DNA from: Sulfurospirillum sp.
GTDB lineage: Bacteria; Campylobacterota; Campylobacteria; Campylobacterales; Sulfurospirillaceae
Assembly (NCBI GenBank): GCA_014859685.1
Contig: JACUTU010000008.1
Coordinates: forward strand, 1-51,022
Direction of reading: 5' to 3'
Length of the DNA stretch: 51,022 nt
Of this stretch, positions 1-51,022 are shown piece by piece; within the stretch, counting starts at the first letter, position 1; each line of letters opens with the position of its first letter. A program made the translations under genes and the position numbers. The notes under the pieces are model-generated. The model was given only the letters and a program-made list of their open reading frames with translations. It was not told where the DNA came from and did no database searches.

Positions 1-797
1 GTGAGTTTGCTGAACTTAAAATCCCATTACCAACTTTTAAAGAACAACAAAAGATAGCTCACATTCTTACTACTTGGGATGAAGCTATTATGAAACAAGA
101 AAAACTGATAAAAGAAAAAGAACAACTTAAAAAAGGGCTTATGCAAAAGCTTTTAAGTGGTGAAGTTCGTTTTGATGGGTTTAGTGATGAGTGGAAAGAA
201 TACATTCTTGGAAATATTGGAAAAACATTTGGTGGATTATCTGGAAAAACAGCTGAAGATTTTGGTAGTGGTGGTAGCAAATATATTACATATAAAAGTA
301 TTTTTGATAGCTCTGAAATTAATCTTACCAGACGAGAGAGTGTGTCTGTAAGTATTAATGAAGAACAAAACTTAGTTCAATTTGGAGATGTTTTCTTTAC
401 AGTATCTTCTGAAACACCTGAAGAAGTTGGAATGAGTTCTGTCTTATTGCAAAAAGTAGAAAATACCTATTTAAATAGCTTCTGTTTTGGCTATAGAATT
501 CATGATTTTAATATACTAGAACCAAAATTTGCAAGATTTTACTTTAGAAGTTTTTATCTTCGAGACAAACTAATGAGATTAGCTCAAGGCAGTACACGAT
601 TTAATATTTCAAAAAATGAAGTTTTGAAATTACAAGTTAACATTCCTTCACTTGCAGAGCAGCAGAAAATAGCTGAAGTTTTAAGCCTTGCAGATGATGA
701 GATAAGTCTTCTTAAAAATGAATTTGAAGAGCTGAAACTACAAAAAAAAGCACTTATGCAAAAACTACTAACTGGACAAGTGAGGGTTAAGGTGTGA
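1..797 (+). CDS. hsdS: Type I restriction-modification specificity subunit HsdS (5' partial)
   Basis: The reading frame is open from base 3, so the start lies upstream of the window. What remains is the end of the first target-recognition domain, a central conserved helical segment (QQKIAHILTTWDEAI then KEQLKKGLMQKLLSGEVRF), a second recognition domain (about bases 180-640), and a second copy of the conserved helix ending KKALMQKLLTGQVRVKV. This repeated 'AEQQKIAEVLS...LMQKLL.G.VR' pattern is the hallmark of HsdS, which chooses the DNA target for the HsdM2HsdS methylase and the HsdR2M2S nuclease. The stop overlaps the next gene by 4 bases (GTGA). hsdM is not in the window and is inferred to lie upstream. 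Confidence 0.93.
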   Translation, partial: EFAELKIPLPTFKEQQKIAHILTTWDEAIMKQEKLIKEKEQLKKGLMQKLLSGEVRFDGFSDEWKEYILGNIGKTFGGLSGKTAEDFGSGGSKYITYKSIFDSSEINLTRRESVSVSINEEQNLVQFGDVFFTVSSETPEEVGMSSVLLQKVENTYLNSFCFGYRIHDFNILEPKFARFYFRSFYLRDKLMRLAQGSTRFNISKNEVLKLQVNIPSLAEQQKIAEVLSLADDEISLLKNEFEELKLQKKALMQKLLTGQVRVKV

Positions 798-2089
798 ATG
801 TATCAAGTACTTTTCAAGAGTTTCTTCAAAATCTGGCGATATATAATAAAGAAGAGATTAGTAACAGATATGGAGAAATTACAAAAGTACTTAATATTAA
901 ATATAGAAATACTGAATCTAAAACATCAAATAGCCTACAAGTAGGTTCCTATGGTAGATTTACTGCGATTAAAAGTATTTCTGATTTAGATATGGTTTAT
1001 ATTTTACCTTGGATAGAGTATGAAAGATTTAAAAACGGTAGACAATCAGCATTGCTTCAAGAAGTTAAAAAAACTATTCAATCAAGATATCCAAAAACAG
1101 AGATGCGAGGAGATGGACAAGTTGTAGTCATATCTTTTAATAATTATCAAATAGAAGTATTACCAGCTTTTGAATATGAAGATGGAAGTTTTTTATATCC
1201 AGATACAAACGATGGAGGCAGTTGGAAAACTACTAAGCCACGACTTGAAATAAAAGCTATATCTGATTTACATCAGGCAAAAAATCAAAATCTGAGAACT
1301 TTATGTAAAATGATTAGATCTTGGAAAAACTATCATGGTGTCGCAATGGGTGGACTTTTAATTGATTGTGTAGCTTATAATTTTTTAAATTCAACTACAT
1401 ATTATGATGATAAAAGTTTTACATATTATGACTGGCTTATTAGAGATTTTTTAAAATATTTATCTGAACTACAAAATACAAATCATGTACTCGCACCTGG
1501 TAGTAATCAAAAAGTTTATATTAAAAAGAAATTCCAAACAAGAGCAAAAAAAGCACATAAGTTAGTTTTAGAAGCTATCGAAGCACAAGAAAATAAAAAT
1601 GCCAATCAGAAGTGGAAAAAGATATTTGGAAGAAGCTTCCCATCAGCTGTTCAGTTAACCACAGAAGCTATGGATAAATCTATATCAACTTGGACAAATA
1701 CGGAAGAGTTTATAGAAGATAAATACAATGTTGATATTAGATATGACTTATCAATTGATTGTGAAGTTACTCAAGCAGGATTTAGAACAGATAACCTTTT
1801 GAGTATTCTTGCTAGCAAAATTAGATTGTTACCAAATAAAGAGTTGAAATTTCAAATAATTCGTAATGATGTAAAAGGAGATTTTGAAATTTATTGGAAA
1901 GTTTTAAACAGAGGAGATGAAGCGCAAAAAAGAAATATGATTAGAGGACAGATTGTTAAAGGCACTAATATAAAAAAAGAGAAAACAAATTTTCGTGGAG
2001 ATCACATAGTTGAGTGTTATATTGTACAAAATAATATAGTAGTTGCTAAAGATAGAATTCATGTACCAATCAGTGAAGGAGTGTATTAA
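794..2089 (+). CDS. CBASS-type cyclic oligonucleotide synthase (CD-NTase, SMODS family) with AGS-C-like sensor tail
   Basis: A 431-residue nucleotidyltransferase. The polymerase-beta-like signature is intact: GSYGRF with G51-S52, then SDLDMV with D64 and D66, and a third acidic residue E121 in IEVLPAF. A helical SMODS core follows (about 150-290), then a C-terminal region of about 310-431 that resembles the adenylyl/guanylyl-and-SMODS C-terminal sensor domain (FEIYWKVLNRG, IRGQIV, HIVECYIV). Family members make cyclic di- or trinucleotide alarms on phage infection that switch on a linked effector. The start codon is GTG, overlapping the hsdS stop; the next gene starts on its stop (TAATG), which points to translational coupling. 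The product nucleotide cannot be read from the sequence. The family is clear; membership of the exact SMODS subclade is inferred. Confidence 0.88.
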   Translation: MNVSSTFQEFLQNLAIYNKEEISNRYGEITKVLNIKYRNTESKTSNSLQVGSYGRFTAIKSISDLDMVYILPWIEYERFKNGRQSALLQEVKKTIQSRYPKTEMRGDGQVVVISFNNYQIEVLPAFEYEDGSFLYPDTNDGGSWKTTKPRLEIKAISDLHQAKNQNLRTLCKMIRSWKNYHGVAMGGLLIDCVAYNFLNSTTYYDDKSFTYYDWLIRDFLKYLSELQNTNHVLAPGSNQKVYIKKKFQTRAKKAHKLVLEAIEAQENKNANQKWKKIFGRSFPSAVQLTTEAMDKSISTWTNTEEFIEDKYNVDIRYDLSIDCEVTQAGFRTDNLLSILASKIRLLPNKELKFQIIRNDVKGDFEIYWKVLNRGDEAQKRNMIRGQIVKGTNIKKEKTNFRGDHIVECYIVQNNIVVAKDRIHVPISEGVY

Positions 2090-2679
2090 TGACTAAAGAA
2101 GATTTATTGAAGCGGATAGCAGAAAGTGCCTATAACATAGGATTTGGTGCAAAAAAGAATTTGGCAACTTTTGATATAGTCGACAAAATACCAGGGATAC
2201 TTAATTTTTGTGCTTTAGCAATTGGTATTTTAGCACTTGGTATAGATGAGTTAAATATCAAAATTGTATCTGCAAGTTTGATTATTTTTGGGGTAATAGG
2301 TATTTATATTTCTAAATATGATGATAAAAAAGATGAATATGCTACATCAGGTTCAAAAATCACAGAATTGTTTAATGAGCTAAAAAGTTTATATCATTCA
2401 GTTAAAGCTAAATCTGATAATACGAATTTTGATGAAGATATATCTAAGATGAAAGAGATTGAAAATAAATTTTATTCAATTACTATCCCTAAACAAATAT
2501 TATTTAGCGATTGGTATGCTCATTATAAATTCTTTTGGCAATGGGCAACCCATATTAAATGGCTTGAAACTGAACTAAAGCTTGCTTTCTGGGAAAATAA
2601 AATACCTTTGTCATTTGTAGTATTTATTGGTGTTGTGTTATTGATATTTATTGGAAGTTTAATTAGGAGTTTTTTATGA
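2089..2679 (+). CDS. SLATT-domain membrane effector
   Basis: A 196-residue protein with an N-terminal amphipathic segment (ESAYNIGFGAKKN), two closely spaced membrane helices (about residues 34-52 and 57-74), a soluble helical middle, and a third hydrophobic segment at the very C-terminus (about 172-193). Two helices followed by a helical tail is the SLATT architecture (SMODS and SLOG-associating 2TM effector), predicted to form pores or perturb the membrane when a linked nucleotide synthase fires. It directly follows such a synthase, sharing one base with its stop codon, so the pair forms a minimal CBASS unit. The extra C-terminal helix is less typical, and the nucleotide-sensing site is not recognisable. 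A generic small membrane protein is the alternative. Confidence 0.8.
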   Translation: MTKEDLLKRIAESAYNIGFGAKKNLATFDIVDKIPGILNFCALAIGILALGIDELNIKIVSASLIIFGVIGIYISKYDDKKDEYATSGSKITELFNELKSLYHSVKAKSDNTNFDEDISKMKEIENKFYSITIPKQILFSDWYAHYKFFWQWATHIKWLETELKLAFWENKIPLSFVVFIGVVLLIFIGSLIRSFL

Positions 2680-2747
2680 AGTTGCAAATTGATCAATCAA
2701 ATAATGCTAAAAAACTATTAACCAGTAAAGAGAGAGTTAAAATATGA
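2676..2747 (+). CDS. 23-residue micro-ORF bridging SLATT and HerA genes, resembling the start of the AlbA_2 gene
   Basis: This short frame begins with ATG overlapping the SLATT stop (ATGA) and ends in TGA overlapping the HerA start (ATGA), so it fills the only gap in the operon. Its first residues, MKLQIDQSNN, closely match MKLQINESQN at the start of the gene at 4959. The simplest reading is a leftover start of an AlbA_2-type gene, cut off when the HerA gene was inserted, and kept because it couples translation across the junction. Whether the peptide itself has a function is unknown. Confidence 0.45.
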   Translation: MKLQIDQSNNAKKLLTSKERVKI

Positions 2748-4975
2748 ATAATACAAAATTAACTATTGGTGAAAGAATTATTGCATCAAGCATATATCTT
2801 ATGATTATTCTATCAATAGGATATTATCTCGATAGCGGATGGGGATTTTTAACAAATAGTTCTAATCCTCTTAATACTCTTTTTGTTGCATCCGCTCTTA
2901 TGCTTATTATGGGGGCATATATTACTGAACCATACTATACAAAACCAGTTGATGTAATAGCAAAATCTTTTGCCATATTACTGATACTCTTTGGAGTAAG
3001 CAATGTAACTGACTTCTTGTTTTATGAACCGTTTTTATATTTTATTTTTTCACTGTTAGGATTGTCAATAATCTTAGTTTTTGTACAACAACTTGGTAAA
3101 TATGAAAAAATAAGTCAAATAATTTATAAAACCATTACATATATTGGCAAGCCAGAGATTATCTTTTCAATGTTATATCTTTTGACACTATTTAGCTTTT
3201 ATATGAAAAGTTCTACAAACGAATTTTTACTATTATTTGGACTTTGGCTAGTACTTATCTTTAAAAGACCAGTTGAAGAGTTTTCAAGACTTTTAATAAA
3301 GCTATATGGAATCATAGGTAATCAAACATCTCAAATAATTGCAGTAGGTCAAGCGATAGGCTGTGAGAATCCGTATCTTTATACAGTTGAACTTGATTAT
3401 AAAAAAAATCAAGGACAAATACTTTCTAAAGGTGATTTAGTAGTTATTGCAACACAAAATGATAGGCAAGTTATTGGTATTGTTATAAATAAAAAACATT
3501 TACTTAACAATCATTGGTTTAGCATTTACCTCTTAGTTAATGAGAATAATGAGCCATTAACAGTAAATTCTCGTTTTATAGATAATAAATCAATTTTTTA
3601 TACTCCTAATCAAACTTTTATTTTAGATGCAAATACTTTGGAATCAGAATATAAAGAAGAAATAGAAAATAATTTTCTTTACAAAAACAGTTCCAATACA
3701 GTTGGATATGTTTCAAAAGACTCGAATATAAACAAAATAAAGTTTCATTTGATACTAGATGAACAAAATGAAGAACATCAATCTATTGGAGAGGGTTCAA
3801 TACTTACATCATCAATATTTGGACAAGAAACACTTTATCAAATTATTGATGGTATAACAACTGAAGAAAACTTGGAACATAGAGATAAATATGGGTTTAC
3901 AACAGTAATTGCTAAAAAAATTGGGAACTACGATAAAACAAAAAAAGAGTTAAATACGGTTAAATGGTTGCCATCAATTTATTCACCAATTTTTATTCAA
4001 AAAGATACCGATGAAGTTGTACATGATTACAGTAAATTTATAGGCACTTTGCCAAATACAAGTTACGAGATAGAAATTAAAGAGCCTAATTCTCTTGTTA
4101 CTCACAATACTGCTATATTAGGAATATTAGGGATAGGTAAATCGAGACTTACATTTGAATTAATACAAAAGATAATTAATGCCACTAGTACTAAAGTTAT
4201 TTGTATAGATATTACAAATCAGTATTTTACTGAATTAAAAAGCTACCTTAATCCAAATCAAATTGTTGCAGAATCTAAAGCCACTTTATCTCGTATAAGA
4301 AAATATAGTGAAAGAGCGGGCTCAAAAACCAATCCTAATGATTGGGGAAATGAAAAACTTTATCAAAAAATAATTAAAAGAAGAATTCAAGCTTTTAATA
4401 AGTCAAAAGGAAAAGTTTTGGTTTTTAACCCTGATTGGCATAAAGTAAAAAAAGCCCGTTCATCATTTAATATTGAATATACTGATGATTTAACAATCGC
4501 TGAAAAAACTAGAGCGATTTCAGAACAAGTATTTATGTATGCTATGAGTCAAGGAGAAACAGATAAAGCACGATTTTTACTTGTTTTTGAAGAAGCTCAC
4601 TCTTTGATACCTGAATGGAACTCTACGGCAAATCCAGGAGACCAATCAGCAAGTAATGGTACAGCAAAAGTGATTTTACAAGGTAGAAAATATGGTTTAG
4701 GTAGTTTTGTTGTTACTCAAAGAACTGCAAATATTAGTAAAAGTATCCTAAATCAATGTAATACAATTTTTGCACTAAGAGTTTTTGATGATACAGGTAA
4801 ACAATTTTTAGAAAACTATATAGGTTCAGATTATGCGAATGTATTACCAACTTTAGAAGAAAGACATTGCATTGCAGTAGGTAAAGCTATGAACTTAAAG
4901 CAACCAATTATTTTAAAACTAAACGATATGGATAAAATAATAGTTTCAGGAGCTAAGGATGAAACTACAAATTAA
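2744..4975 (+). CDS. Membrane-anchored HerA/DUF87-like P-loop ATPase
   Basis: A 743-residue protein. The first 190 residues carry about six hydrophobic helices, the middle is a HerA-barrel-like beta region (about 200-440), and the C-terminal half is a HerA/FtsK-type motor. The Walker A motif GILGIGKS has K466, the Walker B run FLLVFEEAH has E616 and E617, and downstream GRKYGLGSFVVTQR fits the HerA sensor/arginine-finger region. HerA proteins are hexameric DNA translocases, usually paired with NurA or, in defence systems, SIR2 or DUF4297 nucleases. No such partner is encoded here, and the membrane domain is unusual for the family. It overlaps the next gene by 17 bases. The role is inferred to be defence because of its place between CBASS and restriction genes. 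Confidence 0.8.
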   Translation: MNNTKLTIGERIIASSIYLMIILSIGYYLDSGWGFLTNSSNPLNTLFVASALMLIMGAYITEPYYTKPVDVIAKSFAILLILFGVSNVTDFLFYEPFLYFIFSLLGLSIILVFVQQLGKYEKISQIIYKTITYIGKPEIIFSMLYLLTLFSFYMKSSTNEFLLLFGLWLVLIFKRPVEEFSRLLIKLYGIIGNQTSQIIAVGQAIGCENPYLYTVELDYKKNQGQILSKGDLVVIATQNDRQVIGIVINKKHLLNNHWFSIYLLVNENNEPLTVNSRFIDNKSIFYTPNQTFILDANTLESEYKEEIENNFLYKNSSNTVGYVSKDSNINKIKFHLILDEQNEEHQSIGEGSILTSSIFGQETLYQIIDGITTEENLEHRDKYGFTTVIAKKIGNYDKTKKELNTVKWLPSIYSPIFIQKDTDEVVHDYSKFIGTLPNTSYEIEIKEPNSLVTHNTAILGILGIGKSRLTFELIQKIINATSTKVICIDITNQYFTELKSYLNPNQIVAESKATLSRIRKYSERAGSKTNPNDWGNEKLYQKIIKRRIQAFNKSKGKVLVFNPDWHKVKKARSSFNIEYTDDLTIAEKTRAISEQVFMYAMSQGETDKARFLLVFEEAHSLIPEWNSTANPGDQSASNGTAKVILQGRKYGLGSFVVTQRTANISKSILNQCNTIFALRVFDDTGKQFLENYIGSDYANVLPTLEERHCIAVGKAMNLKQPIILKLNDMDKIIVSGAKDETTN

Positions 4976-6302
4976 CGAATCGCAAAACATAGAGTTTAAA
5001 CAATCTTGGAGAGATGAGTATATCAAATGGATAAGTGCGTTTGGTAATAGTGAGGGCGGAAAGCTATATATCGGTGTAGATGATGATGGTGAGATTGTTG
5101 GTATAAACAATGCCAAAAAACTCCTAGAAGATATACCAAACAAAGTAAGGGATATCTTGGGCATCATGATAGATGTGAATCTTTTGCAAGATGAAGATAA
5201 AGAGTACATTGAAATCATCACAGATAAATATCCATACCCTATAAGCTACAAGGGTTCATATTATTATAGAAGTGGAAGCACTACACAAGAGCTAAAAGGG
5301 GTAGCTCTTGATAAGTTTTTGCTTAGAACTCAAGGTAAAACATGGGATAGTGTGCCAGTTCCTTATTTTAGTGATACAGATTTAGACCCTTATGCTTTTA
5401 AGCTATTTAGAGACAAAGCCTCTAAAAAGAAGAGAATAGATCCTGAACTTTTAAGAGAGAGCGATGATGTTTTAGTAGATAAATTAAGACTACGAGAGGG
5501 TGACTATCTCAAGCGAGCTACTGCACTATTGTTTGCCAAAGAGCCTATGAAATATGTCATGGGAAGTATGATAAAAATAGGATACTTCAAATCAAATACT
5601 GATTTAGTCTATCAAGATGTGATAGAGGGAAATCTATTTGAGCAGGTTGATAAAGTTATGGGGTTGATTTTTACAAAATATCTCAGTGCTTTCATTAGCT
5701 ATGAAGGTATTCAAAGAGTAGAGAGCTTCCCTGTCTCAGAACTAGCGTTTAGGGAAGCTCTCATCAATGCAGTTGTTCATAAAGATTATAGCTCACAAAA
5801 TAGCATACAAATAAGTGTGTATGATGATAAACTCCTTATGTGGAATGCAGGAGACTTGCCACCACACTGGACTATAGATACACTTCTACGAAAACATACA
5901 TCTGAGCCACACAATCCTCTAGTTGCTTATCCATTTTTCTTGGCTGGATATATCGAGTCTTGGGGAAGAGGGATAGAAAAAATCATAGAAGAATCGCAAA
6001 AGTTCAATGATATTACTCCACAATTTAGATGGGAAAATGGTCTTTGGGTTGAGTTTTATTTCAATACTGATAAAAGTTTACCTAACGGGTTGGGTGATAA
6101 GTTGGGTGATAAGTTGGGTGAAACACAACAAAACATTATAAAGCTTATGCAGAACAATCCAAAAATTGCAATAACTGCTCTTGCAACTGAGCTTGGAATA
6201 AGCACAACAGCGATAGAAAAACATATCAAAACATTAAAAGAACAAAACATTATCAAGCGGATTGGCGGTGCCAAAGGCGGACATTGGGAGATTTTAAAAT
6301 GA
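4959..6302 (+). CDS. AlbA_2 (Schlafen-type) / RecG-like regulator with C-terminal winged helix
   Basis: A 447-residue protein often labelled 'ATP-dependent DNA helicase RecG-like', though it has no helicase motifs. Residues 1-110 form an AlbA_2 domain (ESQNIEFKQSW, NSEGGKLYIGVDDDGEIVG). A region around 260-330 (FREALINAVVHKDY, then GWGRGIEKI-like SWGRGIEKI) matches the HATPase_c_4 fold. A GDKL repeat linker follows (about 380-388), then a winged helix (IAITALATELGISTTAIEKHIKTL). Proteins of this build are common companions of type I restriction loci, where a regulatory or nucleic-acid-processing role is suspected. It overlaps its upstream neighbour by 17 bases and the downstream hsdR by 4 (ATGA). 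Confidence 0.82.
   Translation: MKLQINESQNIEFKQSWRDEYIKWISAFGNSEGGKLYIGVDDDGEIVGINNAKKLLEDIPNKVRDILGIMIDVNLLQDEDKEYIEIITDKYPYPISYKGSYYYRSGSTTQELKGVALDKFLLRTQGKTWDSVPVPYFSDTDLDPYAFKLFRDKASKKKRIDPELLRESDDVLVDKLRLREGDYLKRATALLFAKEPMKYVMGSMIKIGYFKSNTDLVYQDVIEGNLFEQVDKVMGLIFTKYLSAFISYEGIQRVESFPVSELAFREALINAVVHKDYSSQNSIQISVYDDKLLMWNAGDLPPHWTIDTLLRKHTSEPHNPLVAYPFFLAGYIESWGRGIEKIIEESQKFNDITPQFRWENGLWVEFYFNTDKSLPNGLGDKLGDKLGETQQNIIKLMQNNPKIAITALATELGISTTAIEKHIKTLKEQNIIKRIGGAKGGHWEILK
6090..6121 (+). repeat. In-frame 12-bp tandem repeat encoding GDKL linker
   Basis: The unit TTGGGTGATAAG occurs twice in full (6090-6101, 6102-6113) and once in part (6114-6121), giving LGDKLGDKLGE in the AlbA_2 protein. 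The unit is a multiple of three, so slippage would change linker length without breaking the frame. Confidence 0.8.
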
Positions 6303-9300
6303 ATGATAACATTACACTTGAACAAGTAATACAACAAAATTGTATCGATCTTTTGAGCCATAAAGATTTTGGATATAAGTTTATAACCAAAGAAGATAAC
6401 TTAAATGCACGAGAAAACAAAACATCAGCAGTACTTCTTAAAAAGATACTTATAGAGAGACTTTATGCCTTAAATAGCTATGAGTACAAAGGGCAAGACT
6501 ATAAATTTAGTGCCAATAATATAGCCAAAGCAGTTGAAGGCTTGGATGTATCTTTAAATGAGGGATTAATAGTAGCAAATGAGAAGATTACCAATCATCT
6601 GCTTTTAGGTACTAGCTATGAAGAGAACCTTGATGATGGCACAAAAAAGAGTTTCTCTTTTAAATACATCGACTTTGAAAATATTGAAAATAACCACTTC
6701 TTTGTAACAGAAGAGTTCATAGTAGATCGTGCTAACCAAAATGAAAGTGTAAAGACAAGAAGACCTGATTTGGTTGTGTTTGTAAATGGTATCCCACTTG
6801 TAGTAATTGAGCTTAAAAAATCAAGCGTAAATTATGAAAATGGTATCAAACAACTTGAAAAAGAGCAAAAAAAAGATGAAATTCCACATCTGTTTAAATA
6901 CATCCAACTAACCATTGCAGCAAATAGCAATGAAGCTAGATATGGGACAATGGGAACACCTTTGAAGTTTTATAGCTTGTGGAAAGAAGAAGAGAACCAA
7001 AAGGCAAAAGCAACTCTAAAAACAATGATTCAAAATAGAGAAGTAACTAGTCTTGACCTTACACTTTTTGCACTTTTATCAAAGAAAAGGCTTTTAAGAC
7101 TTATAAAACACTATATTTTATTTGATAAAAAAGTTAAGAAAGTGAGCCGTTATCAACAGTTTTTTGGGATAGAAAAGACGCTTAAAAGAGTAGAAAAGAT
7201 AACTGATGGTATAAGAGCCGGCGGGCTTATTTGGCATACTCAAGGAAGTGGTAAATCTCTTACAATGGTAATGCTTACAAAACTTCTAAAATTAACTTAC
7301 ACTAATGCAAAAATAATAGTAGTAACTGATAGAGTTGATTTGGATGAGCAGATTCACAAAACTTTTGAAAATACGGATATAAAAGCAGGAAGAGCAAGTA
7401 GTGGAAGCGATTTGATAGAGAAACTTCAAAGCGGTATAAGTGTGATTACTACACTAGTGCATAAGTTTGAAAAAGTGAGAAACTCAAAAACTGTTATCAA
7501 TGATAATAATGTGTTCGTACTAGTAGATGAATCTCACCGTACTCAAGGCGGAGATTTACACAATGCTATGAAAAAAGCCTTGCCACTTGCTTGTTATCTT
7601 GGATTTACAGGGACACCGCTTCTTAAAAAAGAGAAAGACAAAAATAGCTTTTTAAAGTTTGGTGGTGAGATACATAGATATACAATAGATGATGCCGTAA
7701 AAGATGGAGCAGTTTTACCACTACTTTATGAGGGAAGGCTTGTCGATCAAGAGGTACTGAGTCCTGAAGGACTGGTGCGAAAGTTCAATATGATTGCAAG
7801 AGAGTTAAGTGATGATGCAAAAAGAGACTTACAACATAAATGGGCGAGGTTTCAAAAAGTTGCTTCCAGTGAACAAAGGCTTGAGCTAATAGCATTAGAC
7901 ATTAATGAACATTTTAAAAAGACTCTGAAAATGGCGAATAGTGGATTTAAAGCGATGTTTGCAACAAGTAGCAAGTATGAAGCCATAAAATATCATGAGA
8001 TTTTTGAAGAGTATGGAGATGTAAGAACTGCTTATGTGATTTCAAGCAATGAACATGAAGAGCTTGATGGTGGAAATAAAGAGTATGTAGCAAAGGCATG
8101 GCAAGAGACTATTAAAAACTATGGAAGTGAAGAAGAATATCTAAAATATGTAAAAAATGAATTTATCCATGGAAATGAGATAGATTTACTTATCGTTGTA
8201 GATAAGCTTTTAACTGGTTTTGATGCACCAAGAGCAAGTACGCTTTATATAGATAAACAACTAAAAGAACATAACCTTTTACAAGCAATCGCTAGGGTGA
8301 ATAGACTTTATGATGGGAAAGATTATGGGTATATTGTTGATTATAGAGGGTTGCTAGGAGAACTTGATCAAGCATTAACAAATTATGCTTCTCTTGATGG
8401 TTTTGATCCAGAAGATTTGACGGGAGCTGTAGTAGATGTAAGAAGTGAAATAGCAAAAGCTAAAACTTATTACACCCATTTAGAAGACCTTTTTAGTGAT
8501 GTTAAATTTAAAGATGATTTAGAAAGTTATGTAGTTGTTTTAGCAGATATTCAAAAAAGAGATGATTTTAAAGAGTGGCTATCACATTTGGCTAGAGCCT
8601 TTAAATTAGCGTTAAGTAGTGAAAAAATTGATGACATCTTAAACGAGAATGAAATCAAGCTTTATAAAAAGAAAATCAAATTTTACAATGAACTTAGAAA
8701 GGTAGTGCAGCTACGATACCACGAAACTTGTGACTTTGGAAAATATGAAGAGCAGATGCAAAAACTTCTTGACACCTTTGTAAGTGCCAAAGAGGTGAAT
8801 GAGCTTACTCGTCTTGTAAATATCTTTGAAACAGAGTTTGAAGAAGAGGTTCAAAGGGTTGAGGGAAAAAGTGCCAAGGCAGATACTATTTTAAGCGCTG
8901 TAAGTGCCGTTGTAAAAGAAAAAATGGAATCAAATCCAGCATTTTATAAATCAATTGCCCAGCAGATTGAAGATGTAATCAATGAATACAAAGCTAAAAG
9001 GCTTAGTGAAGAGGAAAAACTAGCTAAAGCAAAACAATTAAAAGATCTTATTACTGGTATAGCAAAACCCAATCCGGACAAATATCCAAAAGAGTTTGAA
9101 AACAAAAAAACTTTAATTGCCATTTATGACAACTTGAGTGATATTTTAGGAAACTTAGAAATTGTGGATTTTGAGCTGATTGTTAAAAATTTGACTTTGA
9201 AATTTGATGAAATTTATGCAGGGGCTTCCAAAAAACCTGAATGGCATAAAAATAAAGATGTTGAAAATGAAATAATAAGTGCGATGGAAGATGTTCTTTG

Positions 9301-9391
9301 GGATATCGAAGATGAATATGATATTAGAGTTGAGAACAAAGAGAAGATTTATCAGACGATTAGAGGTATAGGTATAAGTTTTTATGCTTGA
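6299..9391 (+). CDS. hsdR: Type I restriction endonuclease subunit HsdR
   Basis: A 1030-residue motor-nuclease. The N-terminal nuclease domain shows the PD-(D/E)xK residues D157 (RPDLVVFVN) and E171-x-K173 (VIELKKS). The SF2 translocase follows with Walker A QGSGKS (K319), the DEAD-like box DESH (410-413), GFTGTP, and late motifs LLTGFDAP and QAIARVNR. A helical C-terminal region of about 330 residues would dock onto HsdM/HsdS. I chose ATG 6299 because it forms an ATGA overlap with the preceding stop; an in-frame ATG exists 15 bases upstream. All catalytic motifs look intact. The enzyme translocates and cuts DNA not methylated at the HsdS target. Confidence 0.95.
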   Translation: MNDNITLEQVIQQNCIDLLSHKDFGYKFITKEDNLNARENKTSAVLLKKILIERLYALNSYEYKGQDYKFSANNIAKAVEGLDVSLNEGLIVANEKITNHLLLGTSYEENLDDGTKKSFSFKYIDFENIENNHFFVTEEFIVDRANQNESVKTRRPDLVVFVNGIPLVVIELKKSSVNYENGIKQLEKEQKKDEIPHLFKYIQLTIAANSNEARYGTMGTPLKFYSLWKEEENQKAKATLKTMIQNREVTSLDLTLFALLSKKRLLRLIKHYILFDKKVKKVSRYQQFFGIEKTLKRVEKITDGIRAGGLIWHTQGSGKSLTMVMLTKLLKLTYTNAKIIVVTDRVDLDEQIHKTFENTDIKAGRASSGSDLIEKLQSGISVITTLVHKFEKVRNSKTVINDNNVFVLVDESHRTQGGDLHNAMKKALPLACYLGFTGTPLLKKEKDKNSFLKFGGEIHRYTIDDAVKDGAVLPLLYEGRLVDQEVLSPEGLVRKFNMIARELSDDAKRDLQHKWARFQKVASSEQRLELIALDINEHFKKTLKMANSGFKAMFATSSKYEAIKYHEIFEEYGDVRTAYVISSNEHEELDGGNKEYVAKAWQETIKNYGSEEEYLKYVKNEFIHGNEIDLLIVVDKLLTGFDAPRASTLYIDKQLKEHNLLQAIARVNRLYDGKDYGYIVDYRGLLGELDQALTNYASLDGFDPEDLTGAVVDVRSEIAKAKTYYTHLEDLFSDVKFKDDLESYVVVLADIQKRDDFKEWLSHLARAFKLALSSEKIDDILNENEIKLYKKKIKFYNELRKVVQLRYHETCDFGKYEEQMQKLLDTFVSAKEVNELTRLVNIFETEFEEEVQRVEGKSAKADTILSAVSAVVKEKMESNPAFYKSIAQQIEDVINEYKAKRLSEEEKLAKAKQLKDLITGIAKPNPDKYPKEFENKKTLIAIYDNLSDILGNLEIVDFELIVKNLTLKFDEIYAGASKKPEWHKNKDVENEIISAMEDVLWDIEDEYDIRVENKEKIYQTIRGIGISFYA

Positions 9392-10100
9392 AAACATCCA
9401 AGTCAGTAAAAAAAATGTAAAAAACATCACTTTAAAAGTAAGACCAAATGGGGAAGTGATTTTAACTGCTCCAGAGATGACTAGTGATGAGCATATAGAG
9501 TTTATAGTCAAAAAAAGAACCAAATGGATAGAAAAAAAGAAAGAGTTTTTTGCATCATTTGAAGTGAGTGAAAAAGAGTATGTGAGTGGCGAAGATTTTA
9601 AATATTTAGGGCGAAGCTACAGGCTTAAAGTTATTGAATCAAAAAAAGAAACTGTTAAGCTTCAAAGAGGCTATTTAGAAATCTATGTTAAAAATAAAAA
9701 TGATTTAAAACGAAAACAAAATTTAGTTTACCAGTGGTATTATGAAAAAGCATTGCTTCATTTTTTCAATATTTTGCAAGAATTTAATAAAATTGTTAAA
9801 CAAGAGATAAAAGATATAAAAATCAGACAAATGAAAACAAGATGGGGGAGTTGCAACTCGCACAAATCATATATTAATCTTAATATTGAACTTATAAAAA
9901 AGCCAAAAATTTGTATAGAATATGTGGTTTTTCATGAACTGGTTCATTTGATTTATCCAAACCATTCTAAGCAATTTTACGATTATTTAGCTCTTTATAT
10001 GAGTGATTGGGAAAAACGCAAAGAGATTTTAGAGAAAACATATGAAACTAAACCACTATGGACAGGAAGTACACTACCTTACGCCATATTATTTAGCTGA
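9384..10100 (+). CDS. YgjP-like (DUF45/SprT-related) zinc metallopeptidase
   Basis: A 238-residue protein with the zincin motif HELVH at 184-188 and a following H about eight residues on (PNHSKQFY). A conserved motif MKTRWGSCNSHKSYINLN precedes it, as in the M48-like YgjP/DUF45 family. These peptidases are frequent last genes of type I restriction operons; their substrate is unknown. The start overlaps the hsdR stop by 8 bases. It is the last gene of the defence operon; no clear terminator hairpin follows. Confidence 0.88.
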   Translation: MLENIQVSKKNVKNITLKVRPNGEVILTAPEMTSDEHIEFIVKKRTKWIEKKKEFFASFEVSEKEYVSGEDFKYLGRSYRLKVIESKKETVKLQRGYLEIYVKNKNDLKRKQNLVYQWYYEKALLHFFNILQEFNKIVKQEIKDIKIRQMKTRWGSCNSHKSYINLNIELIKKPKICIEYVVFHELVHLIYPNHSKQFYDYLALYMSDWEKRKEILEKTYETKPLWTGSTLPYAILFS

Positions 10101-10191
10101 AATATCCAATAGCAACTAGCTTTTATAACCTTTCCAAATTCGCAGTTCTGATATATGAGTCTGATGCTTTTTACTATATATTGCGATTTGC

Positions 10192-10617
10192 TTACATGTA
10201 AGGGCTAACTTTTTGCATGATGGCGTGCCAATCACGGCAAAAATGCTTTTTGATAAAACCTGTTGTGTGTGGCAAAAAGCAGTTGCTGCAATCTTGATGG
10301 AGTGCTTTTTCACTGACAAATACTTTGCTATTTTTTGCACTTATGATGCAAGTACTAAAAAGTGTTTTATCACGCATCTTTTTGATCCCATCATCATCAA
10401 AGCGAAAATGGGGACAGGCACACAAAAAACAATTCAGCTTTTTCATTGCGTGGCATTTGGTATTTTCCGCATACAGGGGACAAAAATCTGGCTCAAGCTG
10501 ACGCATATTGTCATAATCAAAATATGCTATAAGTTGTTCATCAGTCAAATTTATAAGTTTTTCTAGTAGTATTTTGTGCTTTTGTGCGTGTTGCTTGCAC
10601 CACTGAAGGTATGTCAA
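10192..10617 (-). CDS. Cysteine-rich small protein (zf-like / PF04071-type)
   Basis: A 141-residue protein whose middle, CPLYAENTKCHAMKKLNC then FLCACPHFRF, matches the pattern of the Cys-rich small domain family of unknown function. About eleven cysteines in all make metal binding likely. The start is a TTG (DNA: GGAG, then TTGACATAC), chosen by the upstream GGAG. The last codons and the stop lie inside a TTACATGTAA palindrome, the first copy of the repeat that marks the core genome. It faces away from the MFS gene, with which it shares a 150-bp divergent promoter region holding a second copy of the palindrome (10648). No function can be assigned. Confidence 0.7.
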   Translation of the reverse strand: MTYLQWCKQHAQKHKILLEKLINLTDEQLIAYFDYDNMRQLEPDFCPLYAENTKCHAMKKLNCFLCACPHFRFDDDGIKKMRDKTLFSTCIISAKNSKVFVSEKALHQDCSNCFLPHTTGFIKKHFCRDWHAIMQKVSPYM

Positions 10618-10769
10618 AATAATTACTCCAAAAATTCAATTTTATTTTACATGTAATGATATTATAATTTTTATCAATTTTCCAAAGAATTCGCCACACA
10701 AGCTTTGAGCGAATCTTCTTGAAAAAATATAAAAAATCAGAATTCATAAAATCATTTTAGGAGAAAGTT

Positions 10770-11924
10770 TTGCAAACAAACAAATTTCAAAAAAAAGAGG
10801 TGCTTACTATATCGTTTGCACACTTTTCACACGATGTTTATTCTTCTTTTTTGGCACCTATATTGCCACTTTTGATTGAAAAACTAGGTATTAGTCTTTT
10901 TTTAAGTGCTTTTTTGGATATCGCAAGAAGTGTTCCCTCACTGCTCAATCCTTTTTTTGGACTCATAGCTGAAAAAACAGGGGTGAAGTATTTTGTGATT
11001 TTAACTCCTGCCATCACGGCTATTTCAATGTCGCTCATCGGACTTTCGCCCTCTTATACAATAGTTTTGATCTTACTTTTTGTAGCGGGTATCTCAGCGG
11101 CACTTTTTCATGTTCCCTCTCCTACAATGATCAAAGAGGTGAGTGGCGAAAAAACAGGAACAGGGATGAGCTTTTTTATGGTAGGTGGTGAACTTGCACG
11201 CACACTTGGACCACTTTTGGTAACCGCTGGAATCTCGTGGTGGGGTTTTGAGGGGATGTACAAACTGATGCCACTTGGCATTATCGCTTCACTAATCCTT
11301 TACATGCAACTTAAAGATTTTGATACAAACAGAACTCTGCAAAAGCCTAAAGAAAAAGGGGATACAAAAAAAGTTCTCAAACAATTTACACCATTTTTAG
11401 GAACACTAGCAGGATTTATTCTTTTTCAATCAGCTATGAAGCGGGCTTTAACGCTCTATCTGCCTGTTTATCTCATTGCGCAAGGGCAAAGTTTATGGTA
11501 TGCTGGAATCTCCTTGTCTATCTTGCAAGGTTTTGGCGTGCTTGGCACCATGTTTTCAGGAAATATCTCAGATAAGATAGGCAGAAGCAATACACTATTT
11601 GTAGCAAGTGCTGGCTCTGTAATTGCGATGGCACTTTTTATCTTCACAAATCATTTGGTATTTTTAGCATTTTTAGGACTTTTCTTGCTCTCAAGTGGAC
11701 CTGTCTTGATGGCGAGCGTGCAAGATACGAATTCAAATATGCCCACATTTCTCAATAGTGTGTACATGTCAATCAACTTTGGAGTTAGTTCTCTTGTGGT
11801 GTTTGCTGTTGGATTTGCTGGTGATCTTTGGGGCTTACATGTAACCTATATCATTACAAATATCATCGCAATCGGCTGCATTCCTATGGCGTTTTTGCTT
11901 GGTAAAACTGTGCAAAAAAACTAG
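10770..11924 (+). CDS. Major facilitator superfamily transporter (fosmidomycin-resistance-like)
   Basis: A 384-residue membrane protein with about twelve hydrophobic segments and no signal peptide. The sequences FAHFSHDVYSSFLAPILP near the N-terminus and GGELARTLGPLL at about residues 138-149 resemble the Fsr/YfkF-like efflux branch of the MFS. The start is TTG, set by a strong AGGAG at 10759-10763. It converges on trkH, with the stop codons overlapping by 4 bases, so there is no room for a separate terminator. The substrate is unknown. Confidence 0.8.
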   Translation: MQTNKFQKKEVLTISFAHFSHDVYSSFLAPILPLLIEKLGISLFLSAFLDIARSVPSLLNPFFGLIAEKTGVKYFVILTPAITAISMSLIGLSPSYTIVLILLFVAGISAALFHVPSPTMIKEVSGEKTGTGMSFFMVGGELARTLGPLLVTAGISWWGFEGMYKLMPLGIIASLILYMQLKDFDTNRTLQKPKEKGDTKKVLKQFTPFLGTLAGFILFQSAMKRALTLYLPVYLIAQGQSLWYAGISLSILQGFGVLGTMFSGNISDKIGRSNTLFVASAGSVIAMALFIFTNHLVFLAFLGLFLLSSGPVLMASVQDTNSNMPTFLNSVYMSINFGVSSLVVFAVGFAGDLWGLHVTYIITNIIAIGCIPMAFLLGKTVQKN

Positions 11925-13366
11925 AATTTTTTCCAAAAGCGTGGTATGAAAATGAGAAAAAATGTATAAATTTCAAGTCGCCCTATGATCATGGCAACAG
12001 AAAGTACACCCAAATCTACACTACTAAAAAATGCGTAATTTTGTGCTGGGCCAACTTTACCAAATCCAGGCCCCACATTGCCAACGCAAGCAATTGCTGT
12101 TGATATTGCGGTGAGTGCGTCATAACCGTTTGAAAAGAGATAGACCACGACTACTGCATTTGTAAGGATAAAAAGTAAAAAAAATCCAAAGGTTGCGGAG
12201 ATTACGCCAGATGAGATGGTGCTTTGGTTGATATAAACATTGATGATGGCATTTGGATGGAGAATCTTTTTAATTTCTGCGATGGCAAGCTTTGCACCAA
12301 GCACGAAACGGATGACTTTTATGCCTCCAGAGGTTGAGCCAGCATTACCACCAACTAGCATCGCGATAAAAATCAGCGTCACAGCAAATGGTCCCCAAAG
12401 TTCATAGTCCAATGAGGCAAAACCTGTCGTTGTAAGCACAGAGATCACATTGAAACTCGCATGCGTAAGAGCTGCAAACCAACTCATATTGCCCTGTATT
12501 GCGACTATAAAAGCAAGCACTACAGAGATGATCACAAATAAAATGCTATACCAAACGAACTCTTCACTCTTATACCCTATCGTATCGCCATTCACAAGTT
12601 TGAGGTGTGCTAAAAAATTGATGCCTGAGATGAACATAAAAAAAGTGAGCGTCCAGAGTATATAAGGACTTTCTGCAAAATATCCGATAGAAGCATTTTT
12701 TGTGGAAAAACCCCCTGTAGAAATGGTGGAAAAAGCGTGGTTAATTGCATCAAAAAAACTCATGCCCTCAAGTATCAACAAAAAAGCACAAGCAGCTGTA
12801 ATCAAGAGATAGATATTCCAAATACTTATCGCCGTATCTTTTATCTTTGGTGTGATTTTTTCAAGTTTTATACCCGTAGATTCTGCTTTAAAAAGCGTTA
12901 AAGAGCCATTTGGATTGATGAGTGAAAGCAATCCAACGCTAAGCACAACAATTCCTATGCCGCCAATCCAGTGCATCAGGCTTCGGTGCATAAGAATCAT
13001 CTTCGGTAAGGCTTCTATGTCAGTATAGATCGTAGCACCCGTTGTTGTAAACCCGCTTATAGCCTCAAAAAAGGCTTGTGCAACACTCACATCGCTGTAG
13101 AGATACAAAGGCGTACCACCAGCGATACCCAAAAGTATCCAGATGAGATTGACACTCAAGATGCCCTCTTTGATACTCAAAATAACTTTATGATTATAAA
13201 CAAAAAGATAGAAGATAAAATTGGTTAGAAAAAAAATAGCATCAAATATCAAAAAATTGACAAAATGCTCACCATAATGCACCCCAATAGCAATAGGAAG
13301 CAAAAATGTAGCGGACAAGCCCATGCCGATGGTAACGATAAGTTTGAGAATATTTTTATAGAGCAT
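11921..13366 (-). CDS. trkH: Potassium uptake protein TrkH
   Basis: About 481 residues with the four membrane-pore-membrane repeats of the Trk/Ktr family; selectivity-filter-like turns include ISGFTTTGAT, ISTGGFST, LTTTGFAS and CVGNVGPGFG. It forms the pore through which K+ (or K+ with H+/Na+) enters, gated by TrkA. I chose ATG 13366 (MLYKNILKLIV), which overlaps the trkA stop by 11 bases; a longer frame to 13432 exists but would run deep into trkA. It is the second gene of a trkA-trkH operon. Confidence 0.93.
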   Translation of the reverse strand: MLYKNILKLIVTIGMGLSATFLLPIAIGVHYGEHFVNFLIFDAIFFLTNFIFYLFVYNHKVILSIKEGILSVNLIWILLGIAGGTPLYLYSDVSVAQAFFEAISGFTTTGATIYTDIEALPKMILMHRSLMHWIGGIGIVVLSVGLLSLINPNGSLTLFKAESTGIKLEKITPKIKDTAISIWNIYLLITAACAFLLILEGMSFFDAINHAFSTISTGGFSTKNASIGYFAESPYILWTLTFFMFISGINFLAHLKLVNGDTIGYKSEEFVWYSILFVIISVVLAFIVAIQGNMSWFAALTHASFNVISVLTTTGFASLDYELWGPFAVTLIFIAMLVGGNAGSTSGGIKVIRFVLGAKLAIAEIKKILHPNAIINVYINQSTISSGVISATFGFFLLFILTNAVVVVYLFSNGYDALTAISTAIACVGNVGPGFGKVGPAQNYAFFSSVDLGVLSVAMIIGRLEIYTFFLIFIPRFWKKF

Positions 13367-14672
13367 TGATCCATTTTCTGCATTTTTCTGCTGCTTCTTT
13401 TTTACAAAAACATACAAGCATACTCGTATCAATTGGCATAAATTTTTTGTTTAGTAGCATCAATGCATCATTTTGGATAATGAAAGCAAGGATATTTTCA
13501 CCCTCAATAGGATAGATAAAGCGAGTTTCGGGCAAAACTTCTCGAATAAATCCAATCGCTTCTCCACCACAAAAAAGTTTTTCCCGCACCAAAGAACTTG
13601 AACCAATAACTTCTAAAATAGAATAATACGCATTGATCTTAGGGCCTCTAATAACCATCATTCCAAGTGAGTGCATCAGATTGTAATGCACGATATCGTT
13701 ATTGATGGCAACAACTTTTTCAATGCCCTGCTCTTTTGCTTCTACGCATTTAACGATATTTTCTTCGTCATTGCTACTACTAGCAATGATCATATCAGCA
13801 TTTTTCAATCCCTCTTCTTCGTAAAAACGGATATCTCCATATCTACTATTGATTACTGTTGCTTTGTCTTGTAAAATCTGTGCTGCATTGTTACACTTTG
13901 TTATATCTTTTTCAATTATTTTTATCGATATATTGTTGCGGCATAGAACTTTTGCTATCTCTATGCCCAACATATCGGCTCCAAATATAACAATGTTTTT
14001 GATGGAGCGTGGCATATTTTGATTTACTTGTGAACAAATCTGTCTAATGTCGTCTTGTGCGCCAAATAAGTAAAGCATATCTTTATCAAGCAACATCTCA
14101 TCATCGCTTGGTATAAAAAACTTTTTATCTCTATCAATTCCTACAACACTCACATAGTTTGAATTGAGTGAAAAAACAGGTATTTGTTCGTTCGAATTCT
14201 CTCTTGCAACTCTTACTGAGACGAGTTTAAATGAGGTTTTGTAAAAGGATTTGACATTGTTTGCTTTTGGAAAGTCGAGCAATGAACGAAGCGATAAAGC
14301 GGTCAATTCATAAGGAAAAACAGCATCACTAATACCAACTTTTTGTGCTATAGTGCTTCTTGCAAAAAATTCATTACGGAGACGAACTATCTTTCTTTGT
14401 ACATTGATCTTTTCTTGTGCTATCAAGCAAGAGATGATATTGATCTCATCACTATCAGTGACTGCTATAAAAAGATCAAAACTTCTTTCTTTTAACGCCT
14501 CATAAGTTTTCGGATCTTCCACATTACCACTGATAGTAAGTACATCAACACTCTCTTGTAGCCTGCTGAGGGCTTCTGAGTTTCTATCCATAACGATAAC
14601 ATTATGTGCTATGCTCAAAGCATTCGCTAGTCGAAACCCAACGCCACCAACGCCAGCTATAATAATATCCAC
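13356..14672 (-). CDS. trkA: Trk system K+ uptake regulator TrkA
   Basis: A 438-residue cytoplasmic protein with two Rossmann RCK domains, each with a nucleotide-binding glycine motif (GVGGVGFRLA at 7-16; VIFGADMLGIEIA at about 225-237), each followed by a TrkA-C domain. The form binds NAD(H)/ATP and gates TrkH. It starts 12 bases after the selD stop and overlaps trkH, so it may be cotranscribed with selD. Confidence 0.94.
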   Translation of the reverse strand: MDIIIAGVGGVGFRLANALSIAHNVIVMDRNSEALSRLQESVDVLTISGNVEDPKTYEALKERSFDLFIAVTDSDEINIISCLIAQEKINVQRKIVRLRNEFFARSTIAQKVGISDAVFPYELTALSLRSLLDFPKANNVKSFYKTSFKLVSVRVARENSNEQIPVFSLNSNYVSVVGIDRDKKFFIPSDDEMLLDKDMLYLFGAQDDIRQICSQVNQNMPRSIKNIVIFGADMLGIEIAKVLCRNNISIKIIEKDITKCNNAAQILQDKATVINSRYGDIRFYEEEGLKNADMIIASSSNDEENIVKCVEAKEQGIEKVVAINNDIVHYNLMHSLGMMVIRGPKINAYYSILEVIGSSSLVREKLFCGGEAIGFIREVLPETRFIYPIEGENILAFIIQNDALMLLNKKFMPIDTSMLVCFCKKEAAEKCRKWINAL

Positions 14673-14683
14673 TTTCTATTTCC

Positions 14684-15715
14684 TCATCGAAGAATTAAAC
14701 TTTTATCTTCTTTAGTTATAATTTCTGCAATGATAGAGCTATAAGTATAACCATCATTTTGCAAATCTTGTAGCAATAAAGGTGCATCTTTTTGGCTTAC
14801 ACTAATCAAAAGTCCGCCCGAAGTTTGGGCATCATAAACAAATATCTCATCAGCATACTCTTTAAGAATGCTTACATGTGGGTTTACATGTAGTTTGTTT
14901 GCATAAGTTCCAGCAGGGATGATCCCCATGCTTGCCAAATCTTTTGCTTCTTCCAAAATAGGTATAGCTTCAAAGTCAAAAGCTATACTCACTTTTTGAT
15001 CGCTCATTTCATATGCATGCCCAAAAAGTCCAAAACCAGTCACATCTGTACACGCGCTCACGCTGTAGCGACGCATAAGAATAGAAGCTTTATGGTTGAG
15101 TTGTGCCATGATGGCAGCTACTTTTTTTATCGATGAAAGTTCAAGCATATCTGCTTTGATAGCAGTACTGAGTACACCCATACCGATAGGTTTTGTCAAA
15201 ATCAACACATCACCGATGCGTGGGGTGTTGTTTCTGTATATTTTTTGTGGATGCACAAGCCCTGTGACACTCAGCCCATAAATCATTTCTGGAGTTTCTA
15301 TCGTATGTCCACCGATGATCATGCCGCCACACTCTTTTACTTTTGATTGTCCACCCTCAAGCATCTCTTTGAGTACACTTTTTGGATGATGGCAACCATC
15401 AAAACCTACAATATTCATAGCGGTCAGGACATCGCCACCCATAGCAAAAACATCGCTAAGCGAATTTGCGGCCGCTATTTGTCCATACATGTAAGGATTA
15501 TCAACAACTGGCGTTATAACATCAAGCGTTTGTACGAGTGCTTTATGCTCATCAAGAGCGTACACACTCGCATCGTCGCTACTATCGATGCCAACAAGTA
15601 TGTTTTTATCTACCGTATCGATACTGCTAAGAATATGTGACAGCTCACCCGGAGCCAATTTAGCAGCTCAACCAGCAGCTTTTACATACTTGGTAAGCTT
15701 ATGTGAATTATCCAT
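14684..15715 (-). CDS. selD: Selenide, water dikinase SelD, a selenoprotein (Sec16)
   Basis: SelD makes selenophosphate from selenide and ATP, the selenium donor for Sec-tRNA. A start-to-stop search without recoding would begin at an internal Met and lose the active site. Reading from ATG 15715 gives MDNSHKLTKYVKAAG, then in-frame TGA (15668-15670), then AAKLAPGEL. The TGA sits exactly at the catalytic Cys position of Cys-type SelD, so it is read as selenocysteine; length becomes 343 residues, normal for the family. A SECIS-like hairpin starts 11 bases after the TGA. The conserved LVGIDSSDDASVY and later DVTGFGLFGH motifs are present. The start codon abuts the yedF stop with no gap, indicating a yedF-selD operon. 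Confidence 0.93.
15641..15657 (-). promoter_or_regulatory. Bacterial SECIS hairpin of selD
   Basis: On the minus strand, 11 bases after the UGA, GGCTC and GAGCT pair around the loop CGGGT, extended by a U-G pair. Distance, short stem and a loop containing GU fit the SelB-binding bacterial SECIS. This is predicted by eye. Confidence 0.7.
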
Positions 15716-16303
15716 CTAGAGCGAAATGGTTCCAACAGAATTGACAAGCATTTCAACAGTTCCATAAGCATTGCCAACAACACCCACTTTAAGCTGATCG
15801 CTTAAGCCAAAATACTCCAAACAAACACCACATGAGAAAATCTCAACACCTTTTTGTTCAAGCACTTTGAGTGCTGTCATAACATCACTATCTTGTGGCG
15901 CTGTAGTAAGTTTAACCGCAGCATTAACACATATCAGTGTTTTTGGCAATTGTGGCAACTCTGCTATCGATCGCAAAAATCCGACGACAAGTTTGCCACC
16001 GAGTTCGCCATCGCCGATTGTATCTGATTTAAGAAAAATCACTTTGTTTAAAAATTTTTCATCTTGTTCTTCCACAATATCACAACCATAGCCTTTGATA
16101 ATCGTGATACAACTCTCACCATTGGCTTCATCCTTACATGTAAGCTGAAAACCGCCTTTTGTTGCGAAACGCTGGATATTTTGTTTTGATGAATCTGAGT
16201 TGATGATGACTTCTAGTATATCATTGTCTTGCAAATTATCGAGTGCTTTTTTGGTTTGTAACACTGGTTCTGGGCAAGCTAAATTCCGGCAATCTATTTT
16301 CAT
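15716..16303 (-). CDS. yedF: Selenium metabolism protein YedF (TusA-DsrE fusion)
   Basis: A 195-residue protein with an N-terminal TusA/SirA domain (CRNLACPEPVLQTKKAL, with the CPEP persulfide/selenide cysteine at about residue 10) and a C-terminal DsrE/DsrF-like domain with cysteines in FSCGVCLEYFGL. It is placed in selenium trafficking by its consistent linkage to selD. A GGAGAAG ribosome site lies 6 bases before the ATG. The stop is directly joined to the selD start. Confidence 0.9.
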   Translation of the reverse strand: MKIDCRNLACPEPVLQTKKALDNLQDNDILEVIINSDSSKQNIQRFATKGGFQLTCKDEANGESCITIIKGYGCDIVEEQDEKFLNKVIFLKSDTIGDGELGGKLVVGFLRSIAELPQLPKTLICVNAAVKLTTAPQDSDVMTALKVLEQKGVEIFSCGVCLEYFGLSDQLKVGVVGNAYGTVEMLVNSVGTISL

Positions 16304-16372
16304 TGTTTCTTCTCCATAGTTTTAATTAGTAGTTTTTGCTCAATCCTTGAGCCTTTGAAAAAAGGGAGATTT

Positions 16373-16555
16373 TTAGTTAAATTTCGCTTCAATCCACTTT
16401 TGAGCAGCTTCTATAGTCTCAAATTTTTGGCTTTTTGCAACTTGTACTTGTCCTTCATAAAAGCGTACGCGAATGCCATCTTGTACTTCATCAACCTTGA
16501 TACGAGTAATTCTATCAGTGTTAAGGTAAACCCTGTCATTTAATTTCACAAACAT
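16373..16555 (-). CDS. Small hypothetical protein (60 aa)
   Basis: MFVKLNDRVYLNTDRITRIKVDE begins a basic, beta-rich 60-residue protein. A clear AAGGAG lies 7 bases before the ATG, which supports real translation. It lies between yedF and the chemoreceptor gene, each separated by short gaps. I do not recognise a family; the alternating hydrophobic pattern suggests a small barrel or sheet. Confidence 0.65.
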   Translation of the reverse strand: MFVKLNDRVYLNTDRITRIKVDEVQDGIRVRFYEGQVQVAKSQKFETIEAAQKWIEAKFN

Positions 16556-16598
16556 AAATGCTCCTTAGTAATTTTTTAGAAGCTAATTGTAGCATATT

Positions 16599-18266
16599 TT
16601 ACTTTTGTGGCAAGTAACCTATGCGAAATCCGCCCCAATGACGACCCTGAATGTAAAGAGGTACCGAGATATCGTGCATAATAACCCCATCTTCTCGTCT
16701 GTATGTTTGCAACAGAACTCTTTTTTCATGATTGGCACCCCGTACACCACGGTCTGTAAAAATGCGTTTTGAACGGTTGCCAAAAAGATCTTTTTCATAA
16801 TCTCCACTTAATGGCGCTCTTGCGTTGTGCATAGGAATATAGCCTGATTTGTGCATCGCAACATCATACAATATACTGGAGTTTTCATTTTTAATCTTAT
16901 CAATGATCGCTGGGAATGTCTGGTCTGCAAAACTGTCGTATCGTGTGGTATATTTTTGTGGATTTGTGTTTGCAATCGGTTTGAAATTTGTGTCAAAAAT
17001 ATCTTCAATACGCAATTTTCCATTCTTGAGTGCCTCTGTGAAAATCCGCTCAATGCCCTCTTTTGCCCACTTACATGTAGCAAACATCTTTTCATGATAG
17101 GGATCCATAGCAAACTCACTCACCCGCTCATGTGCATCCTCTGCACTGTCGATTATATCTTGCGTTTGTGCTGTGATCTCACTCATCTCTTTTGTGGCGG
17201 CTTCTAATTGTTCACTGATCTTTGAAATTGCTGTTTTTATGTTGAGCAGATGTTCGCTGTTTTGATCTGAATTTTGTGCGATATGTTCTATCTGCTCTTC
17301 AATCTTGCCAGCATTTTTGATAAAATCTAGCACCTCTCCACTTACTCTTTGCACTTTTGTGCTTGCATTTTCAACTGCTTGAGTAAGTAGGGCAATACTT
17401 GAAAAAACATCGCTTGTGTCTTGCTGGATCTGTTTTACTATGATATTGACTTCACCTGTAGATTTTGAAGTTCGCTCAGCTAGATTGCGTACCTCATCTG
17501 CAACCACCGCAAACCCCCTACCATGTTCACCCGCTCTAGCAGCTTCAATAGCGGCATTGAGTGCGAGTAAGTTGGTTTGATCAGCAATATCATCAATCAC
17601 TGTAGTAACATTTTCAATGTTCATGGATTTTTCTTTAAGCCCTTCAACTCTCCCACTCGCTTCATGCGTTTGTTCATTGATGGAGTGCATAAGAGTAATT
17701 ACATCGTTGAGTTCTTGTATGCTTTTGCGGCTTTCATTCATAGAGAGATTTGCAAAATTAGAAGCTTCTTGTGAGTTTTTGCTTACTTCTTGGATATGTT
17801 CAAAAATTTGTTGTGCAAAAACGGATATCTTTGCTATCCCTTGTGCTTTTTCTTCTAATTTTTTGGAGATGCTGTCTATAGAAAACATCAATTTTGCAGT
17901 TGCGATAGAGTTTGTACCGGCACTTTGAGAGTAATTTTCACCCAAAGACATAAGCAAAGAGATTTGTTTAAAGATGCCGCCTAATATCTTTTGAATAAAT
18001 GGCGAACTTTGAGCAACTCGTAAAAAGTTTTTGGAATTTTCATCTCTTTTTTGTGCGACTCGGTCATTAAGTTTTGCCATATAATCCAACCCTTCACCGA
18101 GCGGGTAAAACAGCAAAACATACAAACTCACGGCAAAAAGTCCAAATAAAAATAAGCCGGATAAAGCAGTCAAAAGTACACTTTCAACATAAAAAGCACT
18201 ACTCATCATCACTAAAAACAAAACCCCAAATAAAGCAACAATCTTCAAAAATAAACTTCGCAGCAT
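16599..18266 (-). CDS. Methyl-accepting chemotaxis protein with C-terminal sensor-like domain
   Basis: About 555 residues. Two membrane helices lie in the first 65 residues with almost no periplasmic loop. The signalling hairpin follows, with the highly conserved tip [21 protein letters not shown] and [14 protein letters not shown]. After it comes a 170-residue C-terminal domain (about 385-555) ending [21 protein letters not shown], a Cache/PAS-like element often seen at the C-terminus of Campylobacterota and deltaproteobacterial receptors. It therefore probably senses a cytoplasmic signal. ATG 18266 was chosen because GAGGA lies 8 bases upstream. Confidence 0.9.
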
Positions 18267-18335
18267 AACACAATCCTCGTGCAAAAAATTTTGAAAGCGA
18301 AACGCTGAGTTTATCTAATTGATATGAAAAAAAAA

Positions 18336-19100
18336 TTATATTTTGTTGTTAATATACCGAACCGTCAGAAAGACACATATGGAGAGGATAATCATCACAG
18401 CAGCCACTGGAGCTGAATAGGCAAGTCCAAAACTTGTAAATCTATCGTATATCAAAACAGGAGCGGTCATCGGGTGATAGACTAAAATTACGACAGCACC
18501 AAATTCTCCAAGACCTCTGCCCCACATCATTAGGCAACCATTGATGATATCTTTTTTTGCATTTGGAATGGAAATTGTAAAGAAAACTTGTAAAGGGTTT
18601 GCTCCGAGTGTTCTTGCAACTTTTTCAAGCTTTACATCTACTTTTTTAAACCCCTCTTTGGCACCATTGATGAGAAAAGTCGCCGAGAGAAACATCATAG
18701 CTATCATAATACCAGCCTCTGTTCCAATAAACGAGATTCCAAAACTTTGAAAAAACCCGCCCAAACTGCCATCACCAAAAGCCAATAACAGAGCGATACC
18801 GGCTGCTGTATGTGGAATCATAATAGGAATATCCACAAGTGTTTCCAAAAAAGATTTACCATAAAAATCAAATCGCGCGATGATGTACGCTAGTGGCAAA
18901 CCAGTGATGAGGGCAAAGAGCGTTGCATACAGCGAAACTCGCATAGTTAAGATTACAGAATTTGTAACATCTGCTTCTTTGAGCGTAGTAAATAAAACAT
19001 CTATTTCATTTCCGATGAGTATCTTTAAAAGCGGGTAGGTGAGAAAAAAAAGTATTACAGAACCTAGCAAGATTAAAAGTATATTAAATCTATTTTTCAT
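18336..19100 (-). CDS. wtpB: Tungstate/molybdate ABC transporter permease (WtpB/ModB-like)
   Basis: A 254-residue permease with six hydrophobic helices and the binding-protein-dependent EAA loop (EKVARTLGANPLQVFFTISIPNAKKDIINGC). The next segment, GRGLGEFGAVVIL, is typical of Mo/W/sulfate permeases. The start overlaps the ATPase stop by 4 bases in a wtpA-wtpC-wtpB operon. Confidence 0.88.
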   Translation of the reverse strand: MKNRFNILLILLGSVILFFLTYPLLKILIGNEIDVLFTTLKEADVTNSVILTMRVSLYATLFALITGLPLAYIIARFDFYGKSFLETLVDIPIMIPHTAAGIALLLAFGDGSLGGFFQSFGISFIGTEAGIMIAMMFLSATFLINGAKEGFKKVDVKLEKVARTLGANPLQVFFTISIPNAKKDIINGCLMMWGRGLGEFGAVVILVYHPMTAPVLIYDRFTSFGLAYSAPVAAVMIILSICVFLTVRYINNKI

Positions 19101-20080
19101 ATGTAATTCACATCCTTTTTATCAAATCCTATATAGAGTTTCTCCCCTTTGTCGATAGAGCAATTTGCATGGTCTCGTTTTAAAACTTTGATAAAAAACT
19201 GGTGTTCACCAACATCTACATAAAGTTTAAAGTGATCCACGATGCCCATACACTCGTCCATTAAACCGCTAAAAACAAAATCACATGGTAGATTATCTTT
19301 GGAGGATACGAGAATCTCGTTTGGATCAATCGAGAACATCCGACCTTTTTGTTCTCCCAAAAGTGAGGCATCAAAGATATTTTTGAAACCTAAAAACTCT
19401 GCGACTTTGAGATTTGCTGGCTTCGAGAGGACGCTATTTGTATCACCAACTTGCACCACAGTTCCATCAATAACAATTGCAATTTTATCAGCTAGATAAG
19501 AAGCCTCTCTAAAATTATGGGTTACATGTAGGGTTGTAAGCTTGTACTTTTTATGGATATCTTTTAAAAATTTCATAATGGCATTTCTAAAAGTTGGATC
19601 AATAGCACTCAGTGGTTCATCTAAAAGTAGAATCTTTGGTTGAGAAAAAATGGCTCGTGCGATTGCCACTCTTTGCTTTTCTCCTCCCGAGAGATTTTCA
19701 ATTTTTCGGGCTAGTATCTTCTCTAAGCCTAAAAATTCAACTAGATCTGCTAAAAGCTGCGTATGATTCTCTATCTTTTTATAGCGACTTGCATAAAGGA
19801 TATTGTCTTTGACATTCATATTTGCAAAAAGAGCAAAGTCTTGATACACAAAACCTACAGATCTATTTTCAGGCGGCACAAGCGTGATCTCCTCATCATT
19901 AAAAAAGAGTTTTCCTTTGTGCTTATGCAAACCCGCTATGGATTCCAAGATAACTGTTTTGCCAGCTCCGCTATGTCCAAGAATGACAAAATACTCACCC
20001 TCATTCACAGCAAAACTTATATCCCTGAGTGCAAAATCCCCAAGCTTTAGGCTCAGGGATTGTAATGATAAAAAACTCAT
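19097..20080 (-). CDS. wtpC: Tungstate/molybdate ABC transporter ATPase (WtpC/ModC-like)
   Basis: A 327-residue ATPase with Walker A GHSGAGKT, signature LSGGEKQRVAIARA, Walker B ILLLDEPLSAID and the switch histidine in THNF. The C-terminal 100 residues form an oxyanion-sensing TOBE-like domain (FFIKVLKRDHANCSIDKGE) that may give trans-inhibition. It shares a base with the substrate-binding-protein stop. Context with the binding protein and ModE-like regulator supports molybdate or tungstate over sulfate. Confidence 0.88.
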   Translation of the reverse strand: MSFLSLQSLSLKLGDFALRDISFAVNEGEYFVILGHSGAGKTVILESIAGLHKHKGKLFFNDEEITLVPPENRSVGFVYQDFALFANMNVKDNILYASRYKKIENHTQLLADLVEFLGLEKILARKIENLSGGEKQRVAIARAIFSQPKILLLDEPLSAIDPTFRNAIMKFLKDIHKKYKLTTLHVTHNFREASYLADKIAIVIDGTVVQVGDTNSVLSKPANLKVAEFLGFKNIFDASLLGEQKGRMFSIDPNEILVSSKDNLPCDFVFSGLMDECMGIVDHFKLYVDVGEHQFFIKVLKRDHANCSIDKGEKLYIGFDKKDVNYI

Positions 20081-21027
20081 TATTTACCTAAAATAGAAGC
20101 ATTTCCTGTTATATATGCTGGTTGGATTGCATCTTGTCCGTTCATTTTAAGTATAGCAGCACCTTCGCTTGAGAGGATAAAATTTACAAGCTTAATGGCA
20201 CCTTCTTTATTGATCGGAGAGTTTTCATTTTCTAAAACAGTGATACCATAAACCATCGGCGCACCAACTAGTGCTTTTACTTCACCTGGTTTTTTACCAT
20301 CAATGTTAAACTTTGCGCTCTTATAAACATCCGCAAAATCTGCGCTTTGCAAACTCACCTCTTTTGGAAGTGTCACATAATGTAATTTGTGTTGGTCTGC
20401 AACTGATTTGTAGATATAAAGATAATCATACTGATTTGCTTCTAAAAGTCCTAAAAGATCAGTTTCTTTTGGTCTCACAACTACTTTTTTTGTATCTTCT
20501 TCACCCACTGTATAGTGGTCACCATAGCCAAAAAGTTTATCATACAAACCTGCTTTGTTGTAGTGCTTTTCTGCGAGCATTGTTACAAGCATTGAACGGT
20601 ATCCGCATGGGTCAAGATTTGGATTGGAGTGTCCTACGGTAACGCCTTCTCGTAAAAAGATATCCGTCCAGTTATCGGAGTTGATTTCATTTGCATATTT
20701 TGATTTTGGAGTATATGCCAAAACCATTTCATTTGTTGCAAAATGAGCATTAAACTTTGCATGCTTTGGGATAAGCATCGTGTCTATTACTGTATAATCA
20801 GCACTTGCCATCACATCAGCAGCTCTTTTGAGATCTGTTATTTTTCTAGCAGCAGCAACAGAACCACTCGCTTCTCGTTTGATGTCGTATTGCGGATATT
20901 TTGCTTCAAATACTTTCTCTATTTGTGCAAATGGTACAGCCAAACTACCCGCATGAAAAACCAAAATATCTTCTTTCGCAAATCCTAATGTTGCTAGCAA
21001 ACCAACACTTATAACCAATTTCTTCAT
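20080..21027 (-). CDS. wtpA: Tungstate/molybdate-binding periplasmic protein (WtpA-type)
   Basis: A 315-residue protein with a signal peptide (MKKLVISVGLLATLGFAKED). The body (VFHAGSLAVPFAQIEKVFE, GSVAAARKITDLKRAADVMASADY, GHSNPNLDPCGYRS) matches the archaeal-type WtpA/ModA family, which binds WO4 or MoO4 in an octahedral site. It differs from the TupA encoded at 30407-31243, so the organism has two distinct oxyanion importers. AAGGAG precedes the ATG and a candidate operator lies 18-38 bases upstream. Confidence 0.88.
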   Translation of the reverse strand: MKKLVISVGLLATLGFAKEDILVFHAGSLAVPFAQIEKVFEAKYPQYDIKREASGSVAAARKITDLKRAADVMASADYTVIDTMLIPKHAKFNAHFATNEMVLAYTPKSKYANEINSDNWTDIFLREGVTVGHSNPNLDPCGYRSMLVTMLAEKHYNKAGLYDKLFGYGDHYTVGEEDTKKVVVRPKETDLLGLLEANQYDYLYIYKSVADQHKLHYVTLPKEVSLQSADFADVYKSAKFNIDGKKPGEVKALVGAPMVYGITVLENENSPINKEGAIKLVNFILSSEGAAILKMNGQDAIQPAYITGNASILGK

Positions 21028-21044
21028 CTTTTCTCCTTTGTTGT

Positions 21045-21065
21045 AATATGCTTTTTTAGCATATT
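21045..21065. promoter_or_regulatory. Candidate W/Mo operator upstream of wtpA
   Basis: A perfect inverted repeat, AATATG-N9-CATATT, with C/G also pairing inside (AATATGC...GCATATT). It lies just before wtpA. The same half-sites and spacing occur at 31267, 30060 and, slightly varied, 22689. Proposed as a ModE-like binding site. Confidence 0.65.
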
Positions 21066-21085
21066 TTTAAATAAAACTTTATAAC

Positions 21086-21131
21086 AAAAGCTTTTGAAAA
21101 ACCCTTATGCAAAGTTTTTTCAAAAGCTTTT
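21086..21131 (-). terminator. Long hairpin between modE and wtpA
   Basis: AAAAGCTTTTGAAAAA (21086-21101) and its exact complement TTTTTCAAAAGCTTTT (21116-21131) form a 16-bp stem around a 14-base loop, right at the end of the modE gene. It is the likely terminator of fdhD-modE, though the following bases on the minus strand give only a broken U-tract. Confidence 0.65.
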
Positions 21132-21890
21132 CTACTCTTTTTTAAATTCTCTTTTATTGCGTGGCTTGAGAAAAAGTTCTATGAAGCGTTCATTAGCAAA
21201 TGCTTCTATCTCTTTTTGTAGCTGTTTATAATTATCGATATATTCTTGTGCTATCGGAGTGAGTGTTGTACCGCCTGCGTCACCAGCACCTTTTTGTGAT
21301 TGCACAAGAACATCATCAAGATTTCGTTGTAAGATTTTGATGTGCGTCCATGCTTTTTTATAATTCATACCTATCTTTTCAGCAGCTTTTGCGATGCTTC
21401 CCTCTTGTGCGATGAGTTCCAATATCTCTGTTTTTCCCTTGCCAAAAAGCAGGTCTTTATCGTTATTTTCTATCCAAGTTTTTGTTTTTATATAAAGTCT
21501 TTTGCGTTGTTTTTCTTTGAAGCAACCAAGTTCACAGTAAGTCACATCGATATTTTTTTCTTTGAGCGTGCCTCTTATGGCTTTGAGTCCTATGCCTCCA
21601 GCTTGCCCCCTTGCATTCTTACATGTAACTCTGTTTTGTGCATCTATGAAGGGTGTAAGACGGTTCAGCGCTTCATGGCTATAAACACCTGTTCCTTTGA
21701 GTGCGCCAAATTGTCCGAGTTCACATCCAGATATTCGTACGCCTATCTCTTTTGCGATATCCCCGATATTGCGAACTGGTGATTTTGTTTTAGCCGCTAT
21801 CTTGAACGCATCTTTACAATCAAGTTTTCCTTCTTCGTTGAGATTTTCGGTGATGAATGCTTTTATATCAGACATGGATTCTTTGCTCAT
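21132..21890 (-). CDS. modE: ModE-like transcriptional regulator
   Basis: A 252-residue protein. The winged helix is at about 145-210 (GKTEILELIAQEGSIAKAAEKIG then NYKKAWTHIKILQRN), followed by QSQKGAGDAGGTTLTPIAQEYI, the conserved ModE block after the recognition helix. The ModE domain is C-terminal here; the first 135 residues form two repeated small segments each with a Cys (ISGCELGQFG, VTYCELGCF), of unknown function, in place of the usual molbindin tail. It overlaps fdhD by 23 bases and is probably cotranscribed with it. Its neighbours suggest that it controls W/Mo transport and formate dehydrogenase genes. Confidence 0.78.
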   Translation of the reverse strand: MSKESMSDIKAFITENLNEEGKLDCKDAFKIAAKTKSPVRNIGDIAKEIGVRISGCELGQFGALKGTGVYSHEALNRLTPFIDAQNRVTCKNARGQAGGIGLKAIRGTLKEKNIDVTYCELGCFKEKQRKRLYIKTKTWIENNDKDLLFGKGKTEILELIAQEGSIAKAAEKIGMNYKKAWTHIKILQRNLDDVLVQSQKGAGDAGGTTLTPIAQEYIDNYKQLQKEIEAFANERFIELFLKPRNKREFKKE

Positions 21891-22671
21891 TTCTATAGAT
21901 ATTCATACTATCGCCTCTCACAAAACCTATGAGTGTGAGCCCAAATTTGTCCGCGATATTGACTCCTCTACATGTAGAAGCTGTTCGTGAAGCCAAGATA
22001 GGGATTTGGTGCGTAACTGCTTTTGCTACCATCTCTGAGCTAAGGCGTCCGCTTACCATCAAAAATGTTTTTGTTACATCAATTCCTGCAAGTCGTGCTT
22101 TGCCAACGGCTTTGTCTATTGTATTGTGTTGCGCTATATCTTCGCCTATAAAGTAAGTTTGTGCATCATAGTAGAGTTTTGCGGTATGGACGCAACCTGT
22201 TTGTTCATACAAAGGGCAACTTTTATAAAACTCTGCCATCTCTTTTAAAAGCAAGCTTGCCTCTATACTAAAATCATTTTTAATAACCGCCGCATCGATT
22301 GCTATTTTTGAGATTTGTGTGCTAACACCTCTGCCGCAACCACTTACGATAACACCCTCTAAATCAAGTCGTTCTATATTTTTATCATTTACTTTTGCAT
22401 CTATATGGACTTTAAAATTTTTCGTATCTACATCTTCGAGCGTAATTTGTTGTATATCTTTTATATCTTCGATGATATTTTCACTCATCAAAAATCCAAC
22501 CGCCAACTCTTGCAGATCAACATTGACAGCCATAAGCGAGCCTACGCTTTTGCCATTGACCATGATGATAAGTTTGATTTCACGGATAACAGTATCTTTG
22601 ACTTTAAACTTTTTGCCATTTTTTATCTTGGTTACTTCTGTTTCAAAAATAACATCCGTTATCAGTTTCAT
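21868..22671 (-). CDS. fdhD: Formate dehydrogenase accessory sulfurtransferase FdhD
   Basis: About 267 residues. FdhD passes sulfur from the desulfurase to the bis-MGD cofactor before it enters formate dehydrogenase. Family marks are VGFLMSENII, VIVSGCGRGVS with a likely sulfur-carrying Cys, TGCVHTAKLY, EDIAQHNTIDKAVGKARL, and the late LMVSGRLSSEMV. ATG 22671 was chosen over a GTG three codons earlier because AAGGTG lies at a normal distance. It is the first gene of an fdhD-modE unit with a candidate operator just upstream. Confidence 0.93.
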   Translation of the reverse strand: MKLITDVIFETEVTKIKNGKKFKVKDTVIREIKLIIMVNGKSVGSLMAVNVDLQELAVGFLMSENIIEDIKDIQQITLEDVDTKNFKVHIDAKVNDKNIERLDLEGVIVSGCGRGVSTQISKIAIDAAVIKNDFSIEASLLLKEMAEFYKSCPLYEQTGCVHTAKLYYDAQTYFIGEDIAQHNTIDKAVGKARLAGIDVTKTFLMVSGRLSSEMVAKAVTHQIPILASRTASTCRGVNIADKFGLTLIGFVRGDSMNIYRNEQRIHV

Positions 22672-22688
22672 ACACCACACCTTTTTTA

Positions 22689-22711
22689 AATTATGCCAAT
22701 TTTACATAATT
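22689..22711. promoter_or_regulatory. Candidate W/Mo operator upstream of fdhD-modE
   Basis: AATTATG-N9-CATAATT, a perfect 7-bp inverted repeat 18 bases before the fdhD start. The TATG-N9-CATA core matches the sites at 21045, 30060 and 31267, with one extra T/A in each arm. Autoregulation of modE would follow if the assignment is right. Confidence 0.55.
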
Positions 22712-22717
22712 CTATCT

Positions 22718-22753
22718 TAAAAAAAGCCTGCAACACTAAGTCGCCGCAGGCTT
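22718..22753 (-). terminator. Terminator of the fdh operon
   Basis: On the minus strand AAGCCTGC and GCAGGCTT pair (22746-22753 with 22724-22731) around a 14-base loop, followed by a run of U. It lies 13 bases after the fdhC stop. A TACATGTA repeat overlaps its outer edge. Confidence 0.85.
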
Positions 22754-22765
22754 ACATGTAAGGGA

Positions 22766-23665
22766 TTATATCTTTCCCTCTTCTTTAAGCTTCTTATAAT
22801 AAGAGCCATGGAGAATCTTCACTTCTTCATCTTCCATATGTCCATCAATAATAGCATGAACTGCACCTTTGATAGCAAACATTGCCATATATAGATGCAC
22901 AATGAAAAATACTACCACGCCAAAACCCATGACATTATGCACAATGGCAGCAAATCTAAGCAAGTCTATTTGTGTAAGACCTGATATCTGTCTTAAAAGT
23001 TCGATATCAAAATCCATAAAGTACATAGTAGCACCAGTGATGATCATAATCATACCACCAAGTGTTGCTATCCAATACCACATCTTTTGACCGGCATTGA
23101 ATTTGCCTGCTGGAATTGGTTTCTTCTCTTTTGAAAGATACCCACCAACAATCATTATCCATTTAACATCATCAAAGTTAAAGAAAGCATCTTTGAGCCA
23201 CATCAAAAACATAGGAATAACTACTATTGCAAATGGAATAGTAGCAAGACCATGCATATCTTTTGCTAATCTTACTAAACTTCCTCCACCCAATTGCGCT
23301 CCAAAAATGATGATAAATCCTGTCGGCACAATCACGATAAATGAAAGTGCTGCGATTTGATGGATAAATCTATGAAAAAGATTGAATACATAGATCTTTT
23401 TACCGCCATGTGGAAATACTTTTGGTCCTATGATTAGGTAATGCAAGAAAAATGCACTTGGAACGCCTACGAGGATTCCAAAAAATATCACCTCAAAATA
23501 CTCTTTTTGGAGCATGGTAAAAAGTGGTCCTAACTTAAGTGATTCTACTTGGCCATAACCAAAGATATTCAGCACTCTTCCATCGCCCCAGATTTGGCTC
23601 TCAGCTGCAAATGCAGCTGATGCCAAAAATAGAGTTGCAATGATGAAATAGAGATATTTTCTCAT
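22766..23665 (-). CDS. fdhC: Formate dehydrogenase cytochrome b subunit (FdhC/FdnI)
   Basis: A 299-residue membrane subunit with an N-terminal signal-like helix (MRKYLYFIIATLFLASAAFA), then four membrane helices of the cytochrome b556 family. Candidate haem ligands are the His residues in NLFHRFIHQIAAL and in AAIVHNVMGFGVVVFFIVHLYMA. It takes electrons from FdhB and passes them to quinone. AAGGAG precedes the start; the gene ends at a strong terminator, closing the operon. Confidence 0.93.
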   Translation of the reverse strand: MRKYLYFIIATLFLASAAFAAESQIWGDGRVLNIFGYGQVESLKLGPLFTMLQKEYFEVIFFGILVGVPSAFFLHYLIIGPKVFPHGGKKIYVFNLFHRFIHQIAALSFIVIVPTGFIIIFGAQLGGGSLVRLAKDMHGLATIPFAIVVIPMFLMWLKDAFFNFDDVKWIMIVGGYLSKEKKPIPAGKFNAGQKMWYWIATLGGMIMIITGATMYFMDFDIELLRQISGLTQIDLLRFAAIVHNVMGFGVVVFFIVHLYMAMFAIKGAVHAIIDGHMEDEEVKILHGSYYKKLKEEGKI

Positions 23666-23677
23666 TACACGCTCCTT

Positions 23678-24280
23678 TTAATTTCCGTACGCTTTACTCC
23701 AGCCATAAGGAGCAGATTGTACTCCCTTGCCTTTAGAAGAAATCCGTTGTCGGTATATTTTTGCTACTTCGCTAGCTTCACCAACGATAAGTGCTTTGGT
23801 TGAACACATAGCAGCACAAACAGGAACTTTGCCCTCAGCTATGAGGTTTTGACCATATAGTTCTCTCTCGTGTGCTGAGTTTGTTTCAAGTGGACCACCT
23901 GCACACATAGTACATTTGTCCATAGCTCCCTTAGTGCCAAATGCACCATCTCGTGGAAACTGTGGCGCACCAAATGGACATGCGTATAAACAATAACCAC
24001 AACCGATACAAACTTCTTTATCGTGCAAAACGATACCATCTTCTCTGATGTAGAAACAATCCACTGGACATACTTGCTCACAAGGAGCGTCAGTACAGTG
24101 CATACACGCTATAGAAGTTGAGAACTCTTTGCCCTCAATGCCCTCATTGAGCGTAACTACTTTTCTTCTATTGATACCTGTTGGCAATTCATGTGCTTCA
24201 GCACATGCAACGCTACAACCATCACACTCAATACATCTGTGATCATCACAATAAAATTTCATTCTTGACATTTCACTCAT
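23678..24280 (-). CDS. fdhB: Formate dehydrogenase iron-sulfur subunit FdhB
   Basis: A 200-residue ferredoxin-type protein with four cysteine clusters (CIECDGCSVAC, CMHCTDAPCEQVCPVDC, CIGCGYCLYACPFG, CTMC with a late CAAMCSTKA), for four [4Fe-4S] centres that wire FdhA to FdhC. No signal peptide or C-terminal anchor is seen, so it probably rides with FdhA through the Tat pathway. It starts 10 bases after the fdhA stop. Confidence 0.94.
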   Translation of the reverse strand: MSEMSRMKFYCDDHRCIECDGCSVACAEAHELPTGINRRKVVTLNEGIEGKEFSTSIACMHCTDAPCEQVCPVDCFYIREDGIVLHDKEVCIGCGYCLYACPFGAPQFPRDGAFGTKGAMDKCTMCAGGPLETNSAHERELYGQNLIAEGKVPVCAAMCSTKALIVGEASEVAKIYRQRISSKGKGVQSAPYGWSKAYGN

Positions 24281-24290
24281 CTCTCACCCC

Positions 24291-27158
24291 CTACGCTTTT
24301 TCTACGCGGCACAAACCGCCTTTTGTTTCAGGAATTTGAGTGATGATGTCATAACCGTAGTTAGTGACAGTTCCTGCACTCTCACCAGATGCATATGGTT
24401 TAGTTCCCTCAGGGAAATTACCAGTTCTATCTTCACCTTGGAAGAAGCCTGCAAAATGAAAAGGAATAAAAATACGATCAGGATTTACACTAAATGAGAA
24501 TTTAGCTTTTACCTTGATTTTTGTTCCCTCTGGCGAGTGAATCCACATCATTCCACCATCTCTAATACCATGCTCATGTGCCAAATCTGGATGGATATCA
24601 CAGAACATCTCAGGTGTGAGTGCTGCTAGATATTTAGAAGCTCTATTTTCAACACCAGCACCGTTTAGATTTACAAGACGGCCAGTTATAAGGTTGGTTG
24701 GGAACTCTTTTGCAAAATCTTTACTTTGTTGCAATGAGACATATTTTGTATCAACACGATAGTGATTTGGTTTGTCTGCAAATGATGGAAATTCTTTTGC
24801 AAGGTCAGTTCGAGAAGAGTGTAATGGCTCTCTGTGCATTGGAATTTGATCTGGGAATGTCCATACGATAGCTCTCGCTCTTGCATTTCCATAAGGAGCA
24901 ATTCCAGCTTCCATACATTTTTTAACGATCAAGTTTGAGTTATCAACTTTCCAGTTAGCACCCATGATCTCTTTTTCTTTGTCGGTAAGCTTGATGCCAA
25001 GTACCGCTTCAATGTTTGCTTTTGTAATCTCTGGGTGACCGCCTTTAATTTTTGAGCCTTTTACGCTCACACTCTCAGCTGCCATTTGGCTCACACCATT
25101 GTGTTCCATGCCAAATCTATTTCTAAAGCCCATACCACCTTCACTTACTGGTATATTTGTGTTGTATAAAACAGGGCTTCCTGAGTGTGTTTTTGTCCAA
25201 CAAGGCCATGGCAATCCATAGTATTCACCTTTCATAGGGCCAAAACCGCGACCAGTTACTTCATCAAACATATGCCAGTTATCGGTGTGTTTTTTAATTC
25301 TCTCAGCTGTCCAACCTGTAAGACCGATAGTTTTTATAATGCGTGCAATCTCATTTGTTGCATCATCTGGCCATACAAAAGTAGTTTTACCAGCAACTTG
25401 TGCGATCTTGCCATCTGGAGTTTCTTCAAGTAACATAGCTTTAGTAAATTCGTCATAGAAACCAAGTTTTTTGGCAAGTTCAAACATGATCTCTTGATCT
25501 GGCTTGCTCTCGTAGAGTGGCTCAACTACTTGGTATCTCCATTGTGCTGATCTGTTTGTTGCTACAACATAACCACTTGTTTCAAACTGTGTTGCTGCTG
25601 GAAGCAAGAAAACATCATCTTTTTTATCAGTAAGAATTGCTGCTTCATTGACAAATGGATCGGCTAGTACGATCATCTCAAGATTGTCAAGTGCTTCTTT
25701 TACTTTTGCTTGTTGTGAGATTGAGGTGATACCATTTCCCAAAACAACAAGTGCTTTAAGGTTTGTATCAGCATTGTGGATAGCATCTTCACCTGGTTTG
25801 CCAGCAAGTACGCCTGCGTACCAACGAGCTAGTGAAAAGCCTTTTTTACTCATCCATTCTTTAGCTTTAAATCGTCCCACAAGCCACTCATAATCAATAC
25901 CCCATGATTTTGCAAAGTATTTCCATGAACCCTCTCCTAAACCATAATAACCTGGTAGATTGTCTGCCAAACATCCCATATCAGTAGCACCTTGAACATT
26001 GTCATGACCTCTGAGGATATTTGTGCCGCCACCCTCAACGCCCACATTACCAAGAGCTAATTGAAGAATCGGAGCAAGACGAGTATTGCCTGTACCTGTT
26101 GTGTGTTGTGTAAGACCCATCGCCCAGATAAGTGTACCTGGATTTGATTTTGCATACACTCTTGTGATTTGTATCAATTTTTCAGCTGAAACACCAGTAA
26201 CATCTGCTACTTTTTCAGCTGACCATTTTGCTGCTTCTTTTCTGATGTCATCCATGCCATAAACTCTGCCATCGATGTATTTTTTGTCTTCCCAGCCATT
26301 TGCAAATATGATATTGAGCATACCATACATAAATGCGATGTCTGTTCCTGGTCTAATTTGTGCAAACAAGTCTGCTTTTGCAGCTGTTTTTGTAAATCGT
26401 GGATCAATAACGATAAGTTGTGCGTTATTTCTCTCTTTTGCTTTTAAGAAATGTTGAAAACCTACAGGGTGATTTACCGCTGGGTTTGCTCCGAAAATAA
26501 TAATTGCTTTTGCGTTTTGGATATCTCCAAGTGAGTTAGTCATAGCACCGTAACCCCATGTATTCGCCACACCGGCGACTGTAGAGCTATGTCAGATTCT
26601 TGCTTGGTGATCTGTGTTGTTTGTTCCGAACATTGCAGCGAATTTTCTAAAATAATACGCTTGCTCGTTGCCCATTTTTGCTGAACCTAAAAATTGAACC
26701 GCATCTGGACCACTTTTTTTTCTTAAATCTTCAAGTTTGTTAGCAATTCTTGTAGTGGCTTCATCCCAACTGATGCGTTTCCACTGACCTGCTTCTTTTA
26801 CCATCGGATATTTTAGTCTGACTTCTGAACGAACCATATCGATCATATCAGCACCTTTACAACAATGTCCACCTAAACTAATAGGGTGATCTTGTGCAAC
26901 CTCTTGTCTTACCCAAACACCATTTTGAACTTCAGCAATAATGCCACAACCAACTGAACATGCAGTACAGATTGTTTTTACTTTTTTGCTGCCAGGAAAT
27001 GGGTTTTTCACCTCTTCCTCTGTCGCTGCTCTAGTCACATGTGAACTAGCAAAAGCCGAAGTAGCGCCAAACGCTCCCGCAACCGCTGCCATTTTCAAAA
27101 ATGACCTACGACCTATTTTGGTCGAAAGAGCTCGTTGAGTCATGTTTTCCATACTCAA
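24291..27158 (-). CDS. fdhA: Selenocysteine-containing formate dehydrogenase catalytic subunit FdhA (Sec189)
   Basis: The gene is a single 955-residue frame interrupted only by TGA at 26592-26594. The context DHQARI-U-HSSTVAGVANTWGYGAMTN is the formate dehydrogenase active site, so the TGA encodes selenocysteine, the ligand to W or Mo. The N-terminus has a Tat signal (GRRSFLKMAAVAGAFGATSAFA), giving periplasmic location. Cysteines 64, 67, 71 and 99 (or 100) bind one [4Fe-4S] cluster; molybdopterin-binding domains follow to the end. It oxidises formate to CO2 and feeds electrons through FdhB and FdhC. A SECIS hairpin follows the UGA. Conventional gene calling would split it into two ORFs (26592-27158 and 24291-26570). 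Confidence 0.97.
26564..26578 (-). promoter_or_regulatory. Bacterial SECIS hairpin of fdhA
   Basis: On the minus strand TCGCC and GGCGA pair perfectly around the loop GGTGT, beginning 14 bases after the UGA. A short GC stem with a GGU-type loop at this distance is what SelB recognises. Confidence 0.8.
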
Positions 27159-27170
27159 ATCTCCTATTTT

Positions 27171-27371
27171 TTATAAAGCTGAACGATAAAAATCATCCCA
27201 AGCTTTTGTTTTCTTGTAAGTGATCTCTTTTTTTCGAGATTTACCTACAACAACGCCGTTTGAACTGTATGTGCTTGTCGCACTAGAAGCTGTCGCTGCA
27301 ACTGCGCCTACTGCCGCAACTGTGCCAGCTACTGCTGCTTTTTTTAAAAAGCCGCGTCTGCTTTCTTGCAT
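27171..27371 (-). CDS. Small Tat-signal protein of formate dehydrogenase operons
   Basis: A 66-residue protein, MQESRRGFLKKAAVAGTVAAVG onward, with a twin-arginine signal taking up about half its length and a short basic tail (KSRKKEITYKKTKAWDDFY). Such tiny Tat proteins regularly precede fdhA in Campylobacterota and deltaproteobacteria, perhaps as an assembly or export aid. It lies 12 bases before fdhA, in the same operon. Confidence 0.85.
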   Translation of the reverse strand: MQESRRGFLKKAAVAGTVAAVGAVAATASSATSTYSSNGVVVGKSRKKEITYKKTKAWDDFYRSAL

Positions 27372-27460
27372 ACAATCCTCCTTGCTTTGAAATTACCTCT
27401 TGAAATCAAGAGGTTGTGATAAAAAACGGCAATTTTCTTTCACAACCTCTCACAAGGTTT

Positions 27461-28183
27461 TTACTTCTTCGATCCTTGTGCCTTTTTGGCTTTATTTTCT
27501 GCTCTTCTTTTTGCTTCGGCAGTACTGATGCCTTTGTGTGTCACCGCTTTAAGTGTGACTTTTTCTTTTAATGCCGGTTTAGCAACATCAAAATACAATC
27601 GTTCAAATTCTAAAAACGCATTCAATACCACAGCGAGTGATTTGTACGCATTTGCTTTTGGATGTTCATAGATATTTGCCACAAAATCATCAAAAAATTC
27701 ATTGATAATTTCTACAAATAAACAATGTTGCAAAGTATCATAAGACGCATCTCCAGCCATAACAAGTTCGATAATCTCATGCATAAAAGTCACTAAAAAC
27801 CCTACGCTATCTTCATTTTCTTTAAATTCTTTTTCATTTCTTCTGATGCGAGTTTTACCTAGAAAATTTTTCACAGCAACTCTTTTGTTGCCACTTTCAA
27901 CACCCTCATCATAATATGAAGCTGTATTTCGCACTACTTTTTTTTCTGGGTTGTGAAAGATATCATCATATTCTTGTGCCAAAAGTGTATAACCGCCAGC
28001 GTCAATGAACTCTTTAATCTCTTTGAGTGCTTCAAGCGAATTCTCATCAAGTGGATTTTGCATCATCACCTCAAGTGCTTCTAAAATGCCATCAAATCTA
28101 TCTTCTCGTGAAGTAAATACAAAAAATTTACTCATAAATCCATAATATAATGATCGAGCTTTGTTTACTGATCTTTTATCCAT
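27461..28183 (-). CDS. TorD/DmsD-family molybdoenzyme chaperone
   Basis: A 240-residue, mostly helical protein. ARSLYYGFMSKFF near the N-terminus and the central EYDDIFHNPEKKVVRNTASYYDEG match the TorD family motif (YxxLF-P type), which guards the Tat signal and helps insert the cofactor in molybdoenzymes. Position between the ferredoxin gene and the Tat protein points to FdhA as client. The C-terminus is Lys/Ala rich. Confidence 0.85.
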   Translation of the reverse strand: MDKRSVNKARSLYYGFMSKFFVFTSREDRFDGILEALEVMMQNPLDENSLEALKEIKEFIDAGGYTLLAQEYDDIFHNPEKKVVRNTASYYDEGVESGNKRVAVKNFLGKTRIRRNEKEFKENEDSVGFLVTFMHEIIELVMAGDASYDTLQHCLFVEIINEFFDDFVANIYEHPKANAYKSLAVVLNAFLEFERLYFDVAKPALKEKVTLKAVTHKGISTAEAKRRAENKAKKAQGSKK

Positions 28184-28187
28184 ATCC

Positions 28188-29855
28188 CTATCTTCCTTCT
28201 ACATATGCTTCAAGCATAACTTTTGGTTTACAATCTGCACAGCAGTACAGTGTTTTAATCTTTATTGCATCATTGCCAAAGAGTGGTGTCATCATATTTG
28301 CTATCTTTTGGACTGATTTTGTTGTTGCAAACTCTTTACCGCATCGAACACAAGCAAAGAGCTTATCTCTTGCCATAACATTTTGCACAAAATAAGATGG
28401 CTCTAGGTGTAGCTCATCTTTGGTTACATGTAAACAATCTTTTTCTGGACAAGTTACTTCGCAGTAGCCACATGTAGTACAAATGGACGGGTTAAATCTA
28501 AGTGAATTATCTTCAGGATGAGCGGTCAATGCTCGAACATTGCATGCTCCAACACAACTTAAACAAAGAGTACATTTGTCTTGATCTATATGTACCATGC
28601 CGTAGTGTACATGTTCGCCTGTGGTTATGACGCCTAAATCATCATTGCCAACAAGATGTGCAAGTCTTGCTGAAAAGATTTCTCGTTTATTCATCCGTTC
28701 TTCATCAAAGCCATATTTGCATTCATCGAGTGGTTGGATTTTTGCGAAGGCTTCTTGTAACTCTTGAGCGTTCTTGCATGTAAAGATAGCTTGTTTATTG
28801 TATTTGCGTTTGAATATTTCATTGATGATAGAGATTGTATCACCTGTTCCTTTGGAGATAAAATCACTGTAAAAGATAACAGGATTACCACTTGTTTGCA
28901 GTAAACTCATCAAATGCGCTTCGTGTAAAAACTTTTCACCCTCAATGCCTAGCGGCAGAACACCTGCTGGAAGCTCTACATGTAAGCTTTCAAGTTGCAT
29001 TTTAACAGGAATAATGAGTGCTATTGTATCTACATAAAAATTACTTACTTCTTTAAATGCAACCCGTGGCATTTGTGAATAATCAAGTGCGCCACTTGGG
29101 CAAACACTCACGCAACCACCACATCCATGGCAATCTATGTGAGAAAATTCTAAATGTTTTTGTGCATCAATTTTTAAGATAGCAATTGTTGGACATACTT
29201 CAGCACATTTACCACAGATCTCTTCTCTTCGCTCGTGGTATTGGCAAATTTTTGCATCATATTTTACAAAGTTTTTATAATTGTATGTGCCATCATTTTG
29301 TATGATTTGTTCAAGTGCTGACTCTAAACCTACACGATTTGGATCAACCGTACCGCTTTGTTTCATAGCAAAATCAGGGGCATCATACCAAAGAATTTGA
29401 TCTGTTTGCACTTCAAGTTCAGCATCATTTTGTTTGAGAATCACTGTAAGTTCACCGATGTGTCCATTTACATCAACGATATTTGAAGGATCTATGCAAA
29501 CAACGCTAAAACCTTTTTCTTGCAATGTTTGTTGTGTATTTTTAAGATCTTCGCAAGACACAAGCATAATGCGTTTGCCTACATCTTGGCTAAAATCTAT
29601 ATCTTGTGCAAGATCATAGCCGCAAGCTCTTGCATCATAGAGTTTTTTTACATTTGTGATTTTTACAGCAAGTGAATCACAAGAGTTTTGGATATAAAAA
29701 TTGATCTCTGGGGCATATTTTTGTGCTTGTGGTGTTTTGATGTTGGAGATGATATATTCATCTCTTATGTCATCACAAGAGCTAACAATATCGATACTTG
29801 TATCTAGCGGGAATTCAAGTTTTAAATGGTTACAGTATAAATACTCTTTTAACAT
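28188..29855 (-). CDS. Multi-[4Fe-4S] ferredoxin-like protein heading the fdh operon
   Basis: A 555-residue soluble protein. Residues 1-200 have no recognisable domain. Two [4Fe-4S] motifs lie at about 212-256 (CGKCAEVCP; CHGCGGCVSVCPSGA) and two more at about 425-475 (CTLCLSCVGAC; CTTCGYCEVTCP). Four further cysteines near the end (CVRCGKEF, CCADC) could bind zinc. It is first in the operon, 4 bases before the TorD-like gene. Family members are found beside fdh genes in Campylobacterota, but the role, electron transfer or assembly, is not known to me. Confidence 0.8.
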   Translation of the reverse strand: MLKEYLYCNHLKLEFPLDTSIDIVSSCDDIRDEYIISNIKTPQAQKYAPEINFYIQNSCDSLAVKITNVKKLYDARACGYDLAQDIDFSQDVGKRIMLVSCEDLKNTQQTLQEKGFSVVCIDPSNIVDVNGHIGELTVILKQNDAELEVQTDQILWYDAPDFAMKQSGTVDPNRVGLESALEQIIQNDGTYNYKNFVKYDAKICQYHERREEICGKCAEVCPTIAILKIDAQKHLEFSHIDCHGCGGCVSVCPSGALDYSQMPRVAFKEVSNFYVDTIALIIPVKMQLESLHVELPAGVLPLGIEGEKFLHEAHLMSLLQTSGNPVIFYSDFISKGTGDTISIINEIFKRKYNKQAIFTCKNAQELQEAFAKIQPLDECKYGFDEERMNKREIFSARLAHLVGNDDLGVITTGEHVHYGMVHIDQDKCTLCLSCVGACNVRALTAHPEDNSLRFNPSICTTCGYCEVTCPEKDCLHVTKDELHLEPSYFVQNVMARDKLFACVRCGKEFATTKSVQKIANMMTPLFGNDAIKIKTLYCCADCKPKVMLEAYVEGR

Positions 29856-30143
29856 ATCTCAACTTTCTTTTGGTAAATGGTTATTGACCGAATTATAAAC
29901 TGAAGTAGTTGAAAGCAAACTGAGAAAAATTATGTAAATACCCTATTTTTGAGGTTTTCAATGATATTAGAGTGATATTTTTGTTTTACTTGTGTTGTAT
30001 TGTAATTTTTAGGAGTAAAATTATCGTATTTATTTATGCCACTACTTCGAATATAAAAAAATATGCAAATAAAACATATTTATTCTAGAAAAAAAATTAA
30101 AAATAATTCAAATTTATGCACAAAAAAGGGTGAAAAAAAAAGA
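29856..30143 (-). promoter_or_regulatory. Regulatory region of the fdh operon
   Basis: This 288-bp AT-rich stretch has no plausible gene. On the minus strand a TATAAT box (29892-29897) lies about 37 bases before the first gene; no good -35 is visible, which is common in Campylobacterota. A candidate operator lies at 30060-30080. The rest is A/T tracts. Confidence 0.5.
30060..30080. promoter_or_regulatory. Candidate W/Mo operator upstream of the fdh operon
   Basis: AATATG-N9-CATATT, flanked by a further A/T pair, with the same arms and spacing as the sites at wtpA and tupA/tupB. It lies about 160 bases before the predicted -10 box, so action could be at a distance or on another promoter. Confidence 0.6.
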
Positions 30144-30175
30144 AACTCGATAGATTTGTAAAAATCTATCGAGTT
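30132..30175 (-). terminator. Intrinsic terminator of tupA-mop
   Basis: AACTCGATAGATTT (30144-30157) pairs perfectly with AAATCTATCGAGTT (30162-30175) around a 4-base loop. On the minus strand it is followed by a U-rich tract (30132-30143). It sits 10 bases after the mop stop codon. Confidence 0.92.
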
Positions 30176-30184
30176 CATTGAAGA

Positions 30185-30397
30185 TTACGATACGCCTATC
30201 ATAACATCTGAGGCTTTTACAACCACAAAAGCTTCTTTGCCAACTACTAACGCTAAGTTTTCATAAGAGTGCTTTGTGATAATAGAAGTTATCACAATTT
30301 CAGGCGCAAGCTCTATGGTTACTTCAACATTTACAGCACCTATTTCTAAATTTTTCACAACGCCTTTAAGCATATTTCTAGCACTGAGTTGCATCAT
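30185..30397 (-). CDS. Molbindin (Mop/TOBE) oxyanion-binding protein
   Basis: A 70-residue single TOBE domain: QLSARNMLKGVVKNLEIGAVNVEV at the start, VITSIITKHSYENLAL and VKASDVMIGVS at the end, as in Clostridium-type Mop. These proteins assemble as hexamers that store or buffer molybdate and tungstate in the cytoplasm. AAAGGA precedes the start. It lies 9 bases after tupA in the same transcription unit. Confidence 0.9.
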   Translation of the reverse strand: MMQLSARNMLKGVVKNLEIGAVNVEVTIELAPEIVITSIITKHSYENLALVVGKEAFVVVKASDVMIGVS

Positions 30398-30406
30398 AAA
30401 TTCCTT

Positions 30407-31243
30407 TTACAATTTTCTTGTTTTTGCATCTGGTGTAAATAATTGTTTACCAAGTAGTTTAAATGCAGCGATCTGTTTTTGGATATTATCTGAAACTATC
30501 CAATCAATAAATGTTCTTGCACCTTTATAATCTGCATTTGTACATCTTTGTGGATTGACCGCCATAACAGAATAAAAGTTATTTAAGCTAGTATCGCCCT
30601 CAAAAACAACAACAAGCGGCGGATTGCCTTTGTGATTTGATTCATATTTGATAAAAGTACCTCTATCTGTAAGCGTCAAACCTTTTTGTTCTTGAGCGAT
30701 GTTGATAGTAGCTATCATACCTTGCCCTGCTTGCAAATACCACGATTCTTTTTCAGGAACCATTCCAGAAGCTGCTTTCCAAACATTTTTTTCTTTATTG
30801 TGTGTGCCTGATTTGTCTCCGCGACTTACAAATTTGAGTTTTTCGTCTTGAATGATCTTGAATGTCTCAGCAATGCTTTTACCAGCAAATTTTGCTTTGT
30901 ATTCGGGTGCGCCAATGATCACAAAGTCATTGAACATCACAGGTGTTCTATCGATCCCAAAACCTTTAGCAACAAACTCTTTCTCAACTTTTGGAGAGTG
31001 AACAAAAAGCACACTCACATCACAGTTTTCGCCTAGTTTAAGCGCGTTCCCTGTTCCAACAGCAACCCACTTGAGATCAACGCCTGTATCTTGTTTGTAC
31101 ATCGGAGCGAGTACATCAAGCAAACCGGTGTTATCCGTACTTGTTGTAGTAGCCATCTTTAACTCTGCCGCACTTAGATTGGCACCAAAAACCAATAAAG
31201 AGAGTAAAACGCTCTTTATTAAGTTGCTTTTCAATAAAAACAT
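30407..31243 (-). CDS. tupA: Tungstate ABC transporter substrate-binding protein TupA
   Basis: A 278-residue periplasmic protein with a signal peptide (LIKSVLLSLLVFGANLSAAE). The motif ATTTSTDNTGLLDVLAP and the later VSRGDKSGTHNKE are diagnostic of TupA, which is highly selective for tungstate over molybdate. GGAGG lies before the start. It is divergent from tupB, an unusual split; the intergenic region holds a candidate operator. Confidence 0.94.
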   Translation of the reverse strand: MFLLKSNLIKSVLLSLLVFGANLSAAELKMATTTSTDNTGLLDVLAPMYKQDTGVDLKWVAVGTGNALKLGENCDVSVLFVHSPKVEKEFVAKGFGIDRTPVMFNDFVIIGAPEYKAKFAGKSIAETFKIIQDEKLKFVSRGDKSGTHNKEKNVWKAASGMVPEKESWYLQAGQGMIATINIAQEQKGLTLTDRGTFIKYESNHKGNPPLVVVFEGDTSLNNFYSVMAVNPQRCTNADYKGARTFIDWIVSDNIQKQIAAFKLLGKQLFTPDAKTRKL

Positions 31244-31266
31244 AGGATAATCCTCCTTTAAATTTA

Positions 31267-31287
31267 ATATGCTAATTTTACATATTA
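31267..31287. promoter_or_regulatory. Candidate W/Mo operator between tupA and tupB
   Basis: AATATG-N9-CATATT in the 90-bp divergent intergenic region, 24 bases from the tupA start and 46 from the tupB start. One site could control both directions. Confidence 0.65.
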
Positions 31288-31333
31288 TGAAATTCTATCT
31301 ATATTTTTTCTAAAAGTAAAGGAGTATTGCCCA

Positions 31334-32041
31334 GTGGATTTTATCTTAGAAGGACTTAGCGAAGCTATTTTTTTATTGATCAATCTTGATAGTGAAACAT
31401 TTTCGACGATTAGCATAACCATTCGGTCATCTTCTGTTTCGATAATTTTTAGCTTACTCATAGGTTTGCCTTGTGGTTTTGTTTTGGGCTTTTTTGATTT
31501 TCCTTTACGCAAAACACTCAAGCTTTTTTCCGATACTCTTTTGGCATTGCCGACTGTTGTCGTTGGACTTATCGTTTATGCTTTCATCTCCCATAGAGGG
31601 CCGCTTGGAGAATATGAACTGCTCTACACAATAAAAGGCATTATTATTGGGCAAACAATCTTGGCACTCCCGATAGTAATTTCATTGAGCGCCACGGCCA
31701 TAGAAGGAATGGAGAAAAAACTCCGTCTCACGCTCGCTTCTTTTGGTCTGACTACTATGCAAATGATAAAAACAGTTATCTGGGAACTCAGGCACGCACT
31801 CGTTGCTGTGGCGGTCACTGCTTATGGTAGAGTTGTTGCTGAAGTTGGTATTGCTATGATGATTGGTGGCAATATCAAGTGGTTTACAAGAACAATCACA
31901 ACCGCAATCTCTCTTGAAACCAACAAGGGTGAATTTTCCATGGGTATAGCACTTGGCATCGTACTCATCATCATAGCACTTCTAGCAAACCTCTCTTTGC
32001 ATTCATTAAAAAAAAGAGCCAGAGAGGGAATACATGGGTGA
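31334..32041 (+). CDS. tupB: Tungstate ABC transporter permease TupB
   Basis: A 235-residue permease with about five membrane helices and the EAA-type loop (LTLASFGLTTMQMIKTVIWELRHALVA), ending GGNIKWFTRTITTAIS, typical of TupB. It starts at GTG with AAAGGAG upstream and overlaps tupC by 8 bases. Confidence 0.92.
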   Translation: MDFILEGLSEAIFLLINLDSETFSTISITIRSSSVSIIFSLLIGLPCGFVLGFFDFPLRKTLKLFSDTLLALPTVVVGLIVYAFISHRGPLGEYELLYTIKGIIIGQTILALPIVISLSATAIEGMEKKLRLTLASFGLTTMQMIKTVIWELRHALVAVAVTAYGRVVAEVGIAMMIGGNIKWFTRTITTAISLETNKGEFSMGIALGIVLIIIALLANLSLHSLKKRAREGIHG

Positions 32042-33068
32042 AGAGATCTATGGTATACGCAATATTTTAAAAACTTATGGACACAAACCTGTTTTAGACA
32101 TCTATGAACTTAGTATACAAAAAGGAGAGATCTTAGGCATTGTTGGTTCAAATGGTTGCGGAAAAAGCACCCTTTTAAGGCATCTTGCTTTTTTAGAAAT
32201 GCCTCACAGTGGCTCTATAAAATATAAAAACTTCGCACACACAGATATTCCCTTACATGTAAGAAGAGAGATAGGTATCTTATTGCCAGAGCCTTATTTG
32301 CTCAAAAGAAGTGTCAAAGATAACCTCCTTTTTGGTCTACATGTAAGAGGTGAAAAAAATGTACCTACTAAAGACATAGAAGAAGCACTTAAACTCGTTG
32401 GACTGATTCCAAAAAAGTTTCTCAACCGCCAATGGCATGAGCTTTCAAGTGGTGAAACGCAAAGAGTTGCACTTGCATCTAGACTCATTTTGAAACCACA
32501 AACCCTCTTGCTTGATGAGCCAACAAATAGCTTAGATTTTAGCGGGATTCCTCAATTTAGTGACGCTCTAATGCACGCCAATCAAGAGTGGGGTACAACA
32601 ATCATCATCGCAAGCCATGATCTTTTGTGGCTCTCAAGTATCACAACAAGGCAAATTGGTTTACATTTTGGGAGAATTATGGATTTTTCCACGAGCAATC
32701 TTGTGTTGGGTAAATGGCAAGAAGATGGCAAAAATAAAAGCTTTGATTTTGGTAACAATCAAAAAATCACTATACCAGCATCATGGCGTGTCGGAGAAAA
32801 AAGAGGCGTGGCGATAGATCCTCGAAAAATTTGCATAAGCTCCTCAGCTCCTTTGCATTTTGAAGACACAAAGATATATCTGCAAGGAACAGTAAGTGGT
32901 ATCAGCCGTCTTGAAAAAACTGATGAAATTTCCATCAAAATAGCCATAGGCTCTCAGACCCTCGAAGCCATCACAAATCAAGAAAATTTTGAAAAAAGTG
33001 CGGTTTCATTCTTGAACTCTGTATATATAAACTTCACAAAAGAATCTTTGCAAAACAAAGCAAGATAG
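32034..33068 (+). CDS. tupC: Tungstate ABC transporter ATPase TupC
   Basis: A 344-residue ATPase with Walker A GSNGCGKST, signature LSSGETQRVALASR, Walker B TLLLDEPTNSLDF and the ASHD switch. A C-terminal domain of about 120 residues (YLQGTVSGISRLEKTDEISIKIAIGSQTLEAIT) looks like an oxyanion-binding TOBE fold. It carries two TACATGTA repeats, both read as LHV. Confidence 0.92.
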   Translation: MGEEIYGIRNILKTYGHKPVLDIYELSIQKGEILGIVGSNGCGKSTLLRHLAFLEMPHSGSIKYKNFAHTDIPLHVRREIGILLPEPYLLKRSVKDNLLFGLHVRGEKNVPTKDIEEALKLVGLIPKKFLNRQWHELSSGETQRVALASRLILKPQTLLLDEPTNSLDFSGIPQFSDALMHANQEWGTTIIIASHDLLWLSSITTRQIGLHFGRIMDFSTSNLVLGKWQEDGKNKSFDFGNNQKITIPASWRVGEKRGVAIDPRKICISSSAPLHFEDTKIYLQGTVSGISRLEKTDEISIKIAIGSQTLEAITNQENFEKSAVSFLNSVYINFTKESLQNKAR

Positions 33069-33146
33069 AAAAATCACCTAACTGACTTTACGCACTTTTA
33101 AATACGGATATAGTAAGATATGAGTGTTCATCAATAAGGATTTTCA

Positions 33147-34304
33147 TTGGTCAAAAAACTTTTTCCGTTTTTGTTTATTTTCGGCTCTTTTATAGGAAGC
33201 TTTTATTATTTTCTCTCTTATGAAGAAGATGCTGCCAAAGATATAGTTCTTGGGGCATCACTGCCACTGAGTGGGATCAATAGCGATCTTGGTATCGAGG
33301 TTAGCGAGGGCGCCAACACCTATTTTAGCCACACCAATGCAAGAGGTGGCGTGAATGGACAAAAAATCAAGTTTATCTACTATGATGACAAATATGAACC
33401 GCAAAATACACTCAAAAACATAAACACTCTTCTCAATAAAGACAAGGCTTTTGCTCTTTTTGGCTTTGTTGGAACGCCTACAGTTAAGAAAGTTATGCCA
33501 ATCGTGATAGATAGTAACATCCCCATGATAGCGCCCTATACTGGTGCATCTTTTTTACGAAATACCCACATTGCAAATATTGTAAACTTTAGAAGCTCGT
33601 ATTCTCAGGAGATAGAAACTATCGTAGCTTATCTCACAGAAACAAAAAAATTTACTAAATTTTCCATTTTTTACCAAAATGACGACTTTGGCGAAGAGGG
33701 ATATGTAGCACTTGTTGAAGCACTTAAAAAAAGAGGATTGAAATTGCATTCTGAGGGAACTTACAAACGAAACACCCTCTCAATTAAACATGGGCTTAGC
33801 GAGATAAGTAGCACAAAACCAGAAGCAGTCATTATCGTGGGAGCATATAAGCCAGCTGCAAGATTTATCGAAAAAGCTCGAAATTGCTGCCTCGAAGATA
33901 CGCTTTTTGTACCTATCTCTTTCGTAAACTCTGATGCACTCGTAAGGGAACTTCACAAAGATGGCTCACATATGCTGTTTTCTCAAACTGTTCCATCCTT
34001 TAATGATGAAAGCTTGCAATCTGCAAAGGAATATCTAGGCTTATTAGGATTTTATTATCCAAATTCGCTACCTACCCACGCATCATTTGAATCATTTTTG
34101 GCTGCAAAAAGCGTTATTTTAGCTCTTAAAAAGATTGAAGAAAATATCAATCCGCAAGATTTTTTACGCAACCTAAAAAATCTTGAAACAAACGCACTGC
34201 AAGATATTCCGCTTGGATTTAAAAATTCGCAACTGCTCAATCAGATCTACTTGCTTCAATATAAAGATGGCAAATTTCAAACCATCTATAAAGATAAAAA
34301 ATGA
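33147..34304 (+). CDS. Type I periplasmic binding protein (LivJ-like), probable sensor partner
   Basis: A 385-residue protein with an N-terminal membrane/signal segment (LFPFLFIFGSFIGSFYYFL) and the branched-chain amino acid-type binding fold (LGASLPLSGINSDLG, INTLLNKDKAFALFGFVGTPT). The start is TTG with AAGGA upstream. There is no ABC permease or ATPase nearby; instead its stop overlaps a sensor kinase start (ATGA). It most likely presents a ligand to that kinase. The ligand is unknown; linkage to tup, sel and fdh genes makes formate, tungstate or selenium compounds worth testing. Confidence 0.82.
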   Translation: MVKKLFPFLFIFGSFIGSFYYFLSYEEDAAKDIVLGASLPLSGINSDLGIEVSEGANTYFSHTNARGGVNGQKIKFIYYDDKYEPQNTLKNINTLLNKDKAFALFGFVGTPTVKKVMPIVIDSNIPMIAPYTGASFLRNTHIANIVNFRSSYSQEIETIVAYLTETKKFTKFSIFYQNDDFGEEGYVALVEALKKRGLKLHSEGTYKRNTLSIKHGLSEISSTKPEAVIIVGAYKPAARFIEKARNCCLEDTLFVPISFVNSDALVRELHKDGSHMLFSQTVPSFNDESLQSAKEYLGLLGFYYPNSLPTHASFESFLAAKSVILALKKIEENINPQDFLRNLKNLETNALQDIPLGFKNSQLLNQIYLLQYKDGKFQTIYKDKK

Positions 34305-35914
34305 TAGCATTTTACAAATCCATCAACAATCTTCTTGGTACAATCGATTTTTCAAACAAAACAAAACTCCTCATTTTTATAATAGCTTCTGGGATGATCT
34401 CTATCTGTTTTTTGATGCTCATCTCTATATTTGCACTCAAGTTCGATTATGAAACACTTTTTCAAAAAAGAACTATCCCGCAAGTAGAACTTGAAGAGAT
34501 CAAAGATCTCTATGCGGTCAATCTCTACGATACGATTGCTGCACTTATCAAGCAAGATGTTTCGCTAGAAAATGGGAGTGAAGTTATACAACTCGCACAA
34601 CAAGTTATCAGAACACAATGGAAAAACTATCAACGCTCTAGCAATTATAAAGTTGGAGGATTTACAGAGTTTGCCAGCAAATGGCTTAAATTCTTTTTGC
34701 TAAAAGAACAGATTGCACCTAAAACAATATATCAAGAAGGATTGTTAAGTAAAATTGAGCAAAAAATGAATAGCATTGATATCAAGTTAAAAAAGTTTTT
34801 AAAAGTATCCGAAGCCTTACATGTAGCAGAACAAATGATGATAGCCAGCGAACTTTTTCTTGAGATAAATTCACTCAACATCACGCTCTCAAGCCTTATC
34901 ACTACACACTTCAAAGAAGCGATAGCTGAAAAAAGAGGCAATGATCAACTTTTTCATACAAGTATCTATATGCTTATTTTACTTTTAGGGCTTGTGTTTT
35001 TTGTAAGCATTATTTTTTCCACATTTATCATCAAGCACTTTATACAATTGCACAACTCACTAGAAACAAAAGTGCTAGAGAAAACAAGAGAGTTGCGAAT
35101 ACTCAACAGTTCACTTGAAATTCGCATCAAAAAAGAGGTTGAAAATAGCCGTAAAAAAGATCAGATTATGTTCCAACAAGCACGCCTTGCAAGTTTAGGA
35201 GAGATGCTACAAAATATTGCTCATCAATGGCGTCAGCCCCTAGGTGCGCTTATGATGATCGTACAAAGTTTTCAAGCAAAGTTTATCTCTGGTAAACTTA
35301 ATGAAGCTTTTATCGATTCACGCGTTGAAGATGCACAGTTGTTGGCTAAAAATATGTCAGAAACACTTGAAGATTTTCGCACATTTTTTAATCCCAACAA
35401 AACGCAAAGAAAATTCAACCTCAAAAAGGTGATAGAAAAATCTCTCGAACTTGCAAAATATCAAAATGAAAAAGAGGCGATTGCGGTTTATTTTAACTTT
35501 CAAGAAGATATCTGGGTTTATGGATTTGAGAATGAACTTATACATGTACTCTTAAATCTTCTCAACAATTCCAAAGACGCACTTATAGATGAAAAAGTCC
35601 ATGAGAAAAAGATTTGGATTGTTATCAAGCAAACAAGTACAAACGCGCTGATCAATGTTATCGACAATGCTGGAGGAATCAAAAATGATATAATGACAAA
35701 AGTTTTTGACCCCTATTTTACAACAAAACACCAGAGTGTCGGCACTGGCATTGGGCTTTACATGTCAAAACAGATGATAGAAAAACATATGCACGGTGAG
35801 ATTTGGTGTAAAAATATCAAGCATAAATTAGGTGAAGATACGCAACTATATGATTGTGCAATGTTCACAATCAAAATTCCACTTACACCACAGTTGGGAG
35901 CAGATAATGAATAG
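34301..35914 (+). CDS. Sensor histidine kinase (AHQWRQPL type)
   Basis: A 537-residue kinase with membrane helices at about 25-50 and 220-245, flanking a helical periplasmic domain of about 170 residues, then a coiled-coil linker. The phosphoacceptor is H308 in NIAHQWRQPLGALMM; ATP-binding motifs are LLNLLNNSKDAL (N box), VIDNAGGI (G1) and GTGIGLYMSKQM (G2). It overlaps the binding-protein gene before it and the regulator gene after it, forming a three-gene sensory unit. Confidence 0.92.
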   Translation: MIAFYKSINNLLGTIDFSNKTKLLIFIIASGMISICFLMLISIFALKFDYETLFQKRTIPQVELEEIKDLYAVNLYDTIAALIKQDVSLENGSEVIQLAQQVIRTQWKNYQRSSNYKVGGFTEFASKWLKFFLLKEQIAPKTIYQEGLLSKIEQKMNSIDIKLKKFLKVSEALHVAEQMMIASELFLEINSLNITLSSLITTHFKEAIAEKRGNDQLFHTSIYMLILLLGLVFFVSIIFSTFIIKHFIQLHNSLETKVLEKTRELRILNSSLEIRIKKEVENSRKKDQIMFQQARLASLGEMLQNIAHQWRQPLGALMMIVQSFQAKFISGKLNEAFIDSRVEDAQLLAKNMSETLEDFRTFFNPNKTQRKFNLKKVIEKSLELAKYQNEKEAIAVYFNFQEDIWVYGFENELIHVLLNLLNNSKDALIDEKVHEKKIWIVIKQTSTNALINVIDNAGGIKNDIMTKVFDPYFTTKHQSVGTGIGLYMSKQMIEKHMHGEIWCKNIKHKLGEDTQLYDCAMFTIKIPLTPQLGADNE

Positions 35915-36575
35915 AAGAGATTTTGACTTACTCAATGGTTTCAATATACTTTACATAGAAGATGAAGCGGATTTGCTCAAGCACACCACCGCCGTACTTG
36001 AGGATTTTACGAAAAATATCTTTCCTGTGCAAAACACAAAAGATGCGTTACTTATCTTAGAACAAAACAAAATAGATGTTATCATCTCTGACATTATGTT
36101 AAAAAATGAAAATGGGATTGAGTTTTTACGCTTTATCAAAGATGAATTAAATCTTGATATACCAGCCATTCTCACCACAGCACATACAGACACCGAACAT
36201 CTGCTTGAAGCTATCAAACTCAAAGTAGAAAACTACATCATCAAACCTATCAGCATCAAAGAATTGCTTAATTCCTTGCATGATGTGCTTTTGCCAAAGA
36301 TTCAAGAAAAAGAGATCAATCGCTCTTATAACATCATCAAAACCATCTCAGCAGTGTGCGATGGCAAACAGATAGAACTCATCCGTTTTATCATTAAAAA
36401 TCTTGATGATAACGGAATTTTAAACTACTCTTATAGTGAAATTATGGATCAAGTCACCATAAGCAAACCAACTGTTATCAAACTTTTTAAACAATTAGGA
36501 GATCTGGAAATTTTAGTAAAAATACAAAATGGCAAATACAAATTTAACGAATCAAAATTACCCATACCGGAGTAG
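35907..36575 (+). CDS. Response regulator with C-terminal helix-turn-helix
   Basis: A 222-residue protein. The receiver domain (residues 10-130) has acidic DE pair, phosphoacceptor D62 (IISDIML) and a late Lys in YIIKPI. The tail (about 145-222) contains YSEIMDQVTISKPTVIKLFKQL, a winged-helix-like DNA-binding segment. ATG 35907 (MNRRDFDLL) overlaps the kinase stop by 8 bases. selA begins 2 bases after its stop, so the sensory unit and selAB may be one transcript. Confidence 0.88.
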   Translation: MNRRDFDLLNGFNILYIEDEADLLKHTTAVLEDFTKNIFPVQNTKDALLILEQNKIDVIISDIMLKNENGIEFLRFIKDELNLDIPAILTTAHTDTEHLLEAIKLKVENYIIKPISIKELLNSLHDVLLPKIQEKEINRSYNIIKTISAVCDGKQIELIRFIIKNLDDNGILNYSYSEIMDQVTISKPTVIKLFKQLGDLEILVKIQNGKYKFNESKLPIPE

Positions 36576-36577
36576 AT

Positions 36578-37912
36578 ATGAAAACACTCAGAGATATACC
36601 ACAAATAGATAAGTTTTTATCTTCACATGAATTTGGTGGCATTTGTAATGCCCTTTTGACTAAAATAGCACAAGAAGTCATACAAGAGCTTAGAGATGAT
36701 CTGCTGTGTAAAAACAGGGAGAGTTTTGATGAATTTGAACTGATATGTGAGGTTAAAAAACGATACCTTGCCTCATTTGAGTCTTCACTTATACCTATTA
36801 TAAATGCAACTGGCGTTATCTTGCATACAAATATGGGCAGAAGTCTTATCGCAAAAGAGTTGTTTTTGAATGTTGCAAAAGTAGTGTGTAACTACTCAAA
36901 TCTTGAATACAATCTTGAAAAAGGGTGCAGAGGCGAGCGATACGAACATGTAAGCGAACACCTCAAAACACTGCTAGGCGTTGAGGATGTTTTAGTTGTA
37001 AACAACAATGCAAGTGCGGTTTTTCTTATACTCAACACCTTTGCTGCAAACAAAGAGGTTGTTGTTTCTCGAGGTGAACTTGTAGAAATAGGTGGAAGTT
37101 TTCGTATTCCTGAAGTGATGCGCCAAAGTGGTGCGATACTCAAAGAAGTGGGAGCCACAAATAAAACAAAAAAAATCGACTATCAAAATGCAATCGGTGA
37201 AAATACGGCTATGCTTATGAAAGTGCATCAGTCCAACTTCAGTATCGAAGGATTTAGCGAGGCAACACCTTACGCGGATATAAAAAAACTCAGTGAGGAA
37301 CATGGGTTGATTGATTATTGTGATTGGGGAAGTGGATATATTCCAACGCTTCCTTACAATTTAGGCAACAAAGAGCCATCACTGCTCACATTTTTGCAAG
37401 ATAGGCCATCGCTACTAAGTTTCAGTGGTGATAAACTTTTTGGTTCAGTGCAAGCTGGAATCATCGTGGGCAAAAAAGAACTCATAAACAAACTCAAAAA
37501 AAATCAACTTTTGCGGATGTTACGCGTCGATAAGATAACGCTTGCCCTGCTAGAAGAAACGATCAAAGCTTATTTGCAAGAGCGATATGAGCAGATTCCA
37601 ACACTATGGCTTTTGATGCAGGATGTTGCAAGTTTACACAAAAGAGCCCTACATGTAAGGGTGCAAATCGGGAAAAATCTGTGTGAAGTGGTAGAGAGTA
37701 GAACTTTTATGGGTGGTGGCACTTTGCCAAATAGAGATTTTCCAACTGTAGCCCTACATGTAAGGGGCAAAGCGGTTGTATTGGAGAAAAAATTTCGAGA
37801 AAACCACCTCATCGGACGCATAGAAAATGACAAATTTTTAATTGATTTTCGTAGCATTTTACCAGAACTCGAGCCACAAATTATTCAAATAGCAAAAGGA
37901 ATATTGGGATGA
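36578..37912 (+). CDS. selA: L-seryl-tRNA(Sec) selenium transferase SelA
   Basis: A 444-residue PLP enzyme that converts Ser-tRNA(Sec) to Sec-tRNA(Sec). The family motifs INATGVILHTNMGRSLI and LLSFSGDKLFGSVQAGIIVG are present; the Lys of SGDK carries PLP. It has two TACATGTA repeats 105 bp apart, both encoding ALHVR. The stop overlaps selB (ATGA). Confidence 0.96.
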   Translation: MKTLRDIPQIDKFLSSHEFGGICNALLTKIAQEVIQELRDDLLCKNRESFDEFELICEVKKRYLASFESSLIPIINATGVILHTNMGRSLIAKELFLNVAKVVCNYSNLEYNLEKGCRGERYEHVSEHLKTLLGVEDVLVVNNNASAVFLILNTFAANKEVVVSRGELVEIGGSFRIPEVMRQSGAILKEVGATNKTKKIDYQNAIGENTAMLMKVHQSNFSIEGFSEATPYADIKKLSEEHGLIDYCDWGSGYIPTLPYNLGNKEPSLLTFLQDRPSLLSFSGDKLFGSVQAGIIVGKKELINKLKKNQLLRMLRVDKITLALLEETIKAYLQERYEQIPTLWLLMQDVASLHKRALHVRVQIGKNLCEVVESRTFMGGGTLPNRDFPTVALHVRGKAVVLEKKFRENHLIGRIENDKFLIDFRSILPELEPQIIQIAKGILG

Positions 37913-39741
37913 AGCACATCATAGTAGGAACAGCTGGACATGTAGATCATGGCAAAACAGCACTTATAGAAGCACTCAGCGGATTTGCTGGGGATAATCT
38001 TGAAGAAGAAAAACGCCGTGGCATTACCATCAATCTAAGCTTTTCAAATCTCACAAATGAAGATACAAATATCGGCTTTATCGATGTTCCAGGACATGAA
38101 AGTTTGCTCAAAAATATGATAGCAGGAGCTTTTGGATTTGACGGCGCACTTGTAGTTATTGATACAAAAGAAGGCGTAATGCCCCAAACTAAAGAGCATC
38201 TTGAGATCTTAAATCTCTTACATGTAAACACCATCATCATAGCACTCACAAAATCTGATCTCGCAAGCAAAGAAGCGATAGAACAAAGAACAAAAGAGAT
38301 ACAAGAATACATTGAAGCTTTTTCACATCTACACTTACAAAGTATAGTACCAGTGAGCATTTACGATGCAAACTCGATAGAATCGCTCAAAAAAGAACTT
38401 TTTGCCATACCAATCATCGCTAAACAAAGCAATGGGCTTTTTCGCTACTACATCGACCGCTCTTTTTCACTCGCAGGCGTTGGCACAGTTACTACCGGCA
38501 CCGTACTTGATGGCTCACTCAGTGTTGGAGATAAAGTGTATGCACCTGAACTTGAGTGTGAATTTAGCGTGCGAAATCTACAAGTTCATGAAAAAGATGT
38601 TAAAACAGCTCTAAGTTCACAGCGAACCGCAATCAATCTACAAAATCCAAAAATTGCCCTAAAAAAAGGAACACTTCTTTGCAAAAAAGGCTACATAAAG
38701 GGATTTTCTAGTGTTGATGTTTGGGTTGAGAGCATAGCAAACCATAGCATAAAACACGATACAATTGTGCAACTTTTTGTTGGTACAAAACAAGTTGAAG
38801 CCAAAGTCCTTTTACTTGATGAAGAGAGTGAAACACAAGGTGGCTATGCCAAAATACAGTTTCAAAAAAAGATGTTTTTAGTCTATGATGAGCCATTTAT
38901 CATCTGTAATTCAGGCAGAACTATCGGAGGCGGAAGAGTTTTAAATCCAACCAACGATCCAATCAAGAAAAAAATCAAAAAAGAACTGCTCGTGAATCTT
39001 AAAAACAAAGATTTTCAACAAGCATTTGAAATCCTTATTACCATCCACAAAAGAGGCTTTGGACTCATCTCATCAAATCAACGCTTTGGACTGAACCATG
39101 ATGAAGCGATACAAATAGCAAAAAAAATGCAAAATATCTTTGTCGATGAAGCTGGACTTGTTTTGTATCCACAAGATATAAAAAATGAATTAGAAAATAC
39201 TATCAATGCTATCTATAAAAAAAACCAATATGCCTTACTTTCAGCAAATTCACTCAATCTCAAAATAAAATGGGCAAGTCAATCACTCATAGCTCAAGTG
39301 TTAGCAGATATTTGCAAGAGCGGTAAACTTGTATTTGAAAATGGTATATATAAAAATGCGTCCATAAAAATCGATGATATAGCCACTTTGGTGGAGGGCA
39401 AAATCTATGAGATACTTGAACAAGAAGGACACTCGCCAAGTGCTCCTTATAACATCTATGATGATCTAGATATCGATCGATTGATGGGAGATAATGCACT
39501 TAAAAGCTTATGTAAAGCCAAGAAAGTAATCCGCCTCGCACACAATCTTTTTATAACAGCGCCGGCACTTAGTAAAATTATGGTAGCTTTTAGAGAAATC
39601 ATCAAAACACAAGGTTATATCGATATCAAAAAAGCCAAAGAGCATTATGACCTCAGCCGAAAATACCTCGTAGCTTACCTTGATTATCTTGATTTGTATG
39701 ATGATATAAAAAAAGATGGGGACAAGCGAGTGATGGTCTAA
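37909..39741 (+). CDS. selB: Selenocysteine-specific elongation factor SelB
   Basis: A 610-residue GTPase that brings Sec-tRNA(Sec) to UGA codons with a SECIS hairpin. G motifs are GTAGHVDHGKTAL, DVPGHE and TKSD; the EF-Tu-like domains follow, and about 250 C-terminal residues form winged helices for SECIS binding (RKYLVAYLDYLDLYDDIKKDG at the end). Its substrates in this window are fdhA and selD. The tRNA-Sec gene was not found here. Confidence 0.96.
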   Translation: MKHIIVGTAGHVDHGKTALIEALSGFAGDNLEEEKRRGITINLSFSNLTNEDTNIGFIDVPGHESLLKNMIAGAFGFDGALVVIDTKEGVMPQTKEHLEILNLLHVNTIIIALTKSDLASKEAIEQRTKEIQEYIEAFSHLHLQSIVPVSIYDANSIESLKKELFAIPIIAKQSNGLFRYYIDRSFSLAGVGTVTTGTVLDGSLSVGDKVYAPELECEFSVRNLQVHEKDVKTALSSQRTAINLQNPKIALKKGTLLCKKGYIKGFSSVDVWVESIANHSIKHDTIVQLFVGTKQVEAKVLLLDEESETQGGYAKIQFQKKMFLVYDEPFIICNSGRTIGGGRVLNPTNDPIKKKIKKELLVNLKNKDFQQAFEILITIHKRGFGLISSNQRFGLNHDEAIQIAKKMQNIFVDEAGLVLYPQDIKNELENTINAIYKKNQYALLSANSLNLKIKWASQSLIAQVLADICKSGKLVFENGIYKNASIKIDDIATLVEGKIYEILEQEGHSPSAPYNIYDDLDIDRLMGDNALKSLCKAKKVIRLAHNLFITAPALSKIMVAFREIIKTQGYIDIKKAKEHYDLSRKYLVAYLDYLDLYDDIKKDGDKRVMV

Positions 39742-39755
39742 TCTCTCTCGCAACT

Positions 39756-39845
39756 TACTGATGTTACGCACTAAAGCTACGAAAAGGGTACTTTTTGAGA
39801 AAATGAGAGGTATTTACGAACTTTTTTACAAAAGTGCGTAAGGTC
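39756..39845. repeat. Dispersed repeat, copy 1
   Basis: Downstream of selB. Read on the minus strand it shares blocks with 45058-45170: CCTTACRCACTTTT, an A-rich AAAAAGTACCCTYTTCGTAG followed by CTTTAG, and CGTAACATCAG. A fragment of the first block also occurs at 33083-33091. The blocks are separated by unrelated spacers. Nature unknown. Confidence 0.55.
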
Positions 39846-39871
39846 AATTAAGAAATTGATTTTATCATAAT

Positions 39872-40069
39872 TTATGAGAGAAGTTCTTGAAACCAAATCT
39901 CATTTTGCGCACTTGCATTTTCTTTAGATTTGTAGAGATTTTTAAGGACAGAAATGAGATCTTCATAACTTAAAAGTTCCAACACATGTAACTCCATCGG
40001 AGTGGCATTTGGGTCTGATTCGATCATCTTGGCAATTTCACTTATAATTTCAGCTTTATTTTGATTCAT
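39872..40069 (-). CDS. Small hypothetical protein (65 aa)
   Basis: A 65-residue acidic helical protein (MNQNKAEIISEIAKMIESDPNA, then LHVLELLSYEDLISVLKNLYKSK). The ribosome site is weak. Composition and codon use resemble the neighbouring genes, and it sits between selB and the DsbC-like gene with its own gap on each side. No family recognised. Confidence 0.55.
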   Translation of the reverse strand: MNQNKAEIISEIAKMIESDPNATPMELHVLELLSYEDLISVLKNLYKSKENASAQNEIWFQELLS

Positions 40070-40157
40070 GAATATCTTTTATACTTCTGGCTATTCGCAT
40101 TTAGGGGAGATGTTAAAATCCTCCCATCTGCTAAGAAGATTTTAACATATTTTTGCG

Positions 40158-40874
40158 TTATTTGAGCAGATCTGCCTCTGGAACATACAAAGGCACGCCT
40201 TTGAGTCCTGCTGTGAAGTATTTTTGGCGGAGTTTTTCGAGGGCGTCTACTTCTTCGTCACTAACTTTAGCATCTACATCACCATTGTAGTATTTTCGTA
40301 AAATTTTAATCTTTTCGGCTGTATCCTCGATTGCGTTTGTTTGTTTGTAAATGAGCACAGATTTTTCGAGTGAACTTCTATCATGTACTGGGGTAAAAAT
40401 GAGTTTTAGATTGTAATTTTTGAGTTTTTCTTCAATTGCTTGTAGCTCTTTATTGCAAAATGGACATTCTGGATCTGTAAATTCTATCAATGTTGGTTTG
40501 TTTGCATCATTACCAACTATAAGAATGTTTTTGGCATCTTCATTTTTATAGACTTTTGCTAACTCTTGCATAAACTTTGCTTTATCAAGTTTTTCCTTGA
40601 TACTACCGCCATCGTTGATACTAATTACATCTGGAAATATCAAATCACCTTGTGTAAAAACAGACATTTTTTGTGAACGGCTGCCATCGCTTATATTGAG
40701 TGAAACATAATCCATATCTTTAATCTGTTCTATACTTGATCTTGAAGTAACTTCTATTTTTATGTTTGGCACAGGGATTTGGGATTTGAAATACTCCACG
40801 ATTTGAGCATCGCTTGCTGCAAAAAGTGATGAACTAAAAGCCAAAATAGAGAGAAACGATACAGTTTTTTTCAT
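40158..40874 (-). CDS. Periplasmic DsbC/DsbG-like thiol:disulfide protein
   Basis: About 238 residues with a signal peptide (MKKTVSFLSILAFSSSLFAA). The thioredoxin-fold domain has the active site CPFC at 137-140 in FTDPECPFCNKELQ, and a cis-Pro loop near the end (LKGVPLYVPE). An N-terminal domain of about 100 residues resembles the DsbC dimerisation region. ATG 40874 is chosen for its AAAGG; a longer in-frame start at 40922 lacks a leader that makes sense. It is divergent from the regulator at 41030. Confidence 0.85.
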   Translation of the reverse strand: MKKTVSFLSILAFSSSLFAASDAQIVEYFKSQIPVPNIKIEVTSRSSIEQIKDMDYVSLNISDGSRSQKMSVFTQGDLIFPDVISINDGGSIKEKLDKAKFMQELAKVYKNEDAKNILIVGNDANKPTLIEFTDPECPFCNKELQAIEEKLKNYNLKLIFTPVHDRSSLEKSVLIYKQTNAIEDTAEKIKILRKYYNGDVDAKVSDEEVDALEKLRQKYFTAGLKGVPLYVPEADLLK

Positions 40875-40932
40875 AATAAACCTTTTAAAACGAGATGTTT
40901 TGAATGCTTTATGCGTATTCAATTTGGTTATT

Positions 40933-40938
40933 ATTATA
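40933..40938 (-). promoter_or_regulatory. Predicted -10 box of the DsbC-like gene
   Basis: TATAAT on the minus strand in TTGTATAATAATAACC, about 60 bases before the start codon. No convincing -35 box. Confidence 0.45.
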
Positions 40939-41004
40939 CAATAGCAACTTCAAATATATTGTAAATAATTTTTTATGCTTAACACTTTATTAACATAAAA
41001 TCTT

Positions 41005-41010
41005 TATAAT
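41005..41010 (+). promoter_or_regulatory. Predicted -10 box of the regulator/kinase operon
   Basis: TATAAT preceded by T-rich sequence, 20 bases before the ATG at 41030; AGGAG at 41019-41023 is the ribosome site. If this is the true -10, the leader is very short. Confidence 0.45.
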
Positions 41011-41029
41011 TTACCACTAGGAGTACGCC

Positions 41030-41713
41030 ATGCAAACAAATATAATTATGATAGAAGATGATGAAGAATTGGCGATGATGCTGATTGATTTTTTAGCAAA
41101 ATACAATGTAAGTGTTGAAAATTTTGATGATCCTTACATCGGCATAAGTGCTATGAATATCAAAAAATATGATCTACTCATTCTCGATCTCTCTTTACCT
41201 AGTATGGATGGTCTTGAGATTTGTAGAGAAATACGCACAAAAAGAAACAATATCCCCATCATCATCTCAAGTGCAAGGAGTGATCTTGAAGACAAGATAA
41301 TCGGGCTGGAGCTTGGAGCAGATGATTATCTACCAAAACCCTATGAGCCTAAAGAGTTGTATGCTAGAATTATGAGCGTATTGCGACGCTATAAAAAAGG
41401 TTCATTTGAAAGTTTTGATGAGGAAGAAGCTGCCATAAAACTTGCAAAAAATGGTGCTGAAATACTTTTTAATGGTGTTGCCCTACCGCTCACAAGAGCA
41501 GAATTTGAAGTGCTTAGTTACATGTTAAAAAAGCGAGAATGCGTCATCTCCCGAAATGAACTCATCCATAACGCCCCCTCACTCAATGAAGAAAGTGATA
41601 GCAGAAGCCTTGATGTGCTTATCAGCCGCATCCGCTCAAAGCTGGGTGAAAATTCTAAAAACCAACAATACATCCGCTCCATCAGAGGCGTGGGCTATAG
41701 GCTACATGTATGA
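41030..41713 (+). CDS. OmpR-family response regulator
   Basis: A 227-residue regulator with a receiver domain (phosphoacceptor D53 in LILDLSLPSMDGLE, K in YLPKPYEP) and an OmpR-type winged helix (LTRAEFEVLSYMLKK, then SRSLDVLISRIRSKLG and IRGVGYRLHV). Its final codons and stop lie in a TACATGTA repeat, and the stop overlaps the kinase start (ATGA). Confidence 0.94.
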   Translation: MQTNIIMIEDDEELAMMLIDFLAKYNVSVENFDDPYIGISAMNIKKYDLLILDLSLPSMDGLEICREIRTKRNNIPIIISSARSDLEDKIIGLELGADDYLPKPYEPKELYARIMSVLRRYKKGSFESFDEEEAAIKLAKNGAEILFNGVALPLTRAEFEVLSYMLKKRECVISRNELIHNAPSLNEESDSRSLDVLISRIRSKLGENSKNQQYIRSIRGVGYRLHV

Positions 41714-42960
41714 ATAAACATTGGATCCATTCACTCATAACCAAAATCACGCTCATCTTTACACTTGCTATTTTAGGAATTATGGCAATTGCTTTTTCAT
41801 TTCATAACTACAACAACCAAAAAGAACTTGAAAATATAGAGCAATTAGCCCGCTATAGTTTAAGAGGCAACTATGTAAACCATGGTGATTTTGATATCAC
41901 AAACTTTAAAGATATAGATTTTACCCCCGTGCAAGATCAGAAACTAGCAAGAGAGATCTTTGAAAAAAATAAACCAATTTTTCCACCATCTCTCAACCAA
42001 AACAGAGGTGCAGGCATGGCAGGGACTATGATGCATCAAAAAATCAAAGCAGTCATTTATAGAGGAAAATTTTATATCATTATCAAACAAAACAATGATA
42101 AAAATTTACTCTTCAACACCCCTTTTTCAAAAGATATATTTAGTTCAATTTTGTTTCCGCTACTTTTTATTGTGCTTGTTTTGTTGCTATATATCGCCAT
42201 CATCAAAGCCATCATTCCTATTTATGATTTACAAAAAAAAGTCAGGCATTTTGCACTTGGAGATTATGAGATAAATTGTGCAAGCACAAATAAAGATGAG
42301 ATTGGATTACTTGCAAATGAATTCCACAATGCTGTGCAAAAAATCAAACAACTTCGAGATTCAAGGCAACTGTTTTTGCGTAACATCATGCATGAGCTTA
42401 AAACCCCTATCACAAAGGGCAAATTTTTAGCCGAAAGCATAACAAATAGCAATCACCAAAAAGCGTTGCAAAATATTTTCAACAGACAAGAGGCGCTTTT
42501 GCGTGATTTTTCTCGCATCGAAAAACTTTCAGCAGATGAGATCAAACTCGATATTCGCACTTATAATCTTGAAGATATCCTTGATTTTGCACTCGACATT
42601 CTTGATGCAGATTCCTTACATGTAAAGTCAAATATCACACCCATAAGAATCAATGCTGATTTTGAACTTTTTGGCACAGCTTTGAAAAATCTGCTTGACA
42701 ATGGCATCAAATACGCAAGTGATCATAAGGTAACCATCACCAACTCACAAGAACAAATCACCATCACAAATGAAGCACCAACGCTTGAATTCCCACTTGA
42801 ACGCTACGCTGAACCTTACTTTTTAGAGGGCAAAAAACAGAAAAGTTCCCGAGGACTTGGCTTTGGACTTTTTATCACTTACCATATCATCAAACTCCAT
42901 GGAATGCAACTGCTTTATGAGAGAAATGACGCAAACAATATTTTTACCATTAAGCTTTGA
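41710..42960 (+). CDS. ArsS-family sensor histidine kinase
   Basis: A 416-residue kinase with membrane helices at about 10-30 and 135-160, a periplasmic domain of about 100 residues, a HAMP-like linker, phosphoacceptor H228 in NIMHELKTPITKGKFLAES, and a divergent catalytic domain (LLDNGIKYASD; SSRGLGFGLFITYHI). The compact catalytic core and the 'HELKTPITKGKF' box are typical of the Campylobacterota ArsS acid-response family. The signal here is unproven. Confidence 0.9.
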   Translation: MNKHWIHSLITKITLIFTLAILGIMAIAFSFHNYNNQKELENIEQLARYSLRGNYVNHGDFDITNFKDIDFTPVQDQKLAREIFEKNKPIFPPSLNQNRGAGMAGTMMHQKIKAVIYRGKFYIIIKQNNDKNLLFNTPFSKDIFSSILFPLLFIVLVLLLYIAIIKAIIPIYDLQKKVRHFALGDYEINCASTNKDEIGLLANEFHNAVQKIKQLRDSRQLFLRNIMHELKTPITKGKFLAESITNSNHQKALQNIFNRQEALLRDFSRIEKLSADEIKLDIRTYNLEDILDFALDILDADSLHVKSNITPIRINADFELFGTALKNLLDNGIKYASDHKVTITNSQEQITITNEAPTLEFPLERYAEPYFLEGKKQKSSRGLGFGLFITYHIIKLHGMQLLYERNDANNIFTIKL

Positions 42961-42984
42961 AGCAAATATTAAGTAAAACTTAAA

Positions 42985-43197
42985 TATAATGCGTGCAATT
43001 TCAAACTTTCATTGCATTGAAATTCTTTAAAACCTGCCAAGATTTAGGGTCAGCCTGAGCAAGTATGTAGGTTTTTGCATACTAGTTACCGAGTTGCCAA
43101 AGATATCATCTCCAATAACTCCACAAATTTTTATGTAGTAACGCTTTCGCTTTACAAGATGAACTTCAGTGTATGAAGTTTTGAAAAATACACCACA
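42985..43197 (+). promoter_or_regulatory. Promoter and long leader of the DEAD-box helicase gene
   Basis: A TATAAT box at 42985-42990 would give a leader of about 200 bases. The leader can fold: AAAACCT (43029-43035) with AGGTTTT (43069-43075), and AACTTCA (43162-43168) with TGAAGTT (43174-43180) just before the start codon. The second hairpin followed by TTTTG could act as a weak attenuator. No ORF of note lies here. Confidence 0.4.
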
Positions 43198-44736
43198 ATG
43201 GAAAAACAACACATGAACACATTTGAAGCATTTAATCTGCATCCAGATATTCTCAAAGCCGTCAAAGAAGCTGGCTTCAGAGAACCAAGCCCCGTACAAG
43301 AACACGCTATTCCGCTTGTATTAGCAGGCAATGACATCGTAGCACAAGCACAAACAGGCACAGGTAAAACTGCGGCTTTCGGACTTTCAACTATGAGTAT
43401 GATTGATCCAAACTCTCAAAAAGTAGATATCCTTGTTATCACACCAACAAGAGAACTCGCAACACAAGTGAGTGATGAACTCTATTCACTCGGAAGATTC
43501 CGCGACATCAAAACAGTTACCATCTACGGAGGAAGCTCTTATTCAAGGCAACTAGCGCTCATCGAAAAAGGTGCGAGCGTAGTCGTTGCAACTCCTGGGC
43601 GTATGCTCGATCTTCTTAAAAACGGCAGACTTCCAGGATTTGCTCCTGCTATCGTAGTTTTAGATGAAGCTGATGAGATGCTTGATATGGGATTTTTAGA
43701 AGACATAGAGGCTATCTTTACTTTTTTACCAAAAAAACGACAAACACTACTTTTCTCCGCAACTATGCCAGACCCGATCAAAAGACTTGCTCAACGCATT
43801 TTAAATGATCCAAAATATGTAAGCATTACCCCAAAAGATCACACAACAAATGAAGATATAGAACAACTTTACTATGTTATCAATGAGTATGAGAGAGATT
43901 ATGCGATGATCCGTCTTTTGGATTCAACTGAAACAGAAAAAGCTATCGTATTTTGTCGCACAAAAAAAGAGGTTGATAGACTTTCAACAGCACTTATTGC
44001 GGTTGGTCATTCTGTAAAAGGTTTGCATGGCGATATGGAACAAAACCAAAGAGAAAGTGTTATTAAAGCATTTAGAAGTTCACAAATTCAAATTCTCGTA
44101 GCAACTGATGTTGCGGCTCGAGGTCTAAATGTGACCGATATCACACATGTTTTCAACTTCCATATGCCATTTGATCCAGAAAGTTATGTACACCGTATAG
44201 GCAGAACAGGAAGGGCTGGCAGAAAGGGAACAGCGATCACACTCGTAACACCTATGGAATACCACTCAATGCAAAGAATTGCTAAAAAAGTAGGCACAAA
44301 TTTACAACAAAAACTTGTACCAACACTAGGTGATGTCACTGAAAGTAGACTTGCAAAATTGGCTGATGCAATCACTCATGCACAACTCAATGATAGTGCA
44401 CAAAAACTACTCAATGCCCTAGAGGGAGAGATGGATTTGGCACAAATTTCACTTAAACTCATCTCTATGCTTATGGATCAAAACACACCACAAGGACCTG
44501 ATCGCATAGGTTTAGACAAAAAAACACTTACAAGCGTCATCCAAAGACTTGGCGAAAAAGATCAAAGTAAAAGAAATTCACGCTTTGGAAGAAATCCTAG
44601 AAGTGGTGGAGGCTATGGCGATAGAAACAAAAGCAGAAGTCAGGATACTAGAAGCTCACGCGATAGTGGTGGTAACCGAGATGGCGCCCGTTCAGGATTC
44701 AGAGGAAAAAGTTCTTCAAGTAGAGACAGGGGTTAG
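43198..44736 (+). CDS. DEAD-box ATP-dependent RNA helicase (DeaD/CsdA-like)
   Basis: A 512-residue helicase with Q motif (PSPVQEHAIPL), AQTGTGKT, PTRELA, DEAD (LDEADEMLDMGF), SAT, and HRIGRTGRAGRKG. After the two RecA domains comes an approximately 80-residue linker and an Arg/Gly/Ser-rich tail (RNPRSGGGYGDRNKSR and on) for RNA binding, as in CsdA-type helicases that act on ribosome assembly and cold-shock mRNAs. The start could also be the ATG at 43213; neither has a strong ribosome site. Confidence 0.93.
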   Translation: MEKQHMNTFEAFNLHPDILKAVKEAGFREPSPVQEHAIPLVLAGNDIVAQAQTGTGKTAAFGLSTMSMIDPNSQKVDILVITPTRELATQVSDELYSLGRFRDIKTVTIYGGSSYSRQLALIEKGASVVVATPGRMLDLLKNGRLPGFAPAIVVLDEADEMLDMGFLEDIEAIFTFLPKKRQTLLFSATMPDPIKRLAQRILNDPKYVSITPKDHTTNEDIEQLYYVINEYERDYAMIRLLDSTETEKAIVFCRTKKEVDRLSTALIAVGHSVKGLHGDMEQNQRESVIKAFRSSQIQILVATDVAARGLNVTDITHVFNFHMPFDPESYVHRIGRTGRAGRKGTAITLVTPMEYHSMQRIAKKVGTNLQQKLVPTLGDVTESRLAKLADAITHAQLNDSAQKLLNALEGEMDLAQISLKLISMLMDQNTPQGPDRIGLDKKTLTSVIQRLGEKDQSKRNSRFGRNPRSGGGYGDRNKSRSQDTRSSRDSGGNRDGARSGFRGKSSSSRDRG

Positions 44737-44742
44737 ATTTTT

Positions 44743-44790
44743 TTGATTTTTGAACATTCGCTTGCTATAATTGCAAACAAATGTTCAAAA
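44743..44790 (+). promoter_or_regulatory. Sigma-70 promoter with overlapping 11-bp inverted repeat
   Basis: TTGATT (44743-44748), a 17-base spacer and TATAAT (44766-44771) make a near-consensus promoter. The inverted repeat TTTTGAACATT (44748-44758) / AATGTTCAAAA (44780-44790) brackets the -10 box, as an operator would. It drives the small gene at 44803. Confidence 0.75.
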
Positions 44791-44802
44791 TAAGGAGTAT
44801 TT

Positions 44803-44961
44803 ATGGATAATAACAAAAACTTATTGGCGTGCAACAATGAAAAATGTATCAAAAATAAAGAGTGCTTGCGATATGAACTTTTTATCAAAGGTGCAAAAGA
44901 GTTTTCCACCAATGGTGGCAATGCACAAAAAGGCTGTGGCAAATTTGTTTTTAAAAAATAA
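44803..44961 (+). CDS. 52-residue cysteine-containing small protein
   Basis: MDNNKNLLACNNEKCIKNKE opens a 52-residue basic protein with four cysteines (ACNNEKC, KECLRY, KGCGKF), a spacing that could bind one metal ion or Fe-S centre. AAGGAG lies 6 bases before the ATG, and a near-consensus promoter precedes it, so it is very likely expressed on its own. I do not recognise the family. A T-rich tract follows the stop, without a clear hairpin. Confidence 0.75.
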   Translation: MDNNKNLLACNNEKCIKNKECLRYELFIKGAKEFSTNGGNAQKGCGKFVFKK

Positions 44962-45352
44962 AATCTAATTTTTTCTTTTTTTATCCCCACACATACATGT
45001 AGAATGTCTATTTTTTAGTCACTCTACATGTAACTTTCTTGTTATAGCAACTAACCTTACACACTTTTACAAAAAAGTACCCTCTTCGTAGCTTTAGGGG
45101 ATGGTAGGAACATTTGCCCTTGCCACTAAAACGGACGCATTCGTTTTAGTTCGTAACATCAGAAAACAACTGCCAGCCACATCAATGCACGAAATTCTTC
45201 CGTTTTTTGGGAATCGCAAAGAATTATCGATTATGTCTACACTTTCCTCAAACGCAAGCGAGAAGCTGCCATGAAGTTTTAGTATGAAATGCACCAAGGC
45301 ATTCAAGAATCACTAGTGGAATTGTAAAAAAGAGTTGCAAGCGTATAAGACG
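44962..45352. repeat. Intergenic region with paired TACATGTA sites and dispersed repeat copy 2
   Basis: About 390 bp with no convincing gene. Two TACATGTA palindromes (44994, 45025) stand as TACATGTAGA and TCTACATGTA and could pair as a 10-bp stem. From 45058 to 45170 lies the second copy of the dispersed repeat described at 39756. Inside it ACTAAAACG and CGTTTTAGT form a 9-bp hairpin around eight bases (45126-45151). The rest may be a decayed gene; no frame is conserved enough to name. Confidence 0.5.
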
Positions 45353-46495
45353 CTAATTTCGGCGTCTATACTCTTCATAACCAAAGTTACTCACCACTTC
45401 AAACTTACCATTTTTTCGCAATACCGCCAAGTTTGGTAATTTGATACCATTGAAAGTAGTATTTTTTACAATGGTGTAATGGATTTGATCTTCAAAGATG
45501 AGTTTATCGCCTACATGTAAAGGTGCATCAAAAGAATAATCCCCCATGATATCCCCAGCTAAACAAGTGTTACCGCCGAGTCTGTAAGTATAAGTTTTTT
45601 CACCAGCTTCTCCAGCACCTCTAATTTGTGCTTTATACGGCATTGCGAGTGTGTCTGGCATATGTGCCTCAGCTGAAGTATCAAGCAAAGCTATATCCAT
45701 GCCGTTATGCAACACATCAAGCACGCTTGCAACTAGTGAGCCGCTTTGCCAACCGACCGCTTCACCAGGTTCTATATAGACTTTTACACGATATTTTGCT
45801 CTAAAATCACGGATAAGTTTGATGAGCTTTTCCACATCATAACCCTCACGAGTGATATGATGTCCTCCTCCGAAATTGATCCACTTCATTTGTGAAATAT
45901 ATGCACCAAATTTCGCTTCAAATCCTTTTAAAACTGCCTCAAGTGCATCAGCATCTTGCTCACAAAGAGCGTGAAAATGTAGCCCCTCAACTCCATCAAG
46001 CAGTTGTGGCTGAAAGTTTTCTTTCGTGATACCAAGTCTACTATAAAGCCCACAAGGATTGTAGATATCCACAGGGCTTGATGAAACTTCAGGGTTGATT
46101 CGCAAACCGATGGAACACTTACCAAGTGCTTTTACTTTGTATTTTTGCAACTGTGCAAAAGAATTAAAAACAAGATGATGTGAAAGTGCTATCACCGCAT
46201 CGATTTCTTCATCTTTAAATGCAGGCGAATAGGTATGGATCTCGCCATCAAAATATTCTTTGGCAAAAAGAGCTTCGTGCAAACCACTACTTGTACACCC
46301 TTTAAGATACTTTGAGACCAAAGGAGCTAAAGCTTTAAATGCAAATCCTTTGAGTGCCAAAAGCACATTTGCTCCACTTTGTTCACCCACATAATGCAGT
46401 AGTTTCAAATTTTCTTCAAGCATTGCCTCTTCGCACACATAACAAGGTGTTTGGATCTCGTCTAACACATGTTCAATTTTACTTATCTTTTTCAA
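45353..46495 (-). CDS. nspC: Carboxynorspermidine decarboxylase NspC
   Basis: A 380-residue PLP enzyme of the alanine racemase/DAP-decarboxylase fold. CYVCEEAMLEENL, the PLP lysine in LLALKGFA, INFGGGHHITREGYD and IEPGEAVGWQSG match CASDC, which decarboxylates carboxy(nor)spermidine to (nor)spermidine. The start overlaps the SDR stop by 4 bases. With the synthase at 47309 it completes the spermidine route used by Campylobacterota. Confidence 0.94.
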   Translation of the reverse strand: MKKISKIEHVLDEIQTPCYVCEEAMLEENLKLLHYVGEQSGANVLLALKGFAFKALAPLVSKYLKGCTSSGLHEALFAKEYFDGEIHTYSPAFKDEEIDAVIALSHHLVFNSFAQLQKYKVKALGKCSIGLRINPEVSSSPVDIYNPCGLYSRLGITKENFQPQLLDGVEGLHFHALCEQDADALEAVLKGFEAKFGAYISQMKWINFGGGHHITREGYDVEKLIKLIRDFRAKYRVKVYIEPGEAVGWQSGSLVASVLDVLHNGMDIALLDTSAEAHMPDTLAMPYKAQIRGAGEAGEKTYTYRLGGNTCLAGDIMGDYSFDAPLHVGDKLIFEDQIHYTIVKNTTFNGIKLPNLAVLRKNGKFEVVSNFGYEEYRRRN

Positions 46496-47331
46496 TCCAC
46501 GCTTCCTAGTATAAAATCCATCGCCCTATCTGGTAAAATTCTCTTCAACGCTCCAAAAAGCTTCGTAGGAAAAGTTACTGCGTAACGAATGCGAGGTTTT
46601 TTTGCTTCAATAGCTTTAAGCAAAACCGCATAAACCGCCTCAGGTGCAAGGGTAAAAGGAGCGTCACCCGAGCCTCGCAATCTTTCTAGCGTCTTTTCAT
46701 ACACCTCTTTATGTGCTGAAACGGCAATATCGATATGCTCTTGAAATTTTGCAAGGGCATTTTTGCGAAACTCACTTCTAATAGGTCCAGGTTCTATCAA
46801 AACCACATCGATGCCACTACCTTTGAGCTCAAGTCGCATCGTATCGGCTAAACCCTCGATGGCGAATTTACTCGCATTGTAAGCGCCTCGGTACTTCATC
46901 GCGGCAAATCCCAAAACGGAGGAGTTATAAATAACTCTTCCATAGCCATTTTTTCGCATAAAAGGCAACACTACATTAGTTAATTCTTGTGTACCAAACA
47001 CATTAGTCTCAAACTGTTCAATTAGCACGCTTCGCTTCAAATCTTCAACCGCTCCAGGTTGCCCAAAAGCAGCATTATTAAAGAGTATATCGATCTTTGC
47101 ATCTGTTTGCAACACTACCCATGCAAGTGCTTCAGCGATACTGTTTGAGTCGCACAGATCAAGCCTATACGCATGCAATCCTTCATCTTGCAGTCGCTTC
47201 ACATCTTTTGCATCTCTACATGTAGCAAAAACCTTGTAGCCATCTTTGTGCAACGCATGAGCACAAAAATAACCAATGCCGCTCGAACAGCCCGTTAGCA
47301 AAACTGTTTTATTTGATTTCAAAAGTCTCAT
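46492..47331 (-). CDS. Short-chain dehydrogenase/reductase
   Basis: A 279-residue classical SDR: TGCSSGIGYFCAHAL cofactor motif near the N-terminus, NNAAFG, catalytic Ser in YNSSVLG and YNASK, then EPGPIRSEF. The substrate is unknown. It is embedded between and overlaps the two polyamine genes, so it belongs to that operon, but a role in polyamine synthesis is not established. Confidence 0.9.
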   Translation of the reverse strand: MRLLKSNKTVLLTGCSSGIGYFCAHALHKDGYKVFATCRDAKDVKRLQDEGLHAYRLDLCDSNSIAEALAWVVLQTDAKIDILFNNAAFGQPGAVEDLKRSVLIEQFETNVFGTQELTNVVLPFMRKNGYGRVIYNSSVLGFAAMKYRGAYNASKFAIEGLADTMRLELKGSGIDVVLIEPGPIRSEFRKNALAKFQEHIDIAVSAHKEVYEKTLERLRGSGDAPFTLAPEAVYAVLLKAIEAKKPRIRYAVTFPTKLFGALKRILPDRAMDFILGSVD

Positions 47332-48523
47332 CAGGCTTCATCTCAAGGATTTTCCATGGCAATCCTTGTATATTAAGCTCATCCATAAATGGTTTAGCAT
47401 CAAATTGTTCCATATTGAAAACGCCTTTACCGCTCCATTTTCCCTCTAGCATCATCTTCGCTCCTATCATCGCAGGCACACCAGTGGTATAACTCACCGC
47501 TTGTGCGCCAGTTTCGCGATAGCATTCTTGATGGTCACACACATTGTAGATATACACTTTTTTAGCTTTGCCGTCTTTGATTCCCGTGATCAAACAACCA
47601 ATATTTGTAAAACCAACCGTTCGAGGTCCTAAACTTGCTGGATCTGGTAAAAGTTTTGTTAAAAGCTGCAATGGCACCACTTTGACACCGTTTACTTCAA
47701 CCTCATCAATGCGAAGCATACCTACATTTTCTAAGCATTTCATATGTGTAAGATAACTCTCTCCAAATGTCATAAAAAATCGTATACGCTTGAGTCCTTT
47801 GATGTTTTGTGTGAGTGATTCCATCTCTTCGTGATATAAAAGATAGCTATCTTTTACCCCAACTTCAGGATAATCCCACTGCATCATAATCTCCATCGGT
47901 TTTGTTTCAATCCACTTGCCATCTTCCCAATAACGCCCATTTGAACTCACTTCACGCAAGTTTATCTCTGGATTAAAATTTGTTGCAAAAGGGTAACCAT
48001 GATCGCCTGCATTACAATCTAAAATATCTATATAATGTATCTCATCAAAAAGATACTGCTGTGCATATGCACAGTAAACATTGGTTACACCAGGATCGAA
48101 TCCACTTCCAAGCAATGCCATAATCCCAACATCTTTAAATGCCTTATCTCTAGCCCATTGTTCTTTATACTCAAACTTTGCCGTATCTGGATGTTCATAA
48201 TTTGCCGTATCAAGGTAAGGTGTTTTTGTTTTTATACACGCATCCATAATGCTCAAGTCTTGATAAGGCAGAGCTATATTCATAACCAAATCAGGTTTCA
48301 CTTCTTCTATCAAAGCCACAAGTGCGTCCACATCATCGGCATCGATAGTTGCTGTTTGCACACTTACATGTAGGGATTCTTTTATCTCTGCTGCTATTTT
48401 GTCGCACTTGGATTTTGTTCTACTCGCTAACACGATTTGACTAAACACGCTACTATTCATCGCACATTTTTTTGTGACAACTCTGCTCACGCCACCCGCT
48501 CCGATAATCAATACTTTTGCCAT
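47309..48523 (-). CDS. Carboxynorspermidine synthase (saccharopine dehydrogenase family)
   Basis: A 404-residue NADPH enzyme with the Rossmann motif VLIIGAGGVSRVVTKKC and the family blocks ALLGSGFDPGVTNVYCAYA and CNAGDHGYPFATNFNPEINLRE. CASDH condenses aspartate semialdehyde with putrescine (or diaminopropane). The pairing with nspC distinguishes it from a lysine-pathway saccharopine dehydrogenase. It overlaps the SDR by 23 bases and starts 1 base after the rdgB stop region. Confidence 0.92.
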   Translation of the reverse strand: MAKVLIIGAGGVSRVVTKKCAMNSSVFSQIVLASRTKSKCDKIAAEIKESLHVSVQTATIDADDVDALVALIEEVKPDLVMNIALPYQDLSIMDACIKTKTPYLDTANYEHPDTAKFEYKEQWARDKAFKDVGIMALLGSGFDPGVTNVYCAYAQQYLFDEIHYIDILDCNAGDHGYPFATNFNPEINLREVSSNGRYWEDGKWIETKPMEIMMQWDYPEVGVKDSYLLYHEEMESLTQNIKGLKRIRFFMTFGESYLTHMKCLENVGMLRIDEVEVNGVKVVPLQLLTKLLPDPASLGPRTVGFTNIGCLITGIKDGKAKKVYIYNVCDHQECYRETGAQAVSYTTGVPAMIGAKMMLEGKWSGKGVFNMEQFDAKPFMDELNIQGLPWKILEMKPDETFEIK

Positions 48524-48524
48524 C

Positions 48525-49124
48525 CTACTGTCCCCTTTTCAATGTTTTTAAAATTATCTGTGCAAGTGCAAGTGCGCGTGATCTGTGTGAAAGTTCTTTT
48601 TTGACACTCTCGTCCAATTGCCCAAGTGTTTTATCAAATCCTTGAGGTACAAACGATGGATCATAACCAAAACCATGGCTACCTCTTGCCTCACAGATCA
48701 CATCACCATACATCCATCCATGAACACAAAACTCTCCTTGTTCGCAAACGATAGCGATAGCAGCCGTATAATGTGCAGGTGTTTTTTGAATATGTTTTGC
48801 GTGGAGTGTATCGATGAGTTTTTGGAGATTTTGTAAGCTTGTAGCATTTTTTCCGGCATATCGTGCACTATAAATCCCAGGTTCACCGCCTAGTATATCC
48901 ACACTGATACCGCTATCATCACTCATAACAATAGCACTTTTATCCCCTAGTTTTGCATAAACCGCTCTAGCTTTAATAAGGGCGTTTTCTTTAAAACTGT
49001 TGCCATCCTCGATGATCTCAAAAGGCGTCATAACCGTCTCATACCCGCAAACATCAAAATCACTCATCCACGCTTGCAACTCTCTTAATTTTCCACTATT
49101 TGATGAAGCCAATATTATCCTCAA
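48525..49124 (-). CDS. rdgB: XTP/dITP pyrophosphatase RdgB (Ham1)
   Basis: About 199 residues. [53 protein letters not shown] and [15 protein letters not shown] are the conserved blocks of the house-cleaning phosphatase that removes XTP/dITP. I chose TTG 49124 with GAGGAG just upstream; the ATG at 49166 would add 14 residues unlike the family and would run through a TACATGTA repeat. Confidence 0.93.
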
Positions 49125-49218
49125 CCAACACTCCTCGCCCTTACATGTAAAGCAAAATTCTATCAATTTTTTGTTTAAAAAGAGTTACAAAAAGATTTCG
49201 TAAAAAGTAGCCTGTCCC

Positions 49219-49485
49219 GAATGGCACTTACTTAAGCAAAAAGTATACTAAAAAAGTGGAATGAAACTGGCTTTAGAGGAAGTATCGTAACCAAACGAAA
49301 TACTCCATAAAGCCAGCAATATGAATCATAACAAAAAAATTATAGGAAACAGAGGAGAAAGAATTGAGCCAAGAGCTATAAAAAAACGGCACAATGATTT
49401 TCCTTTGTTGATGTAACCTAGGAAAATAGTAAGAGAAAAAGTGAGGGCAAATGGTCACCTTAAAAAGCTTAAGTAAGTGCCATTC
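49219..49485 (+). mobile_element. 267-bp MITE-like remnant of an IS4-family element
   Basis: The ends are perfect 18-bp inverted repeats: GAATGGCACTTACTTAAG at 49219-49236 and its complement at 49468-49485. They are flanked by an exact 11-bp direct repeat TAGCCTGTCCC (49208-49218 and 49486-49496), i.e. a target duplication in the size range of IS4-type elements. Inside, on the + strand, NRGERIEPRAIKKRHNDFPLL and, one stop later, REKVRANGHLKKLK resemble the C-terminal tail of IS4-type transposases, running up to the right repeat. The rest of the transposase is gone, so movement would need a full copy elsewhere. Confidence 0.88.
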
Positions 49486-49518
49486 TAGCCTGTCCCCATT
49501 TTCTCTTTATTTAAAACC

Positions 49519-50028
49519 CTACCCTCGTATCTCCTCCTCAGCTCTTCTAGTAGAGTCTTTAAAGCTCTCTAGTACATCTATGAGTATATATAAAAACTTC
49601 TCCGAAGCATAAGGAAGCATCGCAAATATATAGCTATATAGACTGTATTTTGTGTCGGTTTGGAGTTTTTTGTTGTAGTGGTGTTCCTCTAGCTTGAAGT
49701 ATCGCTCTAAAAGTTTTCTCTCTTTTGGTGTGGGGGATTTGAGGATATTTTCTAAAATCTTTGTGCGTGCCTTCTTGTCCTCTTCGAAAAGTTCACCGAT
49801 ACTGATATTGAGTACTTTTGCCATATAGGGAAGCAGTTCTGTTTTGATCTCTCTATTTCCATTTAAATAACCATAAATTGTAGAACTACTAGGAACCTCA
49901 CCCGTACTTTTCAAAATAGGATGAAGTAAAATCAATTGATTTACAAAATATTTTCTCGTCAAGCCTTTTTCATTTATAATCTCATTGATCTTCTCCGTAA
50001 TATTCAAAATGCACCCCAATTTATTCAT
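49519..50028 (-). CDS. XRE-like helix-turn-helix regulator
   Basis: A 169-residue protein. The N-terminal half fits a Cro/CI-type helix-turn-helix (INEKGLTRKYFVNQL, STIYGYLNGNREIKTELLPYMAKVLNISIGELF). The rest is a helical region (about 85-165), with no peptidase motif. A TTG at 50007 with GGGGTG before it is an alternative start. It faces away from the pseudogene, with an AT-rich 80-bp gap. Confidence 0.75.
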   Translation of the reverse strand: MNKLGCILNITEKINEIINEKGLTRKYFVNQLILLHPILKSTGEVPSSSTIYGYLNGNREIKTELLPYMAKVLNISIGELFEEDKKARTKILENILKSPTPKERKLLERYFKLEEHHYNKKLQTDTKYSLYSYIFAMLPYASEKFLYILIDVLESFKDSTRRAEEEIRG

Positions 50029-50108
50029 TTAAGATATTTTAAAGGGTTTTTAATTGCACAACGGGTATTATTTTATTTCATTTTGAATAAATTAAAAGGT
50101 TTTACGCA

Positions 50109-50420
50109 TTGATCAGCTACATTAAACTCCTTCGCCCACATCAGTATGTAAAAAATCTTTTTATTTTGCTCCGATGCTTTTTTCATTTGCACTTGTAACT
50201 GAAAATATTATTGCAACCTCTATAGCATTTGTGCTCTTTTCACTTCTTGCTAGTAGTATTTATGTACTTAATGACCTTGTGGATATACAAGAAGATAGAG
50301 AACACCCAAAGAAAAAAGACAGACCCCTAGCTAGTGGTAAAGTTAGCCCAAAAAGTGCAAAGCTACTTATTTTCACTTTAGCTACAGTGGTATTTATCTT
50401 TGCATTTTTAAAAGATATTT
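50109..50420 (+). pseudogene. 5' fragment of a UbiA-type prenyltransferase (decaprenyl-phosphate phosphoribosyltransferase-like), frameshifted
   Basis: ISYIKLLRPHQYVKNLFI is read in one frame from about 50112; at the T-run near 50160-50167 one base appears lost, and the protein resumes in another frame as FAPMLFSFALVTENI. The motif NDLVDIQEDREHPKKKDRPLASG is the aspartate-rich site of the family. After about 50420 the sequence changes to a methyltransferase, so the remaining two-thirds is missing. Both the frameshift and the truncation make it non-functional. Confidence 0.8.
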
Positions 50421-50932
50421 TAGAAAAAGATAATGGCCAAATAGAATATTTAGAAGAAAGTGAATATACACTTATTGAAAGTCCAAAAAAACAACCATCT
50501 GGACTTATTTTTGTAGGATATAGAAATAAAAAAATAAGAACAAAAGGTACAAGACCAGATACAATACATTTATCAAGAGTTCACAAACAACCAAATAGAA
50601 TATATTCATCAGATGGTACTCATCCAACATTATCATCACAAGAATCAGCAGGAAGATATTTTGTATATCATGATAATAAAGTTAGAAAACTAACATTAAA
50701 AGAGTGTTATAGACTAATGGGTTTTAAAGATGATTTTAAATTAATTGGTTCTAAAGCCAAATTATATAATAGAGTCGGAAACTCAATAGTTATTCCAATG
50801 GTAAAGGAAATAGCAAAACAAGTCAAGGAACAAATACTAAATAAAACAGATGAAATTATAGAATGTAAAAAACTTTTAAAACAAATGTCATTATTTGACT
50901 TTGACAATAAAAAAGACAAACTCGCTGGGTAG
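50421..50932 (+). pseudogene. 3' fragment of a C5-cytosine DNA methyltransferase, fused to the UbiA fragment
   Basis: The 3' part, LSRVHKQPNRIYSSDGTHPTL, RKLTLKECYRLMGFKDDF and YNRVGNSIVIPMVKEIA, matches the end of the target-recognition region and motifs IX-X of Dcm-type enzymes. Motifs I-VIII, including the PCQ catalytic site, are absent, so it cannot methylate. It is in frame with the second part of the UbiA fragment; an open frame of 252 codons (50174-50932) crosses the join. The DNA is more AT-rich than the core, consistent with acquisition. The join at about 50420 is estimated by family fit. Confidence 0.82.
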
Positions 50933-51022
50933 TTAAATACACAGCAAATCGTATTAATGGGGACAGGCTGAGAGCGTAAATCTAACTGTGTAAACCTAAA
51001 AAATTAAATTTATTTGATATAG

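What the first reader, a model, noticed from the sequence alone, without database searches (positions are those of the whole stretch)
49208..49496. Fresh-looking MITE with perfect 18-bp ends and an 11-bp target duplication
Ends and target copies are identical, which implies a recent insertion; the interior keeps only the transposase tail. A full parent element is probably active in the genome.
Basis: seen in the sequence. Interest (0 to 1): 0.55.

Follow-up and report, generated by a model that had tools for sequence, protein, structure and literature searches.

The report
Small transposon inside a repeat hairpin
A 267-base leftover of a jumping gene sits at a fixed spot inside a short DNA repeat that another mobile system appears to have spread, one of six such copies or pieces in this bacterium; it is a new example of a known kind of element.

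Summary
A 267-bp element (49219-49485) with perfect 19-bp inverted ends lies between two copies of TAGCCTGTCCC. It is an internally deleted IS4-family (subgroup IS4, ISPen1-like) element: leader hairpin and start codon fused in frame to the transposase tail. Six loci of the genome carry whole, cut or longer relatives.

The interpretation needs correction. The '11-bp target duplication' is part of a genome-wide REP-like repeat (GTAGCCTGTCCC: 36 copies, 0 in the reversed control) that brackets the genome's only Y1/RAYT-type transposase gene and forms REPIN-like hairpins. All six loci abut this repeat, so matching flanks say little about age. Copies differ by up to 11 of 267 bases and are mosaics. 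No full parent is in the assembly; the nearest parent-like copies are in other genera of the family, and in one of these genomes both left ends sit in the identical REP site.

Of 67 distinct flanking 11-mers of relatives from several phyla, 42 fit YCTGWCCC at 7 or 8 of 8 positions (background 0.28%). So the group has an intrinsic, near-palindromic target (about GGGTCWGACCC) that coincides with RAYT-type REP cores. REP-targeting ISs are already known; this adds a MITE and a phylum.

The parts
49207..49218 (+). Left part of the target REP, GTAGCCTGTCCC; its last 11 bases (49208-49218) are the left target duplication
   Evidence: same 12-mer 36 times in the genome, 0 in reversed control
49219..49237 (+). 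Left terminal inverted repeat, 19 bp, GAATGGCACTTACTTAAGC
   Evidence: same end in relatives of several phyla
49267..49316 (+). Hairpin of the transposase leader, retained from the parent IS
   Evidence: fold of 49219-49340 -24.1 kcal/mol, z -3.94; homologous leader at the left ends in G093 and G325
49321..49416 (+). Remnant reading frame: transposase start MNHNKK fused in frame to tail IIGNRGERIEPRAIKKRHNDFPLLM, then premature TAA
   Evidence: homology to tail of L056 and of the 453-aa transposase in L073
49332..49339 (+). Internal deletion junction CAAAAAAA; the C15 copy has 106 further bases between two copies of this 8-mer
49467..49485 (-). Right terminal inverted repeat, 19 bp; the parent's stop codon lies inside it (CTTAAG-TAA-GTGCCATTC)
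49486..49501 (+). Right target duplication (49486-49496) and rest of the REP, TAGCCTGTCCCCATTT
50956..50969 (-). Second, unoccupied REP copy in the window (AGCCTGTCCCCATT)
10407..10420 (-). REP-like copy with one mismatch (TGCCTGTCCCCATT), unoccupied

Best explanation
49219-49485 is a MITE made by internal deletion of an IS4-family, subgroup-IS4 (ISPen1-like) insertion sequence. It was moved in trans by a full-length transposase that is not in the present assembly. That transposase chooses an 11-bp, near-palindromic target (about GGGTCWGACCC; one half, YCTGWCCC, is most constrained), cuts it with an 11-bp stagger and so duplicates it. In this genome nearly all such sites lie in a REP-like repeat, GTAGCCTGTCCCCATT, that brackets the genome's one Y1 (RAYT-type) transposase gene and also occurs as paired inverted arms (REPIN-like hairpins). 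The element is therefore a non-autonomous transposon nested in another, RAYT-linked, non-autonomous repeat. Shown from sequence: the anatomy, copy number, REP targeting, deletion origin, target consensus, RAYT bracketing. Inferred: that the transposase alone reads the target, that transposition was in trans, and that the RAYT spread the REPs.
For: Ends and flanks. Six loci in G000 (C8, C3, C7 twice, C15, C21) abut the REP. The REP is not part of the element: 38 exact AGCCTGTCCCCATT against 0 in the reversed control, most without a MITE; the REP lies in either orientation relative to the element (C7:502911 and C21 against C8, C15, C7:497771); relatives have other 11-mers there. Deletion origin: C15 is a longer intermediate, 373 against 267 bp, the difference lying between two CAAAAAAA 8-mers; start and tail match an open 453-aa transposase in G325 with an IS4 model score of 205.7 bits, cut-off 115. 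Target: of 67 distinct right-flank 11-mers from 77 flanks (83 loci examined), 18 match YCTGWCCC at 8 of 8 and 24 at 7 of 8 in one orientation, against 0.28% of random 11-mers of the same loci; 19 of 41 testable two-ended loci have identical 11-bp flanks. Parent-type copies in another genus: both left ends in G093 sit after TAGCCTGTCCC, in opposite orientations of the contigs. RAYT link: the sole Y1_Tnp gene (C9:32501-32830) lies between inverted REPs at C9:32387 and 33127; in 17 genomes, 11 of the 30 Y1_Tnp neighbourhoods looked at hold the target core (22 hits in 90.6 kb, 0 of the reversed control).
Against: 25 of the 67 11-mers score 6 or less, 15 of them 5 or less (one of these, L072, is an artefact of the same locus as L078 read at a doubled end). 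The full-length copies nearest to it in the family/order do not fit well: G325 has GGGTGTGGCTC at the left end and G222 has ACCCCTGAGAA. 22 of 41 two-ended relatives lack identical 11-bp flanks, some through nested or chimeric insertions or wrongly paired ends. The C3 copy has discordant flanks (GGGACAGGCCC / TAGCCTGTCCC in opposed orientation) and C15 has 10 of 11. Three of six loci have lost one end. 19 of 30 RAYT neighbourhoods lack the motif, and 10 of 49 host genomes have no more motif than reversed control.
Confidence: 0.9

Rival explanations
1. The REP half-site is the true outer end of the element (a longer terminal repeat carried along), not a target.
For: All six loci in G000 and both in G093 carry it at the junction.
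Against: It is a direct, not inverted, repeat at 49208/49486; its orientation relative to the element flips between copies; dozens of REPs lack the element; relatives with the same ends have other 11-mers, duplicated.
Confidence: 0.02
2. The element does not transpose now; its copies were spread by recombination or by movement of the REPs/REPINs around them (RAYT carrying the MITE as cargo).
For: Copies are mosaics with all four combinations of left and right haplotypes; C3 has discordant flanks; no parent transposase in the assembly.
Against: Exact 11-bp duplications at C8 and near-exact at C15; insertion in single REPs and REPIN dimers, in both orientations, with unrelated outer flanks. Recombination explains the mosaics, not the duplications.
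Confidence: 0.08
3. The insertion is very recent and a full parent is still active in this strain.
For: Ends and flanks of the C8 copy are perfect and it has one private substitution among the copies. Full IS copies often fall in assembly gaps; in G093 both left ends lie near contig ends.
Against: All nine end sequences found in G000 are accounted for by the six short loci; only DDE_Tnp_1 hit is another IS; C8 and C7a share a stop codon in the remnant frame, and copies differ by up to 11 of 267 bases.
Confidence: 0.15

Closest known systems
IS4 family, subgroup IS4 (De Palmenaer et al. 2008, PMC2266710)
   Same: Ends fit -AATR--------WTW----; direct repeats 10-13 bp; full relatives about 1.5 kb, single transposase frame; the paper notes 'spectacular apparent insertion specificity' for some members (Table 1 and section read).
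   Different: Here a 267-bp deleted derivative; the text read does not tie subgroup IS4 to REPs. Figure 3 of that paper, which shows target sites, could not be read, so the consensus may already be drawn there.
ISPen1 (Pseudomonas), as listed in PMC7378034 (one passage seen)
   Same: Ends printed as TGGCACTTACTTAA..., IS4 family.
   Different: Full IS in Pseudomonas; target and copies not described in the passage seen.
REP-targeting insertion sequences: ISRm22 (IS4 family), ISPsy8, ISPa11, ISPpu9/10, ISRm19 (Tobes and Pareja 2006, PMC1525189)
   Same: Every copy at one fixed point of a REP; palindromic target; hybrid copies with discordant repeats explained by recombination (Results read).
   Different: Those are full ISs with 0-6 bp repeats in Pseudomonas and Sinorhizobium; here 11 bp, a MITE, and a Campylobacterota host. 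ISRm22 is placed in subgroup IS4Sa.
REP / REPIN / RAYT systems (GTAG REPs, PMC3733652, passages seen; REPINs, PMC3116915, abstract listing only)
   Same: The target repeat has a GTAG tag, lies next to the sole Y1_Tnp gene and forms inverted pairs.
   Different: A single arm has no evident internal stem-loop here; the palindrome comes from pairing two arms. Mobilisation by the RAYT is inferred.

Membership tests
MITE of an IS | Short (<about 500 bp), terminal inverted repeats, no functional transposase, several copies | tested here: met
   267 bp, 19-bp ends, 31-codon remnant, six loci in the genome; three of the six are truncated or partial
MITE of an IS | Derives from an identifiable parent IS by internal deletion | tested here: met
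   Leader, start and tail align with G093 and G325 copies; C15 is a longer intermediate
IS4 family, subgroup IS4 | Ends -AATR--------WTW---- | tested here: met
   GAATGGCACTTACTTAAG fits by eye (against Table 1)
IS4 family, subgroup IS4 | Direct repeats of 10-13 bp | tested here: met
   11 bp at C8; 19 of 41 testable relatives have 11 of 11
IS4 family, subgroup IS4 | DDE transposase with Y(2)R(3)E(6)K | tested here: inconclusive
   The deleted element lacks the region. The relative in G325 scores 205.7 bits for NCBIfam IS4 model NF033592 and hits DDE_Tnp_1; the string YKQRWQIEVDFRNIK fits the YREK spacing by eye only
IS4 family, subgroup IS4 | Phylogenetic placement of the transposase within the subgroup | not tested
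   No tree with reference ISs was made
REP-targeting element (type 1 association) | All copies inserted at the same point of a REP | tested here: met
   6 of 6 loci abut the REP; exact 11-base flank at one or both ends in C8, C15 (right end), C7 twice, C21 (reverse orientation) and C3 (right end only; left end altered)
RAYT-associated REP (the target repeat) | GTAG tag, high copy, inverted pairs, flanking a Y1 (RAYT) transposase gene | tested here: met
   36 GTAGCCTGTCCC; Y1_Tnp gene between inverted copies
RAYT-associated REP (the target repeat) | Stem-loop within each REP and mobilisation by the RAYT | not testable with these tools
   Dimer folds at -33 kcal/mol; no stem-loop seen by eye in a single arm; mobilisation needs an experiment

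The most novel reading that the evidence does not exclude
An IS4 subgroup spread over several bacterial phyla has settled on the core of RAYT-spread REPs (YCTGWCCCC) as its landing pad, so that one mobile system's non-autonomous repeats serve as safe sites for another's; hairpin or nicked states made by the RAYT might even attract the IS4 transposase.
Probability: 0.12. Interest if true: 0.6.

Novelty: new member of a known kind. Interest (0 to 1): 0.33.

Why it matters
It shows a concrete pitfall: when an IS lands in a REP, perfect 'target duplications' reflect the target repeat and should not be read as a clock. It also gives a defined 11-bp target for a widespread IS4 subgroup, a new phylum for REP-targeting, and a two-layer nesting (IS4 MITE in RAYT-type REP) that can be tested in the laboratory.

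Tried and rejected
Structured RNA and tRNA: no Rfam match at gathering score in the window or in L067, L055, L056, no tRNA. A homologue on plasmids or phages: none at E 1e-5 with the 267-bp element. The DDE_Tnp_1 hit at C23 as parent: rejected, its ends are AACTTTCGCACCTAA. The REP as part of the element: rejected (see rivals). Literature: searches gave no paper in the listings describing an IS4 MITE in REPs, or any in Sulfurospirillum; subscription papers and ISfinder are not in the library, and one search gave only unrelated papers in its first 10 of 20. An orthologous empty site proper was not obtained: the two sister genomes lack the REP as well as the element.

Rows dropped: one search used 77 right flanks from 83 loci; six loci had no right end found or no sequence beyond it. 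L072 and L078 are the same locus in opposite orientation and both stayed in the 67, L072 wrongly read at a doubled end. One search used 49 of the related loci plus six genomes of the order, not all 80 loci. The Y1_Tnp search was given 17 genomes, 14 of them chosen mainly for high motif counts, so its association with the motif is biased upward. Only 30 Y1_Tnp loci (29, one) were examined.

Full report
What is there. The stretch 49219-49485 has perfect 19-bp inverted ends and is bracketed by TAGCCTGTCCC. The window is contig C8 of a 2.1-Mb, 23-contig genome. The family is read as Sulfurospirillaceae (Campylobacterota) because a same-family genome, G331, holds the very locus (L072) that the named record of L078, a Sulfurospirillaceae MAG, also holds; this is an inference from kinship, the phylum being recalled.

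Copies. The element or parts of it occur at six loci: C8 (window, 267 bp), C3 (267 bp), C15 (373 bp), C7:497771-498014 (right end lost, 228 bp), C21 (left 114 bp only) and C7:502911-503064 (right part, carrying a 102-aa transposase tail, near the contig end). The alignment shows that C15 keeps 106 bases that the others lack, between two copies of CAAAAAAA, so the short form can arise from the C15 form by deletion between 8-bp direct repeats. In the window copy the deletion fuses the start MNHNKK to the tail IIGNRGERIEPRAIKKR in frame; a TAA then ends it after 31 codons, shared with the C7:497771 copy, whereas the C3 copy reads on to 55 residues and a TAG in its flank.

Mosaicism. Eight columns split the four long copies two against two. 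Three in the left block group C8 with C15, five in the right block group C8 with C7a; all four left/right combinations exist. The simplest reading is recombination between copies. With the discordant flanks of C3 this argues against a set of untouched fresh insertions.

The target is a REP. AGCCTGTCCCCATT occurs 38 times exactly and 5 times with one mismatch, against 0 in the reversed control; GTAGCCTGTCCC occurs 36 times against 0. Many lie as inverted arms 30-35 bases apart, such as C3:8010/8042 and C23:95132/95164, and fold as a 20-bp hairpin of -33 kcal/mol. The sole Y1_Tnp gene of the genome (C9:32501-32830, 64 bits, 219-aa frame) stands between a reverse copy at 32387 and a forward copy at 33127. 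This is the layout of a RAYT with its REPs. All six MITE loci abut this repeat: C8, C15 and C7:497771 with TAGCCTGTCCC (C15: one base changed on the left) before the left end; C21 and C7:502911 with the reverse, GGGACAGGCTA, at the retained end; C3 with TAGCCTGTCCC on the right and an altered GGGACAGGCCC on the left.

The wider group. The 102-aa tail found 146 relatives in the GTDB contigs, of which 80 were returned, mostly Gammaproteobacteria and Nitrospira. Most end in CTTAAGTAAGTGCCATTC or close to it. Of 77 right flanks (67 distinct 11-mers), 42 distinct ones fit YCTGWCCC at 7 or 8 of 8 positions in one orientation, against 0.28% of random 11-mers of these loci. The test consensus was drawn from the same flanks, so the figure is descriptive, but the gap is too large for that to matter. 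The remaining 25 score 6 or less. In the oriented set positions 1-2 favour G (33 and 31 of 67) and positions 4-11 read Y-C-T-G-A-C-C-C, which together resemble the palindrome GGGTCWGACCC; position 12 is C in 34 of 45 and T-rich bases follow.

Is the target a REP elsewhere too? In 49 genomes reached through related loci the pattern YCTGWCCCCWWT occurs 609 times against 186 for the reversed control; 39 genomes have more, 7 fewer, 3 equal, and 11 have at least 15 copies and three times the control. In 17 genomes chosen mostly for high counts plus the genus, 16 have Y1_Tnp genes; 11 of 30 neighbourhoods examined hold the core, 22 hits, reversed control none. So the core is RAYT-linked in several genomes but single-copy or rare in others, which favours a transposase that reads a sequence motif over one that reads REPs as such.

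Relatives near home. In the family (44 genomes) the 18-bp end (up to one mismatch) is in 5, own included; the REP 12-mer is in 25. Two genomes of the same genus have neither the end nor the 12-mer, and at the site next to the window's element, identified through the neighbouring gene (72-76% identity), they have no REP. G093, another genus, has two left ends, each after TAGCCTGTCCC, with a leader closely alike and, at one, an open transposase start of 175 residues running to the contig end. The tail search did not hit G093, so a full copy there is likely but unseen. G325 has an open 453-aa transposase behind an intact left end, but its target (GGGTGTGGCTC) and its right end do not fit. G022 has a remnant end after GGGGACAGTCTC.

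How it works, most likely. The parent transposase binds the 19-bp ends and inserts the DNA with an 11-bp stagger into a site close to GGGTCWGACCC. The MITE keeps all that is needed in cis. In this genome REPs supply nearly all such sites, so the element is funnelled into intergenic repeats. The leader hairpin (49267-49316; z -3.94), kept in the MITE and in the left ends of G093 and G325, resembles leader hairpins that in other ISs damp transposase translation from outside transcripts (recalled, not tested).

Compared with what is known. Subgroup IS4 of the IS4 family fits on ends and repeat length (PMC2266710, Table 1 and section 6 read). REP-targeting ISs, one of them in the IS4 family (ISRm22), were described in 2006 (PMC1525189, Results read). 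GTAG-type REPs with RAYTs are known in all proteobacterial divisions as then counted, epsilon included (PMC3733652, passages). What is added: a MITE, the 11-bp class, this host group, and the coincidence of one IS4 subgroup's target with RAYT-type REP cores in several phyla. I found no description of the last point in the listings of the searches named under Tried and rejected, but Figure 3 of PMC2266710 was not readable.

Verdict. Ordinary in kind, with an instructive target.

Noticed in passing
window 50174-50932 (+): A 252-aa frame joins the N-terminal part of a UbiA prenyltransferase to the C-terminal part of a C-5 cytosine DNA methylase, apparently a deletion fusion; an REP copy follows at 50956-50969.
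   Followed up: partly
L049 (G000:C23), about 2068-2997: A different insertion sequence with inverted ends AACTTTCGCACCTAA and a DDE_Tnp_1 hit, about 40 bases from an REP.
   Followed up: no
L060 (G000:C12:68631, 72155, 72189): Three REP copies share a different upstream arm, TTTAAAAATTATTC, instead of AAAAAGTAG-type sequence; two of them form a tandem.
   Followed up: no
L079, L094, L136: Nested or tandem insertions: an IS end directly follows a target copy or another IS end.
   Followed up: no
L078 / L072 (G331): A second short derivative, about 385 bp, with a 102-residue tail and a doubled left end, flanked by GTGCCTGACAC and its reverse complement.
   Followed up: partly
L056 (G000:C7:503229-503299): The frame upstream of the IS4 tail at the end of contig C7 reads NDIQKRGVQDVLIFAIDG, which resembles an IS256-type transposase by eye; not searched.
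   Followed up: no
G361:C48: The REP 12-mer recurs with the same spacings in two blocks about 3.5 kb apart, suggesting a duplicated REP cluster.
   Followed up: no
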